Below, in pieces: positions 1 through 64,000 of a stretch of DNA of 64,000 nucleotides. This DNA is from Limibacter armeniacum. Lineage in GTDB: Bacteria > Bacteroidota > Bacteroidia > Cytophagales > Flammeovirgaceae. The notes under the pieces were generated by a model that was not told where the DNA came from, ran no database searches, and saw only the letters and a program-made list of their open reading frames with translations. Positions within the stretch are counted from its first letter, which is position 1. Every line of letters begins with the position of its first letter. The DNA lies in NCBI RefSeq assembly GCF_036880985.1, contig NZ_JBAJNO010000008.1:2295500-2359499 (forward strand), in the 5' to 3' direction. Made by a program: the position numbers and the translations under genes.

Positions 1-54
1 AAGAAGAGAAAAAATGTACCTAATTCTAATTGTGAATTCTTTTTTCTCTTCCTT
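1..54 (-). terminator. AT-rich terminator-like hairpin after dnaX
   Basis: Bases 1-14 pair with about 40-54 to give an A/G-purine by T/C-pyrimidine stem of about 13 bp around a 25-nt loop. On the minus strand the right arm ends in a T-rich tract. It lies just past the stop codon of the tau-frame of dnaX (76-78). The stem is poor in GC, so this is only a plausible terminator, and the window edge hides what follows. Confidence 0.35.
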
Positions 55-75
55 TGAAAGTTATGTAACATCGTG

Positions 76-708
76 TTAACCGTCAATATCTAAGCCAAGC
101 TTGGAACGAAGGTCATTCAAAACAGGATATTTCTCAGCAAGGAAACTGAATTTTTCCTGTTGTGTATAGAGTCTTTTCGAGCTTATTTCCTGATTGGCTT
201 CTTCTACTATTTCTGGTTTGATGTCAATCAAGTCATTTCTCAGGTCATCACGGATGAATTTCAGTAGGCGTGGTTTGATTTCATTCAGGTGTTGTCCCTG
301 AACAGAATTACTCAAATTCACGATCACATTGTTCCCTTCCATTCTGGCAGGACCATCTTCCAACAAAATAGAAATCAGCGGACTGGTACCCTTTTTCTTC
401 ATGCTTAATGCAAAGGCTGACCAAGCTTCTTTTACCTGTCCAAAAGTGAAAGGAGTCGTTCTGTCTGCAACCAGATTAGCTTTCTGTTTAATTGCCTTTG
501 CAGCAGCTGCCTGAGCCTGATTGGCTATTTTTGCTTTGACATCATGCAGACTAGTTGAAATAGGGGCTGTCTGCTTGAAAGATTCTTTGTTTCTGGCAAC
601 ACGAAAATCCTGCACAAGGCTTTGCTTGGCAGGAGCTGCTGTATTTGTCTCTTTCTCTTTTTGGGGAGAATTTGTTTTTTTCTTTTTGGGCTGCGTTTTT
701 ACACTACT
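76..708 (-). CDS. dnaX: DnaX tau-specific C-terminal part (-1 frame continuation)
   Basis: This open frame continues the dnaX coding sequence after a one-base backward shift at the A run at 708-717. It is open from 708 to the stop at 76-78 (210 codons), with no stop in the linker. From its first in-frame GTG (615) it would be 179 residues, but no independent start is convincing. The first ~35 residues are a Lys/Pro/Thr/Gln-rich linker. The rest holds a motif beginning FGQVKEAWSAFALSMKKKG, followed by an alternating beta/alpha region and a helical tail ending KLGLDIDG, as in the C-terminal domain of Bacteroidota gamma/tau subunits. In known DnaX proteins the tau-specific part contacts the replicative helicase and the polymerase alpha subunit. 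Best reading: the 3' half of dnaX reached by frameshift or transcript slippage. Alternatives are a sequencing error in the homopolymer or a true split gene. Confidence 0.75.
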   Translation of the reverse strand, partial: SSVKTQPKKKKTNSPQKEKETNTAAPAKQSLVQDFRVARNKESFKQTAPISTSLHDVKAKIANQAQAAAAKAIKQKANLVADRTTPFTFGQVKEAWSAFALSMKKKGTSPLISILLEDGPARMEGNNVIVNLSNSVQGQHLNEIKPRLLKFIRDDLRNDLIDIKPEIVEEANQEISSKRLYTQQEKFSFLAEKYPVLNDLRSKLGLDIDG

Positions 709-1841
709 TTTTTTTTTCCCTGCTCCAAATGAGCAAGGCTGATGGCTTTTCGAAGATGTACCATCTTCATTAAGGCAAGTTCAACGTGTAGACGCTGGTT
801 CTTGCTGCTCTTGTAGTGTAGATCACATTGGTTGCCAATATTCAATGCTGACATCAACAGGGAAACAGGTATATCTTTTGCCTGTTGTGTGTAGCGCTCA
901 CGCACCTCTTGTGCAACTTCCAATAGTTGTACAGTAGAAGTGTCTTTACATACCAGCAGGTTTCGGAAGTGCTCACAAAGTCCAACTATAAAGTTGTGCC
1001 CGTCAAAACCGTTTCTGAGAATCTCATCAAAGATTACCAGCGTTTCAGCCATATTCTCAGCAGAGATTGCATCCGTTACTCTGAAGTAATAATCATAGTC
1101 CAGGATATGGAGGTTCTGAATGGCTGTTTGATAGGTTACGTGCCTGTCAGGTGAGAACGTAACAATCATATCAAAAAGTGACAAGGCATCACGCATACCA
1201 CCATCCGCTTTTTGTGAAATCAAGTGAAGGGCAGCTTCTTCAGCTTGTACACTTTCATTCTGAGCAATTCGCTGCAACTGTCTGACCATATCAGCAATCT
1301 GAATACGGTTGAAGTCAAAAATTTGACAACGAGACAGAATGGTTGGGATAATCTTGTGTTTCTCTGTTGTAGCCAGAATAAAGATGGCATATGAAGGTGG
1401 TTCTTCCAATGTCTTCAGGAAAGCATTGAAAGCCGCAGTAGAAAGCATGTGCACCTCATCAATGATATACACTTTCTTTTTGCCTGCGGGAGGAGCGTAG
1501 CGTACCTGCTCAATCAGCGCACGAATGTCGTCCACTGAGTTGTTGGAGGCAGCATCAAGCTCTATAATATTATATGAGGCATTCTTGTTGAAGCTAGAAC
1601 ACGATGGACACTCATTACAAGGCTCACAAGCCTCATTGAGGTTTTCGCAGTTGATTGTTTTTGCCAGAATTCGGGCAGTGGTAGTTTTGCCCACACCACG
1701 AGGACCACAGAAAAGAAAGGCCTGTGCAAGCTTGCTGCTTTTCACGGCATTTTTCAATGTGCCTGTAATATGCTCTTGTCCTACGACAGAGTCAAAAGTG
1801 TTAGGTCTGTATTTGCGGGCAGATACAACGAAATTATCCAT
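699..1841 (-). CDS. dnaX: DNA polymerase III subunit gamma/tau, zero-frame (gamma-like) product
   Basis: This is the clamp-loader ATPase of the replicative polymerase. From Met at 1841 (MDNFVVSARKYRP, the normal start in this family) it has 380 residues; an in-frame ATG at 1898 would add 19 unlikely ones. Visible: Walker A GPRGVGKT (about residues 46-53), a Cys cluster (65, 72, 75, 78, 81) matching the clamp-loader zinc module, Walker B DEVH (about 128-131), and the sensor-1/SRC region ATTEKHKIIPTILSRC. The frame stops three codons after a run of ten A residues, as ...GKKKVV and TAA. The rest of the family's C-terminus lies in the -1 frame immediately downstream, so the full tau-like product would be about 588 residues. 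This resembles dnaX genes that make both forms by slippage. It is monocistronic, with a kmo-operon terminator just upstream. Confidence 0.93.
   Translation of the reverse strand: MDNFVVSARKYRPNTFDSVVGQEHITGTLKNAVKSSKLAQAFLFCGPRGVGKTTTARILAKTINCENLNEACEPCNECPSCSSFNKNASYNIIELDAASNNSVDDIRALIEQVRYAPPAGKKKVYIIDEVHMLSTAAFNAFLKTLEEPPSYAIFILATTEKHKIIPTILSRCQIFDFNRIQIADMVRQLQRIAQNESVQAEEAALHLISQKADGGMRDALSLFDMIVTFSPDRHVTYQTAIQNLHILDYDYYFRVTDAISAENMAETLVIFDEILRNGFDGHNFIVGLCEHFRNLLVCKDTSTVQLLEVAQEVRERYTQQAKDIPVSLLMSALNIGNQCDLHYKSSKNQRLHVELALMKMVHLRKAISLAHLEQGKKKVV
706..726 (-). promoter_or_regulatory. dnaX A10 slippery site
   Basis: On the coding (minus) strand ten consecutive A residues (717 to 708) are read in zero frame as GGA AAA AAA AAA GTA GTG TAA. 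Slipping back one base reads AGT AGT GTA AAA and enters the tau frame. A GGAG sits about five bases before the run (726-723) and could act as a Shine-Dalgarno-like stimulator. I see no strong hairpin downstream. That favours polymerase slippage on the long A tract (as known for Thermus dnaX) over hairpin-driven ribosomal shifting (as in E. coli dnaX), but both remain possible. Confidence 0.7.
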
Positions 1842-1904
1842 ATTGTTCTTAAAATTTGAAGACTTTTCTATGAAAAGTACAACTTCATCTTCACGCAAAG
1901 ATAT

Positions 1905-1938
1905 AAAAAAGGCTATACATTTTAGTATAGCCTTTTAA
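1905..1938 (-). terminator. Rho-independent terminator of the kynurenine operon
   Basis: Arms AAAAGGCTATAC and GTATAGCCTTTT pair perfectly around a six-base loop. On the minus strand the stem is followed by a T run. It lies between the kmo stop (1982) and the dnaX start, so it closes the operon and insulates dnaX. Confidence 0.8.
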
Positions 1939-1981
1939 AATCCTGTCGTATGTTCCACGCATTTGCAACAGAATGCGTGAG

Positions 1982-3337
1982 TTACCCTTTCAAATGAAGT
2001 TGGATTACTTGTTCCAAAACAGCATGAAGGTCCAAGGAATGTATATTATTCACTTGCTGACAAATCTCTGTAAGCAGCTTGTCCTGTGCTCGACCTTTTC
2101 TCATAGCCACCGAATAGGGCAAGTCTTCTCTAAATGTGACCATCGAGTATTTTGAGTCAAAGTTTTCAAAGTTTTGCTCCAAAATAAGGTCAAGATCTTT
2201 CTTTTTCTGGTAAACAGGGTTGGCGACATGATCCCTCATTTCGTAGTAGTTTTCTTCAGCAAGTTCTCCAATGGCATCGGTATCTGCCTTTCGCATCATC
2301 TGGTATGTGTTCAAAACCAGGTTCCAGTCAGGTCCCAATTCTTCGATCAACTTGTCCAGAATCAAGCAATCCTCAAACGCACAATTCATTCCTTGTCCAT
2401 AAAAGGGAACAACCGCATGGGCTGCATCTCCAATCAATAGAGCCTTGCCATTTACCTGCCAAGGATAACATTTGATGGTCGCCAAAGCGCTGGCAGGATG
2501 GTTTTGGAAATTTTCTACAAGGTCAGGAATGTGTGGTATTACATCAGGAAATTCTTTTTCGAAAAATGAGGTAATAGCTTCAGGATTGTCCAGCTTTTCA
2601 AAACTGTCCTCACCATCAAAAGCCATAAATAAGGTAGCGGTAAAACTTCCATCTGTATTGGGCAGTGCAATCAGCATATAACTTTTTCTGGGCCAAATAT
2701 GCAAGGCATTTTGATCCATTCTGAAACCTCCGTTTTTATTGGGGGGGATATAAAGCTCTTTGTATCCATGTTTAAGGTAATTTTGGGAAAAGGTAAACCT
2801 TAGTTTTGGAGCGTGATGATACATCTCATTCCTGATGGCAGAGTTTGCGCCATCTGCTGCAAGGGTAACATCAGCTGTTTCTGAAAAGTGTTGATGGGTT
2901 AGCTCATCAACAAACCTGACAGTTCCTGTTTCTAAGTCCATGCCTTCACACCGTACATTGAACCTTAATTGTAAGTTGGGGTAAGACTCTGCTGCATTGA
3001 GCAGTATTTTATTGAGTTCTCCTCTAGAAATAGAATTGATATAATCATTGCTTCTTCCACTGTAAGGCTGAAGGTCCAATTCACCTGAAATAGGGTGAAT
3101 TAACCTGCCAAACATGGGAATGGCTTTACTTAAGATCACTTCATCTAACCCAACTTTTTGGAGAGCAGCAATTCCCCTGTCTGAAAGCGCAAGGTTGATA
3201 GATCGCCCTGCCGAAATATCTACTTTACGCATATCAGGTCGCCTTTCATATACTGCTACTTCAAAGCCTCTTTTTGCCATCATGATTGCCAACAGGCTAC
3301 CTGCCAGTCCTGCACCTGTAATGATAATTTTTTCCAT
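1982..3337 (-). CDS. kmo: Kynurenine 3-monooxygenase
   Basis: This FAD-dependent hydroxylase converts L-kynurenine to 3-hydroxykynurenine with NADPH and O2. The 451-residue length is normal. The N-terminus has the Rossmann dinucleotide motif GAGLAGSLLAIMMAKRG, followed by the family signature GRSINLALSDRGIAAL, which is characteristic of KMO among flavin hydroxylases. A second FAD-binding GD motif appears in LLIGDAAHAVVPFYGQGMN. The C-terminal region corresponds to the helical part that anchors the eukaryotic enzyme to mitochondria, but I see no clear transmembrane segment here. It is the last gene of a minus-strand operon with ACMSD (31 bp upstream) and HAO, and is followed by a strong terminator. 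The context supports catabolism of kynurenine or 3-hydroxykynurenine. Kynureninase is not in the window. Confidence 0.95.
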   Translation of the reverse strand: MEKIIITGAGLAGSLLAIMMAKRGFEVAVYERRPDMRKVDISAGRSINLALSDRGIAALQKVGLDEVILSKAIPMFGRLIHPISGELDLQPYSGRSNDYINSISRGELNKILLNAAESYPNLQLRFNVRCEGMDLETGTVRFVDELTHQHFSETADVTLAADGANSAIRNEMYHHAPKLRFTFSQNYLKHGYKELYIPPNKNGGFRMDQNALHIWPRKSYMLIALPNTDGSFTATLFMAFDGEDSFEKLDNPEAITSFFEKEFPDVIPHIPDLVENFQNHPASALATIKCYPWQVNGKALLIGDAAHAVVPFYGQGMNCAFEDCLILDKLIEELGPDWNLVLNTYQMMRKADTDAIGELAEENYYEMRDHVANPVYQKKKDLDLILEQNFENFDSKYSMVTFREDLPYSVAMRKGRAQDKLLTEICQQVNNIHSLDLHAVLEQVIQLHLKG

Positions 3338-3368
3338 AAGTCAAATTGATCAGTATTGGGTTAAAAAT

Positions 3369-4421
3369 TTATGCCTTGAGGCTTCGGTCTTTTTTCGAAG
3401 GGATGAAAAAGTCCTTTTCGATTCCTAACCACTCAAGTGCACTTCCATGTAGTAGACTTTCCTTTGTGATCAGGTCGAGATCAGCTATTTCCCTGATTAG
3501 TTTTCCCGGTTCCAATTCACCTAAAGGGAATGGATAATCTGACCCTAAAGCGATCCTGTTGGGTCCTATCAGGTTAATCAGGTATTTAAGGACCTCAGGG
3601 TCGTGAACAAGAGAGTCAATAAAGAATTTACCCAAATAGTCTTTGGGGCTTGTTCCATTGTCAATGGCACAAAGGTCTGGACGTACGTTAAAACCGTGTT
3701 CTATTCTTCCTATTGTAGCAGGGAATGAGCCTCCGCCATGTGCAAAGGCAACTTTTAGGTTGGGGAGTTTTTCAAATACACCTCCGAAAATCATGGAGCA
3801 AATGGCTAAGGATGTCTCAGCAGGCATACCAACTAACCAAGGAAGCCAATACTTCGGCATTCGTTGTTGTCCCATCATGTCCCAAGGGTGGACAAATATT
3901 GAAGCGCCTAACTCTTCGGCAGCTTCAAAAAATGGCAGTAAGTTGTCATCACAGAGGTTCCAGTCATTTATATGGGAACCAATTTCAACTCCAGCCAGTC
4001 CCAGTTCCTTGACACATCTTTCCATCTCTTTGATCGCCAAATCGGGTGCTTGTAATGGGACCGTGCCAAGCCCGATGAAACGATCAGGGTAATTGGCTAC
4101 CACACTTGCAATATGATCATTCAGAAAGCGGGAGACATCCAGTGCATGTTGTGGTTGGGCCCAGTAGCTGAACATTACTGGTATGGTGGACAGTACTTGA
4201 ACATCTACCTGATGGTGGTGACATTCTTTCATTCGGGCTTCAGGTGACCAACAATTATCTTGAATTTCTCTAAAGAAAAGGTCATCCTTCATCATTCTGG
4301 CGCAACAGGGCTTGTGGTGTTCTAGCCTTATAAATCCTCCATAACCGAATTTTTTCGCAAAATCAGGTAGCTTCTCAGGGATAATATGTGTGTGAATGTC
4401 TATGGTGAAAATCTTGTCCAT
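3369..4421 (-). CDS. 2-amino-3-carboxymuconate-6-semialdehyde decarboxylase (ACMSD)
   Basis: This zinc amidohydrolase-superfamily decarboxylase takes the ring-opened product of 3-hydroxyanthranilate and removes CO2 to give 2-aminomuconate semialdehyde, diverting carbon from quinolinate and NAD. The 350-residue chain tracks the family along its whole length: N-terminal metal motif DIHTHIIPE, the substrate region KKFGYGGFIRLEHH, the block NCWSPEARMKECHHHQVDVQ, FVHPWDMMG with the metal-ligand His, WLPWLVGMPAETSLAICSMI, FAHGGGSFPATIGRI, and GSDYPFPLGELEPGKL with the metal-ligand Asp. It is equivalent to nbaD of nitrobenzoate degraders. It lies between HAO (140 bp upstream) and kmo (31 bp downstream). 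The 140-bp gap before it holds a perfect dyad that may be regulatory. Confidence 0.95.
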   Translation of the reverse strand: MDKIFTIDIHTHIIPEKLPDFAKKFGYGGFIRLEHHKPCCARMMKDDLFFREIQDNCWSPEARMKECHHHQVDVQVLSTIPVMFSYWAQPQHALDVSRFLNDHIASVVANYPDRFIGLGTVPLQAPDLAIKEMERCVKELGLAGVEIGSHINDWNLCDDNLLPFFEAAEELGASIFVHPWDMMGQQRMPKYWLPWLVGMPAETSLAICSMIFGGVFEKLPNLKVAFAHGGGSFPATIGRIEHGFNVRPDLCAIDNGTSPKDYLGKFFIDSLVHDPEVLKYLINLIGPNRIALGSDYPFPLGELEPGKLIREIADLDLITKESLLHGSALEWLGIEKDFFIPSKKDRSLKA

Positions 4422-4470
4422 GTGGAAAGTAGTATGTCGTGAATTGATATTTCCTATACGATGAAAGTAT

Positions 4471-4490
4471 GAGTGACAAAATCGTCACTC
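4471..4490. promoter_or_regulatory. Dyad GAGTGAC-N6-GTCACTC upstream of ACMSD
   Basis: A perfect seven-base inverted repeat with a six-base spacer lies about 50 bp upstream of the ACMSD start. No T tract follows, so it does not look like a terminator. A nearly identical dyad occurs at 47554-47573, which suggests a protein-binding site. No regulator can be named from the sequence. Confidence 0.4.
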
Positions 4491-4561
4491 CGTAATTTTG
4501 AGTGTAGTAATGGCTGTACCAGAGTCCAGGTTCCGTTAGAAAGCTGGATACTTAGGTTGAC

Positions 4562-5113
4562 TTATGATTTAGCTTCGGCAGGTTTTTTCGGTGGTTCCAT
4601 TACATGACTACAGGATGTGCAGGTCCTTTTGGCCTTGTCCTGATAAAACTGTTCAAAAATAATGGGTAGTTGCGTGACAATATCGCTAACAGCTATCGGT
4701 TCACGATAGAGCTGATGACCACAGCTTTCACAATACCACTCAAATGCGTCTTTTACACCTTCAGGGCGCTTAGATTCTATCACCAGTCCAATTGACCCAG
4801 CAGGACGTTGAGGGGAATGAGGGATTTTGGGTTGTAATAGAAAGACTTCACCTTCCTTGATTGGAATATCCTTAAACTCACCATTGTCGATTATCTTAAG
4901 GGTAATATTTCCTTCGACTTGGTAAAAGAACTCAGGAGTTTCATTGTAGTGGTAGTCTTTTCTTGAGTTAGGACCTCCAACAATCATGATGATAAAAGCA
5001 CCATCTTCATAGACTACTTTATTACCTACTGGTGGTTTAAGCAGTTCCCTGTGTTGATCTATCCATTGTTTTAGGTTTACGGGAGAGAAAGGGTTTGTTA
5101 TTTTATCCATCAT
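4562..5113 (-). CDS. nbaC: 3-hydroxyanthranilate 3,4-dioxygenase
   Basis: This cupin-fold Fe(II) enzyme opens the ring of 3-hydroxyanthranilate to 2-amino-3-carboxymuconate semialdehyde. Length 183 residues, normal for bacterial HAO. The cupin core shows the iron ligands in DYHYNETPEFFYQVEG (His and Glu) and in PKIPHSPQRPAGSIGLVIE (His). The C-terminus carries the extra rubredoxin-like metal site of the bacterial/fungal type: CESCGH near residue 129 and CTSC near 165. Start: two adjacent Met codons; either could be used. It is followed after 140 bp by ACMSD, its direct downstream step, and preceded by a RidA-type deaminase 73 bp upstream. Confidence 0.95.
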   Translation of the reverse strand: MMDKITNPFSPVNLKQWIDQHRELLKPPVGNKVVYEDGAFIIMIVGGPNSRKDYHYNETPEFFYQVEGNITLKIIDNGEFKDIPIKEGEVFLLQPKIPHSPQRPAGSIGLVIESKRPEGVKDAFEWYCESCGHQLYREPIAVSDIVTQLPIIFEQFYQDKAKRTCTSCSHVMEPPKKPAEAKS

Positions 5114-5186
5114 TGTTTGGGTTAGTATGAGAAATAGATTGAAACCCTAAGCCATTAGGAATAATGGCTAGGGTTTCGGGATATTC

Positions 5187-5597
5187 TTAATCGATTGTTG
5201 CAATTACTTTCAGCTCAACGGCAATAGGTGTAGGGAGGGCATTGACTTCAACAGTTGTACGGCAAGGTTGATTGTCCTTGAAATACTCCGCATAGATCTC
5301 ATTGAATTTTGCGAAGTCGTTTTTCATATTGGTTAGAAAAACGGTTACATCTACGATACGGTCCCAGCTTGAACCTGCATCTTCCAATATCATTTTGACA
5401 TTTTTGAAAACGGAATGACATTGCAGTTCTATATCGTAGGAGAAAATTTCACCAAAAGTATTGAATTCAACGCCAGGTATATTGGGTGTGCCTTTCTCTC
5501 TTGGTCCTACACCAGAGAGGAACAGCAGGTTGCCTACTTTTTTTGCATGAGGATAGGCTCCTACTGGTTCGGGAGCATTTTCTGATTCAAAGTTCAT
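5187..5597 (-). CDS. RidA-family protein, probable 2-aminomuconate deaminase
   Basis: A 136-residue YjgF/YER057c/UK114-fold protein. Features of the family: LLFLSGVGPREKGTPNIPG, the helical block ECQ-type LQCHSVFKNVKMILEDAGSS, VDVTVFLTNMKNDFAKFNEI, and the C-terminal CRTTVEVNALPTPIAVELK. General RidA proteins hydrolyse reactive enamines. Its place between the semialdehyde dehydrogenase and HAO matches the AmnD/NbaF type, which deaminates 2-aminomuconate to 4-oxalocrotonate. The assignment to that reaction rests on context; the fold is clear from sequence. The typical RidA arginine is visible in PCRTTVEV. Gap to the dehydrogenase stop is about 30 bp, so co-transcription is likely. Confidence 0.85.
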   Translation of the reverse strand: MNFESENAPEPVGAYPHAKKVGNLLFLSGVGPREKGTPNIPGVEFNTFGEIFSYDIELQCHSVFKNVKMILEDAGSSWDRIVDVTVFLTNMKNDFAKFNEIYAEYFKDNQPCRTTVEVNALPTPIAVELKVIATID

Positions 5598-5627
5598 TGG
5601 TTATATTTTTAATTTTTAAAAAGAAAA

Positions 5628-7076
5628 TTACCTGTAACTGATACAGACATTTTTTGGCTCTGTAAAAAAGCGTAAAGCTTCCCATCCGCCTTCACGACCC
5701 ACTCCAGAGTGCTTGATTCCGCCAAAGGGAGTTCTAAGGTCTCTAACCATCCACCCGTTTATCCAAACTATTCCAGCTTGAATTTGAGCTGCCATATGGT
5801 GAGCCCTTGACAAGTTTTCAGTCCAAATGGTACTAGAAAGCCCATAGCCTGTACTATTGGCATAAGAAAGAGCTTCATCTTCACCGTCAAAAGGCATAAT
5901 GGTTACAACAGGGCCGAAGATCTCTTCCTGATTGGTGCGACAGTCTGCTGGTAAGCCCTCTATGACTGTTGGGGCGACAAACCAACCTCCCTGACATCTA
6001 CCTTCCATTTGTATAACATTTCCGCCAGTGAGAACCTCACCACCTTCTTCTTTGGCGAGTTCGATGTAGCGCATCACTTTTTCCATATGGGCTTTTGATA
6101 CAAGTGCACCAAATTGTGTTTCGGGATTATTGGGGTCTCCAACTGCAAGCTGTTGGACTTTCTCCAGAAAGTCTCTCTTGAACTTTTCATATATCGATTT
6201 CTCAACCAAAATACGGGAGCCACATAGGCATATCTGTCCCTGATTCGCAAAAGATGATCGGATGGTAGTTTGCAGCATCTGGTCATACCTGCAATCAGCG
6301 AATATGATATTGGGGTTTTTTCCACCCAGCTCAAGGGAAAGCTTCTTAAACATGGGCGCAGCTTGTGCAGCAATTCTTGCTCCTGTTGCTGTGCCACCAG
6401 TAAATGAAATGGCTTTTATTTCCGGATGGCTTACAATAGCTTCTCCAGATGATTGTCCATATCCATGAATGATGTTCAATACACCTTTTGGTAACCCTGC
6501 CTCGATACAAATTTTTGATAGTAAAAAGGCTGTCATGGGAGTCAATTCGGATGGTTTGGCAATGACACAGTTACCAGCAGCAAGGGCAGGGGCAATCTTC
6601 CAAGTGAACAGGTAGAGTGGGAGGTTCCATGGAGAAATGCAGCCAACAACCCCAATAGGTTGCCTGAGTGTATAATTGATGGCATTGGCATGTGGCATTT
6701 CATGGGACTCAGAGGCAAACTGAGTGAGTGCATTTGCAAAGAACTTAAAGTTGGATGCAGCTCTAGGAATATCTACAGTAGAAGCCAATGAGATAGGTTT
6801 GCCTGTATCTTTGGATTCTGCGGAAGCCAATGCTGATAGGTTTTCTTCAATCAATTCAGACATTCGTCTTAATAAGTCATGTCTGTAGTCAGTGGAGGTC
6901 CTGCTCCAAAACCTGAAAGCTTCTTTCGCTGCTATAACTGCTTGTTGGACGTCGTCCTTATCAGAATTGGGTATAAGGGCATAAGATTCTCCAGTCGCAG
7001 GCTCAAAACACTCGAAATAATTTCCATTTATGGGTTCACAAAGTTGTCCATCAATATAGTTTCTGATGAGTTCCAT
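5628..7076 (-). CDS. 2-aminomuconate/2-hydroxymuconate 6-semialdehyde dehydrogenase
   Basis: An NAD-dependent aldehyde dehydrogenase of about 482 residues from Met at 7076 (MELIRNYIDGQ). An in-frame ATG at 7133 would overlap the SDR gene and adds 19 atypical residues. Visible: LRQPIGVVGCISPWNLPLYL, the GGTATG-type NAD-binding turn in SFTGGTATGARIA, catalytic Glu in LELGGKNPNIIFADC, catalytic Cys in NQGQICLCGSRILVE, and NQEEIFGPVVTIMPF. The pattern is that of the 2-hydroxymuconic semialdehyde dehydrogenase group (NbaE/AmnC). Substrate assignment is supported by placement with HAO, ACMSD and the RidA deaminase: it oxidises the ACMSD product to 2-aminomuconate. It starts about 20 bp after the SDR stop. 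Confidence 0.92.
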   Translation of the reverse strand: MELIRNYIDGQLCEPINGNYFECFEPATGESYALIPNSDKDDVQQAVIAAKEAFRFWSRTSTDYRHDLLRRMSELIEENLSALASAESKDTGKPISLASTVDIPRAASNFKFFANALTQFASESHEMPHANAINYTLRQPIGVVGCISPWNLPLYLFTWKIAPALAAGNCVIAKPSELTPMTAFLLSKICIEAGLPKGVLNIIHGYGQSSGEAIVSHPEIKAISFTGGTATGARIAAQAAPMFKKLSLELGGKNPNIIFADCRYDQMLQTTIRSSFANQGQICLCGSRILVEKSIYEKFKRDFLEKVQQLAVGDPNNPETQFGALVSKAHMEKVMRYIELAKEEGGEVLTGGNVIQMEGRCQGGWFVAPTVIEGLPADCRTNQEEIFGPVVTIMPFDGEDEALSYANSTGYGLSSTIWTENLSRAHHMAAQIQAGIVWINGWMVRDLRTPFGGIKHSGVGREGGWEALRFFTEPKNVCISYR

Positions 7077-7095
7077 GATTATTGGGTTAGTGAGA

Positions 7096-7884
7096 TCATA
7101 GTGACTTGGTTCTGCCGCCATCCACAGGTACATTTATACCGTTGACGTAGGCTGCTGACGGAGAGGCAAGGAAGGCAACCACTGAGGCGATTTCTTCTAC
7201 TTCTCCAAACCTGCCAGCAGGAATTTCCATCTCCATCCGTTTTTGTACTTCCTCTTCAGAAATATTGTTCTTTTGACTTTGGCTCTGGACAATGGCTTTT
7301 AACCTTCCTGTCTTGATGGTACCGGGTAGGACATTATTGACCGTAATGCCAAACCCTCCTAATTCTGACGCTAATGTTTTTGACCAGTTGGCAACAGCTC
7401 CCCTTATCGTATTGGATACTCCAAGTCCAGGAATAGGTTGTTTTACAGAAGTTGAAATGATATTGATAATCCTGCCGTAGTGAGCCACTTTCATTCCTTG
7501 GATTACAGCTTGTACAAGTACTTGGTTACACTTGAGGTGCATTGTAAAAGCCTTTTCAAAATCGTCAAGTGTTGCTGTATGTGCAGGTCCGGGAGCAGGT
7601 CCACCAGTGTTGTTGACAAGAATATGAATGGTTTGAACCGAATCAAGGTAGGAATTGAGTTTGTCTTGCAAAAAGTGCGGGTTTTGAAAATCCACACAAA
7701 GGTACTTGTGTTGCTGTCCTGAGGGAGTGGGTAGTTCGTTTACAGTTTGCTGTAGACTATCCTCGTTTCTTGCTAATAGGGTTACAGTAGCCCCAAGCGT
7801 TGCAAGTTCTATGGCAGAGGCTTTCCCAATTCCCTGTGTACTGCCACATACAAGGGCATGTTTGTTTTCCAGGTTTAGGTTCAT
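7096..7884 (-). CDS. SDR-family oxidoreductase without the usual Tyr/Lys pair
   Basis: A 262-residue Rossmann protein and the first gene of the kynurenine operon. It has the SDR cofactor motif GSTQGIGKASAIELA, the NNTGGPAPGP segment in place of NNAG, and the C-terminal block INVPVDGGRTKSL. At the catalytic position, where most SDRs have YxxxK, this chain reads VSNTIRGAVANWSKTLASELG, so Tyr is replaced by Ser and Lys by Arg. SDR subgroups with an SNTIR-type motif exist, so this may be a natural variant, but the reaction is unknown. It could act on a later intermediate of the muconate branch. Upstream lies a candidate operator at 7911-7929. Confidence 0.82.
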   Translation of the reverse strand: MNLNLENKHALVCGSTQGIGKASAIELATLGATVTLLARNEDSLQQTVNELPTPSGQQHKYLCVDFQNPHFLQDKLNSYLDSVQTIHILVNNTGGPAPGPAHTATLDDFEKAFTMHLKCNQVLVQAVIQGMKVAHYGRIINIISTSVKQPIPGLGVSNTIRGAVANWSKTLASELGGFGITVNNVLPGTIKTGRLKAIVQSQSQKNNISEEEVQKRMEMEIPAGRFGEVEEIASVVAFLASPSAAYVNGINVPVDGGRTKSL

Positions 7885-7910
7885 GTGTAAATGGTGTAGT
7901 TTATCAGTCC

Positions 7911-7929
7911 GTACTATAGTAAATAGTAC
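7911..7929. promoter_or_regulatory. Inverted repeat GTACTAT-N5-ATAGTAC upstream of the kynurenine operon
   Basis: A perfect seven-base inverted repeat with a five-base spacer starts 26 bp upstream of the SDR start codon. Two smaller overlapping palindromes lie inside it. The position and symmetry fit an operator for a dimeric repressor. The same GTACTAT half-site recurs at 10197-10203, in the divergent region in front of the TetR gene, so that TetR is a natural candidate regulator. This is inference. Confidence 0.5.
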
Positions 7930-7997
7930 TATAAACCGTTATGATTTTATTTTTCAAATAATATAATAATTGTAAGTGCTTTTAAAAAGGGAGGCAA

Positions 7998-8027
7998 TAA
8001 AAAACCCGTACAGGAATCTGTACGGGG
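7998..8027 (-). terminator. Terminator of the TetR-aldehyde dehydrogenase operon
   Basis: Arms CCCGTACAG (8005-8013) and CTGTACGGG (8018-8026) pair perfectly around a four-base loop. On the minus strand a TTTTTTATT tract follows. It lies just downstream of the aldehyde dehydrogenase stop at 8061. Confidence 0.9.
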
Positions 8028-8060
8028 TATTTGTGAAGACAGCTGATAGCACTTTTCTAA

Positions 8061-9470
8061 TTAGCCAAGCCATTTTAGAATTTGCTTCAACTGAGGAAGT
8101 CGTAATTTATAAGGAGCATAACGCACCTTGACATCGATGTTCAGTCCACGTTTCATTACACTTTTTGCATGTGAGAATGTCTTGAAACTGGCTTCGCCGT
8201 GGTAATTGCCCAGTCCGCTATCACCAACTCCTCCAAACGGAAGTGTGCTTGTTGCAATATGGACGATCACATCGTTGAGGCAAACACCACCTGAAGAAGT
8301 TCTCTGGAGTACTTCATTCTGTATTTTTTTACTCCTGCTGAAAAGGTAAAGTGCTAAAGGTTTAGGACCGGCATTGACAAAACTGATAGCCTCATCAATA
8401 TTTCTGTATGTCAGTATCGGTAATACAGGGCCAAAAATCTCTTCTTGCATGGCTGGATGCTCCATATCCACATTGTCGATTACAGTCGTGGAAATATATT
8501 TGTCAGCAGCATCATAAGCACCGCCAATCACGATATCTCCTGTAATCATTTTGACAATGCGATGGAAGTGTCGGTCGTTCACAATTCTACCGTAGTCATG
8601 GCTAGCTTGTTGGTCACCGCCAAATTGCTGTCTTAGCTGTTGGCGCATCTCATCAATAAAAGCAGACTTAATATCTTCATGAACTAAAAGGTAGTCTGGT
8701 GCAACACAGGTTTGTCCTGCATTATAGGTTTTTCCCCAAATCACCCTGCGGGCTGCATTGGCTAGGTTAATGTTACTGTCGATGATTACAGGACTTTTTC
8801 CGCCAAGCTCCAAGGTGACAGGTGTTAGGTGCTTTGAGGCTGCTTCCATGATTACCTTTCCAATTGCAGTGCTGCCAGTAAAGAAAATGTAGTCGGATTT
8901 TTCTTTCAGAAGTGCAGTTGTAGTTTCAACCTCTCCCAAAACGACCGCCATAAAATCTTCTTCAAAAATGCTTTTGACAATTTTACAGATGACAGAAGCT
9001 GTAGCAGGAGCTAATTCTGATGGTTTTAATATAACTGTATTCCCTGCTGCCATGGCACCTACGGCAGGCTTCAGAAGCAAGTTTACGGGATAGTTCCAAG
9101 GAGCGATTATAGTGACTACCCCATATGGCTCATGGTAGATACGTCCTTTTGATGGAAAATGTACCAAAGGAGTTGAGACCCTTTTAGGTTTTGACCACTT
9201 GTTTAGGTTTTTGAGTGCATGGTCAATTTCATGGAGTGTCGTATAAAGCTCACTACTGTATGCTTCAATAGCAGGTTTTCCAAGGTCTTTGTGTAGCGCA
9301 GCCAATATCTCAGCTTCATGATCGGTTAAGGCTTTTTTCAGTTTCTTAAGCTGTGTTTTTCGATACTGAACTGATCGGGTTGCTCCAGTATTGAAAAACA
9401 TCCTTTGACGTTTGAATATTTCCTGAATGTGGTCAAGAGAAGTTTCTATGTTAGTCTCAAATTGTATCAT
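8061..9470 (-). CDS. Aldehyde dehydrogenase, class 3-like
   Basis: A 469-residue NAD(P)-dependent aldehyde dehydrogenase. The short N-terminus and overall spacing fit the class 3/coniferyl-aldehyde group. Visible: GVVTIIAPWNYPVNLLLKP, FTGSTAIGKVIMEAA, catalytic Glu in VTLELGGKSPVIIDSN, catalytic Cys in AGQTCVAPDYLLVH, and QEEIFGPVLPILTYRN. The C-terminal YHGEASFKTFSHAKSVMKRG and the following tail match class 3 enzymes that act on medium or long aliphatic and aromatic aldehydes. It is 29 bp downstream of a TetR regulator and ends in a strong terminator. The pairing suggests induction by an aldehyde, alcohol or fatty acid that also uses the nearby electron-transfer flavoprotein, but the substrate is not shown. 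Confidence 0.92.
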   Translation of the reverse strand: MIQFETNIETSLDHIQEIFKRQRMFFNTGATRSVQYRKTQLKKLKKALTDHEAEILAALHKDLGKPAIEAYSSELYTTLHEIDHALKNLNKWSKPKRVSTPLVHFPSKGRIYHEPYGVVTIIAPWNYPVNLLLKPAVGAMAAGNTVILKPSELAPATASVICKIVKSIFEEDFMAVVLGEVETTTALLKEKSDYIFFTGSTAIGKVIMEAASKHLTPVTLELGGKSPVIIDSNINLANAARRVIWGKTYNAGQTCVAPDYLLVHEDIKSAFIDEMRQQLRQQFGGDQQASHDYGRIVNDRHFHRIVKMITGDIVIGGAYDAADKYISTTVIDNVDMEHPAMQEEIFGPVLPILTYRNIDEAISFVNAGPKPLALYLFSRSKKIQNEVLQRTSSGGVCLNDVIVHIATSTLPFGGVGDSGLGNYHGEASFKTFSHAKSVMKRGLNIDVKVRYAPYKLRLPQLKQILKWLG

Positions 9471-9499
9471 GGTTATAGTGCTATGATGAAGTTTTAATT

Positions 9500-10069
9500 T
9501 TAGTTAGCTTTTACACTGTCCCAACAGGAGTTGATTGCCTGGTTCATAAGCTCAGGGCTGATCTGATAATCTTCTACAAGTTGCAGTTTTGCAGTGGATA
9601 TGATGTTGCCATAAAGTAGGGAAGTCATCAGTTTGGAATCCATTTCCCTTAGAATACCTAACTTGATTCCTTCTTCCAAAAATTGAATGACAGGCAGGTA
9701 GTGCTTTACGTTATCCTCTTTTATAGACTTTGAAATGAGTGGAGAGTTGGCATATTGTTCCAAAAAGACAAACTCTTTTGGGTTCTGAGTGAAATACAAA
9801 AACAGGTTTTGCCAGAATGCATAAAAGCGTTCTTTGTAATCAAGGCTTGTATCATCATCTCTTAAGAGCGCATTGCCCATTTCTTCCTTGAGAGTGGTGT
9901 ACAAAGTATCAATCATTTCTTCTTTACTCTCAAAGTAATGGTATATGGTACCCGCCGCAACATTGGCTTGTTTGGCTACTTTAGACATTGGTGTGCCATG
10001 AAAGCCATTTTCAACAATCAGTTCCAATGCGGCATTCAAAACAGCCGCTTTTTTATCTACTACCTTCAT
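9500..10069 (-). CDS. TetR/AcrR-family transcriptional regulator
   Basis: A one-component repressor. The N-terminal HTH is clear: AALELIVENGFHGTPMSKVA, then KQANVAAGTIYHYFESKEEM, which is the recognition helix and following turn. The C-terminal ~140 residues are all-helical and variable, as in ligand domains of this family. I take Met at 10069 (MKVVDKKAAV) as start because it begins the first helix; in-frame ATGs at 10084 and 10108 are possible. It precedes the aldehyde dehydrogenase by 29 bp on the same strand and diverges from etfBA. The intergenic region holds a perfect 16-bp palindrome and a GTACTAT half-site that may be its operators. Ligand unknown. Confidence 0.93.
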   Translation of the reverse strand: MKVVDKKAAVLNAALELIVENGFHGTPMSKVAKQANVAAGTIYHYFESKEEMIDTLYTTLKEEMGNALLRDDDTSLDYKERFYAFWQNLFLYFTQNPKEFVFLEQYANSPLISKSIKEDNVKHYLPVIQFLEEGIKLGILREMDSKLMTSLLYGNIISTAKLQLVEDYQISPELMNQAINSCWDSVKAN

Positions 10070-10541
10070 TAATTGAATGTTCATTCGGTTTGTGCAAATG
10101 AAATGCATTTCGAAAATATAATCAAGACTTTATTTAAATCATGGTGATGATTTGAGTGAAAAGAAAGGCTTAATTTCCTAGTTTTCCCAAATTAGTGTAC
10201 TATTGCCCCTGTGGTAAGTGTAATTATTTTTCACCCTGAAAAATCCGTATACTCTTCTGTTTTTCAGTGAATATACATTCATTTCTAAGGTTGAGTTGTG
10301 AAAAATTAGAACTTTTTATCATAAAAAATAAATTGAAAAATTTGCATTTTAGTATGCATGCATACTATTTTTAAGCCATAATCAGTCAATAAACCAAATA
10401 TTTTGTCCGTACATAAAAATGACAGCCAATTAATCTATCAAGCTGAATGTACCTCAAAATTCAGAAAGACTGATCTACTTCCAATCAGTTAGGAAGTGTG
10501 ATTTCAACTATTAATTAGCAATCAATAAACACGCAATTACT
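10070..10541. other. Divergent intergenic region between TetR and etfB
   Basis: About 470 bp, AT-rich. It must hold promoters for both directions. Visible signals are the half-site GTACTAT at 10197-10203, the perfect palindrome at 10351-10366, and ATACTAT overlapping its right edge. I could not place a convincing Bacteroidota -33/-7 pair. No coding remnant was seen. Confidence 0.5.
10351..10366. promoter_or_regulatory. Perfect 16-bp palindrome, candidate TetR operator
   Basis: AGTATGCATGCATACT is its own reverse complement. It lies 176 bp upstream of etfB and about 280 bp upstream of the tetR start, a suitable place for an operator controlling both. TetR dimers usually bind palindromes of 14-20 bp. 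Which protein binds is inferred. Confidence 0.5.
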
Positions 10542-11276
10542 ATGAAGATTCTTGTTTGCATCAGCCATGTGCCTGACACAACAACAAAGATCAAATTCAC
10601 TGCCGACAACAAGCTGGATACAGCAGGTGTACAGTTTATCATCGGTCCATATGATGATTATGCTTTGGCAAGAGCTGTAGAGATAGCAGGTGAAACAAGC
10701 GGAACAGTAACCGTACTGAATGTAGGTGGTGCTGATACTGAACCAACCATTAGAAAAGCTTTAGCAATTGGTGCAGACGATGCAATCAGGGTAGATGCAG
10801 AACCTGTTGATGCGATGTTTGTAGCAAAACAAATTGTAGAGGTAGCAAAACAGGAAAACTATGACATGATCCTGATGGGACGTGAGTCTTCTGACTACAA
10901 TGGTGGTCTGGTTCACGGTCTTGTAGCAGAAATGCTGGGCATGCCATCTATTGCGCCTTGTATGAAACTGGACCTGAACGGCAACACAGCAACACTGTCA
11001 AGAGAGATCGAAGGTGGTAAAGAGGAGTTGGAAGTTCAACTGCCATTTGTAGCAGGTTGTCAGGAGCCAATCGCGGAATGGAAAATCCCGAACATGAGAG
11101 GTATTATGTCAGCACGTAAGAAGCCATTGAAAGTGGTTCCAGCTGTTGATACTGAAAATGTTACTTCATATGATGCCTTCTCGTTACCTCCAGCTAAAGG
11201 AGACTGTAAGATGGTTGAGCCTGATAATATGACTGAACTGGTTCGCTTGCTGAAAGAAGAAGCAAAAGTAATCTAA
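10542..11276 (+). CDS. etfB: Electron transfer flavoprotein subunit beta
   Basis: The AMP-binding small subunit of ETF, which takes electrons from acyl-CoA and other dehydrogenases. 244 residues. The N-terminus MKILVCISHVPDTTTKIKF, the central block LMGRESSDYNGGLVHGLVAE (the nucleotide-binding loop), and the family signature around VAGCQEPIAEWKIPNMRGIMSARKKPL are all present. It is followed by etfA after a 76-bp gap; both are on the plus strand and surely act as one heterodimer. The operon diverges from a TetR-controlled aldehyde dehydrogenase. That, plus the palindrome upstream, suggests shared control by fatty-acid or aldehyde metabolism. Confidence 0.96.
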   Translation: MKILVCISHVPDTTTKIKFTADNKLDTAGVQFIIGPYDDYALARAVEIAGETSGTVTVLNVGGADTEPTIRKALAIGADDAIRVDAEPVDAMFVAKQIVEVAKQENYDMILMGRESSDYNGGLVHGLVAEMLGMPSIAPCMKLDLNGNTATLSREIEGGKEELEVQLPFVAGCQEPIAEWKIPNMRGIMSARKKPLKVVPAVDTENVTSYDAFSLPPAKGDCKMVEPDNMTELVRLLKEEAKVI

Positions 11277-11352
11277 TTCTAGTGTCAAATTATGGTCATT
11301 TTATTTGGCCCTTTGATTAACTTATTTCGAATCCAATAAACATATTATATAG

Positions 11353-12303
11353 ATGTCAGTACTTGTTTTTGTAGAGGCCGACAATGGCGCAATCAAGAAA
11401 TCATCGTTTGAGGCTGTAACATGTGGTGCCAAGCTTGGTGATGTTACAGCTGTAGCAATGGGAGATATCAATGCGGGTGAATTGGAAGCCCTAGGTAAAT
11501 ATGGAGCAAAGAAAGTGTTGCATGCAGCTGATTCTCGTCTGAATGACGGTGTGATTGCTGCAACAGCCCTTTTGGTTGCTGAAGCTGCAAAGAAAGAAGG
11601 AGCACAAACTGTTCTTATGGCTCGTTCATCTTTGGTGGATGCAGTAGCTGCAAGAGTTGCAGTAAAACTGAATGTGCCTGTAGCTTCAAACGTAGTAGAG
11701 CTGCCTGATACTTCAGCAGGCTTTAAAGTAAAAAGAGGTGTATTTACAGGTAAGGCATTTGCAGAAGTGTCAATTCCTGGCGATAGCCGCGTAATTACAC
11801 TGGCAAAGAATGCGGTTGCTCCTGAAGAAGTTGGAGGAACAGCAGCAGTGGAAGCGTTCGAGGTTAACTTCTCAGATGCGGACTTTGGTGTGAAGCGTAC
11901 ATCAGTACATAAACAAGAAGGAGATATCCTGCTTCCAGAAGCAGACTTGGTGGTTTCAGCAGGTCGTGGTCTGAAAGGTCCTGAAAACTGGGGAATGATT
12001 GAGGAGCTTGCTAAAACTTTAGGTGCGGCAACTGCTTGTTCTAAGCCAGTATCAGATATGGATTGGAGACCTCACCATGAGCACGTAGGACAGACAGGTA
12101 TCAAGGTTAGCCCTAACCTTTATATCGCAGTTGGTATCTCTGGTGCGATTCAGCACTTGGCAGGTGTTAGCTCATCACGTGTGATTGTTGCTATCAATAA
12201 GGATCCTGAAGCGCCATTCTTCAAGGCAGCAGACTACGGTGTAGTTGGGGATGCATTTGATGTAGTGCCTAAATTGATTGAAGCCCTTAAGGCAAGCAAC
12301 TAA
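11353..12303 (+). CDS. etfA: Electron transfer flavoprotein subunit alpha
   Basis: The FAD-carrying large subunit of ETF, 316 residues. The N-terminal domain has the ETF fold (MSVLVFVEADNGAIKKSSFE). The C-terminal FAD domain shows VVSAGRGLKGPENWGMIEEL, then GAATACSKPVSDMDWRPHHE, HVGQTGIKVSPNLYIAVGIS and GAIQHLAGVSSSRVIVAINK, the canonical FAD-binding signature. It delivers electrons to the quinone pool through ETF:quinone oxidoreductase, not seen here. A strong stem-loop 110 bp downstream ends the transcript. Confidence 0.96.
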   Translation: MSVLVFVEADNGAIKKSSFEAVTCGAKLGDVTAVAMGDINAGELEALGKYGAKKVLHAADSRLNDGVIAATALLVAEAAKKEGAQTVLMARSSLVDAVAARVAVKLNVPVASNVVELPDTSAGFKVKRGVFTGKAFAEVSIPGDSRVITLAKNAVAPEEVGGTAAVEAFEVNFSDADFGVKRTSVHKQEGDILLPEADLVVSAGRGLKGPENWGMIEELAKTLGAATACSKPVSDMDWRPHHEHVGQTGIKVSPNLYIAVGISGAIQHLAGVSSSRVIVAINKDPEAPFFKAADYGVVGDAFDVVPKLIEALKASN

Positions 12304-12411
12304 GCACATTGTCAAATTTGAAGAAAATGCTTTTTGGTACTCCATCTGGAGTTAAGATTAGATGCACTCAAATACCTTTATAGGTTCGAGGATAAATTCA
12401 TGATTGATAGT

Positions 12412-12439
12412 AAAAGCCAGGCAAATCTGCCTGGCTTTT
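12412..12439. terminator. Bidirectional terminator between etfA and the TPR gene
   Basis: GCCAGGCA (12416-12423) pairs with TGCCTGGC (12428-12435) around AATC, with A's on the left and T's on the right, so it can end transcripts from both sides. It sits between two convergent genes. Confidence 0.88.
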
Positions 12440-12465
12440 CTTATTGAATGGGTTTGCATCCCTGA

Positions 12466-12894
12466 TTAAGGGTTTTTTCGTAGTTCATTGGTTACCATTC
12501 TGATTTTTAGTTGAAGCCTGCTAAGTTCTTCATCTTTCATTTCAAACATGAATTTTGATACTGTATCATGATAGACTTCATAGGCTCCAATAGTATCACC
12601 CATCCTCATATAATAGTCACCCAATATTTCATTGTTCAGTGGGTTGTTGTGTAAATCAATTGAGTGGGAAACCCATTCATAAGCCTGATCCATGTTATAG
12701 CCTCTGTTGATACAGATTTGAGCAGCTCTGGCGTAAAGGTTCCAGTCTCCTTTGGATCCGTTTTCAACGGCTGACCTGATATACTCAATTTCTTGAGCCT
12801 TTTTCTTGTTCTTTTCCTTGTCATTGGCGTACGAAAACGACATTAGCATTACAAGGGCAGCAAATAGCAATGAAAATCTTCTGATAGTATTCAT
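12466..12894 (-). CDS. Secreted TPR-like protein
   Basis: About 142 residues from Met at 12894, which begins a clear signal peptide (MNTIRRFSLLFAALVMLMSF, cut near SYAND). An in-frame ATG at 12936 would put 14 residues before it. The mature part is helical and looks like two or three tetratricopeptide units: NLYARAAQICINRGYNMDQA, YEWVSHSIDLHNN, NEILGDYYMRMGDTIGAYEV. Such short TPR proteins bind partners in the periplasm; no partner is visible. Monocistronic, convergent with etfA. Function unknown. Confidence 0.75.
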   Translation of the reverse strand: MNTIRRFSLLFAALVMLMSFSYANDKEKNKKKAQEIEYIRSAVENGSKGDWNLYARAAQICINRGYNMDQAYEWVSHSIDLHNNPLNNEILGDYYMRMGDTIGAYEVYHDTVSKFMFEMKDEELSRLQLKIRMVTNELRKNP

Positions 12895-13457
12895 AGTAGT
12901 AGAGGGTAATTGGGGTTTAATTAATTTGACACGCATGCTTTGGTTACGAGGGCCAAAGTCTTTTAGAAATTTGATTTGTCAATGCCAAATACGTTGCCTT
13001 TTTTATTTAAATCACTGATATGTAGGTAGTTATATAATGAAAGTATTCTGATGATTAAAAAATTAATGCTCGATATTGAACACTCTTGTACAGTCTTGAA
13101 AATGAAGTAGTTAAAAGTGTGTTCTGTTCAAAATAACCTAAGAATAGTGATGTGTAGATTGTCAGATATGAATACAATACAGTATGAAATTAAGATATAG
13201 ATTCAATGGTGTTAACGTAGGCTGTTATAGAGGTGAAAAAGTGCGGACATTTTTTCTGTTTTTGGACATGTAGATATTTTGCGATTTAAGACTGATTTAT
13301 TGAGCAAACCTCGATTTCCTTACATAAGGTTGTTACTGCAGGTATATTATCCATTCAGATATTTTGATATATTTTTTCAACTATTCAACCACTACAACTC
13401 TTGATATGTCTTTCAAATCGTCATTGTAGCAATGTCCAATTGTGGTTTTTGATGTAG
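12895..13457. other. Long intergenic region upstream of a truncated hybrid kinase
   Basis: About 560 bp, AT-rich. A reader would expect the missing N-terminal part of the kinase here (sensor plus His box). I checked the three forward frames before 13458 and found only stop-broken sequence with no HisKA-like motif. No terminator or repeat is obvious. Confidence 0.5.
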
Positions 13458-13496
13458 TACCTAACTATCATCATAAAGTCGTCAGCAACATCACTT

Positions 13497-14477
13497 TTGA
13501 ACCTTGTCTCAGGCATTCAAGACTTAACCAAAATCCAGCAGATGAAAATTTCATTCAATTGTCAGTCATTTAATATTCATGATTTGGCTATTAGCTTAAG
13601 GGAAATGCACCAACTACGTGCAGAAAAAAAGAAGCTGAACTTGAGATTAAGCGTCGATAATTTAATCCCTGAACAAATTATAGGAGATGAAGCGAGGCTG
13701 CTTCAGGTACTGAATAATCTGATTGAGAATGCCATCAAGTTTACTTCAGAAGGAGATGTTTCGCTTGTTATCGAACTACTCTCATCTGATGAGCACTTTT
13801 TGACCATCAATTTTTCTGTTTCAGATACAGGAGAGGGGATACCACCTAATAAGATGGCGTTCATCTTTGACCCTTTCAATCAATTGGAAAGTGAAGTGAA
13901 CAAGAATGCGAATGGAACAGGGCTTGGTTTGGCGATAACCAGACATATTCTGGAACAGATGGGGAGTTCTATTGAAGTGAAAAGTGAAGTTGGAAAAGGA
14001 TCAAGCTTTACATTTAAAATAAGGTTTGAAAAGGAAATGCAGGTTGCATCAGATAATGCATCTTATGATAATGAAACACAAACCTTTGAAGAGGAAGGAC
14101 ACTTCAAAGGTAAAAATATCCTGATTGTTGACGACAATGATGGAAATTTGATGATTATGGAAGAGTTTGCCAATTACTGGGGGTTTGAGACCTATCTGGC
14201 AAAAGACGGAATAGAAGCGATAGACAAGATAAAAGAGCGGGAATTGGATATTGTATTGATGGATATTGCCATGCCACAAATGAATGGGTATGAGACTTCT
14301 CATGTGATTCGGAATGAAATGCAGATTAGTGGTGAGAAGTTACCAATAATTGCCCTTACTGCTGTGGCGATGGTAGGAACAAATATCAAAATCAGAGAAG
14401 CAGGAATGAATGATTATGTGACTAAACCTTTCAGCCATCAGGATTTGTTTAAAAAGCTTAAAAATTATCTAAACTGA
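13497..14477 (+). CDS. 5'-truncated hybrid histidine kinase: ATPase plus receiver domain
   Basis: The TTG at 13497 gives 326 residues, and the frame is open back to a TAG at 13455-13457. The upstream codons read YLTIIIKSSATSLLNLVSGI, the second helix of a dimerisation (HisKA) domain, but the first helix with the phospho-accepting His is absent. The ATPase domain follows: N-box LNNLIENAIKFTSEGD, G1 VSDTGEGIPPNK, F-box IFDPFNQLE, G2 NGTGLGLAITRHILEQMGS. The C-terminal receiver has the acidic pair in ILIVDDNDGN, phospho-acceptor Asp in IVLMDIAMPQMNGYE, Thr in IIALTAVAM and Lys in DYVTKPFSHQDL. Without the His box it cannot self-phosphorylate normally. It is most likely a decayed gene, less likely a partner for another kinase. 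Ends in a strong terminator. Confidence 0.8.
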   Translation: MNLVSGIQDLTKIQQMKISFNCQSFNIHDLAISLREMHQLRAEKKKLNLRLSVDNLIPEQIIGDEARLLQVLNNLIENAIKFTSEGDVSLVIELLSSDEHFLTINFSVSDTGEGIPPNKMAFIFDPFNQLESEVNKNANGTGLGLAITRHILEQMGSSIEVKSEVGKGSSFTFKIRFEKEMQVASDNASYDNETQTFEEEGHFKGKNILIVDDNDGNLMIMEEFANYWGFETYLAKDGIEAIDKIKERELDIVLMDIAMPQMNGYETSHVIRNEMQISGEKLPIIALTAVAMVGTNIKIREAGMNDYVTKPFSHQDLFKKLKNYLN

Positions 14478-14577
14478 GAGTAGATGAACATAACCAAACG
14501 ATCTTATGTTTTTAATATAGTATAGTATAAGTTGAAGCAAACTAGTTAGCCTTGGTTTAAGAACCTTGTCAATCAAC

Positions 14578-14610
14578 GCCCTGTGGCTTGCCACAGGGCT
14601 TTCTTTTTTT
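14578..14610. terminator. Strong terminator after the truncated hybrid kinase
   Basis: GCCCTGTGGC (14578-14587) pairs perfectly with GCCACAGGGC (14590-14599) across a two-base gap, followed by a T-rich tract on the plus strand. It also lies at the 3' end of the convergent porin gene. Confidence 0.9.
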
Positions 14611-15943
14611 AATTGGCTGAGTTATTTTTTTTCCAGCCTGAAGCTTTGAACAAATTTGGTTTAATAACCACCATTGCCCAAGCCCAGTAGTTAAATTTAT
14701 CAGCATCACCACCTTTCAGTACTTCCATGTTTTCATCAGCAAACATGGCCGAAACACCACCCTGAATATTGATAAACTCATTGAGACTATACATAGCCGT
14801 AAGATCAACCTCAGCTCCTAGATACTTGTCAATTTCTTCATTGTTCTGAATCATGTTGCCCCAAGTGTTGAAAATATGGATCATTCCATAGAATTTGAGA
14901 TCGTCGGCTTTTACATTGAAGCCTCCAAAATAATCCTGTAGCCCTACATTGTTGAAATGATTTCCTACATAGAAGTAATCCATAAGTCCATTGAACTTGT
15001 GGTTTGTACCATAGAATGGAGAAAACGATTTGTTTTTACTTTCAATACGTATTGGTGTTCCAGGAGTATCAAAATTGATATCTGAGCCAGAGAGCCATTC
15101 AAAGCCAGCCACTATGCTTACGCCATTGTCTAGTCCAAGTGTTATAACTGGGCTTAAATCGAATGCCCTTATTTTGACATCGGTAGCATCTTTACCGCCT
15201 TGGTAGTAAAAGTTGATATCAAACTTGATAATATCTAGGTCAAACTTGGCTCTTGCCCCATAAGTTTGGCTGTAGATGGTTTCAAGATCTTCACGGGTAG
15301 GGTTGTTATTGTCAATATATTCCTGTCCATTATTGAAGAACAGCAATGTTAGGTCAAGGGCGTCCAGCTTTTTATTAAACCTTGCAAATTGCATGGCTTT
15401 GTAGTTATTGACGGTGTATTGTTCTCTGAATTGTGTTTCCCTATTGTTGTGTATGGCAGCACCGATTTGCAATTCATAATCGCCTTTATGTTGATATAGA
15501 ATAGCATCGTGCGATCGACCTTGCATAGCCCAGTCAACATTACCTAAGAAGCGGTTATCATCATAACTCAACTCCTGTCGACCGATTCTAATAAAGTTGG
15601 CAGTATCAAAATGGATCGTTCCCCAACCTTCATACATTCCAAGATTATTATTATCACCAATTCCTAGTTGTGGCGTAGCTCCCCATGTCCTTATATCCTG
15701 AAGTGATAGCTTGAAAGAGAGTTTGCTGGATTTGTCAGCGAATGAAGTGATGATTCGAGTTCTTTGTGTAACAAAATTGGCAGCAACGTCTTGTGCATCA
15801 TTGACTGGCCTTAATGTGAAGGAGCCTCTTCTGTGTTCATAGCGAGCTCTAAGGTCTGCATCAAGGCTAAATTCTTGGGCACATAAGTGCGTAGTAAATC
15901 CTGACGCTAGAATACTAAGAAACAGCAGTAGTATTTTTTTCAT
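14609..15943 (-). CDS. Alginate-export-type outer membrane porin
   Basis: 444 residues with a signal peptide (MKKILLLFLSILASGFTTHL, cut near CAQ). The mature chain is beta-barrel-like: alternating aromatic strands such as LRARYEHRRG, RTRIITSFADKSSKLSFKLS, LQDIRTWGATPQLG, FIRIGRQELSYDDNRFLGNV, DWAMQGRSHDAILYQHK. The IGRQEL...DWxxQGR block is typical of the alginate_exp porin family, which forms 18-strand pores for anionic polysaccharides or other small solutes. Substrate here is unknown; no polysaccharide genes are next to it. Monocistronic. Confidence 0.85.
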   Translation of the reverse strand: MKKILLLFLSILASGFTTHLCAQEFSLDADLRARYEHRRGSFTLRPVNDAQDVAANFVTQRTRIITSFADKSSKLSFKLSLQDIRTWGATPQLGIGDNNNLGMYEGWGTIHFDTANFIRIGRQELSYDDNRFLGNVDWAMQGRSHDAILYQHKGDYELQIGAAIHNNRETQFREQYTVNNYKAMQFARFNKKLDALDLTLLFFNNGQEYIDNNNPTREDLETIYSQTYGARAKFDLDIIKFDINFYYQGGKDATDVKIRAFDLSPVITLGLDNGVSIVAGFEWLSGSDINFDTPGTPIRIESKNKSFSPFYGTNHKFNGLMDYFYVGNHFNNVGLQDYFGGFNVKADDLKFYGMIHIFNTWGNMIQNNEEIDKYLGAEVDLTAMYSLNEFINIQGGVSAMFADENMEVLKGGDADKFNYWAWAMVVIKPNLFKASGWKKNNSAN

Positions 15944-16079
15944 GAGTTATCAGCATTGATATTAAAGATTGTAACTAATGTTATGAAGCGGAAAGACCTT
16001 AAATGCTATCGAAAACAAAGGGAAGGGAGTTGGGTTGGTCGATCCGAAAAACAATAATTATATAGAAGGGTATAGGGAT

Positions 16080-16111
16080 AACCAAAGCAGTTTCATAAAA
16101 CTGCTTTGGTT
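16080..16111. terminator. Perfect stem-loop downstream of the M48 protease
   Basis: AACCAAAGCAGTTT (16080-16093) and AAACTGCTTTGGTT (16098-16111) form a 14-bp perfect stem with a four-base loop. It has no good T tract on either strand, so termination would be weaker, but its place right after the minus-strand M48 gene fits. Confidence 0.6.
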
Positions 16112-16144
16112 ATGGTTAATTGATTTGTATGTTGTTGTTCAAGG

Positions 16145-17143
16145 CTAATCTTCTTTTTTACCTTTAAACATATCTTCCAAAAAGTCTTTGGCTTTTGAAG
16201 CAGATTCTTTAGCCTGACCAATAATTGGCTCGGCTATATGCATAAAGTCATCTTTGTAACCTTCTGCTGCCTTTTTGGCGTGATCACTGAAAGCAACCTC
16301 ATCATCTTCTGTGTAATATCCTCTCAAGATTGAATCGTACTCACCTCTCTGCACCCATTTCAAAAGTTCATTCAACCTACTAACAGGGAATGGGTGAGAC
16401 TTGTCCACAACATTCATAATCTTATGGAAGCTGTCGCTGACTGAGTTTGCATTTTCATACTCTTCAGCCTGCTTGATGAATTCACCCAAATTCATTTCTT
16501 CAAGGTGGTTACCTCCAGCAAGCTTCATCAGCAGGTTGATAGAGACCTCTGGGTCTTGTACCACGAGCAATCCTGCTCTGTCTGCACTTAGCTCACTTTT
16601 GCGGTCCCACTCTCTCAGAGCAGCGATGATCCCTTGGATTGCCATCATACTAAGTGGAATGTTTACGGCAATCACTGAAATTCTGATGATAAAGAATAAT
16701 AGTGTTTTGTAAAGCACATGACCACTTTTGATATGTCCCAATTCATGTCCAAGAACCGCCATCAGTTCGGCTTCAGAAAGGGAATCAATCATGCTTGAGT
16801 TAATGGTGATAAAGGGTTTTTCAACGCCAATGGCACCAGCATTCAAAACAGGACTTTGAGAAACATAAAGTTCTGGACGCTCTTCAAAGTCAAGAATATC
16901 ACAGCATTCCTGATAGATTCTGTTGAGTTTGCTGAATTGCTTGTCATTGACCCTGACAGCTGATGCCAAAGTCAGAAGTCTCAATGACTGTTCACTGGTT
17001 TTACCTATTAAAGCTTTAATGGCTATATCTAACCCTGGCACTTTTTTGAGTGCCTGTAAAGCAGCTCTATCGGCAGGGTGTTCCCAAGCACTTGGTTTTA
17101 TACCTTTAAAATGTACTCTAACCTTAACTGGTTTATCATTCAT
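16145..17143 (-). CDS. M48-family zinc metalloprotease
   Basis: 332 residues. The active site is HELGHIKSGH (HExxH), with the downstream glutamate ligand in KSELSADRAGLLV. One or two membrane segments flank the site (LLFFIIRISVIAVNIPLSMM). The N-terminal part, up to ITINSSMIDSLSEAELMAV, matches HtpX/Ste24-like M48 proteins. Such enzymes degrade misfolded membrane proteins or process lipoproteins. There is no signal peptide, so the active site orientation depends on the internal hydrophobic segment. The C-terminus is acidic and helical (ASKAKDFLEDMFKGKKED). Monocistronic, divergent from tamL. Confidence 0.9.
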   Translation of the reverse strand: MNDKPVKVRVHFKGIKPSAWEHPADRAALQALKKVPGLDIAIKALIGKTSEQSLRLLTLASAVRVNDKQFSKLNRIYQECCDILDFEERPELYVSQSPVLNAGAIGVEKPFITINSSMIDSLSEAELMAVLGHELGHIKSGHVLYKTLLFFIIRISVIAVNIPLSMMAIQGIIAALREWDRKSELSADRAGLLVVQDPEVSINLLMKLAGGNHLEEMNLGEFIKQAEEYENANSVSDSFHKIMNVVDKSHPFPVSRLNELLKWVQRGEYDSILRGYYTEDDEVAFSDHAKKAAEGYKDDFMHIAEPIIGQAKESASKAKDFLEDMFKGKKED

Positions 17144-17476
17144 GGTTTAAAAGAATATCGTTTCTGGATTAATACATAGCCGAATGAAAAAAAGAAGTTC
17201 AGCTATAGATTGCTTTTATTTCATCCAATATAGGAAAATTTGATGTATCAACTTAACCAATCTTATAGCTAAAATTTAATGCTGATGATAATCATCATTT
17301 TATAAATGCTTTCACCGTGTTGAGGCAGTAAGTAAAAGTATTCAAAGGATTAAATGTATATTTGAACTCTAATCACTCAACATAATCATCGATTTAGAAG
17401 TTGGAAAATGGGTCGTTAGCTGTAAAGAAGGTTGTGTGAATTATACCTTAGATAAACTAAAATTGAATTTTTTGGC
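17144..17476. other. Divergent intergenic region M48 / tamL
   Basis: 333 bp. A TATATTTG at 17357-17364 matches the Bacteroidota -7 consensus TAnnTTTG on the plus strand, 113 bp before the tamL start, but no TTG lies at the proper -33 distance. No coding remnant or repeat seen. Confidence 0.4.
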
Positions 17477-20053
17477 GTGTTGAGCAATCAAAACTTCAAT
17501 ATACATATCAGAATAATGCTGGTAATGTTGCTGGCAGTAATTGGAAGCTGTTCTCCTACGAAACAACTAAAGGAAGGAGAGTACCTACTTTTTTCACAGG
17601 AAATTAAAGGTGCAAGCAAATCCAATAAACCAAGGCTGGAGCAACTGATCAGGCAGAAACCAAACAGGAAGATTCTTGGTGTAGCGGGCTATCCCTATTT
17701 GGAGGCATACCGAATTGGTAAGAAACGGTATGAGGAGCAGCTGCCTAAAGATTCTGTATTGCTGAAGCAACTGATACATGAGTATGATTCCTTGGTGAAA
17801 AACCAACGGAAGATCATTTACCTGCTCAATGATGACTATGAGCAGCAGGTCGAAAAGGTGGTAGCCAAATTTGGAGACAAAGACTCTTTGAGTGTTTACA
17901 GGGAGCTTTATAAGCTTGATAAGGAACATGAAAAGGATACTTTATCCATTCTGAAGAAAATCAGGAAGATAAGGTTGAAAGGAAACTCCAAAATAACGAA
18001 GGTTAAGCGCAAGATTGAGGAAGGAAACTGGCTAATGCGTTCTGTTGGGGAGCCACCAAGTATCTATGATGGATCTCTAACTGAAGTTTCGAGAAAGCAA
18101 ATTGAAAAGCACTTGAAACAGAAAGGGTATTTTGATGCGGAGGTGACAGTAGATGTTGATACTACTGACAAGAAGGTCAGTCAGGTATTCAATGTGACTG
18201 AAAATACGCCTTCAAAGGTGCGTATAGTAGATATTATATCCCAAGATACAGCCGTTCATACCCTTATTGCCAAGAATATAGAGAAGGCTCCTTTAAAAGA
18301 ATCTCAGCGTTTCGAAGAGTCAAGACTAGAAAAAGAGCGTGACTGGATATATGCATTGCTTCGTAAAAATGGGTATTACGACTTTAATAAAGGGTATATC
18401 TATTTTGAAGTGGATACAGGTGCATCTCCCAATCTTGTAGATGTTAGTGTTCTTATCGATGCTCCCGAAAATCAGGCATCGCATGACAAGTATATTGTTG
18501 ATGAGATTGTTTTTGAGACAGACGTGGCAATCAATGCCCGTAAGGTGAAGCAAGATACGGTCATGTATGAAGGAGTAGCCTACTTGGATAAAGGTAGAAA
18601 GTACTCCAAGAGGGTCTTGGACTCCAAAGTGCTGATTGAAAAAAATGCGCCCTACTCAGAACAGGCTACAGCTGATACCAGAAGGGTATTGGGGAACATG
18701 GATATTTTCAAATTCGTGAATGTCAATTACGAGAAAAAGGACAATGGCCACCTCAAAGCCCATATTTTTGCCAGCTCTCTGGACAAGTACCAATACTCTT
18801 TTGAAACTGGTTTGAATGTGAATGACCGTCTTCCGGGACCATTTGCAAGTTTTACATTCAAGAACAGGAATGTATTCAATGGTGCTGAAGTGTGGCAAAT
18901 TCAAGGAAGGTACTCACTTGAAGCCCAAGCCAGTGCTTCCAATACACAAGATACCTACACAGGTCAGGAGATCGGTTTGAACTCATCTCTTATCTTTCCT
19001 AGGGTGATGTTTCCCCTGTCAAGAAGCTTGAGAAGAAAGTACTTTGCACGCAGTGCACAAACCAAACTCTTTTCAGGTATTTCTTATACAGAGCGTCCTG
19101 AGTACACACGTCTTAACTTACAGGGTGGGTTGAGTTATCAGTGGCGAAACAGGAAGAATGCCTTGTTCAACTTGAGTCTGGTGGATTTGAGTGTGATCAA
19201 TACGCCTTTTATCAGTGAGGATTTTGACAAGCGTTTGAGTGACCTTCAGGAAGAAGGAAACAACCTGATCTATTCTTTTGACAATTCCTTTGTATCAAGT
19301 GTGAGTGCTTATTACTCAAAAGCTAAAGGGAACTATGGTACTTCTCAACTGGGAAAATCGTCTTTCCTGAAATTGTATGCAGAACTTGGAGGTACTTACC
19401 TGAACCTGTTGGGACAAAGGTTTGTAGATGAAAATGATCGAATATTCGGACTCCGTTATTTCCGTTTTATGAAGTTTTATGCGGATTTGAGACAGAGTCT
19501 GCCAATCATTCCTAATGTGCAGCAACTTGCTTCAAGATTGCATATTGGTATGGTAAAATCATATGGAGATGGTGTAGATGCGATTCCTTATGAAAAATAC
19601 TTTTTTACAGGAGGCAGTAACAGCAACCGAGCATGGAGACCTCGTCGTATTGGTCCGGGTTCTTTCACTCCTGATGTAAACCCAGACGGTACATTTGATT
19701 ACAGCTTTGAACAGCCTGGGGAGATCATAATGGAGGCCAACCTTGAATGGCGGGCAAAGCTATTCAGCATTTTCAACTGGGCATTCTTTTTAGATGCATC
19801 CAATGTCTGGACCTTTAATGAAGAGGAAGGCCGACCGGGTTCACAGTTTCAATTCAGAGATTTCTGGAAGGAGTTTGCGGTGGGTTATGGTTTTGGTTTA
19901 AGACTGGACTTTTCTTACCTGCTTATCCGTTTTGATGTTGGGTTGAAGATGTATGACCCTGCCCGCCCTGACGGAGCCAAATTTGTTGGAGGGTATCAGT
20001 TTTTTGGCAGGGAACAGGCTGAATATAACTTGGCGATTGGTTATCCTTTCTAA
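17477..20053 (+). CDS. TamL-type lipoprotein of the BamA/TamA family
   Basis: An outer-membrane assembly factor of about 858 residues. The N-terminus has a lipoprotein signal (MLLAVIGSCSPTK, Cys at residue 25), which is the hallmark of TamL, the Bacteroidota lipoprotein form of TamA. Next come POTRA-like repeats (for example LTEVSRKQIEKHLKQKGYFD and EKERDWIYALLRKNGYYDFN). The C-terminal half is a 16-strand barrel of the Omp85 type with FFTGGSNSNRAWRPRRIGPG, which contains the conserved RGF-like turn region, and ends in AEYNLAIGYPF. The start is GTG/TTG at 17477-17480 or ATG at 17516; no strong RBS helps. It helps insert or export outer-membrane material with TamB, which is not in the window. 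Confidence 0.9.
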   Translation: MLSNQNFNIHIRIMLVMLLAVIGSCSPTKQLKEGEYLLFSQEIKGASKSNKPRLEQLIRQKPNRKILGVAGYPYLEAYRIGKKRYEEQLPKDSVLLKQLIHEYDSLVKNQRKIIYLLNDDYEQQVEKVVAKFGDKDSLSVYRELYKLDKEHEKDTLSILKKIRKIRLKGNSKITKVKRKIEEGNWLMRSVGEPPSIYDGSLTEVSRKQIEKHLKQKGYFDAEVTVDVDTTDKKVSQVFNVTENTPSKVRIVDIISQDTAVHTLIAKNIEKAPLKESQRFEESRLEKERDWIYALLRKNGYYDFNKGYIYFEVDTGASPNLVDVSVLIDAPENQASHDKYIVDEIVFETDVAINARKVKQDTVMYEGVAYLDKGRKYSKRVLDSKVLIEKNAPYSEQATADTRRVLGNMDIFKFVNVNYEKKDNGHLKAHIFASSLDKYQYSFETGLNVNDRLPGPFASFTFKNRNVFNGAEVWQIQGRYSLEAQASASNTQDTYTGQEIGLNSSLIFPRVMFPLSRSLRRKYFARSAQTKLFSGISYTERPEYTRLNLQGGLSYQWRNRKNALFNLSLVDLSVINTPFISEDFDKRLSDLQEEGNNLIYSFDNSFVSSVSAYYSKAKGNYGTSQLGKSSFLKLYAELGGTYLNLLGQRFVDENDRIFGLRYFRFMKFYADLRQSLPIIPNVQQLASRLHIGMVKSYGDGVDAIPYEKYFFTGGSNSNRAWRPRRIGPGSFTPDVNPDGTFDYSFEQPGEIIMEANLEWRAKLFSIFNWAFFLDASNVWTFNEEEGRPGSQFQFRDFWKEFAVGYGFGLRLDFSYLLIRFDVGLKMYDPARPDGAKFVGGYQFFGREQAEYNLAIGYPF

Positions 20054-20091
20054 CATTTGTTGATAATCGCAAAACAGAGTTAAAAATTTAC

Positions 20092-20099
20092 TAGTTTTG
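20092..20099 (+). promoter_or_regulatory. Candidate -7 element for folK
   Basis: TAGTTTTG matches the Bacteroidota -7 consensus TAnnTTTG about 93 bp upstream of the folK start. A TTG at 20060 is too far (29 bp gap instead of about 20), so this is a weak call. Confidence 0.3.
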
Positions 20100-20191
20100 C
20101 GGCTTCAATTTGCTACAGGCATTGATGAGTAATACTCCGATAGAGATATGCGGGGGATCTTTCACTAACCCCACTAGGGAATACTACTTTA

Positions 20192-20701
20192 ATGAAAAAT
20201 CTGAAAACAGCTTATATCCTGCTAGGCGGAAACCTTGGCGACAGAATGTTGATGCTGGACAACGCTCAAAAACAAATAGCAAAGCTTGCTGGTGAGGTGG
20301 TCAAGGTGTCAGGAGACTATGAGACAGCTGCGTGGGGAGTAGAGGATCAGCCAAGTTTTTTCAATAGAGTATTGGCGATTCAAACCGATAAGGAGCCGAT
20401 GCAATTGCTTGAAACCTTGCAGCAAATAGAGTTGGATCTCGGTAGGGAGCGACATGTAAAATGGGGAGCAAGGTTGATTGATATAGATATACTTTTTTAT
20501 GAAGATGAGGTAATCGATTTGCCTAGACTGAAAGTACCTCATCCGTTTCTTCACGAGAGAAGGTTTACCCTTGTACCACTGGCAGAGATAGCCGAAAATT
20601 ACTTGCATCCGGTTTTGAAAAAATCAGTTTCAGCGTTGTTGGAATGCTGTCCTGACGAACTGGAAGTGCAGCCGTTGAAATCCGTACAGGCGGCAGGGTA
20701 A
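20192..20701 (+). CDS. folK: 2-amino-4-hydroxy-6-hydroxymethyldihydropteridine pyrophosphokinase
   Basis: HPPK transfers pyrophosphate from ATP to the hydroxymethylpterin in folate synthesis. 169 residues, normal length. Signatures: N-terminal AYILLGGNLGDRMLMLDNAQ, the pterin-binding YETAAWGVEDQPSFFNRVLA, and the PROSITE-type block KWGARLIDIDILFYEDEVID with the metal Asp residues. LKVPHPFLHERRFTLVPLAE follows, as expected. Next gene (RlmD-type methyltransferase) starts 36 bp downstream; the two may be co-transcribed. Confidence 0.96.
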   Translation: MKNLKTAYILLGGNLGDRMLMLDNAQKQIAKLAGEVVKVSGDYETAAWGVEDQPSFFNRVLAIQTDKEPMQLLETLQQIELDLGRERHVKWGARLIDIDILFYEDEVIDLPRLKVPHPFLHERRFTLVPLAEIAENYLHPVLKKSVSALLECCPDELEVQPLKSVQAAG

Positions 20702-20737
20702 ATTGAGTTTGGAATACATAATTGCTGAAATAAATAT

Positions 20738-22141
20738 ATGGGCAGAAGAAGGAAGGAAAGAATTTCCCTTGAAAAGGTAGAAATTCTAGATATTGGCAGC
20801 GAAGGAAAAGCAGTTGCCAAAGTTGATGACATGGTCATCTTTGTAAGAAATGCTGTGCCAGGCGATATAGCGGATTTAAGAGTGACTAAGAAGAAAAAGT
20901 CATTTATGGAAGCTGAGCCAACGAACTTCCACAAGCTATCGGAAAAGAGAGTAGAGCCTTTCTGTGATCATTTTGGTTTGTGTGGTGGCTGTAAGTGGCA
21001 GATGCTGGATTATCAGGATCAGGTAGCTTACAAGCAAAAACAGGTGATGGACCAGTTGGAGCGTATTGCTAAAGTAGAGTTGCCTGAGTGTAAAACGATC
21101 CTGCCTTCGGAGAATACCCAATATTACCGTAACAAGCTTGAGTTTACGTTCTCTACCAAAAGATGGCTGACAGGCAACGAGCTGGAGGAAGAAAACCCTG
21201 AAAATACGGCACTAGGATTTCACTTGCCAGGTAAGTGGAACAGAATCCTGAGTATCGACCACTGTTACCTGCAGGGTGGTCCTTCCAATGATATCAGGTT
21301 GAAAACCTTGGAATTTGCCAGAGCCAATGACCTGACTTTCTATGATCAGGTGGAGCAGACTGGTTTTATGCGTAACCTGATTATTCGTTCGGCTGTTACA
21401 GGAGACCTGATGGTGATTGTACAGTTTGCTGAACATGGTGAGGAAAACATAAAGCTGGTAATGGAATTCCTGAAAAATGAATTCCCTGAGATCACCTCTC
21501 TGATGTATGTGGTAAATACAAAAGGCAATGATACATTCGGAGACTTGGATGTACAGTGCTATCACGGTGAACCATATATCACAGAAGAAATGGAAGGGTT
21601 GAAGTTCCGTGTAGGACCAAAATCTTTCTACCAAACCAATTCTGAACAAGCTTATGAACTTTACAAAGCTACTCGTGAGCTGGCAGGGTTGACAGGAGAA
21701 GAAAGGGTGTATGACCTTTATACAGGTACTGGTACTATTGCTCAGTTTGTTGCAAAACAGGCAAAAGAAGTAATCGGTATTGAGTATGTGGAGGCTGCAA
21801 TTGAGGATGCCAAGAAGAATGCTTCTCTGAATGGTATTGAAAATACCAAATTCTTTGCAGGTGATATGAAAGATATCCTGACAAGGGATTTTATTGCTGA
21901 GCATGGTGCGCCTGACGTCATCATTACAGACCCTCCGAGAGCAGGTATGCACGAAGATGTGGTAAAACAGATTATGGCAGTGGAGCCGAAAAAGGTGGTT
22001 TATGTAAGCTGTAACCCTGCCACACAGGCAAGGGACATCAATTGGATGGACAGTAAATATAAGGTGGTAGAGATACAGCCTGTCGATATGTTCCCACATA
22101 CTCACCACGTGGAGAATATCGTATTACTAGAAAGGAGATAA
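20738..22141 (+). CDS. rlmD: 23S rRNA (uracil-C5)-methyltransferase, RlmD/RumA type
   Basis: A class I SAM-dependent methyltransferase that modifies a specific uridine in 23S rRNA. 467 residues. Order of parts: N-terminal TRAM RNA-binding beta-barrel (about 1-70, DIGSEGKAVAKVDDMVIFV), a 4Fe-4S Cys set in CDHFGLCGGCKWQ plus a later Cys in SIDHCYLQ, then the methyltransferase core: DLYTGTGTIAQFVAKQAKEV, IGIEYVEAAIEDAKKNASLN, DPPRAGMHEDVV, and YVSCNPATQARD with the catalytic Cys. Bacteroidota often have several paralogues of the RlmC/RlmD/TrmA group, so the exact target base is not certain. Ends in a strong terminator. Confidence 0.92.
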   Translation: MGRRRKERISLEKVEILDIGSEGKAVAKVDDMVIFVRNAVPGDIADLRVTKKKKSFMEAEPTNFHKLSEKRVEPFCDHFGLCGGCKWQMLDYQDQVAYKQKQVMDQLERIAKVELPECKTILPSENTQYYRNKLEFTFSTKRWLTGNELEEENPENTALGFHLPGKWNRILSIDHCYLQGGPSNDIRLKTLEFARANDLTFYDQVEQTGFMRNLIIRSAVTGDLMVIVQFAEHGEENIKLVMEFLKNEFPEITSLMYVVNTKGNDTFGDLDVQCYHGEPYITEEMEGLKFRVGPKSFYQTNSEQAYELYKATRELAGLTGEERVYDLYTGTGTIAQFVAKQAKEVIGIEYVEAAIEDAKKNASLNGIENTKFFAGDMKDILTRDFIAEHGAPDVIITDPPRAGMHEDVVKQIMAVEPKKVVYVSCNPATQARDINWMDSKYKVVEIQPVDMFPHTHHVENIVLLERR

Positions 22142-22160
22142 GTGGTTTAAGTTTTGTAAA

Positions 22161-22196
22161 GTCAACAGGTTAATAAAAGCCTGTTGACTTTTTTTA
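22161..22196 (+). terminator. Terminator after rlmD
   Basis: GTCAACAGG (22161-22169) pairs with CCTGTTGAC (22180-22188), then seven T's on the plus strand. Confidence 0.92.
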
Positions 22197-22206
22197 TATT
22201 TTAATT

Positions 22207-22764
22207 ATGGCATCAATTCAGTCAAAATATTTAAAAATAGAGTACTTGATTATAGCATTTTTATGGCTATGTGTCTTGATCTCCTATTCAATAGCATTGT
22301 TGACAGACTATGTTTTGTATACATCAAACTATCTAGGTTTCATCGGGTTGTCAATAACTACTTTGATTGTAATTAAGTTTCCTGAAAAAAAGACTGTCAG
22401 TACTCTGATATTATTGATACTAGGGGTATTCGACTTATTATCATTTATCTATTTCTTTAATACAATCTTTAGTATTTCAATTGCTAAAAGGGTTTCTATT
22501 GAATTTCAAGAACTTTCATTTTGTTTACTATTGATTTTACTGTTTAGTAGAAAAGAAAAAGTTATTCTGATTGTAAGGTCTTTGTTAAAAACAACTCCAA
22601 AGGATATCGCTGAACAGAGCAATTCAATGCATAATAGATTTAAAACTAAGTTTCAAATGTTAACTGATAAAGAAATTGAAGACAGGTTGTGTAATGACTT
22701 AACATTTGAAGCTAGGGAAGCACTTTTGGAGATTCAGAGGGAACGAAAAGAATTGGTAAAATGA
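22207..22764 (+). CDS. Hypothetical four-helix membrane protein
   Basis: 185 residues, not recognised. Four hydrophobic segments fill residues about 12-115 (YLIIAFLWLCVLISYSIAL, YLGFIGLSITTLIVIK, LILLILGVFDLLSFIYFF, LSFCLLLILLF). A charged cytoplasmic tail of about 65 residues ends in LTDKEIEDRLCNDLTFEARE, then ALLEIQRERKELVK, a helical pattern seen at the ends of many small membrane proteins of Bacteroidota. AT-rich relative to neighbours. It starts 11 bp after the rlmD terminator and stands at the edge of the accessory island. Confidence 0.7.
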   Translation: MASIQSKYLKIEYLIIAFLWLCVLISYSIALLTDYVLYTSNYLGFIGLSITTLIVIKFPEKKTVSTLILLILGVFDLLSFIYFFNTIFSISIAKRVSIEFQELSFCLLLILLFSRKEKVILIVRSLLKTTPKDIAEQSNSMHNRFKTKFQMLTDKEIEDRLCNDLTFEAREALLEIQRERKELVK

Positions 22765-23098
22765 GTGAAAAATAAGTGACTCATTGTGATATAGAGTTGT
22801 TAGGTAACTACTGCCTTCTTTTTTAACATAGAAATTGTTTTCGTTCTGAAGAATAGAGAACAAATGATCACAAATGTTGTCAGGTCCTTTCATAAACTTG
22901 TCCAATGCCAATCCTTAAGGCAACTCCCTCTAAATGATTCACCGTTCCCATTATTCATCTTCGAAACGCAACAATAACGCATACCAAATCTCTGACAACC
23001 TAATACCTACTGCATGGCTACTGGTTGGTGGTGATAACATGTAACAAACAGGCTGAAATCGCAGGGAGAATTGAAGAAAAAAAGAGGGGGCTACTTCC
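22765..23098. other. Intergenic region at the left edge of the accessory island
   Basis: 334 bp. On the minus strand a short open stretch (about 22911 to 22750) encodes GLALDKFMKGPDNICDHLFS and continues with plausible amino acid composition, which might be a remnant of a lost gene. I cannot assign it. Nothing else is clear. Confidence 0.35.
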
Positions 23099-23740
23099 TT
23101 ATGCCACCATTTTTTGACGGGAGGGCATAGTGATCCCATTTACCTGTGGAGCTACAGGCTGTAAGGTGGGATAGACTGGAGGAGCTGAGGTGATGGCAAT
23201 TGGGGTTGGTAATGGTTGCTCCACTGCCACTGTCGGTTGTGAAATCATTCCTTTACAGGGGGCTAACCACTTCCTTCGCCAGTAATTGCGGTGGTTGCGT
23301 ACGTATTGCAAGATGTCGGCATGGAGCCAGTCATAACAGAAGGAACGCCTTCTGTTAGGGCGATAGCGGTAGGTGGGCAGGTAATGGTTATTTCTTGGGG
23401 AGAAGTTGAAGGTCAACTCATATGGAGGGAAGAGCCGCATGTGTAGTCTGGAGTGGAGGTAAGCCCCTCTTGCCCCAAAGCGTCCCAGATAGCGCCAGCA
23501 AAGGGAACTGGCTACCCAACTGTTTCCCTTTCGTAGGGCATTGGCATAATGCCGCCTGCCCCGCTTTATCCGTTCAGCGTATTCGGCTGTATACACCTTA
23601 CGCATTGGACAGGTATTGCGGCTGATCTCCCTGCTGACCGTAGAGCGGTGCACACCCAACACAAGGGCAATAGCCGACTGGCTTTTGCCTTCCGTCAGGA
23701 GACGTTCGATCTGTTTTCTATGTGCTAAGGTCAGCTGCAT
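23099..23740 (-). CDS. IS30-like HTH protein without transposase core
   Basis: 213 residues. The first ~60 are the IS30-type N-terminal HTH: LTLAHRKQIERLLTEGKSQS, AIALVLGVHRSTVSREISRN, then a YTAEYAERIKRGRRH helix. In IS30 transposases a DDE integrase core follows. Here the rest is instead a Tyr/Arg/Trp-rich stretch (YRYRPNRRRSFCYDWLHADI, YVRNHRNYWRRKW) and a Pro/Ala/Val-rich tail ending in NGITMPSRQKMVA. No DDE motifs and no flanking inverted repeats were seen. GC-richer than the adjoining toxin cassettes. It could be a DNA-binding derivative of a transposase or a frayed end of an IS. It marks the left side of the repeat-rich island. Confidence 0.7.
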   Translation of the reverse strand: MQLTLAHRKQIERLLTEGKSQSAIALVLGVHRSTVSREISRNTCPMRKVYTAEYAERIKRGRRHYANALRKGNSWVASSLCWRYLGRFGARGAYLHSRLHMRLFPPYELTFNFSPRNNHYLPTYRYRPNRRRSFCYDWLHADILQYVRNHRNYWRRKWLAPCKGMISQPTVAVEQPLPTPIAITSAPPVYPTLQPVAPQVNGITMPSRQKMVA

Positions 23741-24161
23741 CTATTAGTGTAACGGTAGCAGAGGGCTTATGTTGGTTGGGGACTTTGCTTCGTGGTGTAA
23801 GGATAGGGCGGTATTTAGATTAATGTGAGTTTTGGATTAGAATTCGCTTTTAAGGCATCATGAATGAGATGGATTGAAATCCATCACTATTATATTTTAC
23901 CCTATCAGGGTAGATGTCCCGAAAGGACTGAATATATCAGCGATGGCCGTTGCACGCGCGATTATCCCGTCGTAATGAAAACCACACTGTTCAGTCCTGA
24001 AAGGGCGATATACTTGAAGATAAATCCATAATTCACGTTAGATTATGGTTTGGGCGCCCCATCTAACCGACTGTAACTAATCGTCCATATTTAGGCGACC
24101 CTGTCAGAACTATCATATTATGAGCATTCGCTCACTGTAATATGAGATGCTTCAAAAAAAT

Positions 24162-24349
24162 AACAGGTCTTAGTATGGGACACTCAATGCTGTCAACTTA
24201 ACGAATCGTATCCCCGTAGGATCACGCCAACGGCGTGTTCGATCGTACCACGGACATGTCTTTCGTGGTGCTTCGCAAGAGCACGCCATTGGCGTGATCC
24301 TACAATTTTGCTTAAGTTGACAGCATTGTGTGAGACACTAAGACCTGTT
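24162..24349. repeat. 188-bp inverted repeat in copy A
   Basis: Outer arms AACAGGTCTTAGT / ACTAAGACCTGTT, middle arms AATGCTGTCAACTTAA / TTAAGTTGACAGCATT, inner arms starting GTAGGATCACGCCAA and TTGGCGTGATCCTAC, and a central CCACG...CGTGG hairpin. The same 188-bp length recurs in all three long copies. Such a structure can extrude as a cruciform or fold as RNA, and resembles a non-autonomous mobile element (MITE). Confidence 0.9.
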
Positions 24350-24425
24350 AGGAATGAAAGCCAATGGCTTTCGTTTAACTTTGGGAAGCAAATGCTAGTG
24401 CTAATGGAGCTTCGTATCTAAAAAG

Positions 24426-24461
24426 AACAAACCACCAAGTTTTTACACTTGATGGCTTATT
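24426..24461 (-). terminator. Terminator-like hairpin 3' of the Hint-toxin cassette (copy A)
   Basis: Arms AACAAACCACCAAGT (24426-24440) and ACTTGATGGCTTATT (24447-24461). Read on the minus strand, the stem is followed by TTCTTTTT. It lies about 200 bp after the stop of the immunity gene at 24657. Equivalent stems in copies B and C show a compensatory base-pair change. Confidence 0.65.
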
Positions 24462-24656
24462 TTATATCTTTCTGATATCCCCTATGTTGTGGTTCGATTC
24501 GGGACAGAGTCCTTAGAAGACAATTCACCCGCATTTTGCTTTGATAAATGGCGGACGATGGTGGAGATACTCAACTATTGGGGGAACATTTACTCTGTTT
24601 GTGCATAGAAGGCCTAGATCCTCAATTATTGGGGCTACTTGCTCCAGTGTATCCTA

Positions 24657-25253
24657 CTATTGGTTTGGAATTAATATACCTTGATAATTCAAATATTCAT
24701 CAAAACTCATACATTCAATAGAGTCTAAATTTTCTTTTGCCATATCAGTAATAAAAGGGGTGTTTAAATTAGTATCCATAAATTTATCTAATACTTCTAA
24801 ATTAAATGCTGTCCCACTGCATATTGTAATCCGATTACCTTGATCCTTACCTAAATACCCCCCTAGTTCATAAAAAAGTATCATTGGTTCATAAGGATCT
24901 TCAATAAATTTATTTCCCCTTATTATTTCCTTTAGTTTAAGTCTCCATGTTAAAAAAGAAGAAATAAATACTTTATCAAGATAGCTTCCTTTTAAGTTTC
25001 CTGAAAGAGTTAGATTATGTGTAATCTGACCTATAAATTTAGATTCCTCATCCGATAAAATAGCAAATTGCTTAGGAATATTAGCCATACAAAATTTTGT
25101 TATTACACCAAACTCTTTTTTATACAAAAACATTCTTCTATAATACTCAAGAAATAAAATTGAACAAGTTGTAGAAGCAAGTTTTGCTTCTCCCCAATTT
25201 GTTATGTTTATAACTCTATTTATCTCTTGATTTAAAGTTTCCCTCTCCATCAT
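24657..25253 (-). CDS. Probable immunity protein of the Hint-toxin cassette
   Basis: 198 residues, no family recognised. No signal peptide or membrane segment; the composition is Ile/Leu/Lys/Asn-rich and low in GC, like its toxin partner and unlike the host genes. Its ATG overlaps the toxin's TGA stop (ATGA), the tight coupling usual for toxin-immunity pairs. A soluble all-alpha-rich cytoplasmic protein is expected (IITKFCMANIPKQFAILSDE, MILFYELGGYLGKDQGNR). Role as immunity protein is inferred from position, size and coupling only. Confidence 0.7.
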   Translation of the reverse strand: MMERETLNQEINRVINITNWGEAKLASTTCSILFLEYYRRMFLYKKEFGVITKFCMANIPKQFAILSDEESKFIGQITHNLTLSGNLKGSYLDKVFISSFLTWRLKLKEIIRGNKFIEDPYEPMILFYELGGYLGKDQGNRITICSGTAFNLEVLDKFMDTNLNTPFITDMAKENLDSIECMSFDEYLNYQGILIPNQ

Positions 25254-26626
25254 AAGCCTTCTGATTTTAATATTATATTAACAATTTCATCTAAGTTCAT
25301 TAGATTTTCTTGAACATTCATGCCATTAGGTATTTGTCTATACCACCCCATGTTAGGATGTGAATAATGATCGAATTGAAAGCTAATATTATTTTGATTG
25401 ACTGATAAATCATGTGCACCCTTACTATAAAACCTAGGTGAGTTACGTGTATCTACTTCTATAAAACCTCTATAAGGTAATCCTTTTTCCATAAGTTTAG
25501 ATTCTATATACTCATGGGCTAGATATGCTTTAAAATTAGAAACTATATCTTCTGATTGGTATGTGATGTCACCAAAATCAGGGTCCTTAATAGTAAAAGA
25601 CTTGAATCCATCTTGAACAGACTCCCAATATCTAGCATCCTCAATAAATCTTGTAAATTTACCATAGTTATAGAAATTAGAACTAGGATCTATTATAAGG
25701 TGTTTTCTTCTAAATAGATGTTCTTTCATAACTTTCAAATACCCTTCAAGCTTTGGTATTTGTGTTTTACTTAAACCCAACTCTTTAGCTAAGTTTTTTG
25801 CCATTATTGGAATATCTTTCGTATCAGGTATTTCGGCAATTTTTTTACAAGCATTTATTACATCAGGGGCAGTATTAGGGTAATCAGTTTTTGATACACT
25901 TCCACCTAACTTACTAGCTATTTCATCATATTTACCAGCTTTATATAAAGCATCTAATTCTAAGCTTAAGCTATACTTAGCTAAGTTTTTAAGAATATCT
26001 TCTTTATTACCTGTATAGTTTTTAAACTCATTTAATAATAAGTTCTTATCATGCTTAGTGATAAAGGATGATATTTCATCAAGATATTTAGTATTTAATA
26101 ATAAAGCCTCATCAACATCAGCTTTTTTCAACACCACCCACGCATCAACCGCCTTTGGGTTATCTTCAAAGAACTTAGCCCCTAGTTTTGCATAATCCTC
26201 CTTAAAAGCCTTATGAAGGTCCGTGGTGGGTAACTTGGCTAGCAAATCATCCAATAGATCCACCTCATAGGTATTGTGCACCAGTACTTTACCGTCACCT
26301 ACAAAGTAGTTGTGTACACCATCTACCATCAGGTTATAAACCTTCACGGCCGTGTCCTGCACGGAGATATTACGGATAGCCTGTCGTACCTCTCCTTCGC
26401 TAAAGAGCTGTACCTTGGTGCTAAGGTGTTGGGCGGCTGTCCACTTGTCCTTGCCAGTATAGAATGGGTGCTCGGCAGTGGTATGCAAGGTGTCCGTATC
26501 GGTGGCCAAATGGTAGAGCTGTGCTACCTGCCTTACTTTTCGGGCCAGCACCACTTTCAGTTCTGCTTGCTGCAGCTCGGTATCATAAGCCCATACGCTG
26601 TCTCCACTGTCGCAAGTATGAGTATT
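25250..26626 (-). CDS. Polymorphic-toxin C-terminal piece: Hint domain, linker and toxin tip (5'-truncated)
   Basis: Open from 26626; the first GTG start is 26554 (434 residues). The frame begins inside an intein-like pretoxin Hint domain: CDSGDSVWAYDTELQQAELK, then YHLATDTDTLHTTAEHPFYT and VYNLMVDGVHNYFVGDGKVL ending in VHN, the usual cleavage point. A linker follows with AWVVLKKA-type helical units typical of Bacteroidota Rhs-like toxins. The tip, from about residue 250, is AT-rich and not recognised; it holds possible catalytic His in LAHEYIESKLMEKGLPYRG and FDHYSHPNMGWYRQ. The catalytic first block of Hint and all delivery domains are missing, cut at repeat copy B, so it is probably a displaced silent tip. 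Immunity gene overlaps its stop. Confidence 0.82.
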   Translation of the reverse strand, partial: NTHTCDSGDSVWAYDTELQQAELKVVLARKVRQVAQLYHLATDTDTLHTTAEHPFYTGKDKWTAAQHLSTKVQLFSEGEVRQAIRNISVQDTAVKVYNLMVDGVHNYFVGDGKVLVHNTYEVDLLDDLLAKLPTTDLHKAFKEDYAKLGAKFFEDNPKAVDAWVVLKKADVDEALLLNTKYLDEISSFITKHDKNLLLNEFKNYTGNKEDILKNLAKYSLSLELDALYKAGKYDEIASKLGGSVSKTDYPNTAPDVINACKKIAEIPDTKDIPIMAKNLAKELGLSKTQIPKLEGYLKVMKEHLFRRKHLIIDPSSNFYNYGKFTRFIEDARYWESVQDGFKSFTIKDPDFGDITYQSEDIVSNFKAYLAHEYIESKLMEKGLPYRGFIEVDTRNSPRFYSKGAHDLSVNQNNISFQFDHYSHPNMGWYRQIPNGMNVQENLMNLDEIVNIILKSEGL

Positions 26627-27097
26627 TCAAGCGAGCACAGCGAGTGCCTAAATACGATACTTGTGCCTAAACTATTAAGGAAATATTTACTTCATTTTCC
26701 CAAAAAAATATGAATACCCTGCTAGCCATAGTATTCATTATTACCTATCAGAAAATGAGTGTCTTCTCTTTCACTGAATTGATAAAGATAAAAAAGCCTT
26801 AGTGAAACACATGAATGAGATGAATTGAAATCCATCACTATTATATTTTACCCTTTCAGGGTAGATGTCCCGAAGGGACAGAATATATCAGCGATGGCCG
26901 TTGCACGAGCAATTATCCCGTCGTAATGAAAACCACACTGTTCAGTCCTGAAAGGGCGATATACTTGAAGATAAATCCATAATTCACGTTAGATTATGGT
27001 TTGGGCGCCCCCATCTAAGCGACTGTAACTAATCGTCCATATCTAACTATCATCTTGTGAGCATTCGCTCACTGTAATATGAGATACTTCAAAAAAT

Positions 27098-27285
27098 AAC
27101 AGGTCTTAGTATGAGACACTCAATGCTGTCAACTTAACGAATCGTATCCCCGTAGGATCACGCCAACGGCGTGTTCGATCGTACCACGGACACATCTTTC
27201 GTGGTGCTTCGCAAGAGCACGCCGTTGGCGTGATCCTACAATTTTGCTTAAGTTGACAGTATTGTGTGAGACACTAAGACCTGTT
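27098..27285. repeat. 188-bp inverted repeat in copy B
   Basis: Same arms and length as in copy A. Small differences include CGTTGGCGTG for CATTGGCGTG in the right inner arm, which restores pairing with AACGGCGTG, and GACAGTATT for GACAGCATT, which weakens one pair. Confidence 0.9.
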
Positions 27286-27361
27286 AGGAATGAAAGCCAA
27301 TGGCTTTCGTTTAACTTTGGGAAGCAAATGCTAGTGCTAATGGAGCTTCGTATCTAAAAAG

Positions 27362-27397
27362 AACAAACCACCAAGTTTTTACACTTGATGGCTTGTT
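27362..27397 (-). terminator. Terminator-like hairpin 3' of the WHH cassette (copy B)
   Basis: Arms AACAAACCACCAAGT and ACTTGATGGCTTGTT. On the minus strand it is followed by TTCTTTTT. It lies 40 bp past the stop of the SMI1 immunity gene, the right place to end the cassette transcript. Confidence 0.72.
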
Positions 27398-27435
27398 TTA
27401 TATTTCTCTGCTATCCCCTATGTTGTGGCATTGGG

Positions 27436-27861
27436 TCATTCACTTGATTTTAAACTATCTATAAACTCCTCAAGCGAAGGGGAAACATATTCAAAAGGAT
27501 CACTATCTCCACTATCAAATTTATCAATCCATACTTGGCCATAAGTATCTTTTGCTATAGAGATGTTGAAAACCCAACCACCTGAATCTGTAGCAAAAGG
27601 TAACCATAGAGCTGCTCCATACTCTTCTTTATATGTCTCAATAATATTTTTAGCTGTTGCATTACGTTTTGATGACAAGGATAAAAAGAATGAAATACTA
27701 GCTTTACTGCTATAAGTATTTTCCTTCACCCTACTACCACCATATTTTAACAAAACTTCCTTGTATATATCTGGTAAAGTCATATCTAATTCTTTTTCGA
27801 AGGACGTTAACTCTTCCAATGTTACTTTTTTTCCTTGAATTTCTATTGTTAATTCTTGCAT
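27436..27861 (-). CDS. SMI1/KNR4-family immunity protein
   Basis: About 141 residues from Met at 27861 (MQELTIEIQGKKVTLEELTS), one base after the toxin stop; an upstream in-frame ATG at 27894 would overlap the toxin. SUKH/SMI1 features: FEKELDMTLPDIYKEVLLKY, GG turn, a beta-rich middle (AALWLPFATDSGGWVFNISI) and the C-terminal SPSLEEFIDSLKS helix. SUKH proteins are the commonest immunity proteins of nuclease-type polymorphic toxins; its tight link to a WHH nuclease tip fits. Cytoplasmic, AT-rich. Confidence 0.9.
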   Translation of the reverse strand: MQELTIEIQGKKVTLEELTSFEKELDMTLPDIYKEVLLKYGGSRVKENTYSSKASISFFLSLSSKRNATAKNIIETYKEEYGAALWLPFATDSGGWVFNISIAKDTYGQVWIDKFDSGDSDPFEYVSPSLEEFIDSLKSSE

Positions 27862-27862
27862 A

Positions 27863-28474
27863 TCATTTATAATCAATACCTTTAAAAGATTCATATTGTT
27901 TTACTGAACCTGAATGAGCCATACCTGAAATTCTTGTATGAGCAGCATCTTCAACAAGTTGCATTGTACACCAAATATCTCCATACATGTCATCTAAATG
28001 ATGCCATACATATTCCCCATCAATTACTTTTACAGGAGCTTTATCCCCAAACTCATTTACAAAGCCAGCTTTTTTATTAGCAGCATAAAAGTCTCCATTT
28101 TTTGATGTTCTACTACCAGTCATTTTTATTCTAACTATGTTTTTAAGATCACTACCTTCATTTATTGGATATAAATACTGTCGACCACTTCCCTTGGAGT
28201 AATCTGGCGCAATCTTATTTACACTTAACTCAACTGGTATATTAGGGTTTGCATCAGGATTATATGCTCTAGAATATTTAGTGGTCTTAAATCCCCCTCC
28301 ATCTATTGGATGTACAGAAATCACTTTATTTGAACTAGCCCCTCCTCTTTCTAATACAATGGTTAAACGCCCTTGTGTATCCTCTAATATTTCTTTAATT
28401 GGATAATTTATTTCATTAATAATCTTGTCTATTTCAGACTGAGGTAGTTTACCTGTTTTATCCTTTATAAAATT
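27863..28474 (-). CDS. Orphan WHH-type nuclease toxin tip (5'-truncated)
   Basis: The frame runs from repeat copy C (in-frame TAG just upstream, inside the repeat) to the stop at 27863-27865. No ATG lies before the GTG at 28324 (153 residues), but the frame and amino acid pattern are good back to about 28474 (VVLNFIKDKTGKLPQSEIDK). The C-terminus carries the HNH/endonuclease VII 'WHH' signature: GEYVWHHLDDMYGDIWCTMQ, LVEDAAHTRISGMAHSGSV. WHH domains are DNases at the tips of polymorphic toxins. Delivery and pretoxin domains are absent, so this is an orphan tip module with its SMI1 immunity gene directly behind it. AT-rich. Confidence 0.85.
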   Translation of the reverse strand, partial: NFIKDKTGKLPQSEIDKIINEINYPIKEILEDTQGRLTIVLERGGASSNKVISVHPIDGGGFKTTKYSRAYNPDANPNIPVELSVNKIAPDYSKGSGRQYLYPINEGSDLKNIVRIKMTGSRTSKNGDFYAANKKAGFVNEFGDKAPVKVIDGEYVWHHLDDMYGDIWCTMQLVEDAAHTRISGMAHSGSVKQYESFKGIDYK

Positions 28475-28935
28475 TAGAACTACTGTAATACGATACTTGT
28501 GCCTAAACTATTAAGGAAGTATTTACTTCATTTTCCCCAAAAAATATGAATACCCTGCTAGCCATAGTATTCATTATTACCTATCAGAAAATGAGTGTCT
28601 TCTCTTTCACTGAATTGATAAAGATAAAAAAAGCCTTAGTGAAACACATGAATGAGATGGATTGAAATCCATCACTATTATATTTTACCCTTTCAGGGTA
28701 GATGTCCCGAAGGGACTGAATATATCAGCTATGGCCGTTGCACGCGCGATTATCCCGTCGTAATGAAAACCACACTGTTCAGTCCTGAAAGGGCGATATA
28801 CTTGAAGATAAATCCATAATTCACGTTAGATTATGGTTTGGGCGGCCCCATCTAACTGACTGTAACTAATCGTCCATATCTAACTATCATCTTGTGAGCA
28901 TTCGCTCACTGTAATATGCGATGTTTCAAAAAAAT

Positions 28936-29123
28936 AACATGTCTTAGTATGGGACACTCAATGCTGTCAACTTAACGAATCGTATCCCCGTAGGATCACG
29001 CCAACGGCGTGTTCGATCGTACCACGGACATGTCTTTCGTGGTGCTTCGCAAGAGCACGCCATTGGCGTGATCCTACAATTTTGCTTAAGTTGACAGCAT
29101 TGTGTGAGACACTAAGACCTGTT
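28936..29123. repeat. 188-bp inverted repeat in copy C
   Basis: Same size and arms as in copies A and B. The outermost arm has one change (AACATG for AACAGG). Confidence 0.9.
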
Positions 29124-29198
29124 AGGAATGAAAGCCAATGGCTTTCGTTTAACTTTGGGAAGCAAATGCTAGCGCTAATGGAGCTTCGTATCTAAAAG

Positions 29199-29235
29199 AA
29201 CAAGCCACCTAGTTTTTTACACTAGTTGGCTTGTT
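29199..29235 (-). terminator. Terminator-like hairpin 3' of the third cassette (copy C)
   Basis: Arms AACAAGCCACCTAGT and ACTAGTTGGCTTGTT pair with one mismatch. Compared with copies A and B, one internal A-T pair has become T-A on both arms together (CAAG/CTTG to CTAG/CTAG), so pairing is kept by selection. It lies 100 bp after the stop at 29336. Confidence 0.72.
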
Positions 29236-29335
29236 TTATATTCCTCTGCTATTTCCTATGTTGTGACTCGATTCGGGACAGAGTCCCTTGAAGGCGATTT
29301 CAAACTCGACGAAGTCAAGTTCGATTAGCAGATAC

Positions 29336-29878
29336 TCAACTATTAGTAACGCTATTTCCTAACTCATTTATTAAAATTGCTCTCCATTGGTCTGTAGTAT
29401 AACACCCTATAAAGTTAAAGTCTGTGTATACATTATATACTAATGCTTCAAGTAGTTCACATAAGCATAAAATAAAAGCAAATCCAAATAGTCGATCATT
29501 GTTACTAAATAGCCAAGTTAATTTATATGTGAAATTTAAAGCTGATGCTCTAGATGCAAAAAGCTTTGCATCATCCCTATTAAACTTAGCACTCTCAACA
29601 ATCAAATCTTCGGCTGTATTGAATTCATCATATGGTTCAGTATTCTTCCATAAAATACAATTTTGTGAAAATTGGCCAAAGAACTCTGTAGAAAGGGAAT
29701 AGCTATTTAAATTTTGATTCAACATCAATTCTTTGTCATTTTCTTTAGCGGAGTCTAAGTAGTTATCACAAAAGAAAGATTTTAAATACTTTGTATTAAT
29801 TTCATTAAATCCATCAATTACTTCAATCAAAGTCAAATCCCTTCTTTTGGTAGGTATAATTTCTATTTCTATAGCCAT
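29336..29878 (-). CDS. Hypothetical protein, possible immunity protein
   Basis: 180 residues, no family recognised. N-terminus is beta-like (MAIEIEIIPTKRRDLTLIEV), the rest helical with a hydrophobic stretch FGFAFILCLCELLEALVYNV that could be a buried helix. AT-rich. The start codon lies two bases after the stop of the 62-residue gene, so the two are translationally coupled. Position between repeat copies D and C, as in the other cassettes, suggests an immunity gene whose toxin tip has been lost or is not recognised. Confidence 0.65.
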   Translation of the reverse strand: MAIEIEIIPTKRRDLTLIEVIDGFNEINTKYLKSFFCDNYLDSAKENDKELMLNQNLNSYSLSTEFFGQFSQNCILWKNTEPYDEFNTAEDLIVESAKFNRDDAKLFASRASALNFTYKLTWLFSNNDRLFGFAFILCLCELLEALVYNVYTDFNFIGCYTTDQWRAILINELGNSVTNS

Positions 29879-29880
29879 CG

Positions 29881-30069
29881 TTAATTAATAAGTTTGTAAG
29901 AAGCGTCAAAAACAATTTCTTCACCTCCCATTACTATTTTAATTTCATTGAATGTGTTTTCAATGCCAAAAAGGAGATGCCTTCTATTCTCTTCTATACC
30001 AAAGTAATAATCTAAAAAATCAGATTTTGTAAAACCACTTTCTACATCTACACGAATATAAGTATTCAC
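29881..30069 (-). CDS. Small hypothetical protein of the third cassette
   Basis: 62 residues from a GTG at 30069: MNTYIRVDVESGFTKSDFLD, then YYFGIEENRRHLLFGIENTF. No family recognised; beta-rich with acidic patches. The frame is closed by TGA about 10 bases upstream, where the sequence becomes repeat copy D. It may be a complete small immunity or chaperone-like protein, or the last part of a toxin tip cut by the repeat. Confidence 0.5.
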   Translation of the reverse strand: MNTYIRVDVESGFTKSDFLDYYFGIEENRRHLLFGIENTFNEIKIVMGGEEIVFDASYKLIN

Positions 30070-30080
30070 ATCATCTCACC

Positions 30081-30211
30081 CACTGTTGCAAGTATTAGCA
30101 TTTCAAGCGAGCACAGCGAGTGCCTAAATACGATACTTGTGCCTAAACTATTAAGGAAGCATTTACTTCATTTTCCCAAAAAATATGAATACCCTGCTAG
30201 CCATAGTATTC
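30081..30211. repeat. Composite repeat, copy D (short 5' piece)
   Basis: 131 bp matching only the outer part of copy B: the GCAAGTAT...ATACTTGTGC hairpin (30088-30142) and the GAATAC...GTATTC hairpin. It starts at the same CACTGT/Hint boundary as copy B. It diverges at 30212, 53 bp before the guanine-deaminase-like gene, and so marks the right edge of the island. Confidence 0.9.
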
Positions 30212-30264
30212 ACTATGTTCTAACTTGAGATTGATTCTTTTTAAAACCAAAACCAGCTTAAGAT

Positions 30265-30732
30265 ATGAAAACTAATGAGAAAATGATCACGGATGCTGTT
30301 AGGCTTGCTTATAAGAATGTAGTAGAAAATGGTGGAAAGCCTTTTGGTGCAATATTGGTGAAGGATGGTGAGATTATCGCAACTGGAGTCAATGATGTCT
30401 TGGAAACACACGACCCGACAGCACATGCTGAAATTCAGGCAATCAGAAAGGCTTCTGAAAAGCTTGGAACTGATGACTTAAGTGGAATGATAATGTTTGC
30501 AAGCGGACACCCTTGTCCAATGTGCTTGGCTGCAATGCATTTATGTGGGATTACAGAGATCTATTATGCTGCCAGTTTGGAAGAGGCAGCTGAAGCAGGT
30601 TTCGGTGTATCCCATATTTATACAGAGGTAGGGTTGCCGAATGAGAAAAGGAAGCACCCATTGAAGCGTATTTCTGCTACTCAAGGTACAGAAAACCCAA
30701 TGAGTGCTTGGAAGAACAGAGATGATAGTTAG
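30265..30732 (+). CDS. Nucleoside/guanine deaminase-family protein
   Basis: 155 residues of the cytidine-deaminase fold. Zinc motif: HAEIQAIRKA (His ligand and catalytic Glu) and PCPMCLAAMHLCG (two Cys ligands). The tail GFGVSHIYTEVGLPNEKRKH and the length match bacterial guanine deaminases of the GuaD/CDA type more than TadA, which acts on tRNA; however substrate cannot be fixed from sequence alone. Monocistronic; its promoter region abuts repeat copy D. Confidence 0.88.
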   Translation: MKTNEKMITDAVRLAYKNVVENGGKPFGAILVKDGEIIATGVNDVLETHDPTAHAEIQAIRKASEKLGTDDLSGMIMFASGHPCPMCLAAMHLCGITEIYYAASLEEAAEAGFGVSHIYTEVGLPNEKRKHPLKRISATQGTENPMSAWKNRDDS

Positions 30733-30754
30733 CAATAATAATCACTAGCTTTTA

Positions 30755-33136
30755 TTACTCAGACCTGAGGCTTTGAGATTGTATATCATCTACTTTTTTG
30801 AATATATCAGGTGTGTGTTTTCTTATCTTAATCTTGACATATTTGGATGCAGGCATATTGCTTTCTTTCACAACATTGTTGACCGAAACCAAAACGTTGG
30901 TTTCAGGGAAGTAAGTGACAGTATTTTTTTCAGGAATCGGGTACTCTACAATGATAAATAAAGGCGCTATACGTTCTATGCCATCATCGTAGTTAAATAG
31001 ATCCACTTTGTCACCTGACTTAATACCTGCTTTTTCTATATCCTTTTTATTCATGAAAATGACTCGTCGCTCATTATGAATACCTCGGTAACGGTCATCA
31101 AGCCCATAGATAGTGGTATTGAATTGGTCATGGGTTCTAGTTGTAGCCATCAGGTACTCGTCAGCATCAAGTGTGTTTTCTGGAATGTCGGTTAATGTGA
31201 ATGACGCACGGTTTCCAAAGTCTCTTGTCTTGAAGTCCCCATCACGGGCAGCATTTGGAAGGTAAAAACCACCTTTCTGTTTTACCCTTTCATTGTAGTT
31301 CTCAAAACCGGGGATACACTTTTCTATATCATCCCGTACAGCATTGTAGCTGTTTATATATCGATCCCAGTCAACAACGGACTTGTTGCCCAATGTTGCC
31401 TTAGCCAATTTGCAAACAATGTGGGTTTCATTGATCAAATGTTGAGAGATAGGTGTCAGCATACCTCTGGACCATTCTACTACGCCCATTGAATTTTCAG
31501 TACTTACAAATTGCCTTTCGCCATTTACCATATCAATCTCACTTCTTGAAAGTGTCGGCAATATCAAGGCTTCCTTTCCGTGGATTAGGTGACTGCGGTT
31601 TAGTTTGGTCGATACATATACGGTTAAATCCAGTTTTCTTATTCCTTTGGCAGTATAAGTCGTGTCAGGAGTGGCAGACAAGAAGTTTCCACCCATACCA
31701 AAAAACACCTTCACCTGACCATTCTGCATGGCTTTGATGGTTTTGACCACATCCAAGCCATGTCCTCTTGGAGGCTCAAAACCAAATACTTTTTTCAGTT
31801 GGTCTAATTCTTCAGTAGTCGGAGTGTGGTTGATAAGCATCGTTCGGTTTCCTTGAACGTTACTATGTCCACGAACGGGACATGCACCACCGCCAGGTAT
31901 TCCAATGCTACCTTTCATCAAAAGTAGGTTAATGATTTCTTTGATGATATCGACACCATTATGCTGTTGTGTTAGTCCCATTCCCCAGCAGAAAATGATG
32001 CGTTTTTTGAATGACATCATTTGCGCTGCCTTGTTTACCAGATCGGCAGCTACGCCTGATTTTTGAATAAGGTCATCAAGGTTGTACCCCTCGAATTGTT
32101 TAAGGAATTCTTGATACCCAACAGTCTTATTCGCAATGAAGTTTTTGTCTAATACTTTTTCAGGTGATTCTTTTTCGAATTGAATTAATAGCATTTCAAT
32201 GGCTTTCAGCAGAGCCATATCACCATTGATCTTGACAGGAAGGTAGAGGTCTGCCAGTTGCACACCACTGCCCAATATCCCTTTTACTTTTTGTGGATCC
32301 CTAAACCCCATAAGCCCTGCTTCCGGTAAAGGATTGATCGCAATGACTTTTGCACCATTGCCTTTCCCTTTTTCCAATGCACTTAACATCCTTGGGGAAT
32401 TGGTGCCGGGATTCTGACCGATTATGACAATTACATCAGTGTCATAAAAGTCACGCAGTTTGACCGTTCCTTTACCGATACCAATTGTAGGAATCAGGGC
32501 AACTCCAGAGGTTTCGTGACACATATTGGAACAGTCCGGAAAATTGTTTGTACCAAACTCTCTAGCAAATAGCTGATAGACAAATGAGGCTTCGTTGCTT
32601 GTTCTGCCTGATGTATAAAAAGCAGCTTCGTCAGGAGATTCCAACTTATTGAGGTGATGGGCAATTTTCTTGAAAGCTTCATCCCAACTGATCGGTTGGT
32701 AGTGTGTACCATTTGGCGGCATATACATTGGCTCGGAAAGCCTTCCAAAATGCCCAATTACATAGTCAGATAATTGGGAAAGGTCATAGACAGAATTTTC
32801 CTTGAAGAACTCAACTGTTATCTTTTTGTTAGTAGCCTCTTCAGCAAGGGCTTTTGCTCCATTTTCACAGTATTCACCAAGTGGAGAACGTTCATCATCA
32901 GGATCAGGCCATACACAGCTCGGACAATCAAAACCGTCAAACTGGTTCATTTTGAAGAGTGCTTTTCCACCTCTTATAAGCGTCTTTTCTTTCAGAAGAG
33001 TTTGAATCGAAACTTTTACTGCGGGTATACCTGCAGCCCATGATTTTGCTTTAGTAACCTGAAGGTTTAGTAGTTTGTACGGTGGTTCGGCTGAAGGGGC
33101 CTTTTGGTGTGCTTGCTTATGTTCGTCGTTTTCCAT
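30755..33136 (-). CDS. FdhF/YdeP-family molybdopterin oxidoreductase
   Basis: About 793 residues from Met at 33136 (MENDEHKQAHQKAPSAEPPY); an in-frame ATG at 33175 lies inside fdhD. The YdeP-type signature is near the N-terminus: MNQFDGFDCPSCVWPDPDD, then EYCENGAKALAEEATNKK. The molybdopterin core follows: TSGRTSNEASFVYQLFAREF, NNFPDCSNMCHETSGVAL, IIGQNPGTNSPRMLSALEKG, and the C-terminal domain with TTRTHDQFNTTIYGLDDRYR. No four-Cys iron-sulphur domain typical of respiratory formate dehydrogenases and no signal peptide, so it is a cytoplasmic enzyme of uncertain substrate. It overlaps the end of fdhD by about 20 bp, so the sulphurtransferase and its client are one operon. Confidence 0.92.
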   Translation of the reverse strand: MENDEHKQAHQKAPSAEPPYKLLNLQVTKAKSWAAGIPAVKVSIQTLLKEKTLIRGGKALFKMNQFDGFDCPSCVWPDPDDERSPLGEYCENGAKALAEEATNKKITVEFFKENSVYDLSQLSDYVIGHFGRLSEPMYMPPNGTHYQPISWDEAFKKIAHHLNKLESPDEAAFYTSGRTSNEASFVYQLFAREFGTNNFPDCSNMCHETSGVALIPTIGIGKGTVKLRDFYDTDVIVIIGQNPGTNSPRMLSALEKGKGNGAKVIAINPLPEAGLMGFRDPQKVKGILGSGVQLADLYLPVKINGDMALLKAIEMLLIQFEKESPEKVLDKNFIANKTVGYQEFLKQFEGYNLDDLIQKSGVAADLVNKAAQMMSFKKRIIFCWGMGLTQQHNGVDIIKEIINLLLMKGSIGIPGGGACPVRGHSNVQGNRTMLINHTPTTEELDQLKKVFGFEPPRGHGLDVVKTIKAMQNGQVKVFFGMGGNFLSATPDTTYTAKGIRKLDLTVYVSTKLNRSHLIHGKEALILPTLSRSEIDMVNGERQFVSTENSMGVVEWSRGMLTPISQHLINETHIVCKLAKATLGNKSVVDWDRYINSYNAVRDDIEKCIPGFENYNERVKQKGGFYLPNAARDGDFKTRDFGNRASFTLTDIPENTLDADEYLMATTRTHDQFNTTIYGLDDRYRGIHNERRVIFMNKKDIEKAGIKSGDKVDLFNYDDGIERIAPLFIIVEYPIPEKNTVTYFPETNVLVSVNNVVKESNMPASKYVKIKIRKHTPDIFKKVDDIQSQSLRSE

Positions 33137-34013
33137 GACCCATTTTATTATGTGTTGGCATTGAGATGCATTCATTGCAATTGTAAATATTAAAGCGATC
33201 CTCTTTAAGGAAGCCTATAAGGGTGATGTTGAATTCTACAGCAAGTTCTACTGCAAGGCTGGAAGGTGCACCAATAGCCGCTACAATGGAAATACCTGCC
33301 ATAGCGGCTTTTTGAATCAGTTCAAAACTTGCCCTGCCACTCAATAGTAAGATATGTCTATTCAGTGGAAGCAGGTTGCATTTCAGGGCAGTGCCAATTA
33401 GCTTATCCAAGGCATTGTGCCTGCCAACATCTTCCCGAATAAAAAGTGGTTTTCCGTCTAGTGTAAAAAGACCAGCGGCATGAATGCCACCCGTTTTTGA
33501 GAAACCACTTTGCGCAGCTTTCAGCTGTTTTGGCAGTTGATACAAAACATGAACGGGGATATTTAATTCAGGTCTTTTAGCTTGAAAAAATGGACTGATT
33601 GTTCGGATAGACTGGATGGAGCTTTTTCCACAAACGCCGCAGCTGGAGGTGGTATAGAAGTTCCGATCAGTTTGCATTAGGTTTGGTATAGCGTCTTCAC
33701 TTAGTTCGATGATGATAATATTCTCCTTTTGGAGTTGGCAGGCCATACCACCATGATAAATATCCTTTACTTCACTGTAGGAGGAAATAATTCCTTCAGT
33801 AAATAAGAAACCGGCAGCTAGCTCAGGGTCATTGCCCGGAGTACGCATCGTTACAGAAATGTTCTTTTGTTGCCGATTGGAAGAGGTGCCATAATGTACT
33901 CTTATTTCGAGTGGTTCTTCAACAGAAAGGATATCAGAAAAGTGTGTGCTTGATACTCCATTGTACCTATCGATTGTAATTTGTCTAGTGGAAGTGTTTT
34001 CTGGAGTATTCAT
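33117..34013 (-). CDS. fdhD: Formate dehydrogenase accessory sulphurtransferase FdhD
   Basis: FdhD delivers sulphur to the molybdenum cofactor of formate-dehydrogenase-like enzymes. 298 residues. Visible: MRTPGNDPELAAGFLFTEGI, the catalytic Cys pair in TTSSCGVCGKSSI, SKTGGIHAAGLF, REDVGRHNALDKLIG, and LSGRASFELIQKAAMAGI. The length and motif order are normal. It lies directly upstream of, and overlaps, the FdhF/YdeP-type enzyme, its obvious client. Confidence 0.96.
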   Translation of the reverse strand: MNTPENTSTRQITIDRYNGVSSTHFSDILSVEEPLEIRVHYGTSSNRQQKNISVTMRTPGNDPELAAGFLFTEGIISSYSEVKDIYHGGMACQLQKENIIIIELSEDAIPNLMQTDRNFYTTSSCGVCGKSSIQSIRTISPFFQAKRPELNIPVHVLYQLPKQLKAAQSGFSKTGGIHAAGLFTLDGKPLFIREDVGRHNALDKLIGTALKCNLLPLNRHILLLSGRASFELIQKAAMAGISIVAAIGAPSSLAVELAVEFNITLIGFLKEDRFNIYNCNECISMPTHNKMGHGKRRT

Positions 34014-34175
34014 TTTAAGTGGTTTTATGGGAGAGTTTGTTAACTAATTAACAAAATTCCATTTTAAAATGTGCTGTCATCAAAGTACTTATTCCACCAT
34101 GGTAACATCAGCTCTGTTAGAAATAGTATGGGTATTTATTGGTATCTTTATAGTATGAACTAACCATGACCAACT

Positions 34176-34583
34176 ATGAAAATCCTAAATGTCTTAGTCA
34201 TGATGTGGATCGTATTCACAGCATGTTCTTCCAAAGAAAAAACGGAATGCTACACTTCCTTAGATGGCAAAAATGATGTTGAGTTAAAGCTGGTTATTAG
34301 CGGAAACCATGTTGCTGGAGATATGGATTATCATCTTGAAGGCAAGGACCTGAACTCAGGTGTTGTTGACGGTGAGTTTTTGGGAGATACCTTAAAACTG
34401 ATTTACAGGTTTGAATCAGAAGGAGTGGAGTCTGAAAGGGAAATACTATTCTTGAAGCAAGAAGGCAAACTGGCAGAGGGTTATGGTCCAATGGAGCAGG
34501 AGGGTGGTAACATGGTATTTACAGATTGGGAGGCTGTTGAGTTTGGTAAGGGGATCATTCTGAAGAAAGAAGATTGCAAATAA
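34176..34583 (+). CDS. Hypothetical lipoprotein
   Basis: 135 residues with a lipoprotein signal (MKILNVLVMMWIVFTACSSK; Cys at 17). The mature part is acidic and beta-rich: LDGKNDVELKLVISGNHVAG, then DLNSGVVDGEFLGDTLKLIY, which resembles small calycin-like or lipocalin-like Bacteroidota lipoproteins that contain such GD/GxxxG turns. No specific role. Monocistronic, ending in a terminator. Confidence 0.78.
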   Translation: MKILNVLVMMWIVFTACSSKEKTECYTSLDGKNDVELKLVISGNHVAGDMDYHLEGKDLNSGVVDGEFLGDTLKLIYRFESEGVESEREILFLKQEGKLAEGYGPMEQEGGNMVFTDWEAVEFGKGIILKKEDCK

Positions 34584-34608
34584 TTCAAAAATGCTCCGCT
34601 ATTACTGT

Positions 34609-34642
34609 AAAACAGTCTAAATTATAGACTGTTTTTTTGTTT
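34609..34642 (+). terminator. Terminator after the lipoprotein gene
   Basis: AAAACAGTCTA (34609-34619) pairs with TAGACTGTTTT (34625-34635), followed by more T's on the plus strand. Confidence 0.88.
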
Positions 34643-34816
34643 TTATGGTATTCAGGTGTTGAATACTTGACTTATTTTGATTTGTTTTACATCCCGAAAA
34701 ATGCCCTTACCAAAACAAGTGTGTTTATCAGGACAAAATTAAAATTGTCCAAAAAAATGTGTTCACCTTTTGGGGTGACTTTTAGCTACATTAAATCACT
34801 ATAAATACCAAAACAG

Positions 34817-36064
34817 ATGATGGGGACTACGCTGGAAGCAATTAAGGCAAAATACGAGGAGGCAAAAGCTAAAAACCTGAACCTTGATATGCAAAGGGGA
34901 AAGCCAGGTAATGAACAACTGGATTTGGCGTTGCCAATGCTTGATCTTGTAACTTCTTCAGATTACAAAAATGAAGGAGATGTTGACCCTCGTAACTATG
35001 GTGGCTTGGATGGAACACCTGCCATGAAAGAACTTTTCAAGGAATTTTTGGAAGTATCATCAGTGGGTGAGGTAATTATTGGCGGTAACTCAAGCCTTAA
35101 CCTGATGCATGATACTGTCGCTCGTGCAATGTCTCATGGCGTTGTTGGAAGTGAGCAACCTTGGAACAAGCTTGAAAAAGTGAAATTCCTTTGCCCATCT
35201 CCTGGTTATGACCGTCACTTCTCTGTTTGTGAACACTTTGGTATCGAGATGGTACTGGTGGATATGACAGCGGAAGGTCCTGACTGCGACCAGATTGAAG
35301 CTTTGGTAGCCAATGATGCAAGCATCAAAGGTATTTGGGTAGTACCTAAATACGGCAACCCAACAGGTATTACTTGTTCTGATGAGGTAGTGAAACGCTT
35401 GGCAACAATGCCGGTAGCAGCGGGTGACTTCAGAATCTTCTGGGACAATGCATACGCAGTGCACCATTTGGAGGAAGAAGAAGATCAATTGGCTAATATT
35501 CTGGATGCTTGTAAGGCGGCAGGAAACGAAGACCGTGTATTTATCTACGGATCTACGTCAAAAATCTCATTTGCAGGAGCGGGTGTTGCTGCAATGGGTG
35601 GTAGCAAAGCCAACATGGACTGGATGAGAAAGCACCTTTCTATGGCGACAATTGGACCAGACAAACTGAACCAGCTTCGTCACCTTCGTTTCTTCAAGAA
35701 TATGGAAGGCGTAAAAGCGCATATGAAGAAGCATGCTGAAATCCTGAAGCCTAAGTTTGATACCGTAATTGAGGTACTGGAAAATGAGCTAGGTGGAAAA
35801 GGGTTGGCTAAATGGACAAAACCAAAGGGTGGCTATTTCATCAGCCTTGATACAAATGAAGGCTGTGCGAAAAGAGTAGTAGAATTGGCAAATGAGGCAG
35901 GTGTAAAACTGACTGGTGCTGGTGCTACTTACCCTTACAAGAAAGACCCTAAAGACTGCAACATCCGTTTGGCTCCTTCTTGTCCGTCTGTTGACGAGAT
36001 CAGACAGGCAATGGAAGTAGTTTGTCTTTGTGTGGCTATTGCAGATGCTGAGAAAAACGCATAA
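34817..36064 (+). CDS. Aspartate aminotransferase, subgroup Ic
   Basis: A 415-residue PLP enzyme. It matches the Ic (Aminotran_MocR) aspartate aminotransferases: LNLDMQRGKPGNEQLDLALP, NYGGLDGTPAMKELFKEFLE, FLCPSPGYDRHFSVCEHFGI, WVVPKYGNPTGITCSDEVVK (with the Asn that touches PLP), FWDNAYAVHHLEEEEDQLAN, and the PLP lysine in YGSTSKISFAGAGVAAMGG. C-terminal Arg in NIRLAPSCPSVDEI binds the substrate carboxylate. Interconverts aspartate and oxaloacetate with glutamate. Start: tandem ATGs at 34817 and 34820. Well-adapted codon use. Monocistronic, with a terminator. Confidence 0.93.
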   Translation: MMGTTLEAIKAKYEEAKAKNLNLDMQRGKPGNEQLDLALPMLDLVTSSDYKNEGDVDPRNYGGLDGTPAMKELFKEFLEVSSVGEVIIGGNSSLNLMHDTVARAMSHGVVGSEQPWNKLEKVKFLCPSPGYDRHFSVCEHFGIEMVLVDMTAEGPDCDQIEALVANDASIKGIWVVPKYGNPTGITCSDEVVKRLATMPVAAGDFRIFWDNAYAVHHLEEEEDQLANILDACKAAGNEDRVFIYGSTSKISFAGAGVAAMGGSKANMDWMRKHLSMATIGPDKLNQLRHLRFFKNMEGVKAHMKKHAEILKPKFDTVIEVLENELGGKGLAKWTKPKGGYFISLDTNEGCAKRVVELANEAGVKLTGAGATYPYKKDPKDCNIRLAPSCPSVDEIRQAMEVVCLCVAIADAEKNA

Positions 36065-36092
36065 GCATAATAGCTGTCATATATAATAGAAG

Positions 36093-36123
36093 AAGCCCTT
36101 CAACTTATTGAAGGGCTTTTTTA
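36093..36123 (+). terminator. Terminator after the aminotransferase
   Basis: AAGCCCTTCAA (36093-36103) and TTGAAGGGCTT (36108-36118) around CTTA, then T's. Confidence 0.92.
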
Positions 36124-36169
36124 TGCTATATTGTCATAGTGAGTTATTTATCATTTTAATATCATCTAA

Positions 36170-36769
36170 ATGGAAAAGGTGGAAAAACTGTTTCTGACTT
36201 TCATACTTGGAATGGAGTCAAGAAGTGCCATTTTTAATGAAGGGGAACAGCTGGAGAAAATTATCAGTCTTGATATTTTGAAAAGCTACAGGTTGCCTGA
36301 TGAGTTCAAGCAGCTTTATACTGTAAGAAACGGTTTGAAAAACTATCCTGAAGCGCAGCAGATAGACCCACCATTGGAAAACTTGGGATACTTTCTTTCG
36401 ATTGAATTTGCTGACAGTGTCTATCAAAAGCTTAAGTCTGAAGAAAAAATACCGAAGCACCTTTACCCAATCTTTGACTTTACAGGAAACGGGGATTACT
36501 TGTTGATTGCTTTGGATCAGCATCAGGATGATTACGGAATGGTCTATATGTATTCACCATCACAGCCTCAGTTGGCCTCTACCAATCATTTGGTAACTGC
36601 TTATGATAGCATAGAGTCAATGCTGGACACCTTGGAGGAGCTGATTGATAAGGAACTCAGCTTGTCTTACCTGATTACCGGATCGGTAGACGATTTCAGG
36701 GCTAAGATGCTTGCTGAAAGGGAAGTCTGCAAAAACAGGAACCCAAAGTCTAAGTATTGGCAATTATAG
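36170..36769 (+). CDS. SMI1/KNR4-like protein
   Basis: 199 residues, soluble. Features of the SUKH fold: LPDEFKQLYTVRNGLKNYPE near residue 42, IFDFTGNGDYLLIALDQHQ in the middle, MVYMYSPSQPQLA and SIESMLDTLEELIDK at the end. The sequence is host-like in base composition and has no toxin beside it, unlike the SMI1 gene at 27.4 kb. It could be an orphan immunity gene or a housekeeping SUKH regulator of cell-wall or stress processes. Ends with a terminator. Confidence 0.82.
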   Translation: MEKVEKLFLTFILGMESRSAIFNEGEQLEKIISLDILKSYRLPDEFKQLYTVRNGLKNYPEAQQIDPPLENLGYFLSIEFADSVYQKLKSEEKIPKHLYPIFDFTGNGDYLLIALDQHQDDYGMVYMYSPSQPQLASTNHLVTAYDSIESMLDTLEELIDKELSLSYLITGSVDDFRAKMLAEREVCKNRNPKSKYWQL

Positions 36770-36795
36770 GTTAAAAGAGTACTTGAATTACCGTG

Positions 36796-36834
36796 AAGGT
36801 TCTATTGGTAAATACTATCAGTAGAACCTTTTTT
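36796..36834 (+). terminator. Terminator after the SMI1-like gene
   Basis: AAGGTTCTA (36796-36804) pairs with TAGAACCTT (36822-36830); six T's on the plus strand. Confidence 0.82.
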
Positions 36835-37235
36835 GGTGGAGGATAAAGAAGGCGCTAACTAATATCCATTCATCTCGCACTAAAGTCCAATATTGTGTTT
36901 GATGTAAGTAATGGTTTCTTTTTTAATGTTTTCCTCATTAAGGAATAGGTTATCAGTTAATTATACAAAAATAGGGTAAAGTCAAGACAATGTTATTGAT
37001 GTGCGATTTGATTATTAATAATGGTAAATACACTTTTTAACGTCTATTATCAGGTAATACCTTATGTAAGGTCATGATTGCCCATAATTTATCTCAATAA
37101 TTATTTGAATAGTTTAAGGCGCAATTTGAAAAACGGCAATCCTGTAATAAAGTGAAGCATTTTAAAGAGCCATTCTTGACGGAGTGTTTTCACAACTTTT
37201 GGATTCCAATTATTTCCCTTAAACCTTACAATTAA
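36835..37235. other. Intergenic region upstream of the oxidoreductase-cupin operon
   Basis: 400 bp. A perfect 14-bp palindrome ACCTTATGTAAGGT lies at 37059-37072, about 165 bp before the first gene, and may be an operator. On the minus strand 37225-37101 is open and reads GNNWNPKVVKTLRQEWLFKM, then LHFITGLPFFKLRLKLFK and a stop, which looks like the end of a lost coding gene. Confidence 0.45.
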
Positions 37236-38282
37236 ATGGCACATTACAAGCCTCCCATTTACATCTACAATCATTGCACAAAGCACCTAGCCAGGACTGT
37301 ATTTTCTTCCGCTCACAAGTATGACATAGCTTCAGTATCGACTTCCTTGAGCCAACATATTCCTGAGGCTTGGAGATTTCCGATCATTGACTGCTACTCA
37401 GAAAATAGCGGAACAGGTGCTTATGATTTCAATGAAGTAACCTTTGTTTGGTGTGATTACTCCAAATCATCTACAGACCTGACAGTAGAGTTGTTTGGTA
37501 CATTTGACAAGCTGTATAAGGCTATTCCACTTAAAAGGGTTGAAAAATCAATGTACTACACAGTCTCCCTTAAGATCCCTAAAGGAGAAGTACACTACTA
37601 CAAGTTCAAAGTCAATGGACAAGTGGTATTGGATCCCATTAACCCTCAGCGACACACAGATGAAGGTGACAACGAATGGAGTCAATTTTTTACGGACATG
37701 TGTAACCACCTGCTGACTTTTGAAAAATGGGAAGCGGACTTGTTGCAGAAGATAACACAGCACATTCTGCCTTTCAGGACAACCAATGGCAAACGGTTTT
37801 TGGACTATTATTACCATGCACTGAGTAATAGTGGAAAGCGAACAGCATCTAGGTTGGACGAGACAGTTGGGGTTGTCAATTTCATTGATAAAGTGTTGAC
37901 AAGAGAAGAAACGTATCACTTGGTAGATTACCGTATCTGTCTGGAGGTAATTGATAGGCTTCTCCGCAAACGGAATCCGTTTATTGATCCAGTTGAGATG
38001 GGAAGTGAGATTTATGAAACACTGTACGATGAAATGATGTCAGGACAGTTTATCCCTGATTGGGACTACAGTAAGTTCAATAACCCTCAATACTTTATGG
38101 AACTGATCAGGCGCCACACTTTTACAGGAGCATTCTGTCACCCTCGATATGGAGGAAATATTGGAGCCGCTGGTTGGGAATATATCAGTGAGTCCAACAA
38201 GGATGCAGAAGGAAATACACTTTTTAATTGGAAACTGGCCATTGAACAGCCATTTGGAGAAAACCTTGAATACATCTCTTAA
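37236..38282 (+). CDS. Glycan-binding (AMPK/CBM48-like) module fused to gluconate 2-dehydrogenase subunit 3-like domain
   Basis: 348 residues and no signal peptide. Residues about 66-135 form an AMPK1_CBM/E-set-like module (TFVWCDYSKSSTDLTVELFG, YYTVSLKIPKGEVHYYKFKV, NGQVVLDPINPQ), a fold that binds glycogen or starch. Residues about 185-348 match subunit 3 of gluconate 2-dehydrogenase-type complexes: GKRFLDYYYHALSNSGKRTA, RKRNPFIDPVEMGSEIYETL, RRHTFTGAFCHPRYGGNIGA and AGWEYI. Subunit 3 proteins usually carry a Tat signal and no carbohydrate module; both differ here. First gene of a four-gene operon, 14 bp before its catalytic partner. It probably holds the GMC enzyme near its glycan or sugar substrate. 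Confidence 0.82.
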   Translation: MAHYKPPIYIYNHCTKHLARTVFSSAHKYDIASVSTSLSQHIPEAWRFPIIDCYSENSGTGAYDFNEVTFVWCDYSKSSTDLTVELFGTFDKLYKAIPLKRVEKSMYYTVSLKIPKGEVHYYKFKVNGQVVLDPINPQRHTDEGDNEWSQFFTDMCNHLLTFEKWEADLLQKITQHILPFRTTNGKRFLDYYYHALSNSGKRTASRLDETVGVVNFIDKVLTREETYHLVDYRICLEVIDRLLRKRNPFIDPVEMGSEIYETLYDEMMSGQFIPDWDYSKFNNPQYFMELIRRHTFTGAFCHPRYGGNIGAAGWEYISESNKDAEGNTLFNWKLAIEQPFGENLEYIS

Positions 38283-38296
38283 CACATAAAAGAATC

Positions 38297-40129
38297 ATGA
38301 ACCAAGAATTTGATATCATTATTATCGGCAGTGGTGCTGGTGGGGCTCCTATTGCTCAAGAAATGGTAAAGAAAGGGAAATCGGTGTTGATGTTGGAAAA
38401 AGGTCCCTTATTTCAGCCTCAGTATCTTTCTGACTCAGGCGTAAGTGACTTCAGAAGAGACGAATTGTATGCAACAGGACCTGAAAAGAAAATTACCTTG
38501 GATGTCTCCAATAAAGGGGAACCATATTATTCAAGCCACGTTGAGCCTGACCTAAACGATGAACCACATATCTACAGACACGGAGGAGCTGTGGAAGAAG
38601 ACAGAGCCACACTTGAAGGATATACTGCCCAAGTGGTAGGGGGTGGGACCCAGTTATATGGTGCCGTATCGCTTCGCTTTGCAGAAAATGATTTTAAACT
38701 GAAATCATATAACGAGAACAGAGGCTATAACCTGAATGGTGATCCAAATGGAGATGTAGACAGGGAGGTAAGAGATTGGCCAATCAGCTATCAGGATTTG
38801 GAGCCATATTATGCCAAGGCAGAAGAACTCATCGGTATCAATGGTACTTACGAGAAACAAGGGAAGCCATTTTCCTCAGGCAATAAGTATCAGACGCCAC
38901 TGGCTCCAAACCCTATCAGTCAGTTTGTCAAAAATGGGATGGAAGCCAAAGGAATGGATTGGTACAGAACTCCTTTAGCGGTTATTACGGAAGACCATCA
39001 GCCAAGTGGCAGAAAGGCAGGGTATGCCAAAACAGGCTATGTCAACAGGTATGGAGATCCAATGGGTTTTAAGTCCAATACATGGGTTGCGCTGTTAGCA
39101 CCAATAAAGGATGAGCCTAATTTTGATCTCAGGTGTAACTGTACTGTAACACTTTTGAAAAGTGAAAACAGGAAAATCAAGGAAGTCGTTTTTCTGGATG
39201 AGAGTGGTGAAACACAGACTGCCAAAGGTAAGGTTGTAGTGGTTGCATGTTCGGCAATAGAGAGCACAAGGTTGCTGATGCTGTCAGCGCAGCATGACAA
39301 AAATGGGTTTGGGAAAATCGTCACCCAAAGTGGAACGAATGACCTGTTAGGGAAATACTTTCTTACACACTGTTTTGGAGGAGCGGAGACGACTGTACCA
39401 GGAAAGTACGACAAGTCTATATCCTTGGATAGTGATTATGCAACGGACTTTGCTTCCTCAGAAAGCTTTATGAAGGAGAAAGGGCTTTGGGCTGGTGCGG
39501 CTATTTATAACAACACGTCCGATCAGGCACTTCCAATTTCATTGGCTCGTACACATGCCAGTCAGGATATTGATACTATCTGGAAAGGGTTTGTAAAGAA
39601 CTGGCCTGAGTCAGGAGAAACACCAGGAGTTGGAGAAGATCTTTCAAGATGGATTGGGAATAATTTCGGCACAAGGCTGTCAGTCAGCTTTATGGCCAAT
39701 CAGGTACCGCTAAAGGGAAATCGGATTGAGTTGCATCCAAACGTAAAGGATAAGTGGGGAAGACCTGTCGCATATATTATCAAGAAGTGGCATGAGCACG
39801 ACAGATACCTGATGGATACGGTTTCAAGTGTTTGCAAGGATATTCTGATTGCTGGTGGCGCTAATGCTGACCGTCTAGGATCAGGAGGTGTGTATCTGTC
39901 TGAAAACTCAAGGGCACGTATCGCCAACCACATATTGGGAGGTGCAAGGTTTGGAGACGACCGAAACGATTCTGTATTGGACAAAGACTGTAGGCTTTGG
40001 GATGCTGATAACCTCTTTGTAACAGATGGGTCTTTTATGCCTACTTCTGGTGGTGCAAACCCAACACTGACTATTCAGGCAAACGCTTACCGCATTGCGG
40101 ATATTTTAATCCAAAAATACTTGAACTGA
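38297..40129 (+). CDS. GMC-family oxidoreductase (gluconate 2-dehydrogenase large-subunit-like)
   Basis: 610 residues. FAD-binding N-terminus FDIIIIGSGAGGAPIAQEMV, the second FAD contact GYTAQVVGGGTQLYGAVSLR, a long middle substrate domain, and the C-terminal catalytic part NHILGGARFGDDRNDSVLDK, NLFVTDGSFMPTSGGANPTL, in which the His and Asn of GMC active sites can be placed. It most resembles the flavoprotein subunit of gluconate/2-keto-sugar or glucoside dehydrogenases. It oxidises a hydroxyl of a sugar and passes electrons on. Its stop overlaps the next start (TGATG). No signal peptide, so a cytoplasmic location is likely. Confidence 0.9.
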   Translation: MNQEFDIIIIGSGAGGAPIAQEMVKKGKSVLMLEKGPLFQPQYLSDSGVSDFRRDELYATGPEKKITLDVSNKGEPYYSSHVEPDLNDEPHIYRHGGAVEEDRATLEGYTAQVVGGGTQLYGAVSLRFAENDFKLKSYNENRGYNLNGDPNGDVDREVRDWPISYQDLEPYYAKAEELIGINGTYEKQGKPFSSGNKYQTPLAPNPISQFVKNGMEAKGMDWYRTPLAVITEDHQPSGRKAGYAKTGYVNRYGDPMGFKSNTWVALLAPIKDEPNFDLRCNCTVTLLKSENRKIKEVVFLDESGETQTAKGKVVVVACSAIESTRLLMLSAQHDKNGFGKIVTQSGTNDLLGKYFLTHCFGGAETTVPGKYDKSISLDSDYATDFASSESFMKEKGLWAGAAIYNNTSDQALPISLARTHASQDIDTIWKGFVKNWPESGETPGVGEDLSRWIGNNFGTRLSVSFMANQVPLKGNRIELHPNVKDKWGRPVAYIIKKWHEHDRYLMDTVSSVCKDILIAGGANADRLGSGGVYLSENSRARIANHILGGARFGDDRNDSVLDKDCRLWDADNLFVTDGSFMPTSGGANPTLTIQANAYRIADILIQKYLN

Positions 40130-41271
40130 TGAACCCTCAATTTGACGAAATATACACCTCACCTGAAAATCAGGTCTTCCATGTTGTGTTCTATCCTGAC
40201 AGGATTTACCACGCACGATACCTCAATGCTACTCGCAGTAAGCGATACCGCTATAATGTTACAGAAGTACGAGGCAAAGCGGACTTTATAGTAATGAAAG
40301 GACAGGTCTACCTAGATGGTAAGTTTTACTCAAACTTTATCAGGATAGAGTATAAGGCAAGCCGTCTGCTTGAAAAAGCAAGGGAGAGTAAAAGGTTCCT
40401 TGCTCAGTCAGTGATGGCATGGGTCAAGTTGCACCATAAGGATGGACAACAAGCAGAAGCGACAATAAAGTTACACTATTGCGAGTGGGTTAAATCTTAT
40501 CAGGTGGAGATTTGGGATAACTTGGAGCCTCCATTCAATAATCCTCACGACATCAAGGTACTTGACTTGGTCGGTTATCAGGGAGAGATCACGAAGGTAA
40601 AGCCCTTTACCAATTTGATTAAGGAGGTTAGTGATGTAGGCAAGGTTGAAATAGCGTTCCGTGAAAACAATATCAACTTCCCAATGGGATGGGCTATTAC
40701 GGATATGGATGCGCAATGGGACAATAACTTTGGAAGAGGTATTCAGGTGCCAAATACCCTTGATCCAAGTAATCAGCAGAATACGGTAGAAATGAAAAAT
40801 TACATGGTTGACTTCCAAAGGGCATATTTTCTGGAAGCAGAAAATGTTCAGCCAGTCCGCTACAGAAATGCGATGATGAATGATGACAATCCTGAAAGGT
40901 TTGACAACAACATTATAGAAATGAAGTGGATGTTGCAGCGAGAGCTGGGAGGTAATCTGGTATTTTTCCATGAGGTGACAATTCCGCCGCATACGGTAGA
41001 AGGTACCCACAGGCATATCGGAAGCGAGGAGCTTTATTATATCGTGGAAGGAGAAGGAGTTGCTTATATCGGTGAAGGTGATGACCCTAAGGTGGATGCT
41101 GCTTATGAAACAGTCAACACTTCCATTTATGGTTTGGAAAACAGGAACTGTAAGGAGGTACCTGTTAAGCCAGGTGCAGTGATCTATACCAAAAGTGGAG
41201 GTATTCATGGTATCAGAAATTTAAGTGATAAGCCACTCAAGTTTGTAGCTTTCCTTTATCACAGTGCTTAA
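40129..41271 (+). CDS. Large cupin-domain protein 1
   Basis: 380 residues. The C-terminal ~95 residues are a cupin: motif 1 EVTIPPHTVEGTHRHIGSEE (three potential metal ligands), LYYIVEGEG, and motif 2 PVKPGAVIYTKSGGIHGIRN. The N-terminal ~280 residues are beta-rich and unrecognised (FHVVFYPDRIYHARYLNATR, WVKLHHKDGQQAEATIKLHY, CEWVKSYQVEIWDN). Similar layout to the next gene suggests paralogues. It could be a metal-dependent isomerase or dioxygenase acting on the oxidised sugar, or a sugar-binding regulator. Translation is coupled to the GMC gene by a one-base overlap. Confidence 0.75.
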   Translation: MNPQFDEIYTSPENQVFHVVFYPDRIYHARYLNATRSKRYRYNVTEVRGKADFIVMKGQVYLDGKFYSNFIRIEYKASRLLEKARESKRFLAQSVMAWVKLHHKDGQQAEATIKLHYCEWVKSYQVEIWDNLEPPFNNPHDIKVLDLVGYQGEITKVKPFTNLIKEVSDVGKVEIAFRENNINFPMGWAITDMDAQWDNNFGRGIQVPNTLDPSNQQNTVEMKNYMVDFQRAYFLEAENVQPVRYRNAMMNDDNPERFDNNIIEMKWMLQRELGGNLVFFHEVTIPPHTVEGTHRHIGSEELYYIVEGEGVAYIGEGDDPKVDAAYETVNTSIYGLENRNCKEVPVKPGAVIYTKSGGIHGIRNLSDKPLKFVAFLYHSA

Positions 41272-41289
41272 CCTAAAAATAGAAAACCA

Positions 41290-42585
41290 ATGACGGCTAA
41301 TCAGAATGAATTTCAGAGCGCCCCTTATATTGACAGCAATGATGACATTTTTATAAGTGCTGAAGGAGGCGCTCCCAATTATAATGTCAAAAACCCTGTC
41401 TGGAAATTGGCAGGGCTTGTTCAGAAAGTGGACATGGCGGCAGAAAGGGAGTTTTATTTGGGAGACAGTCTTGACTACCTGTTTCCTTTCAGGCATTTGG
41501 TCTTGTACAATGAGGCAGGGAAAGAAGCGGGGCCTGTTGTAGAACCAAGAGACCAAGACAACAAGAATGATTTTCAGAAGCAAAACATCAAGGACTTTAT
41601 AATTGAGCATTTTTATTTGGTGAGGGGGTATGCAACAGTGGAAGGAAAAGCATATCCATTTCTGAAGGTTTCTTATGACGCTGGAACGGGAACGCCTCTT
41701 TCTGAAGCAACTGGACATAATCTGGGTAAGTACCTGCATGTATGGTTAAAAGTGAGGGATAATCAGGTAGCAGACTTGATAAAGTTGCCATACAATGAGG
41801 CAAATGATCGCTATGAAGTGGAGTTGTGGGGATTTACCGATGGTGACTTATACAGTAAGCTTGATACGAAGGGGCAAAAAGCAATGGAAAGGGAAGGGAT
41901 CATCATCAGGACTGACCTGATTAAGGGAAGTGCTTTTGACTTTACTAGAGAGCGGGTAGAATCCATGAAGAAGACCTATGTCATGTCAAAGGAACATACG
42001 ATGCATCCTATTTTACCATTACCTGTGGAACTGGCATTTACGGATGTGAATGAAAGACATTGGGACTCTTTAGATGGAAGAAATTACCGAGTGGTTTTTA
42101 ATATGCTTTTCAGGGGATGGAACAATTACATTCAGGGAGGTGTATCAGCTAATCCGCATGGTGGTGTTGGACACCTGGAATTCCGTAACCTGTTTTCCAA
42201 TTATTTTACGCATACCAATCACCTTGGAAATGAACTCAAAAAAGATGTCTATTCCTGGAACTTTGATGCACATGGCAATCGGTCTGAAGAATACTTTACG
42301 GAAAAATTTATGGCTGTAGAGTATATGGATTTGCATATCCTTAAGTCAAACTGTGTCATAGGCATTCATAGGCATCGTGATAATCAGGAGATTTTCATGA
42401 TGATGAAAGGTTCCGCTATGATGGTTACAGGAGATTGGATCAAGTTTCCAGACAGGATGAGGGCATTTGAAGTAAAAAACATGAGGGAAGGAGACTTGGT
42501 CTTGTGTAAAAATGGAATGTTACACAGCCTTGTCAACCTGACAGATGAGGATATACAACTCTTTATGTTTGGAGGGTATGATTAA
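41290..42585 (+). CDS. Large cupin-domain protein 2
   Basis: 431 residues, likely paralogue of the preceding gene. C-terminal cupin: MDLHILKSNCVIGIHRHRDN, QEIFMMMKGSAMMVTGDW, and motif 2 MREGDLVLCKNGMLHSLVNL. His residues for a metal site are present (GIHRHRDNQE, GMLHSL). The N-terminal part is beta-rich with RGYATVEGKAYPFLKVSYDA and WLKVRDNQVADLIKLPYNEA, echoing the N-terminal domain of the first cupin gene. 18 bp after the first cupin gene; a terminator follows. Function unknown; operon context suggests sugar oxidation or lactone handling. Confidence 0.75.
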   Translation: MTANQNEFQSAPYIDSNDDIFISAEGGAPNYNVKNPVWKLAGLVQKVDMAAEREFYLGDSLDYLFPFRHLVLYNEAGKEAGPVVEPRDQDNKNDFQKQNIKDFIIEHFYLVRGYATVEGKAYPFLKVSYDAGTGTPLSEATGHNLGKYLHVWLKVRDNQVADLIKLPYNEANDRYEVELWGFTDGDLYSKLDTKGQKAMEREGIIIRTDLIKGSAFDFTRERVESMKKTYVMSKEHTMHPILPLPVELAFTDVNERHWDSLDGRNYRVVFNMLFRGWNNYIQGGVSANPHGGVGHLEFRNLFSNYFTHTNHLGNELKKDVYSWNFDAHGNRSEEYFTEKFMAVEYMDLHILKSNCVIGIHRHRDNQEIFMMMKGSAMMVTGDWIKFPDRMRAFEVKNMREGDLVLCKNGMLHSLVNLTDEDIQLFMFGGYD

Positions 42586-42637
42586 TCCTCCTTTTGAATA
42601 AGATTCGGCGTTTCAGTTTTATACTGTTATTTTTTAT

Positions 42638-42671
42638 ATGGTCTGTATATCCAATGCAGACCATTTTTTAA
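42638..42671 (+). terminator. Terminator of the oxidoreductase-cupin operon
   Basis: ATGGTCTG (42638-42645) pairs with CAGACCAT (42657-42664), followed by T's on the plus strand. Confidence 0.85.
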
Positions 42672-44104
42672 TCCCACATCCACCATTCTGCCTTGATACC
42701 AAGGTAATGCCCCCATCTTTTTTCTCCTGCAAACTGTAAGTATGGTGAGTAGAGTGTTTCCTTGGCCTGATCATTATAGCGAGCCAATGAAAAGACAAAT
42801 CTCAAATGAGGTCGTGCCCATTGGCTTCTTTCCTGTGTCGGGGCAATTGTAGGTGCCAGACTGAACTTTACAACAGAGGCAGGGTCTATGGTACCATCCT
42901 TCCTTTGGCTATAATGCAGCTCCCAAAAAAGATGGAACAGGTCAGTCAGGTAGTGAGTTGCTCTTCCGCCTATCGTAAAGTCTTCCTTTTTGTTGAGGAC
43001 TTCTTGTCCGAGGAACGTTGGAGCCATATCATTGCTTTTAGCAGCGCCTTTACTTTTTGTATAAATGATATATCCTGCTGTGGTCAGTTTGGGGTTAAGG
43101 TTTAATACCGAGTGAGCTACAAATGACCATGAATAGGCACCTTCGAACTTTTGACTGTTAAGGTCAGGTGCTCCAAACGTTAGGTATGTTCTGGATACTC
43201 CTCCATCGCCTCCATTGGCAATTCTACTTCCATACCGTAAGCTAAGGTTGCTATAAGAGCCATCCAGTAGTGTGCTGTGTATTTTGTTTAGTCTGGCCCC
43301 CAATACCCAGCCATTGTCTGATGGATAATTGACTAGTTTTCTAATGCTGTCAGGGAGTACTTCAAGGTCTTGGTCATTGGCATTTTCCAAGTGTTGGAAT
43401 TCAAGAAGACCTGTTACGGTACTGTATGGAGTGATAGGAAAGTCTTGTTCAAGAGCATATACAAATCGCCCTCTTAACGCCAAGCTGGGTGTTCCACTCT
43501 GGATATTGATAAAGAATGAAGGCGGAAGTGTTGAGGCGGTATCTGTCGAGGAAACAAAGATAGTGGTGAATCTTGTGTCTTTGTATTCGACTCCAAAACC
43601 TTGTCCTGAGTGATCATTGAAATAGAAGTGGTCAGCAATATGGACATCTTCACCTCTGTAGAGTCTGGCACCAACCCATACGTTGAGTGGCAACCCTTTG
43701 ATATCTCTGGCAAGTACAAATATTTCAGGTACTGCCAATGTAAGTCCTTGAAAACTGGAACTGGAGGTGTTGCCAAATAAGTTTAGGCTTTGGGAGTAGA
43801 CCGAAAATCTTGTCTGGACATGGATATCTGTGGAATCATTATTTTTAGGCTTGAATTTTATGACATTTACAAGCTCAAGGTAATCTTGCTCTTCCATTCT
43901 TCCTCCAATACTGCCCATGTTCAGTAGGTTCAGCTTTTGACCAATGGAACCATTGTTTTCATAGTTCCATCCAAAACCGACACGACCATAGCCGCCTAAA
44001 GCGATTGCTTTATTGTTTACTAGCTGATACTGAATCTGCGCCTGAGATAAATGGCTATAAAAGGTAAGGAATATGAAAAAGCAGAGTAGTGCTTTCTTGT
44101 ACAT
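42668..44104 (-). CDS. LamB/maltoporin-like outer membrane porin
   Basis: 478 residues with a signal peptide (MYKKALLCFFIFLTFYSHLS, cut near QAQ). The mature protein follows the LamB pattern: N-terminal GYGRVGFGWNYENNGSIGQK, the conserved VWVGARLYRGEDVHIADHFY and FNDHSGQGFGVEYKD (like the ground-plan of maltoporins), and the barrel-closing C-terminus GHYLGIKAEWWMWD, with a terminal aromatic Trp/Asp end. Such porins take up malto-oligosaccharides or other sugars. It is convergent with the operon that carries a glycan-binding module and a sugar oxidase, so a shared glycan substrate is plausible. Confidence 0.85.
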   Translation of the reverse strand: MYKKALLCFFIFLTFYSHLSQAQIQYQLVNNKAIALGGYGRVGFGWNYENNGSIGQKLNLLNMGSIGGRMEEQDYLELVNVIKFKPKNNDSTDIHVQTRFSVYSQSLNLFGNTSSSSFQGLTLAVPEIFVLARDIKGLPLNVWVGARLYRGEDVHIADHFYFNDHSGQGFGVEYKDTRFTTIFVSSTDTASTLPPSFFINIQSGTPSLALRGRFVYALEQDFPITPYSTVTGLLEFQHLENANDQDLEVLPDSIRKLVNYPSDNGWVLGARLNKIHSTLLDGSYSNLSLRYGSRIANGGDGGVSRTYLTFGAPDLNSQKFEGAYSWSFVAHSVLNLNPKLTTAGYIIYTKSKGAAKSNDMAPTFLGQEVLNKKEDFTIGGRATHYLTDLFHLFWELHYSQRKDGTIDPASVVKFSLAPTIAPTQERSQWARPHLRFVFSLARYNDQAKETLYSPYLQFAGEKRWGHYLGIKAEWWMWD

Positions 44105-44463
44105 GTGGTTGGGTTGATAAAAGTGGTGATAAGGTTCTTTATTAATTTACAATATCACATTCAAAACACCACTACTCAGTATGGCTAAAACAGTTAATCC
44201 TATTTAATAAGCGGTTGATATTGTTGGTAATTGACCCAAAAAATGCGGATTGTATATCAAAAAAGGGATATAACAGGAGTTCTCTTCAGTCTTTACATTA
44301 AAATGAATGAACAACTGCTATTGGAATAGCGTGTGATTATTACTTTATTTTAACTGTTATTTTTACAAATATTAATTAAAAGCATATAACTATTCAGTGA
44401 CCTTCTTATATTTATCGGTCATGAAACAGGCAATCAACAATACAATCTATTAAACTAACCAAT
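44105..44463. other. Divergent intergenic region porin / sterol-desaturase gene
   Basis: 359 bp, AT-rich. TATATTTA at 44408-44415 is close to the -7 consensus for the plus-strand gene. No repeats, palindromes longer than 10 bp or coding remnants seen. Confidence 0.4.
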
Positions 44464-45741
44464 ATGGAAACCTACGCTAAAACCTTATTGTATGCGATAC
44501 CGGGCTTTGTTGTCCTGATGCTGATAGAGGTCGTTTACGGTTATGTGAAAAAATACCAGACTTTTAAAGGAATGGATACAGTCTCAAGTTTGAGCTCAGG
44601 ATTTACCAATATCCTGAAGAGTACACTCGGACTTACCGTTGTAATCATTTCCTATGAATGGATCGTCGGGCGAGTGGCCCTGATAGAGGTAGAAAGCAGC
44701 TGGCTTGTTTACCTTCTAGGCTTTATTTTTATTGATCTTGCAGGGTACTTATGGCATAGGGTCAACCATAAGGTCAACTACTTTTGGAATGTTCACTTGA
44801 TTCACCATAGCAGTGAAGAGTTCAATCTGGCATGCGCCCTACGACAGACAATTTCCAATGTTTTTGGATATTATGCACTTTTCCTGTTGCCAGCAGCACT
44901 GTTGGGTATTCCTCCAAAGGTAATTGCCATCATCTCTCCATTGCATTTGTTCCTTCAGTTCTGGTACCATACCAGACATATCGGTAAGATGGGCTTTCTG
45001 GAATATATTATTGTGACTCCTTCACAGCATAGAGTTCACCATGCCATCAACCCTGTTTATCTGGATAAGAACTTTGGACAGATATTCTCCATTTGGGATA
45101 GAATGTTTGGTTCATTTCAGGAGGAGCTGGATGATGAACCTTGCGTCTATGGCATCACAAGACCTGTGAGTACTTGGAACCCTATCAAGATCAACTTTCA
45201 ACACTTTTGGCTGTTGATCAAAGATGCTTGGAGAGCAAAAAGCTATTGGGACAAACTTCGTATATGGTTTATGCCTACAGGCTGGAGACCGGAAGATGTA
45301 AATGAGAAATACCCAGTTCATTATATCCAGAATCCACACGACTTCGAGAAATATGGCATAAAACTCTCAAATGGACTGATCGCATGGACGTGGTTTCAGT
45401 TCGTTGTTTGCTTTGTATTGCTGTTGCATATGTTTGCCCACTTTGGGGCAATCGGTTTTCCAAACCTTTTGTATTATGGAGCTTTCTTGTTTGTAGCAGT
45501 TTATGGGTATACTTCAATGATGGACAAGACATGGGACGGCTTTCTAGCCCAGATGCTTTATGGCATTGGAGGTGTTGCATTTATTGTCATAAATGGAGAC
45601 TGGTTTGGTATCAATGATCTTTTCCCTCAAGCTGATTTTGTGCTGTTATCATATTTTGCACTGACTGGAATTGGTGCACTTTATTTCAGCTTGACAGAAT
45701 TGAAACAGGACAAGCAGCCTACTAAAAAGCTGGCAGTCTGA
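44464..45741 (+). CDS. Sterol desaturase/fatty acid hydroxylase-family membrane protein
   Basis: 425 residues with about eight hydrophobic segments. The three di-iron histidine boxes are present: HRVNH (about residue 98), HLIHHSSEEFN and HRVHHAINP, plus a further His in QFWYHTRHIGKMGFLE. The order and spacing resemble alkylglycerol monooxygenase and related bacterial proteins. These use O2 to hydroxylate or desaturate lipids. The C-terminal ~120 residues are an added membrane region. Substrate unknown. Monocistronic, ends in a hairpin terminator. Confidence 0.9.
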   Translation: METYAKTLLYAIPGFVVLMLIEVVYGYVKKYQTFKGMDTVSSLSSGFTNILKSTLGLTVVIISYEWIVGRVALIEVESSWLVYLLGFIFIDLAGYLWHRVNHKVNYFWNVHLIHHSSEEFNLACALRQTISNVFGYYALFLLPAALLGIPPKVIAIISPLHLFLQFWYHTRHIGKMGFLEYIIVTPSQHRVHHAINPVYLDKNFGQIFSIWDRMFGSFQEELDDEPCVYGITRPVSTWNPIKINFQHFWLLIKDAWRAKSYWDKLRIWFMPTGWRPEDVNEKYPVHYIQNPHDFEKYGIKLSNGLIAWTWFQFVVCFVLLLHMFAHFGAIGFPNLLYYGAFLFVAVYGYTSMMDKTWDGFLAQMLYGIGGVAFIVINGDWFGINDLFPQADFVLLSYFALTGIGALYFSLTELKQDKQPTKKLAV

Positions 45742-46107
45742 CTTTTGATAACATCTTCTAAAAGTCCCGATCGGTTTTGATACTGGTGGGGACTTTTCTT
45801 TTGAAATAATAATTCTTACTGTTTGAACTTATTACCAAACATAATCAGATTAAAAAGTGTTTATTGCGAGGTTTGCGGGAAAAAAACCGGCAAACTATTT
45901 TGCTATCGACCATGTGACAATGTGGATACCTTAGATTGCTATTCACCTTATAGTCCAGTGCTTTTGCTCGTGCTTTATTGTAGTATTATCTGATTCCATT
46001 TTTTACAGTAAGGGACTGCGGCTCTGAAAAAAGTCTTAAGGGGGAGTTGTCACATAGGGAAAGGTCTCATAGCCATATTCTTTGTTCAATTTCAAACAAT
46101 ATGACTT
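45742..46107. other. Intergenic region upstream of the MATE gene
   Basis: 366 bp. It holds a terminator at 45760-45802, a GTTTGC...GCAAAC hairpin near 45872-45896 without a T tract, and ATGTGACAA (about 45911) with TTGTCACAT (about 46055) in inverted orientation. I could not match a known riboswitch. Confidence 0.4.
45760..45802 (+). terminator. Terminator after the sterol-desaturase gene
   Basis: AAAAGTCCC (45760-45768) pairs with GGGACTTTT (45789-45797), followed by a T-rich end. Confidence 0.75.
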
Positions 46108-47466
46108 ATGAAGAGACTTCTTTCACATTACAAGTCAACACTATCATTGGGAATCCCAGTGATACTCGCCCAAATGGGGCAAATCTCGGTCGGAATCGTA
46201 GACAATATGATGATCGGGCATGTCGGTACACAGGAACTGGCAGCAGCCTCCTTTGCCAACACCATCTTCGGACTGACCCTTATTTTCGGGATGGGGTTTT
46301 CCTTTATTTTCACACCACTTATTGGAGAAGCTTTCGGGCAACAACAGCACCAACGAATTGGTCTTTTGCTTAAAAATGGGCTGGTCAGCAGTTTGCTGGT
46401 AGGTTTGGGAATGATTTCACTTCTATTGGTGACCTCTCTGATGATGGATAGAATGGGACAGCCAATGGAAATTGTCCCCGCATCCAGAAGCTATCTGCTA
46501 ATCCTGACCTCAACAGTATTGCCTATGATGCTTTTCTATACCTTTAAGCAGTTTGCTGAGGGGATAGGAGATACCCGTACTTCTATGGTAGTCATGCTGG
46601 TTGCGAATGTGGTCAACGTGATTGGTAATTATATCTTTATCAACGGTTACCTTGGTATGCCAGAAATGGGATTGATGGGTGCAGGGATAGGGACTGTTAT
46701 GGCAAGGATTACGATGATGGTAGGTGCCATAGGCTGTTTTGTCTACCGCAATCACATGAAAGTGTTTGTTACGCCATTTAAACAAGCTCAAGTAATCGTA
46801 AGTGAGTTGAAGGAAATGGCAAAAATGGGTATACCATTGGGAGCACAAACCGTGATGGAAGCTTCTGCATTTGGGCTGAGTACAGTGATGATGGGCTGGA
46901 CAGGAGCAGTAGGGCTTGCAGCACATCAGGTAGCTATCAGTATCTCCACTTTAGGGTTTATGATTTATCAGGGGATTGGAGCAGCTACTACCATCCGTAT
47001 CAGTTTCTTGAGAGGGAAGCTCGATTTTGAAGGGATAAAAGATGCCTCCATTGCTTCTATACATATCACAATGGGTTTGGTACTGATACTGGCATCTTTC
47101 TTCCTGATAACAAGCAATTGGTTACCTACTTTATATACGGATGACCATTCGGTTATTATGTTGGCTAGTAGTTTTATGTTGGTGTTGGCAGCATATCAGT
47201 TGCCGGATGCCATGCAGATAATACTAGCATCTATGCTGAGGGCAATGTCCGATGTGAAAATACCTGCTGTGATTACATTTATCTCTTACTTTATCATCAG
47301 TCTTCCGGCAGGGTATCTGATGACTTTCCAATTGGGAGTAGGAGAGATAGGAATCTGGTATGGGTTTCCGATAGGGCTAACCATCTGCTCAACCCTGTTT
47401 ATCTTTAGGTTTTTGTTCGTTTTGAAGGAAAAAAGGAAGAAAACAGTGGCACAATATCAACTTTAA
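46108..47466 (+). CDS. MATE-family multidrug efflux transporter
   Basis: A 452-residue membrane transporter with twelve predicted helices. N-terminal half LGIPVILAQMGQISVGIVDN, MMIGHVGTQELAAASFANTI matches NorM-type MATE proteins (the Asp in VDNMMIGH is typical), and the second half repeats the pattern (PLGAQTVMEASAFGLSTVMM, GLAAHQVAISISTLGFM). It exports cationic drugs or metabolites in exchange for Na+ or H+. The C-terminus is short and basic. Monocistronic; a hairpin follows. Confidence 0.94.
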   Translation: MKRLLSHYKSTLSLGIPVILAQMGQISVGIVDNMMIGHVGTQELAAASFANTIFGLTLIFGMGFSFIFTPLIGEAFGQQQHQRIGLLLKNGLVSSLLVGLGMISLLLVTSLMMDRMGQPMEIVPASRSYLLILTSTVLPMMLFYTFKQFAEGIGDTRTSMVVMLVANVVNVIGNYIFINGYLGMPEMGLMGAGIGTVMARITMMVGAIGCFVYRNHMKVFVTPFKQAQVIVSELKEMAKMGIPLGAQTVMEASAFGLSTVMMGWTGAVGLAAHQVAISISTLGFMIYQGIGAATTIRISFLRGKLDFEGIKDASIASIHITMGLVLILASFFLITSNWLPTLYTDDHSVIMLASSFMLVLAAYQLPDAMQIILASMLRAMSDVKIPAVITFISYFIISLPAGYLMTFQLGVGEIGIWYGFPIGLTICSTLFIFRFLFVLKEKRKKTVAQYQL

Positions 47467-47470
47467 GTAC

Positions 47471-47497
47471 AAAGGCACTCAAAAATGGGTGCCTTTT
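47471..47497 (+). terminator. Terminator-like hairpin after the MATE gene
   Basis: AAAGGCAC (47471-47478) and GTGCCTTT (47489-47496), followed by a short T stretch. Confidence 0.7.
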
Positions 47498-47553
47498 GTG
47501 TTTATAAAATGAGGATAAACTTTTAGGAGTTGGACAATATCAATATGATCAGG

Positions 47554-47573
47554 GAGTGACGAAATTGTCACAC
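47554..47573. promoter_or_regulatory. Second copy of the GAGTGAC-N6-GTCAC dyad
   Basis: GAGTGAC, six bases, GTCACAC. Thirteen of the fourteen arm bases equal those at 4471-4490. It lies 172 bp before the exonuclease/GIY-YIG gene and 88 bp after the MATE gene. Confidence 0.4.
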
Positions 47574-47744
47574 TAATTTTATTGTGAAATTTTTTACTAG
47601 AAAGGATTTTAGAGTTTACCCATTGTTGTTTAGCCGTTTAAACAGCAGATTCAAAATGTTATTTTGATAATTTTTATGAGAATAATATTAAAGAGAATCA
47701 ACAGAAAAGGATTTACAGAAGTAAGTATGTAAATTCGCAGAATC

Positions 47745-49118
47745 ATGAAGTATGCAATAGTAGATATAGAGACTACCGGAGGGAACGCCAAAACAGGCAA
47801 GATTACTGAAATTGCGCTGTTTGTTCACGATGGTGAGAAAGTTATAGATGAGTTTACGTCTTTGGTAAATCCTGAATGTGATATCCCACCGTTTATCACA
47901 TCCCTGACAGGTATTTCCAATAAGATGGTCAAGGATGCTCCAAAGTTTTATGAAATAGCCAAAAAGATTGTAGAGGTCACTGAAGACTGCGTGATTGTGG
48001 CGCACAACAGTGAGTTTGACTACAGCTTTATCAAGCAGGAATTTCAGCAGCTAGGATATAAGTACAGAAAAAATACGCTCTGTTCTGTGGAAATGTCAAG
48101 AAGGCTTATTCCAAATTGTCAGTCATACAGTTTGGGAAAACTTTGTAAGGAGTTGGGTATTGACCTAAATGGCAGGCATAGGGCTTATGGCGATGCTGAA
48201 GCAACAGTCAAGCTCTTTGAGATGATGCTGGAGAAAGAGTATGTACAAGCCGTAATGGATGAAGTAATGCGTTACGATCTGTACAATGCGAAGATCCATG
48301 CAAACATCAAAAGAGAGGTCATAGACCAGTTGCCTGATGAAACAGGGGTTTATTACCTCTATGATGAGAATGAAGAACTCATATACATTGGTAAAAGTAA
48401 AAATATCAGGAAGCGGATTCTTCAACACTTATCTAATACATCAACTCAACGTGCGCAACGCATGGCTAGGGGTGTCAGGAACATTGACTTTGTACTGACA
48501 GGAAGTGAGTTGATTGCTCTACTATTGGAGTCTGATGAGATCAAGAAACACCAACCAAGGTATAATCGGGCACAGCGCAAGACAAAAATCCATTTTGGCA
48601 TCTACAAGGCTCTTGATGACAAAGGGTATATCAACTTTCAGGTAGCACCGATTGAGATGGGGGACCATCCTGTTACAACAGCTTTTTCTAGACAGGAAGG
48701 CACCAGATTGCTAGAGAAAATGAGTGAGCGGTTTAACTTGTGTCAAAAGTTGTGTGGACTGTATAAGGCAGAGAAATCTTGTTTCCAGTATCAGATAAAG
48801 CAATGTAAAGGAGCATGTGTACAGGAAGAGTCTGTGGAGAGTTATAACCAACGAGCGGAGAAGGCTTCACAGATTTTCAGTTATGGGGTATCTAACGTTA
48901 TGCTGATTGATGAAGGTAGACATGCTGAAGAACGTGCTGTTGTACAGATTGAAAATGGGATGTATAAAGGTTTCGGTTATATCGAAGTGAACGGAGGCGT
49001 TTCTAAAATTGATGAGCTGAAAGCAGTGATCAAACCATACAAAGACAACAAGGATGTCAACAAGATTATCAGGGGATATCTAAGGAAAAAGAAGCTAGAA
49101 AAGCAGATACAATATTAG
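47745..49118 (+). CDS. DEDDh exonuclease fused to a UvrC-like GIY-YIG nuclease
   Basis: 457 residues. Residues 1-165 are a DnaQ/epsilon-type 3'-5' exonuclease: YAIVDIETTGGNAKTGKITE (Exo I Asp/Glu), VIVAHNSEFDYSFIKQEF (Exo II), HRAYGDAEATVKLFEMM (Exo III His...Asp). Residues about 205-285 are a GIY-YIG domain: TGVYYLYDENEELIYIGKSK, NIRKRILQHL, then the following Glu in LIALLLESDEIKKHQPRYN. A Cys-rich stretch (LCGLYKAEKSCFQYQIKQCKGACVQ) follows, like UvrC. Similar fusions, often called Cho-like or exonuclease-GIY, occur in several phyla and likely act in DNA repair. Monocistronic with a strong terminator. Confidence 0.92.
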   Translation: MKYAIVDIETTGGNAKTGKITEIALFVHDGEKVIDEFTSLVNPECDIPPFITSLTGISNKMVKDAPKFYEIAKKIVEVTEDCVIVAHNSEFDYSFIKQEFQQLGYKYRKNTLCSVEMSRRLIPNCQSYSLGKLCKELGIDLNGRHRAYGDAEATVKLFEMMLEKEYVQAVMDEVMRYDLYNAKIHANIKREVIDQLPDETGVYYLYDENEELIYIGKSKNIRKRILQHLSNTSTQRAQRMARGVRNIDFVLTGSELIALLLESDEIKKHQPRYNRAQRKTKIHFGIYKALDDKGYINFQVAPIEMGDHPVTTAFSRQEGTRLLEKMSERFNLCQKLCGLYKAEKSCFQYQIKQCKGACVQEESVESYNQRAEKASQIFSYGVSNVMLIDEGRHAEERAVVQIENGMYKGFGYIEVNGGVSKIDELKAVIKPYKDNKDVNKIIRGYLRKKKLEKQIQY

Positions 49119-49140
49119 TATCCAAAGCATCTAAATATAG

Positions 49141-49173
49141 ACGGACACAACAGTAGATTGTGTCCGTTTTTTT
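49141..49173 (+). terminator. Terminator after the exonuclease/GIY-YIG gene
   Basis: ACGGACACAA (49141-49150) pairs perfectly with TTGTGTCCGT (49158-49167); T tract follows. Confidence 0.93.
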
Positions 49174-49526
49174 ATGCTTTAAACTGACTTAAAAAGCCTT
49201 CATAAAAAAGTTCCTTCATGTAAGGTTTGCAGTTATGATTCATTGAATCAATATTTTATTCTTCATGAGTTTAAGTAACTTACTTAAAGAATCATATTCT
49301 AGCTATTTAAAGATAATTATTCTGTGTTGCTACCAACGCTATTCTTTATAGTGCGACAAAGCTATATAGAAATCTAAATTTGTTGTTTGTGAAAGCAATC
49401 TGATGATTTGAAAAAATCTAACTGACGTCAATTATCTACTCTTGTTTGTTCGCTTTTATAAAATGCCGGAGGGTTATACTCTTCGGCATTTTTATGTCTT
49501 ATAGGGTTTGATGTGTTTAGCTTGTA
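49174..49526. other. Convergent intergenic region
   Basis: About 350 bp between two convergent genes. It holds a perfect palindrome TGATTCA-T-TGAATCA at 49236-49250 and a terminator for the minus-strand gene. No coding remnant found. Confidence 0.5.
49462..49494 (-). terminator. Terminator of the 7TMR-DISM gene
   Basis: AATGCCG (49462-49468) pairs with CGGCATT (49484-49490), with further imperfect pairing inside. T-rich on both outer sides, so it can work in both directions; it lies 30 bp after the minus-strand stop. Confidence 0.82.
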
Positions 49527-51404
49527 TCAACTGATATCTTCCAGCATAATAGCTTCCCATTTTTGCTGTGCGGAGAGTTTACGCTCTTTTACTTTTTCCA
49601 TAGCATCTTTAACCTTCCGACTGAATTTCCAACAAGTATTTTTACCTATTTCAAACCTGTCAGCCAACTCTTGAGATGTAATGTTTCCCTTCTTTGTGTA
49701 AATAAGGAATGCCATCAAGAAGGCTTTTTGGATAGGGAAGTGCAATCTGTGAAATAGAGTCCCTGTTGTGGTAGTTTCATTATAGCCACATTTTGTGCAA
49801 CGCCTTGCCAATGGTCCTGTACCTGAGGAATACTTCTCGTTTCCACATTTCTTACATTCAAATTCGTTGCGCCATTTGATCTGCTCCAGATACTGGTAGC
49901 ATTTATTATCGTCAGAGAAAACCCGCTCAAATTCATCAAAAGCAACTTGCCTTTTGTAATCATCATCCAGTTTGGGTTCTTCTGCCTTAGGGGTTTCAGT
50001 TTTGGCAGCCAAAGCAGCTTCCAGTTCTATGATTTTATTGGCTTGTTCTGTCAGTAAGGCCGTACTGCTCCGGAGTTCTTTCTGCTGCTTAACTAGCATA
50101 AGCCTTAGTTCTTGCTTTTCTAGTCGATCCATTTCGACTCTTTTTTCCAGCTCTTTCAGTCTGCTTTCAGCAGTTTCTTTTGCTCTGGTTTCTTTTCTGA
50201 AGTTTAAACTGATGGCTCTTGTATATAGTTTCACTTCCGATAGCAGCAATAGAATGGGACTTAATCCTGCAAAGAAATAATAAAGAGAACATTGGTTGGA
50301 AGGAAGTCTGGCATGTTCAGTGAAATAAGAGATGTTGACCATCAGAATGGCAAGGAACAATGTCAACAAACCGATAATTCGTAGAAGTGAGATAGCCTGA
50401 CGTGGTTGTGACTTGAATGCACCAATCAGCAGAACAATAAAAGGTAATCCGTAGAATGGTGATCCCCATAGAGAGCTTCCTGCCATCATTGCGTAGAGCC
50501 AAAAGGCTAAATTGATTGCTGTAAACCCCCAAATCAGTACAGAAATATAGGAAGACTTAATCCTTTGCCAGATGATTGGCTTGTCTCCAGACTTTAGGAT
50601 ATGTCGCTTATTGGCGTAATAATATACCAATGGAAAGAATAATATCAGGACAGGTGCAAAGGTTTCGATGACTGTATGCCAAGCAGGGGTATCATCCCAC
50701 CAGAACACCGAGCCTGTAAGGTCTTGGGAAAGTCCCATCAATATTAAGCCAAGGACCAAAAAACTGAGAGACCAGTATTCTTTTTTGAAAAGCGTGATAT
50801 GAAGAATAGAGGTAATGAGCAATACAGAAAGGAGAATACCATAAAACAGTCCTGCATGATAGCTATTTCTGCCAAATAGGAAGAAGGTGTTTGGTAGCTT
50901 TTGAATAGAGATACTCTTTGCATTGACAGAGCCTTGTTTCGTCCTGAAATAGAAAATAACCGATTCCTGATTTCGAGGGATAGGGAATAGGTAGTCAGGT
51001 TGCCTAAAGTTTTTCATCCAGAAAGGTAAATCAATTCCTGATGTACCAAGGTAATGTGGTTTACCTTTCAATATTAAGTACATCTGAAGTTCTCTGATAC
51101 TTCGTGCATCAATATTGAGCAATAGTTGCTCGGGGATATTGTCATCAGCATGGATAATAAGTTTATACCATACAGCTGCTTGTGGCATGTATGGCTTTAG
51201 GGATTGCCAAGACTGAGGTTGTATTTTAAGAACATCAGATATACCAAACTGGGATTGAGGATCTGGGAAAGTTGAAATTACTGCAGCAGGAATTGCTTCA
51301 CCGTATTTAACGGTACTGATATGTAAGGTATCTGCTCCTTTGGCTTCAGCGAGCAGATACACTGACATAAAAATCATACAGTAAAGCAGTTTTACAAATT
51401 TCAT
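49527..51404 (-). CDS. 7TMR-DISM membrane sensor fused to an IS1595-type zinc-ribbon/HTH domain
   Basis: 625 residues. Order: signal peptide (1-24), an extracellular beta-sandwich (7TMR-DISMED2-type, about 25-180: VWYKLIIHADDNIPEQLLLN, FYFRTKQGS), seven transmembrane helices (about 185-390), a long Glu/Lys/Arg coiled coil (about 395-470), a linker, then a zinc ribbon with Cys 517, 520, 536 and 539 and a helical HTH (SQELADRFEIGKNTCWKFSR). The last ~110 residues match the N-terminal region of IS1595-type transposases, without the DDE nuclease core. This looks like a membrane receptor that binds DNA directly through a domesticated transposase domain. A PAS kinase lies 135 bp upstream on the same strand. 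Confidence 0.85.
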   Translation of the reverse strand: MKFVKLLYCMIFMSVYLLAEAKGADTLHISTVKYGEAIPAAVISTFPDPQSQFGISDVLKIQPQSWQSLKPYMPQAAVWYKLIIHADDNIPEQLLLNIDARSIRELQMYLILKGKPHYLGTSGIDLPFWMKNFRQPDYLFPIPRNQESVIFYFRTKQGSVNAKSISIQKLPNTFFLFGRNSYHAGLFYGILLSVLLITSILHITLFKKEYWSLSFLVLGLILMGLSQDLTGSVFWWDDTPAWHTVIETFAPVLILFFPLVYYYANKRHILKSGDKPIIWQRIKSSYISVLIWGFTAINLAFWLYAMMAGSSLWGSPFYGLPFIVLLIGAFKSQPRQAISLLRIIGLLTLFLAILMVNISYFTEHARLPSNQCSLYYFFAGLSPILLLLSEVKLYTRAISLNFRKETRAKETAESRLKELEKRVEMDRLEKQELRLMLVKQQKELRSSTALLTEQANKIIELEAALAAKTETPKAEEPKLDDDYKRQVAFDEFERVFSDDNKCYQYLEQIKWRNEFECKKCGNEKYSSGTGPLARRCTKCGYNETTTTGTLFHRLHFPIQKAFLMAFLIYTKKGNITSQELADRFEIGKNTCWKFSRKVKDAMEKVKERKLSAQQKWEAIMLEDIS

Positions 51405-51539
51405 TTTCCTGTTACTGAATAATAGCTGCGGACTTTATCGAACTTTTATCGAATACATAAGTGTACAAGAAAATAGTTCCAGCAATCGGAAAATGAAATG
51501 ATCAATGTTGATGGTATGGAATATTTTACAGAATATATC

Positions 51540-52649
51540 TTAAACTTGAAGGAGTGGTATGGTAAAATAAAAAATGCTGCCTTCTCCTTGTTTGGAATCC
51601 ACCCAGATATGACCGCCATGCAGTTCGATAATTTTTTGGCAATGAGCAAGCCCTATACCGTTACCTTCATATTTTTGCTTGTGCTGTGGTCGCTCAAACA
51701 TATTGAAAATAATAGCCTTGTCATTTTCATCAATACCAATACCATTGTCCTCAACTAAGAACTTCCAAAGATTACCGTCCTTGGTGGATGTAATATATAT
51801 CCTTGGTGCTGTGTTGGGTTTTCGGTATTTAATGGCATTTTCAACCAGGTTTTGAAAAAGTAAGCGCATCTCAATTTGGTAAGCATTGATTTTAGGCAAT
51901 TTTCCAAGTCTGATAATTGCGCCGGTTTTATTAATTGAGCTGATTAAATCATGCTCAATGTCTTTAACCAATTGATGGCAGTCAACCATGGTCAATTTTC
52001 TCTGAGTACCTATCCGGCTGTAATTCAGCAATGATTTTATCTGATGACTCATGCGGGCAGATATCTCAAATATGTAATTTAGAGTTTTAAGACCTTCCGC
52101 ATCAAGCCAGTCACTGTAGGTATTGATCATCAGATCAACAAGTGTAATGATTGTATTGAGAGGACCTTGTAAGTCATGGCTTGCAATTGAGGCAAACTGG
52201 TCTAACTCCTTATTTATTTGTTTTAACTTCTTATTGTTTTCAGTCCACTTTTTTTCCGTTACTTTCCTTTCAGAAATGTCAATAAACGTTCCTATAATTT
52301 TAGTGGCTTTTTGACTTTTGTTTACCTCAAAAATTCCATCTCTGCTAAGGCACCACATCCAAGAACCATCAGCTTTTTTTATTCTATACTCTGTTTCTAT
52401 AATATCTCCAATTTTTGAATTGGCTACTTTTTCATAATGCTTTATCACGGATTCCTTTTCATCAGGATGAAATAGTTTTATGAAACTTTCATCTAAGATG
52501 CTATTGATCTCTTCAATAGCATAACCTGTCATTTTGGTGAACTGCTTATTAATATAGACATAACCTCCTTTTATCATATCATACACATATATACCATTGA
52601 CAGAAAGTTCAAGAACTTTATGTTCAAACTCTTCACTTTTCATTTCCAT
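51540..52649 (-). CDS. PAS-domain sensor histidine kinase
   Basis: 369 residues, cytoplasmic. An N-terminal PAS/PAC pair (about 10-130: VNGIYVYDMIKGGYVYINKQ, FTKMTGYAIEEI; EYRIKKADGSWMWCLSRDG, IIGTFIDISERK), then HisKA with the phospho-accepting His in IASHDLQGPLNTIITLVDLM, N-box LFQNLVENAIKYRKPNTAPR, G1 VEDNGIGIDENDK, F-box and G2 FNMFERPQHKQKYEGNGIGL. A complete orthodox kinase without receiver domain. No cognate response regulator is adjacent; the next gene downstream is the 7TMR-DISM protein and the divergent gene is a SpoIIE phosphatase. Confidence 0.94.
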   Translation of the reverse strand: MEMKSEEFEHKVLELSVNGIYVYDMIKGGYVYINKQFTKMTGYAIEEINSILDESFIKLFHPDEKESVIKHYEKVANSKIGDIIETEYRIKKADGSWMWCLSRDGIFEVNKSQKATKIIGTFIDISERKVTEKKWTENNKKLKQINKELDQFASIASHDLQGPLNTIITLVDLMINTYSDWLDAEGLKTLNYIFEISARMSHQIKSLLNYSRIGTQRKLTMVDCHQLVKDIEHDLISSINKTGAIIRLGKLPKINAYQIEMRLLFQNLVENAIKYRKPNTAPRIYITSTKDGNLWKFLVEDNGIGIDENDKAIIFNMFERPQHKQKYEGNGIGLAHCQKIIELHGGHIWVDSKQGEGSIFYFTIPLLQV

Positions 52650-52942
52650 GTTTGTTAGTTTATTCTGGCTTGGAATAAGCCTTTAGCTAGTTTTTGTGTT
52701 AGTAATTTCAATAAATGCTAGTTGGAAAGTTAGTAACATGTATAGTCCTAAACTATCAATCTATCAGGAAATTAGAGAGTAAGGTGAATTGTCTAAAAAT
52801 AAATGGGGCTATCATTACGCTTGTAGAAGTTTTGTTGGGGTAGTGGAGTAGGGATTTTTAGATAAGATAGCCAAGATGGAGAGATTAAAGATGAATCTGT
52901 GTTTATGTAGTGGGTATCAATCATATACTATACACAAGCAAA

Positions 52943-54325
52943 ATGATAACTTTCTTAAAATTTGAACAAAGAATATTCAGATTCTCATGTTTGATATGCT
53001 TCAGTGTTGATTTTATTAGGTGTATTGTGGCTTCTGTTATCTACAAGGGCTATACGTCTTCATTCTCATTTTACTTTTCAGTATTCGATATAATTGTATT
53101 GGGAACTATTTTCCTGATGTCAAGTAAAGAGAAGCCTAACAAAAAGCTTAATTATCTCTTTGTGGGCTACCTGACATGTTCAGTTTGTATTCAATTTATG
53201 TTAAATAATGGGCATAAGGGAGTCGTACCTTATGTCCAACTGATGATTGCATTGCTTTTTGCGGCAATTGTAAGGTGGAAAACCTTTTTGCCATGGATGG
53301 TATTTTTTTATGTAGTAACCTTTTCCTTGCACCTTATTAGCCATATGAAGGAGGAATGGATTGTATTTCACAGTGATATTACAACCTTTTGGGTTTGGAG
53401 AGTAACGGTGTATATGATGGCCATGCTCATCATCATAGTAGTGGTAGCCATATTGAGATACAATCATCAGGTAGCATATAAATCCTCGGTATATAAACGG
53501 TTAAAGTTGGAAAAGCAGCGAGAGCTTCTAGAAGTGCAGAAAGTTCAGATTGACCAATCATTGGCCGCTATTACTGAAAGCATTCGATATGCTGAGAGAA
53601 TACAAAATACACTACTTCCTGACCAACGTGAGACCCAGTCGCTTTTACCTGAAAGCTTTATTTTTTATCAGCCTAAAGATATTGTCAGTGGTGATTTTTA
53701 CTGGATGGCACAGCAGGGTTCTGCCAAGGTTGTAGTTGTAGCAGATTGTACCGGACATGGGATACCGGGTGCATTTATGTCAGTATTAGGGTATGTTTTT
53801 TTGGATCAGGTCGTCAATGTGGATAAGATTTTATCACCTGCTGAGATGCTAAGTATAGTCCATGAGAGAGTCAACCAAACATTATCTCATAAGGGAAGAG
53901 AACTGACAACACATGACGGAATGGACATGGCGATCTGTGTGATAGATACTTCAACGTCGACCTTGACTTTTTCAGGTGCTAGGTTGTCATTGCATTATGT
54001 ACAAGATGGCAAAAACCAAATCATAAGAGGTGTCAAAAAGAGTATCGGCGATGTTTATCGAGAAGATCTGGAATTTGAAAATCACACCATTTCACTAGAA
54101 AAACCGACTACCTGCTTTCTTTTTACAGATGGATTCCAAGATCAGTTTGGAGGACCATTAAAGAAAAAGTACCTCTCCAAAAACTTAAAAACGCTTTTGT
54201 ATAACAATGCAGAATTGCCTATGGATTTACAGAAATCTAACATTGAAAAAGCATTTTTAAATTGGAAAGGTGAAGAACAACAGGTAGACGATGTCTTGGT
54301 CGTTGGATTTAGAATCAGCTCATAA
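52943..54325 (+). CDS. Membrane SpoIIE-type PP2C phosphatase
   Basis: About 460 residues from ATG at 52943 (MITFLKFEQRIFRFS); a GTG at 52910 would add 11. Four to six transmembrane helices fill the first ~180 residues, then a coiled coil (KRLKLEKQRELLEVQKVQID) and the SpoIIE phosphatase: AERIQNTLLPDQRE, PKDIVSGDFYWMAQQGSAKV, VADCTGHGIPGAFMSVLGYV, MDMAICVIDTST, FLFTDGFQDQFGG with metal-binding Asp residues. Such proteins dephosphorylate anti-sigma-factor antagonists or other Ser/Thr targets. Its stop lies 3 bp from the stop of the convergent beta-lactamase-family gene. Confidence 0.92.
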   Translation: MITFLKFEQRIFRFSCLICFSVDFIRCIVASVIYKGYTSSFSFYFSVFDIIVLGTIFLMSSKEKPNKKLNYLFVGYLTCSVCIQFMLNNGHKGVVPYVQLMIALLFAAIVRWKTFLPWMVFFYVVTFSLHLISHMKEEWIVFHSDITTFWVWRVTVYMMAMLIIIVVVAILRYNHQVAYKSSVYKRLKLEKQRELLEVQKVQIDQSLAAITESIRYAERIQNTLLPDQRETQSLLPESFIFYQPKDIVSGDFYWMAQQGSAKVVVVADCTGHGIPGAFMSVLGYVFLDQVVNVDKILSPAEMLSIVHERVNQTLSHKGRELTTHDGMDMAICVIDTSTSTLTFSGARLSLHYVQDGKNQIIRGVKKSIGDVYREDLEFENHTISLEKPTTCFLFTDGFQDQFGGPLKKKYLSKNLKTLLYNNAELPMDLQKSNIEKAFLNWKGEEQQVDDVLVVGFRISS

Positions 54326-54328
54326 TTT

Positions 54329-55585
54329 TTAATTATGGCTATTGGCTATAGACCTTTCAGGTTCGTCATTGTAAGGAATGTAGTTTTCCCAGTACCAAGG
54401 CGTATAAATATCCCCAATTCCAACCTCCAATACTTCTTTGAAAATACTTTCTGCATTGTCACTGTTAGACATTAGCAGAATTCCCATATTCTTTTCAGGG
54501 AAGATGATAGAATAATGTTGAAACCCTTCTCCATGGCCTTCTTTAAAATATCCGTTTCCATAAGGGGTTGTGAGTATTCCCCATCCCAATCCATAATTTA
54601 ATTTTATATCCTTATTCTCATCAGTTTTTTCTATTGAATGTTTGCCAAATTGTTGTTTTGAATCAATACTGATATTAGGCTTGAACATCAGGTTTGTTAT
54701 AGGAGAATCGTTGGATTTCAAGGAAAGAATATGCTCCATAAACTTTGAGTAGTCTAGAGGAGTGGTTTCCATTGATCCAGCAGAAGCCGCTTCATCAGGA
54801 ATGTCTTTTTTAATAACTTCTTGCTTGACTGTATGACCGTTACAATATTCATTTTCAAAACGTGGTAGCCACAAATAGCTGGTCATATCCATGTTCAATG
54901 GATTAAAGACACGTTCTTTAGCTAATTCTTCAAGTCCTTTTCCTGTAATTTTTTCGATTACATATTGTAATAGCATCATTCCCTCACCAGAATAGCTGTA
55001 TTGAGTGCCTGGGTCGAAGTAAAAATGAATATCACCTTCTGGGGTGAAAACACCTGTCCGACTTATCCATCTCCAGTTTGGAAGCCCAGTGGTATGTGAA
55101 AGGCACATTCTGCCTGTGATTCTCTGATACCTTTTATCGTTTTCCAAGTTTTTGAAACCTCTCCATTCTTTTTCAAATTCCATCTCTGGAATAGGAGTGT
55201 CCAGATAGTCCTGTAAAGGTTTATCCAAGTCAATTATTCCTTCATTGGCAAGTTGTGCTACAAGGTATCCAAAAACGGATTTGCTCAATGATGCACCATA
55301 GAAGACTTGATTGATATGCAGGCTATCTTTTTGTTGATAGTTAGCATAACCAAATGCTTTTCGATAAATGGTTGTGTCGTGATTGAAGATGGTTAGTGTA
55401 AAGCCAGAAACATGAGCGGTATCTACAAGTTCCTGAACCTTTTGATCTAGCTTCGAATATGTTATCTGTGAGCCATCCAAACGTTGGACTAGCTTTTCAG
55501 TTTGATCCATGGTTTGTTTATTGTCAGTATCACTGCAACCAAATAGGATTGATAAGGTAAATAAGGGTATTAATACTTTTTTCAT
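54329..55585 (-). CDS. Serine beta-lactamase/penicillin-binding-like lipoprotein
   Basis: About 418 residues from Met at 55585, which starts a lipoprotein signal (MKKVLIPLFTLSILFGCSDT; Cys at 17). Longer in-frame starts up to 55813 overlap the DUF4177 gene and have poor sequence. Class C/AmpH-like fold: SxxK in YGASLSKSVFGYLVAQLA, the Tyr motif in DPGTQYSYSGEGMMLLQYVI (YSG rather than YxN), and the third motif as GHGEGFQHYSIIFP (HGE instead of KTG). These variations are common in esterase-like members. It probably acts on peptidoglycan or esters in the periplasm. Third gene of a small minus-strand group. Confidence 0.88.
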   Translation of the reverse strand: MKKVLIPLFTLSILFGCSDTDNKQTMDQTEKLVQRLDGSQITYSKLDQKVQELVDTAHVSGFTLTIFNHDTTIYRKAFGYANYQQKDSLHINQVFYGASLSKSVFGYLVAQLANEGIIDLDKPLQDYLDTPIPEMEFEKEWRGFKNLENDKRYQRITGRMCLSHTTGLPNWRWISRTGVFTPEGDIHFYFDPGTQYSYSGEGMMLLQYVIEKITGKGLEELAKERVFNPLNMDMTSYLWLPRFENEYCNGHTVKQEVIKKDIPDEAASAGSMETTPLDYSKFMEHILSLKSNDSPITNLMFKPNISIDSKQQFGKHSIEKTDENKDIKLNYGLGWGILTTPYGNGYFKEGHGEGFQHYSIIFPEKNMGILLMSNSDNAESIFKEVLEVGIGDIYTPWYWENYIPYNDEPERSIANSHN

Positions 55586-55673
55586 CTTACTATAAAGGGG
55601 AATGAAAAATAAAGTTTTGTTTGAGGTAAATGGGTTAATAAAATTAGGGGATAGTTGACATGGTATTGTAAAT

Positions 55674-55886
55674 CTATTCAGCTTTTTCTCTTTTGAAAAC
55701 AGTGAAAAATTCATCAGTCTTAGAATCTCTAAACATGATATGATCAGAAGGGATTGGTTCCATTTTAACCAGCTCCCAACCATCATTGCCCCATTTTTGG
55801 AAAGCTTCATCAAGTTCTAGTCGGAAGCTTTTTTTACTGAGGTGAGCAATGCTTATCATCACGAATTTGTATTCAAATTTTTTCAT
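55674..55886 (-). CDS. DUF4177-family small protein
   Basis: 70 residues: MKKFEYKFVMISIAHLSKKS, then LDEAFQKWGNDGWELVKMEP, with the GWELV core and a final TVFKREK strand, all characteristic of DUF4177. Its function is unknown. It stands between the small membrane gene (28 bp upstream) and the beta-lactamase-family gene (88 bp downstream), all on the minus strand. Confidence 0.85.
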   Translation of the reverse strand: MKKFEYKFVMISIAHLSKKSFRLELDEAFQKWGNDGWELVKMEPIPSDHIMFRDSKTDEFFTVFKREKAE

Positions 55887-55914
55887 GTTTGTGTTTTAGT
55901 TTAGTCTATTTTAA

Positions 55915-56100
55915 TCAGTCAAGCTGGGCCCTCACTTTTTGGTAAATGGCTAATATCATCATACCGCTTCCTGTTCCGATAAATATTCCGTAGCTGAAGT
56001 CTGAAATTTCAGAATAGTGGGAACATATTTGAGAAGAAACTATAGTTAGCAGTCCTGCTATAAGCAAAATTAAATATTTAGAGGTCTTTAGGTTTTGCAT
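55915..56100 (-). CDS. Small two-helix membrane protein
   Basis: 61 residues: MQNLKTSKYLILLIAGLLTI as the first helix, ISDFSYGIFIGTGSGMMILA as the second, and a charged end IYQKVRAQLD. No family recognised. Probably co-transcribed with the DUF4177 gene 28 bp downstream. Confidence 0.6.
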   Translation of the reverse strand: MQNLKTSKYLILLIAGLLTIVSSQICSHYSEISDFSYGIFIGTGSGMMILAIYQKVRAQLD

Positions 56101-56481
56101 AAGCTTATTTTGTTAAAATATTCTCTTTAGTTTACGAGAGTTAATAAACAATTGTTTTAAAAATTAATCTTAGGACTTCTCAATTATCTTATTGATTTTA
56201 TATTTGAAGCTCAACATAAACCGCCCTTTTTCCATATTAGAACTGAAATAATTGTGGGTGACAGTATTGCTGAACTGCTGTTTCAAGTCAGGGTTTCCTG
56301 AAATCAGTCGTATAGTGTTAGTATTTAAGTTATTTTACCACCATTTGTGAAAGTTTATAGGATGTGATTTTTTGCAGAATACTATCCTTAATAGTTATTT
56401 TTTTTCCTATCAGTACGGTATTTTTTTAATTCTGAATGGTTCTCGCTATTTTATTGTACCAATTAAACAACTGAATTTTTT
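56101..56481. other. Intergenic region upstream of the split receptor operon
   Basis: 381 bp. Besides the receptor-gene remnant at 56170-56334 it holds the promoter for the next operon, presumably in 56335-56481 (AT-rich; no clear -33/-7 pair found). Confidence 0.45.
56170..56334 (-). pseudogene. Remnant of an OMP_b-brl-type TonB-dependent receptor gene
   Basis: On the minus strand a 54-codon frame, open after a TAA, reads NNLNTNTIRLISGNPDLKQQ, then FSNTVTHNYFSSNMEKGRFM, LSFKYKINKIIEKS and TAA. The TNxIRLxxGNPDLKxxFSN block is a hallmark of the C-terminal barrel of outer-membrane receptors of the OMP_b-brl_3 group. Normally more than 100 further residues follow; here the frame ends after about 40. 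There is no start codon in a proper place. A decayed, internally deleted gene fragment is the best reading. Confidence 0.7.
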
Positions 56482-59295
56482 ATGAGAATAACACTTACTT
56501 TTTTATGTCTCCTTTTGATGGGAGTTTTGTCTGCTTTTGGACAGGACCGAACACTGGAGGGTATAATGCTAGATAGCAATGGTGAGCCTATGCCTGGAGC
56601 CTCACTTTCTATAAAGGGAACCAATATAGGTACTGTTACTGATATGGAGGGACATTATAAGCTTACAGCGCCTGTTGGAGCAACCATTGTCGTGTCGTTG
56701 GTTGGGTATAAAACGAGAGAGTTTGTTGTACCTGGTAATTCTCCTGTAGAAATAGTTAAACCTACTGTCACTACTGTAAAGCAAAAAAAGACTTCAGTAT
56801 CTCCGGCATCTTCAGGAAAGGGGATTGGGGTATTGGATGACTCATCTCCGACCTATGTACCGATTGATTACTATAATATTTTTAATCGTTATGCACTATC
56901 TAATTACGAAGTTAAATACAAACAGCATAAAGGTAAATACACATTTAAAAGGAAAGAGGAGTATACTATACCAACACTTCAGTACCGATTGAGTACAAAG
57001 GTCGGGTGGATAGGAAAGGCTCCTAAATTACAGGATAGTTTTGCTCAGGGTAGCCCTAATGAAGGCTCTTATCAATGGAAGGGCGGAGACCAGCAAGAAA
57101 TGTTCAGCTGGGGACCAAGGGTAAGTCAGTTACGATATGATGGTAGTTCATACCCTTATGATGTCAATGGTAGTTTGGAATCTGTTGGAACAGGAGGTAA
57201 TGCCAAGACTTATGATCCTTACGATCTTTTCAAACCTTCTTTTTCTCACCGTCATTATTTAGCCCTAAATGGTAAAGCAGGAATACTGAATTATAAGAGT
57301 AGTTATAGTCATGAGTCGATAGATGGGATTATAAAGCCTTCAGAGCGTACAAATGATAATTTATCCTTTGACTTGGGAATTAGGAAAAGAGCTTTTGAAG
57401 CAGATTTCAATTACTATTATGGTCAAAAGAGAGACAAATGGTTTCCAATGAATGGTAATTATCAGCAACTGCTTTTTAACTTGATTACCACACCACCTAC
57501 TTTTCATAACAAAGATGAGAATGTTCGGTCTGTACAACCATATAGAACCTATGCAGCAGGATGGAGTAGAAACCCCTATTCAATGATGGAAGATGACCTC
57601 AGTTTGCAGAAGTATAACTCACATATGGCAGGGCTTGGATTGTCATATCATCTTGAGAAATGGAAGTTTATGCTTAATTCTACCTATCAGCGTAGGTGGC
57701 AGGATCAGCGTTATGATGTGAATTCATTTGCCAGAACGGACGATATTTCTCGGAATTTGGATTTCCAGTACTGGAATGCTGATGGTGGGATTTCCAAAGA
57801 GTTTACGGATTATTATCGTGAATTTCATTATGAAACACTTCTCCATTATCTGTTTGAGTCCAGTCTTCGGGATTACGGGGTGCAAAATATATCAGAGAGT
57901 AGGGCTTACAGTGATTATGTGGAGCGGAAGTCCTCTTCCCTAAAATGGGGAAATGAATTGAGATGGGATTACCTTGATATCCAACTAAGTTTGGGTAATA
58001 CTTTTTACCATTCCAATACATTTTCAGGAGGGAAGTGGAAACCTTGGGCACCTTATGCAAAGGCGACTATACATCCATTGTATATCCTGGATGAACTAGC
58101 AGGATTGTATGTAGACCCATTTTCAAGCCCAGACTTTTTCGAGGTTTCTTTGGGGTATTATCGATCTTATCAGGAATGGGCTTTAGAGGCAAATCCACTT
58201 TATGCCAATAGTATGACCTATAGCAGTCAGGATTGGAATACTTATTATCCAACTCAGGAAGTGGGGAGAGCGAATGGGCTTCAGCCTGAACAGTATGGTA
58301 AGTTTGATTTGAACTTCCGTTCTTTTGTGCGTTTAGGTGCTGTGTCTTTGACTATGGAAGCTTCCAATTACCATTATCAGGTAGAAAATATGTTGGCACC
58401 TGTTGTGTCTGAAGAGCAGCTGTTACAGTATGAAAATGTAGGCGCTTATCAGAATAAGGGTTGGGAGGTTTCTTTGGAGTTTGCGGGAAATTTCAACTAT
58501 AAAGAGAATTTTAAACTGAAGCAAAAAGTCTCCTGGGAGCGTGCACGGACAAAGGTTTCTGAAGTTTATAACCCATCAGGAAGGCAACAACTGGCAGGGT
58601 TTACCAATATCGGTAAGTATATCGTGGAGGGGCAACCTTTGGGTGTACTGGTAGGTACACGATTTGAAAAGGACGCATTTGGAAATCTGGTGATAGACAG
58701 TGAAGGTTTTACTATGGAAAGTGATCAGGTGGGAATTATCGGTGATCCAAATCCAGATTGGGTGATACAGTCAGCCACGTCTTTAACCTATCGAAAATGG
58801 CAATTCAATATGATTTGGGACTTCAAGCATGGAGGAGATGTTTGGAATGGTACAAGGCAGATGCTGGATTATTTGGGGAGGTCTGCCAGTACAGGGGAGC
58901 AACGCGAAGTCACAGGATATGTTTTTGATGGTGTCACACAAACTGGTGAACCCAACCAGATGGCTGTAGACTTTGCTGATCCTGCCAATGGATTGGAGGG
59001 TAACCGTTGGGTACGTTACGGACCTGAAGGTGTAGGTGAGGCAGGTATTGAGGATGGAAGCTGGGTTCGACTTCAATCACTCTCATTAGGTTATTCCATT
59101 ACAAATAAGTCTGATGATAAACTGATAAGAGCATGGAAAGTATCTGTAGTAGGAGAGAACCTATTGCTTTGGACACCTTATACAGGCGTAGACCCTCAAA
59201 CATCACTTTTGGGACAACCATCAGGAATGGGAATAGACTATTTTAATACCCCATCAATGCGTACTATCCAGTTTAAGCTTTCATTTACGCTATAA
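56482..59295 (+). CDS. SusC-like outer-membrane barrel lacking a TonB plug domain
   Basis: 937 residues with signal peptide (cut near AFGQD). Residues about 23-83 are a carboxypeptidase-D regulatory-like domain (EGIMLDSNGEPMPGASLSIK, TVTDMEGHYKLTAPVGATIV). A SusC protein should then have a TonB box and a ~120-residue plug (typically GYGTQKK...GVQI...YVVDG...INTK). Neither is present: a ~45-residue linker leads straight into barrel strands (YEVKYKQHKGKYTFKRKEEY, STKVGWIGK, HRHYLALNGKAGILNYKSSY), and the C-terminal part is SusC-like (WVRLQSLSLGYSI, VVGENLLLWTPYTGVDPQTS) ending in IQFKLSFTL. The missing plug occurs in the next gene, 12 bp downstream. So this is probably the pore half of a two-part complex. 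Confidence 0.85.
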   Translation: MRITLTFLCLLLMGVLSAFGQDRTLEGIMLDSNGEPMPGASLSIKGTNIGTVTDMEGHYKLTAPVGATIVVSLVGYKTREFVVPGNSPVEIVKPTVTTVKQKKTSVSPASSGKGIGVLDDSSPTYVPIDYYNIFNRYALSNYEVKYKQHKGKYTFKRKEEYTIPTLQYRLSTKVGWIGKAPKLQDSFAQGSPNEGSYQWKGGDQQEMFSWGPRVSQLRYDGSSYPYDVNGSLESVGTGGNAKTYDPYDLFKPSFSHRHYLALNGKAGILNYKSSYSHESIDGIIKPSERTNDNLSFDLGIRKRAFEADFNYYYGQKRDKWFPMNGNYQQLLFNLITTPPTFHNKDENVRSVQPYRTYAAGWSRNPYSMMEDDLSLQKYNSHMAGLGLSYHLEKWKFMLNSTYQRRWQDQRYDVNSFARTDDISRNLDFQYWNADGGISKEFTDYYREFHYETLLHYLFESSLRDYGVQNISESRAYSDYVERKSSSLKWGNELRWDYLDIQLSLGNTFYHSNTFSGGKWKPWAPYAKATIHPLYILDELAGLYVDPFSSPDFFEVSLGYYRSYQEWALEANPLYANSMTYSSQDWNTYYPTQEVGRANGLQPEQYGKFDLNFRSFVRLGAVSLTMEASNYHYQVENMLAPVVSEEQLLQYENVGAYQNKGWEVSLEFAGNFNYKENFKLKQKVSWERARTKVSEVYNPSGRQQLAGFTNIGKYIVEGQPLGVLVGTRFEKDAFGNLVIDSEGFTMESDQVGIIGDPNPDWVIQSATSLTYRKWQFNMIWDFKHGGDVWNGTRQMLDYLGRSASTGEQREVTGYVFDGVTQTGEPNQMAVDFADPANGLEGNRWVRYGPEGVGEAGIEDGSWVRLQSLSLGYSITNKSDDKLIRAWKVSVVGENLLLWTPYTGVDPQTSLLGQPSGMGIDYFNTPSMRTIQFKLSFTL

Positions 59296-59307
59296 ATCCA
59301 AAAACCA

Positions 59308-62300
59308 ATGAACCTATTACAAAAACTAAGCACTGCAATATTGCTATCTAGTCTGCTGCTACTATCAGCAGTACCCATCATCAAGCAATACACTTTACAA
59401 GACATAAAAGATACCATCTCTCGGTATAATGAGAAGTTACCACAGGAGAAAGTGTATCTGCAACTGGATAAGCCTATCTATAAGCCGGGTGAAACCATTT
59501 GGCTCTCGGGGTATCTAAGGAAAGGCTCAGATCTGCATGCTTCAGATATCAGCGATATAGTGTACGTTGACTTGTTAGATCCAAAAGGGAATGTAAGTAA
59601 AAAGCTGACACTTCAGGTAGTGCAAGGACGTTTTGAAGGCAACTTTGATTTAAGGGAAAATGAAGTGGGTGGTAATTACAAGGTAAAAGCTTATACCCTT
59701 TGGATGAAAAACTTTGAAGACAGGGATCAATACACCAAAGAGCTGCAAGTGATCAAGATTGTAAAACCGAGACTGCTGATGAAACTGGACTTTGAGCGTG
59801 AAGTTTATGGTGCTGGGGATGAAGTAGCAGCTGATCTTGATATCAGAACACTGAATGATTTACCATTAGCCAATACAGAGGTTTCCTTTACTTACCAGCT
59901 TAACGGGGAGCCGCAAGCAAAGCAGACTGCAATGACCAATAAGGAGGGAAAGGTTAAACTAACATTCAGGTTACCGACTGACTTGACTACCAATGATGGT
60001 TTATTGAATGCGCAAATAGGTTTTGAGGGAAGTGTAGAAGCCATATCACGTTCTATCCCGATTGTATTGAATGATATTGACTTGCAGTTTTTCCCTGAAG
60101 GTGGCAATGCTGTGGCAGGTGTAAAAGGGAAAGTAGCCTTTAAGGCACTGAATGAGTTTGGTAAACCGGCTGACATCAAAGGTGTCCTGATGGATGGTGA
60201 GGGGAATGTCCTGACAAGCTTCGAAAGTTTTCATCAGGGAATGGGGGCTTTTGAGTGGTTGCCTAAAGAAGGGGAAGACTATTATGCCAAGATTACACAG
60301 CCAAAAGGCATCAACAAGAAATATACAATGCCTTCTGTGATGGATGAAGGTTTTAGTCTGGCAGTCAAGCAAGGAGAGAAACAAACACTAAAGGTAGTAT
60401 ATCATAGCCCTTCTGATACGGATGTACATCTCTTGGTCAGGCATGCAGGCTTAATTTGTCATTCAGAAACCTATCAGGCAAATAAAGGGGAGAATGAAGC
60501 ATATGTGCTATTGAAACAAATGCCAACCGGTGTATTGCAGGTTACACTATTGGAGAAAGATGGTAAACCTCAAGCAGAACGTCTGTATTTCAATAAGGGA
60601 GATGGTCAGCTTCAAATCTCTATGGAGACGGACAAGGCACAATATGCCCCTCGTGAAGAAATCACCTTGAAAGTCAAGACTACTGATGCAACAGGCAAAC
60701 CGATTCCTGCATCCTTGTCATTGGCTGTAGTAGATGATAAACTTCTTACAGTAGCGGATGATAAACAACACAATATTCTTTCATGGCTTCTGATGGGAAG
60801 TGAACTGAAAGGGGATATAGAAGAACCTTCATTCTATTTTGATCCAAAAGAACCTAAAGCTGAAAAGGCACTGGAATACGTAATGCTTACGCATGGATGG
60901 AGAAGGTATACTTGGGATGATATACTAGATGAAAAGCACGAATTCAAGTATTCGGCAGAAAAGGAAGGAGTTGTGGCAGGGCAGGTGATTAATACAAAGT
61001 CCCAAAAGCCACTTGAAACAACCGTTCAGCTATTTGAAATGGGTGGCAAAAGGCGGACACTGAAAATCTCAACAGATAAGCAAGGACGGTTTATGTTTGT
61101 GGGTGTTAACCCTTCTCTTGATATCAATATTCTGGCTGAGTTACCTAAAGGGGTTAAGGAACAAGATGTCATGATTAAACTGACAGAGGAGGGAATTGTG
61201 GAGGAGATAGAGGAACTAAACTCTAAACTTGAGATTGAACAAGCTTTACCTCAACAAATTCTTATCACCAAAAAAGAAATGGCAGACGAGCCACAAGCCG
61301 AACTAGATAAAGTTGCTGCTGAGAATAAGGTAATGGCAATGCCTGCTTTGCAGATGCAGGAAGATGTTTCCAACCTTGAAGAGGTGATAGTGATCGGCTA
61401 TGGTACACAAAGAAAGAAAGGTTTAACAAATTGTGTTGTCGAGGTTATGGCAGATGACCTGAATGGTAACATACAAGATGTAGGTTCAGTTGTACAAGGA
61501 CAAGTAGCGGGTGTTAGTATCACACAAGCTGGTAATGCATCTATTATCCGAGTGAGAGGATCAAGTACAGTAGGATTTCAAAATGAACCATTATATGTAG
61601 TGGATGGTCTGCCTGTCGCATCAAATCAGTTGTATGGAATTTCACCAGATGAGATTAATTCTGTGTCAGTCATCAAGGGTGGAGAAGCGACTGCATTGTA
61701 TGGAAGTAGAGCGGTTGGCGGTGTCATCATTATCAATACTAAAAATGAGCTGTATGGCAGGAATATTAAGGTTGGAACCCGTTATGCACTAGCTTATATG
61801 AAGGCCGGCAGAAAACTGAGTGCAGTAAAGGAATTTTACATGCCTAAATACACTAAAACGGATACACCCCCTGAGCGTACGGATTTTCGCGAAACGATCA
61901 TGTGGATACCTAACCTTAAAACAGGAAATGAAGGAACAGCTGAAGTGAAGTTTTATAATTCAGATGCAGTGACCACTTTCCGTGCTATAGCTGAAGGTAT
62001 TGGAGCTTATGGTAATGTAGGGAGACAAAGCCATACCTTCTCTTCACAAATGCCAATTGGATTAGATATGAAAATGCCGGCTTATTTGACAATGGAAGAT
62101 ACGGTTTACCTTCCTCTTTTTTTAAAGAATAATACAGAGAAGGTGATTACAGGTGTACTGAATGTAGACAGCCCTCTTACCTTATTGGGAGATCCTGAAT
62201 ATATTCATAAGATTGAGCCAAATGAAACCAAAAAAGTGATTTATAAGGCTGTAGCTACTTCCCCGATAAAAGGAGAATTGGTTGTGTCACTAAAAGGCTT

Positions 62301-63948
62301 AGGTTTTTCAGATGTTGTCAGACAACCAATTGAGGTAAAGCCAAAGGGATTTCCAAGTATCGTTTCATACAACAGCAGTGAACCTAATGTTCATTTCCAG
62401 TTTGACCTGAATGATCCGGTTAAGCATACACCTGAAGGAAACATTACCATTTTTGGTAATATGACGGATCAGCTGATGGATGGTGTTGCTGCCATTATCA
62501 GGGAACCATACGGATGTTTTGAGCAAGTGTCATCCGCTACTTACCCTAACCTGATGGCACTTCGACTGATGGAACAGACAGGTTATGATGACCCGGATGT
62601 AAAGAAGAAAGCCCTTCAATATATTAAGAATGGATACAATAGATTAATTGCTTACGAAACGAATCAAGGAGGTTTTGAATGGTTTGGGCATACACCTCCT
62701 CATGAAGCCCTTACAGCTTATGGATTATTGGAATTTACCGAGATGCAACCATTCTATCATGGGGTAGATCAGTCAATGATTGACAGAACAAAAGAATGGC
62801 TGCTGAGCCGCAAGGATGGCAAAGGGAGCTTTAAACAAGCAAAAGGTAAATATGATCATTTTGGCAGGGCAACTACTGAAACCACCAATGCTTATATCGT
62901 TTATGTGATGGCACGTATTGGTGAGACAGGAATTGAAAAAGAGTATGTATATAATTATAAGAAAGCGTTTGAGGATGATGATGCTTACAGAATGGCACTG
63001 ATGGCAAATGCAGCTTTTCTGTTAGGCAAAACTCAGGATGGGCATGCTATGATGCATAAATACCTTGAATCAGTCAAAAAGGTGGGACTGGATAGCCTCT
63101 CAGGAGTGTCTATAACACAAAGTGGAGGTAAAAGCTTACAGATTGAAATAGCAGCGTTGGGAGGATTGGCTATGCTTCGTCAGGCTGACCATTATATGCC
63201 TGAGATAGCTAACGTAGCGGATTATCTGCTTAAGAATAGAACATTTGGACGCTATGGTGCTACACAATCTACAATACTGGCATTAGAGTTTTTGACTGAA
63301 TACAGTAAGTATACAACCCAATCGGCTCAGGAAGGTGAAATGATTGTGTATATCAATGATCGGCAAGTACTGACAAAAGCAATTGCAGCCAAAAGGGGAG
63401 GAAACCTTGTATTGAGTGAATTGGAAGCTTTTTATACTAAATCAGGTAAGCAGGATATTCGGATTGAATTAAAGGGAATAGATTCGCTTCGTTATGCTTT
63501 TGATAGCCGTTGGAATACCAGAACGCCACAATCCAATGAGTCCTGTGAGGTAAGCTTAAAAACCGAATTGGAAGGTAATTCGCTTGTTGGTAATACCAGC
63601 CGTTTGTCTGCTGTAATTACAAATAAGAAAAGTTTTGGATTACCAATGGTTGTAGCGAAAGTGGGAATTCCTTCAGGACTTTCCATTCAACCTTGGCAAC
63701 TGAAAGAACTGGAAGAGAAAAACAAGGCAGACTTTGTGGAGATTTTTGAGAATTATATCGTTTTCTATTTTACAGGTATGTCTCCTAATGAAGTTAGAGA
63801 AATTAACCTTGACCTAAGAGCTGAAATTGGAGGACATTTTGAAGCACCTGCGAGTTGTGCTTATGTGTATTACCGAGATGAGTTAAAGGATTGGCAGGCA
63901 GGGGAGCGAATACATATTAAGGATCAGGAAATGCTTCACGAAAATTGA
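59308..63948 (+). CDS. Alpha-2-macroglobulin with inserted TonB-receptor plug domain
   Basis: 1546 residues with an N-terminal hydrophobic signal. MG2-type domain near residues 48-150 (EKVYLQLDKPIYKPGETIWL) and further macroglobulin-like beta domains to about 560; a carboxypeptidase-regulatory-like part at about 555-640. Residues about 691-813 form a complete SusC-type plug: EEVIVIGYGTQRKKGLTNCV, VVQGQVAGVSITQAGNASII, RVRGSSTVGFQNEPLYVVDG, YGSRAVGGVIIINTKNE. This lies where the bait region would be. The A2M domain resumes near 859 (DFRETIMWIPNLKTGNEGTA), followed by a thioester motif GCFEQ (Cys 1070, Gln 1073) and the alpha-helical complement-like domain (TETTNAYIVYVMARIGETG). Operonic with a plug-less SusC barrel. 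Suggests a trap that docks on, or plugs, its own pore. Confidence 0.88.
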   Translation: MNLLQKLSTAILLSSLLLLSAVPIIKQYTLQDIKDTISRYNEKLPQEKVYLQLDKPIYKPGETIWLSGYLRKGSDLHASDISDIVYVDLLDPKGNVSKKLTLQVVQGRFEGNFDLRENEVGGNYKVKAYTLWMKNFEDRDQYTKELQVIKIVKPRLLMKLDFEREVYGAGDEVAADLDIRTLNDLPLANTEVSFTYQLNGEPQAKQTAMTNKEGKVKLTFRLPTDLTTNDGLLNAQIGFEGSVEAISRSIPIVLNDIDLQFFPEGGNAVAGVKGKVAFKALNEFGKPADIKGVLMDGEGNVLTSFESFHQGMGAFEWLPKEGEDYYAKITQPKGINKKYTMPSVMDEGFSLAVKQGEKQTLKVVYHSPSDTDVHLLVRHAGLICHSETYQANKGENEAYVLLKQMPTGVLQVTLLEKDGKPQAERLYFNKGDGQLQISMETDKAQYAPREEITLKVKTTDATGKPIPASLSLAVVDDKLLTVADDKQHNILSWLLMGSELKGDIEEPSFYFDPKEPKAEKALEYVMLTHGWRRYTWDDILDEKHEFKYSAEKEGVVAGQVINTKSQKPLETTVQLFEMGGKRRTLKISTDKQGRFMFVGVNPSLDINILAELPKGVKEQDVMIKLTEEGIVEEIEELNSKLEIEQALPQQILITKKEMADEPQAELDKVAAENKVMAMPALQMQEDVSNLEEVIVIGYGTQRKKGLTNCVVEVMADDLNGNIQDVGSVVQGQVAGVSITQAGNASIIRVRGSSTVGFQNEPLYVVDGLPVASNQLYGISPDEINSVSVIKGGEATALYGSRAVGGVIIINTKNELYGRNIKVGTRYALAYMKAGRKLSAVKEFYMPKYTKTDTPPERTDFRETIMWIPNLKTGNEGTAEVKFYNSDAVTTFRAIAEGIGAYGNVGRQSHTFSSQMPIGLDMKMPAYLTMEDTVYLPLFLKNNTEKVITGVLNVDSPLTLLGDPEYIHKIEPNETKKVIYKAVATSPIKGELVVSLKGLGFSDVVRQPIEVKPKGFPSIVSYNSSEPNVHFQFDLNDPVKHTPEGNITIFGNMTDQLMDGVAAIIREPYGCFEQVSSATYPNLMALRLMEQTGYDDPDVKKKALQYIKNGYNRLIAYETNQGGFEWFGHTPPHEALTAYGLLEFTEMQPFYHGVDQSMIDRTKEWLLSRKDGKGSFKQAKGKYDHFGRATTETTNAYIVYVMARIGETGIEKEYVYNYKKAFEDDDAYRMALMANAAFLLGKTQDGHAMMHKYLESVKKVGLDSLSGVSITQSGGKSLQIEIAALGGLAMLRQADHYMPEIANVADYLLKNRTFGRYGATQSTILALEFLTEYSKYTTQSAQEGEMIVYINDRQVLTKAIAAKRGGNLVLSELEAFYTKSGKQDIRIELKGIDSLRYAFDSRWNTRTPQSNESCEVSLKTELEGNSLVGNTSRLSAVITNKKSFGLPMVVAKVGIPSGLSIQPWQLKELEEKNKADFVEIFENYIVFYFTGMSPNEVREINLDLRAEIGGHFEAPASCAYVYYRDELKDWQAGERIHIKDQEMLHEN

Positions 63949-64000
63949 TTTTCTTTAAGAAGAAAAAAGCGTCAGTCAACTCTAATTGAGTGGACGGACG

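Follow-up and report, generated by a model that had tools for sequence, protein, structure and literature searches.

In the 64-kb stretch of the Limibacter armeniacum genome that was analyzed here (the window), dnaX lies on the minus strand and its reading frame is broken at a run of ten A's. The locus comprises the following features:

702..1841, minus strand: dnaX zero frame, from an ATG at 1841 to the stop TAA at 699-701, coding for a 380-residue gamma-like DnaX (AAA+ ATPase, lid, domain III)
708..717, minus strand: A10 slippery run (T10 on the plus strand), seen in the sequence; proposed RNA polymerase slippage site
79..708, minus strand: -1 frame extension of 210 codons, the tau-specific C-terminal part (stop at 76-78), assigned by its PRK14971 match and by C-terminal matches in relatives
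718..738, minus strand: predicted RNA stem-loop at the 5′ edge of A10, 8 bp with a loop of 5 (arms 738-731 and 725-718), -11.9 kcal/mol

The run is reached at codon 375 of dnaX and reads GGA AAA AAA AAA GTA GTG TAA. The zero-frame phase is AAA AAA AAA GTA and not A AAA AAG, and A10 also contains an in-phase A AAA AAA usable for a -1 ribosomal shift. One extra A in the message, or a -1 ribosomal shift, would yield a 588-residue product, while both non-tau frames close early, at codons 380 (A10) and 378 (A9). The zero-frame part has Pfam matches to DNA_pol3_delta2, DNAX_ATPase_lid and DNA_pol3_gamma3, and it also matches the NCBIfam model TIGR02397. A second NCBIfam model, PRK14971 (DnaX gamma/tau), is covered at positions 1-375 by the zero-frame part and at positions 415-614 of 614, i.e., to its last position, by the extension (E 6.2e-21); the extension alone had no Pfam match at the cut-off. 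There is one dnaX match in the 8.04-Mb genome, and a search of the window against Rfam returned no family at gathering score. The observation that dnaX is split at A10 is confirmed, and the original prediction of such a split, with gamma and tau as the likely products, is borne out by the window sequence. Upstream of dnaX, at 1982-7133 on the minus strand, lie genes with Pfam matches to FAD_binding_3, Amidohydro_2, 3-HAO, Ribonuc_L-PSP and Aldedh, which look like a kynurenine/3-hydroxyanthranilate breakdown operon.

A10 is the sole run of at least nine A's or T's in the window, and the presence of a run is by itself not beyond chance (two nine-base matches versus a mean of 6.09 in window shuffles). 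What goes beyond chance is the place of the A10 run and its conservation. The genome holds 12 tracts of at least ten A's or T's (14 matches in all, four of which pair up as two A11 tracts), and four of the tracts, dnaX included, fall within or at an open frame of 90 codons or more. Another such gene is split at A10 (L300/L307, G000:C9:68044-69401, minus strand), where a 339-codon frame that looks TPR-like by eye is followed by a 134-codon -1 frame. No run of at least eight A's occurs in or just after the matching frame at 11 loci of its relatives, and this split may be a recent indel. Elsewhere (L302, G000:C9:595039-595048), an A10 lies inside two overlapping open frames related by -1, perhaps of the kind found in phage tail assembly chaperones.

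The run and the break were followed in 37 genomes of relatives and in 118 genomes each drawn from the order and the phylum (the L. armeniacum genome being in both draws), to which the best 80 named records were added. No genome of the same genus was in the search set; the nearest named relatives are Flammeovirga species, with 73-75% identity over residues 1-377. Of the 17 relatives from the same family, 15 had a readable gene, and two were left out (G011 had no match, and the match of G009 ended at residue 314). The order set gave 115 genomes with a match, own genome included, of which G113 (matched to residue 224) was left out; the phylum set gave 116, own genome included, of which 38 were left out. 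Genes that agreed at every base from 300 to 1000 were treated as one, except within 23 late additions, and the parsed set came to 268 distinct dnaX genes including that of the window. The run was taken as the longest stretch of A's from base 1000 to base 1420 of the gene, and a frame was called tau at 500 residues or more. The tau frames of L073, L200, L206, L212 and L276 extend past the end of the stretch, and the runs of L229, L231 and L233, at codons 450-463, are possibly chance runs.

A run of at least nine A's was found in 225 of the 268 genes of this phylum sample (190 A10, 20 A9, 14 A11 and one A12). By group, and apart from the window gene, it was present in 15/15 genes from the same family, 92/102 from the order, 23/24 from the class and 29/49 from the phylum, and in the named records in 47/59 Cytophagales, 13/13 Sphingobacteriales and 5/5 others. 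In the family, all 16 readable genes (8 genera, window included) have exactly A10, encode gamma and carry the same break, with tau one A away. Relatives with eleven A's and a continuous frame, which the original prediction had named as its refutation, were not what this family check returned: 16/16 genes had A10 with the break.

The genes with a run divide into 113 that encode gamma and 112 that encode tau. In the gamma-encoding genes, tau is reached with one A more in 109/113 and with one A fewer in 4/113. All 113 genes whose tau frame lies outside the encoded frame carry a run of at least nine, and among the 43 remaining genes, whose run is shorter or absent, 40 encode tau in a single frame. 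L243 and L244 are short and run-less, with no tau frame past the stop; L106 is also short and run-less, and its contig ends 56 bases past the stop, so a run-less break is possible there. In the parsed sample, every break for which a tau frame was found coincides with a long run.

The run is conserved and the encoded frame is not. On one FastTree tree (residues 1-345), the encoded form, gamma or tau, changes at least 25 times, against 64-81 changes in 30 label shuffles. Polarity differs even between close species, with N-terminal identities of 95.0% (L275/L288) and 92.6% (L261/L262), and the run is found in all three codon phases. A run that is kept while the frame switches is expected if messages of several lengths arise whatever the DNA encodes. 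One pair of records, L057 (A11) and L178 (A10), has N-terminal parts that are 98% identical and the same flanks, and represents either a true one-A polarity flip or an assembly error.

We analyzed the number of codons from the run to the first stop in the frames other than tau, relative to shuffled tau-frame codons (300 shuffles). In the 112 tau-encoding genes, the tau+1 frame closes at a mean of 5.4 codons versus 19.9 after shuffling (0/300), and the tau-1 frame at 6.0 versus 15.0 (0/300). Thinning to 80% clusters (57 genes) left 0/300 for each frame, and thinning to 65% (13 genes) gave 6/300 for tau+1 and 0/300 for tau-1. In the gamma-encoding genes, the third frame closes at 5.5 codons versus 10.5 (0/300), a signal that weakens with thinning to 11/300 (80%, 43 genes) and 57/300 (65%, 10 genes). 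Slippage gives a reason for closing both non-tau frames, and a -1 ribosomal shift alone gives none for tau+1. These early stops in both other frames of tau-encoding genes argue for slippage, as originally favored. The gamma-encoding genes in which tau requires the loss of one A (or the gain of two) are L057, L162, L212 and L217; one -1 ribosomal shift cannot yield tau in these four, which supports slippage. Two of them, L057 and L217, are possibly assembly errors, and the tau frame of L212 ends beyond the stretch.

The 3′ arm of the predicted stem-loop of the window ends at the last base before A10, with no gap, and the structure also appears in the fold of 708-780; the original prediction had overlooked it. 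Across relatives, hairpins forced to end at a given base were scored in a set of 95 genes (80% clusters), and their mean energy at the run edge was -3.24 kcal/mol versus -0.96 along the gene (control positions -150 to -21: mean -0.96, sd 0.19, strongest -1.39), growing stronger toward the run edge and weaker inside the run. Within 3 nt of the run, -4 kcal/mol was reached by 52/95 genes and by 177/950 control positions, and -8 kcal/mol by 18/95 and 17/950, respectively. Dinucleotide shuffles gave a mean of -1.86 (0/100 as strong). Gene by gene, p 0.05 was passed by just 19/95, and at four control positions by 8-13/95.

The pairing partner was addressed by swapping 5′ arms between genes while keeping the 3′ arm, which reduced the mean to -1.93 to -1.95 (0/100 for each of three arm lengths); 15 genes reached -7 kcal/mol, compared with 3.9 on average and at most 8 in the arm swaps. 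By cluster, arm swaps gave 0/200 at 75% (62 genes), 0/200 at 70% (35 genes), 8/200 at 65% (19 genes) and 29/200 at 60% (10 genes). A stem-loop at the 5′ edge of the run is thus enriched in the phylum. Among all 225 genes with a run, 87 have a hairpin of -6 kcal/mol or stronger within 2 bases of it, 62 of these gapless. The family has such a hairpin (-6) in 4/16 genes and 4/8 genera, with 0/9 in the genus of Flammeovirga. In three genes only, the window (L001), L013 and L025, the stem keeps one register with two pairs changed on both sides; L013 and L025 each lack one stem pair near the loop. With the hairpin absent from roughly half of the genes, its role can be that of a modulator, not of a requirement. 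Hairpins occur in 4/4 genes that need one A fewer versus 30/109 that need one more (Fisher p 0.007), and in 53/112 tau-encoding genes versus 30/109 (p 0.003); both comparisons ignore kinship and we claim no link from them.

On the 3′ side of the run, the window yields -2.5 kcal/mol over 50 nt (z -1.76), -6.1 over 60 nt (z -3.66, 60 shuffles) and -6.1 over 75 nt (z -2.03); the 60-nt fold is thus low in energy and better than its shuffles. The original prediction had seen no downstream hairpin, and no strong one is seen (-6.1 kcal/mol over 60-75 nt, z -2.0 to -3.7). A downstream stimulator was considered and is not favored, given the weak energy in the window and a mean z of -0.37 to -0.49 in relatives, with controls at -0.24 to +0.08. 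The 36 nt upstream of the run fold with a mean z of -0.77 to -0.79 in relatives. An SD-like purine tract adjoins the run (mean over 95 genes, -3.09 versus -0.78, scored against the anti-SD sequence), and this peak at the run edge may leave room for a ribosomal contribution.

The serious rival to slippage is a programmed -1 shift of the ribosome at A AAA AAA, which would make tau from faithful transcripts. The in-phase A AAA AAA within the run would serve it, the window, needing one more A, fits it equally well, and tau lies in the -1 frame in 109/113 gamma-encoding genes, with only 4 needing one A fewer. It could also draw on the SD-like purines that peak just upstream of the run, on the 60 nt downstream that beat shuffles in folding (z -3.66), and on published two-ORF dnaX genes that include some with short A runs or none (PMC3711429). 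Set against this are the tau+1 frame that closes early in tau-encoding genes, the four genes with tau in the +1 frame, and runs held at ten though seven suffice. The downstream fold is low in energy (-2.5 to -6.1 kcal/mol), and the SD-like tract adjoins the run. In E. coli dnaX, the SD-like sequence sits about ten bases upstream of the shift site, a spacing that the tract here does not share. We regard ribosomal frameshifting as the sole source of tau as unlikely. Pontibacter speaks for it: in 11 loci (L038, L039, L041-L049), the run is only A7, tau is encoded, and an immediate -1 stop TAA follows, together with a downstream inverted repeat, GGCACC...GGTGCC, that is identical in 11/11 and shows no covariation. 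By its sequence, this genus looks like a change from slippage to ribosomal shifting of the E. coli type.

The two remaining alternatives deny that the break is programmed. A sequencing or assembly error, with a true run of A11 and a continuous frame, could be suspected because homopolymers are error-prone and because the near-identical records L057 and L178 differ by one A; it is very unlikely given A10 with the break in 16/16 readable family genes from 8 genera, and given 113 broken genes in the phylum sample, every one with a run of at least nine. Scarcely more probable is a true frameshift that leaves gamma as the sole product and the extension decaying. The encoded frame does stop after the run, as such a frameshift predicts, yet the extension stays open over its 210 codons, its match to the tau part of PRK14971 goes through to the last position, the split is common to 8 genera, and the genome has a single dnaX match.

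The reading that we prefer is that A10 in dnaX is probably a programmed transcriptional slippage site. From the sequence, we infer that the polymerase slips here and that both proteins are produced. RNA polymerase would add or drop A's on A10, a run that roughly equals its RNA-DNA hybrid in length, and dnaX mRNA would be a mixture of A lengths. Messages with 10, 9 or 12 A's would soon run into a stop and yield gamma, a clamp-loader subunit of 378-380 residues; those with 11 (or 8, or 14) would be read into the extension and give tau, of 588 residues. A stem-loop folded against the hybrid's upstream edge could raise or bias slippage, and some of the tau may come from ribosomes that shift by -1 on A AAA AAA. 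More tentatively, and with somewhat less confidence than we would need to advocate it, the pattern may reflect a slippage cassette spread over much of the phylum, in which the encoded frame is near-neutral, A10 is kept, and the stem-loop (in many lineages, the window included) tunes the rate or direction of slippage and so the gamma:tau ratio.

If slippage makes tau, a presumably essential subunit relies on an RNA polymerase "error" across a large share of the phylum, and gene callers unaware of it will mark dnaX as truncated. The polarity switches would also let one ask, as a natural experiment, whether bacteria other than E. coli need gamma, as either product remains possible whichever is encoded.

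E. coli, too, makes gamma and tau from a single gene through a shift at lysine codons, a trait common to it and, as proposed, the window. There, dnaX encodes tau, and its A AAA AAG is flanked by an SD-like sequence upstream and a stem-loop downstream (PMC3711429, PMC5009743). In Thermus thermophilus, a single ORF encodes tau and gamma arises by slippage (PMC5009743, PMC1088944). Its dnaX resembles the present one in the long A run (at least nine), in slippage (here proposed) and in stops in the other frames; it differs in having A9 with tau encoded, where the window has A10 with gamma encoded. The original analogy, according to which the zero frame gives the short form as in Thermus, therefore fails, since Thermus encodes tau (PMC5009743, PMC1088944). 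In polarity, the window is opposite to E. coli and Thermus alike.

A stem-loop 5′ of a slippery motif drives slippage in the Roseiflexus IS630 transposase (PMC5009743). The window would share with it a nascent RNA stem-loop directly 5′ of the motif and a product that requires slippage. The differences are that the transposase motif, T5C5, loses one C in a mobile element, whereas in the window an A10 in a core replication gene would give tau most simply by gaining one A. If it acts as proposed, the 5′ stem-loop here would extend slippage driven by such structures beyond a transposon and into a core gene. The same review notes that the two products can trade roles through a change of one base, and it repeats the account of slippage in two-ORF dnaX genes (PMC5009743).

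That account goes back to Antonov 2013 (PMC3711429), in which two-ORF dnaX genes were predicted, mostly with poly-A, and slippage was inferred. That work lists 17 such genes from 12 genera, with A10 in nine; the others include one A8, one A7 and five outside the poly-A count. The short-run and run-less genes mean that the two-ORF arrangement exists without a long run. A literature search restricted to CC-licensed PMC papers, as far as titles, the first lines of abstracts and passages of the three papers cited here go, returned no description of the scale, the polarity switches or the 5′ stem-loop. The type of Antonov 2013 and the window share a gamma ORF with the tau extension behind it in the -1 frame, an A10 (in nine of the 17 published genes) and conservation in relatives; relative to what is available of that work, the present analysis has 113 such genes, switching to a tau-encoding form, and a 5′ stem-loop. 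The window dnaX joins the two-ORF type already described there by computation, with slippage inferred (PMC3711429).
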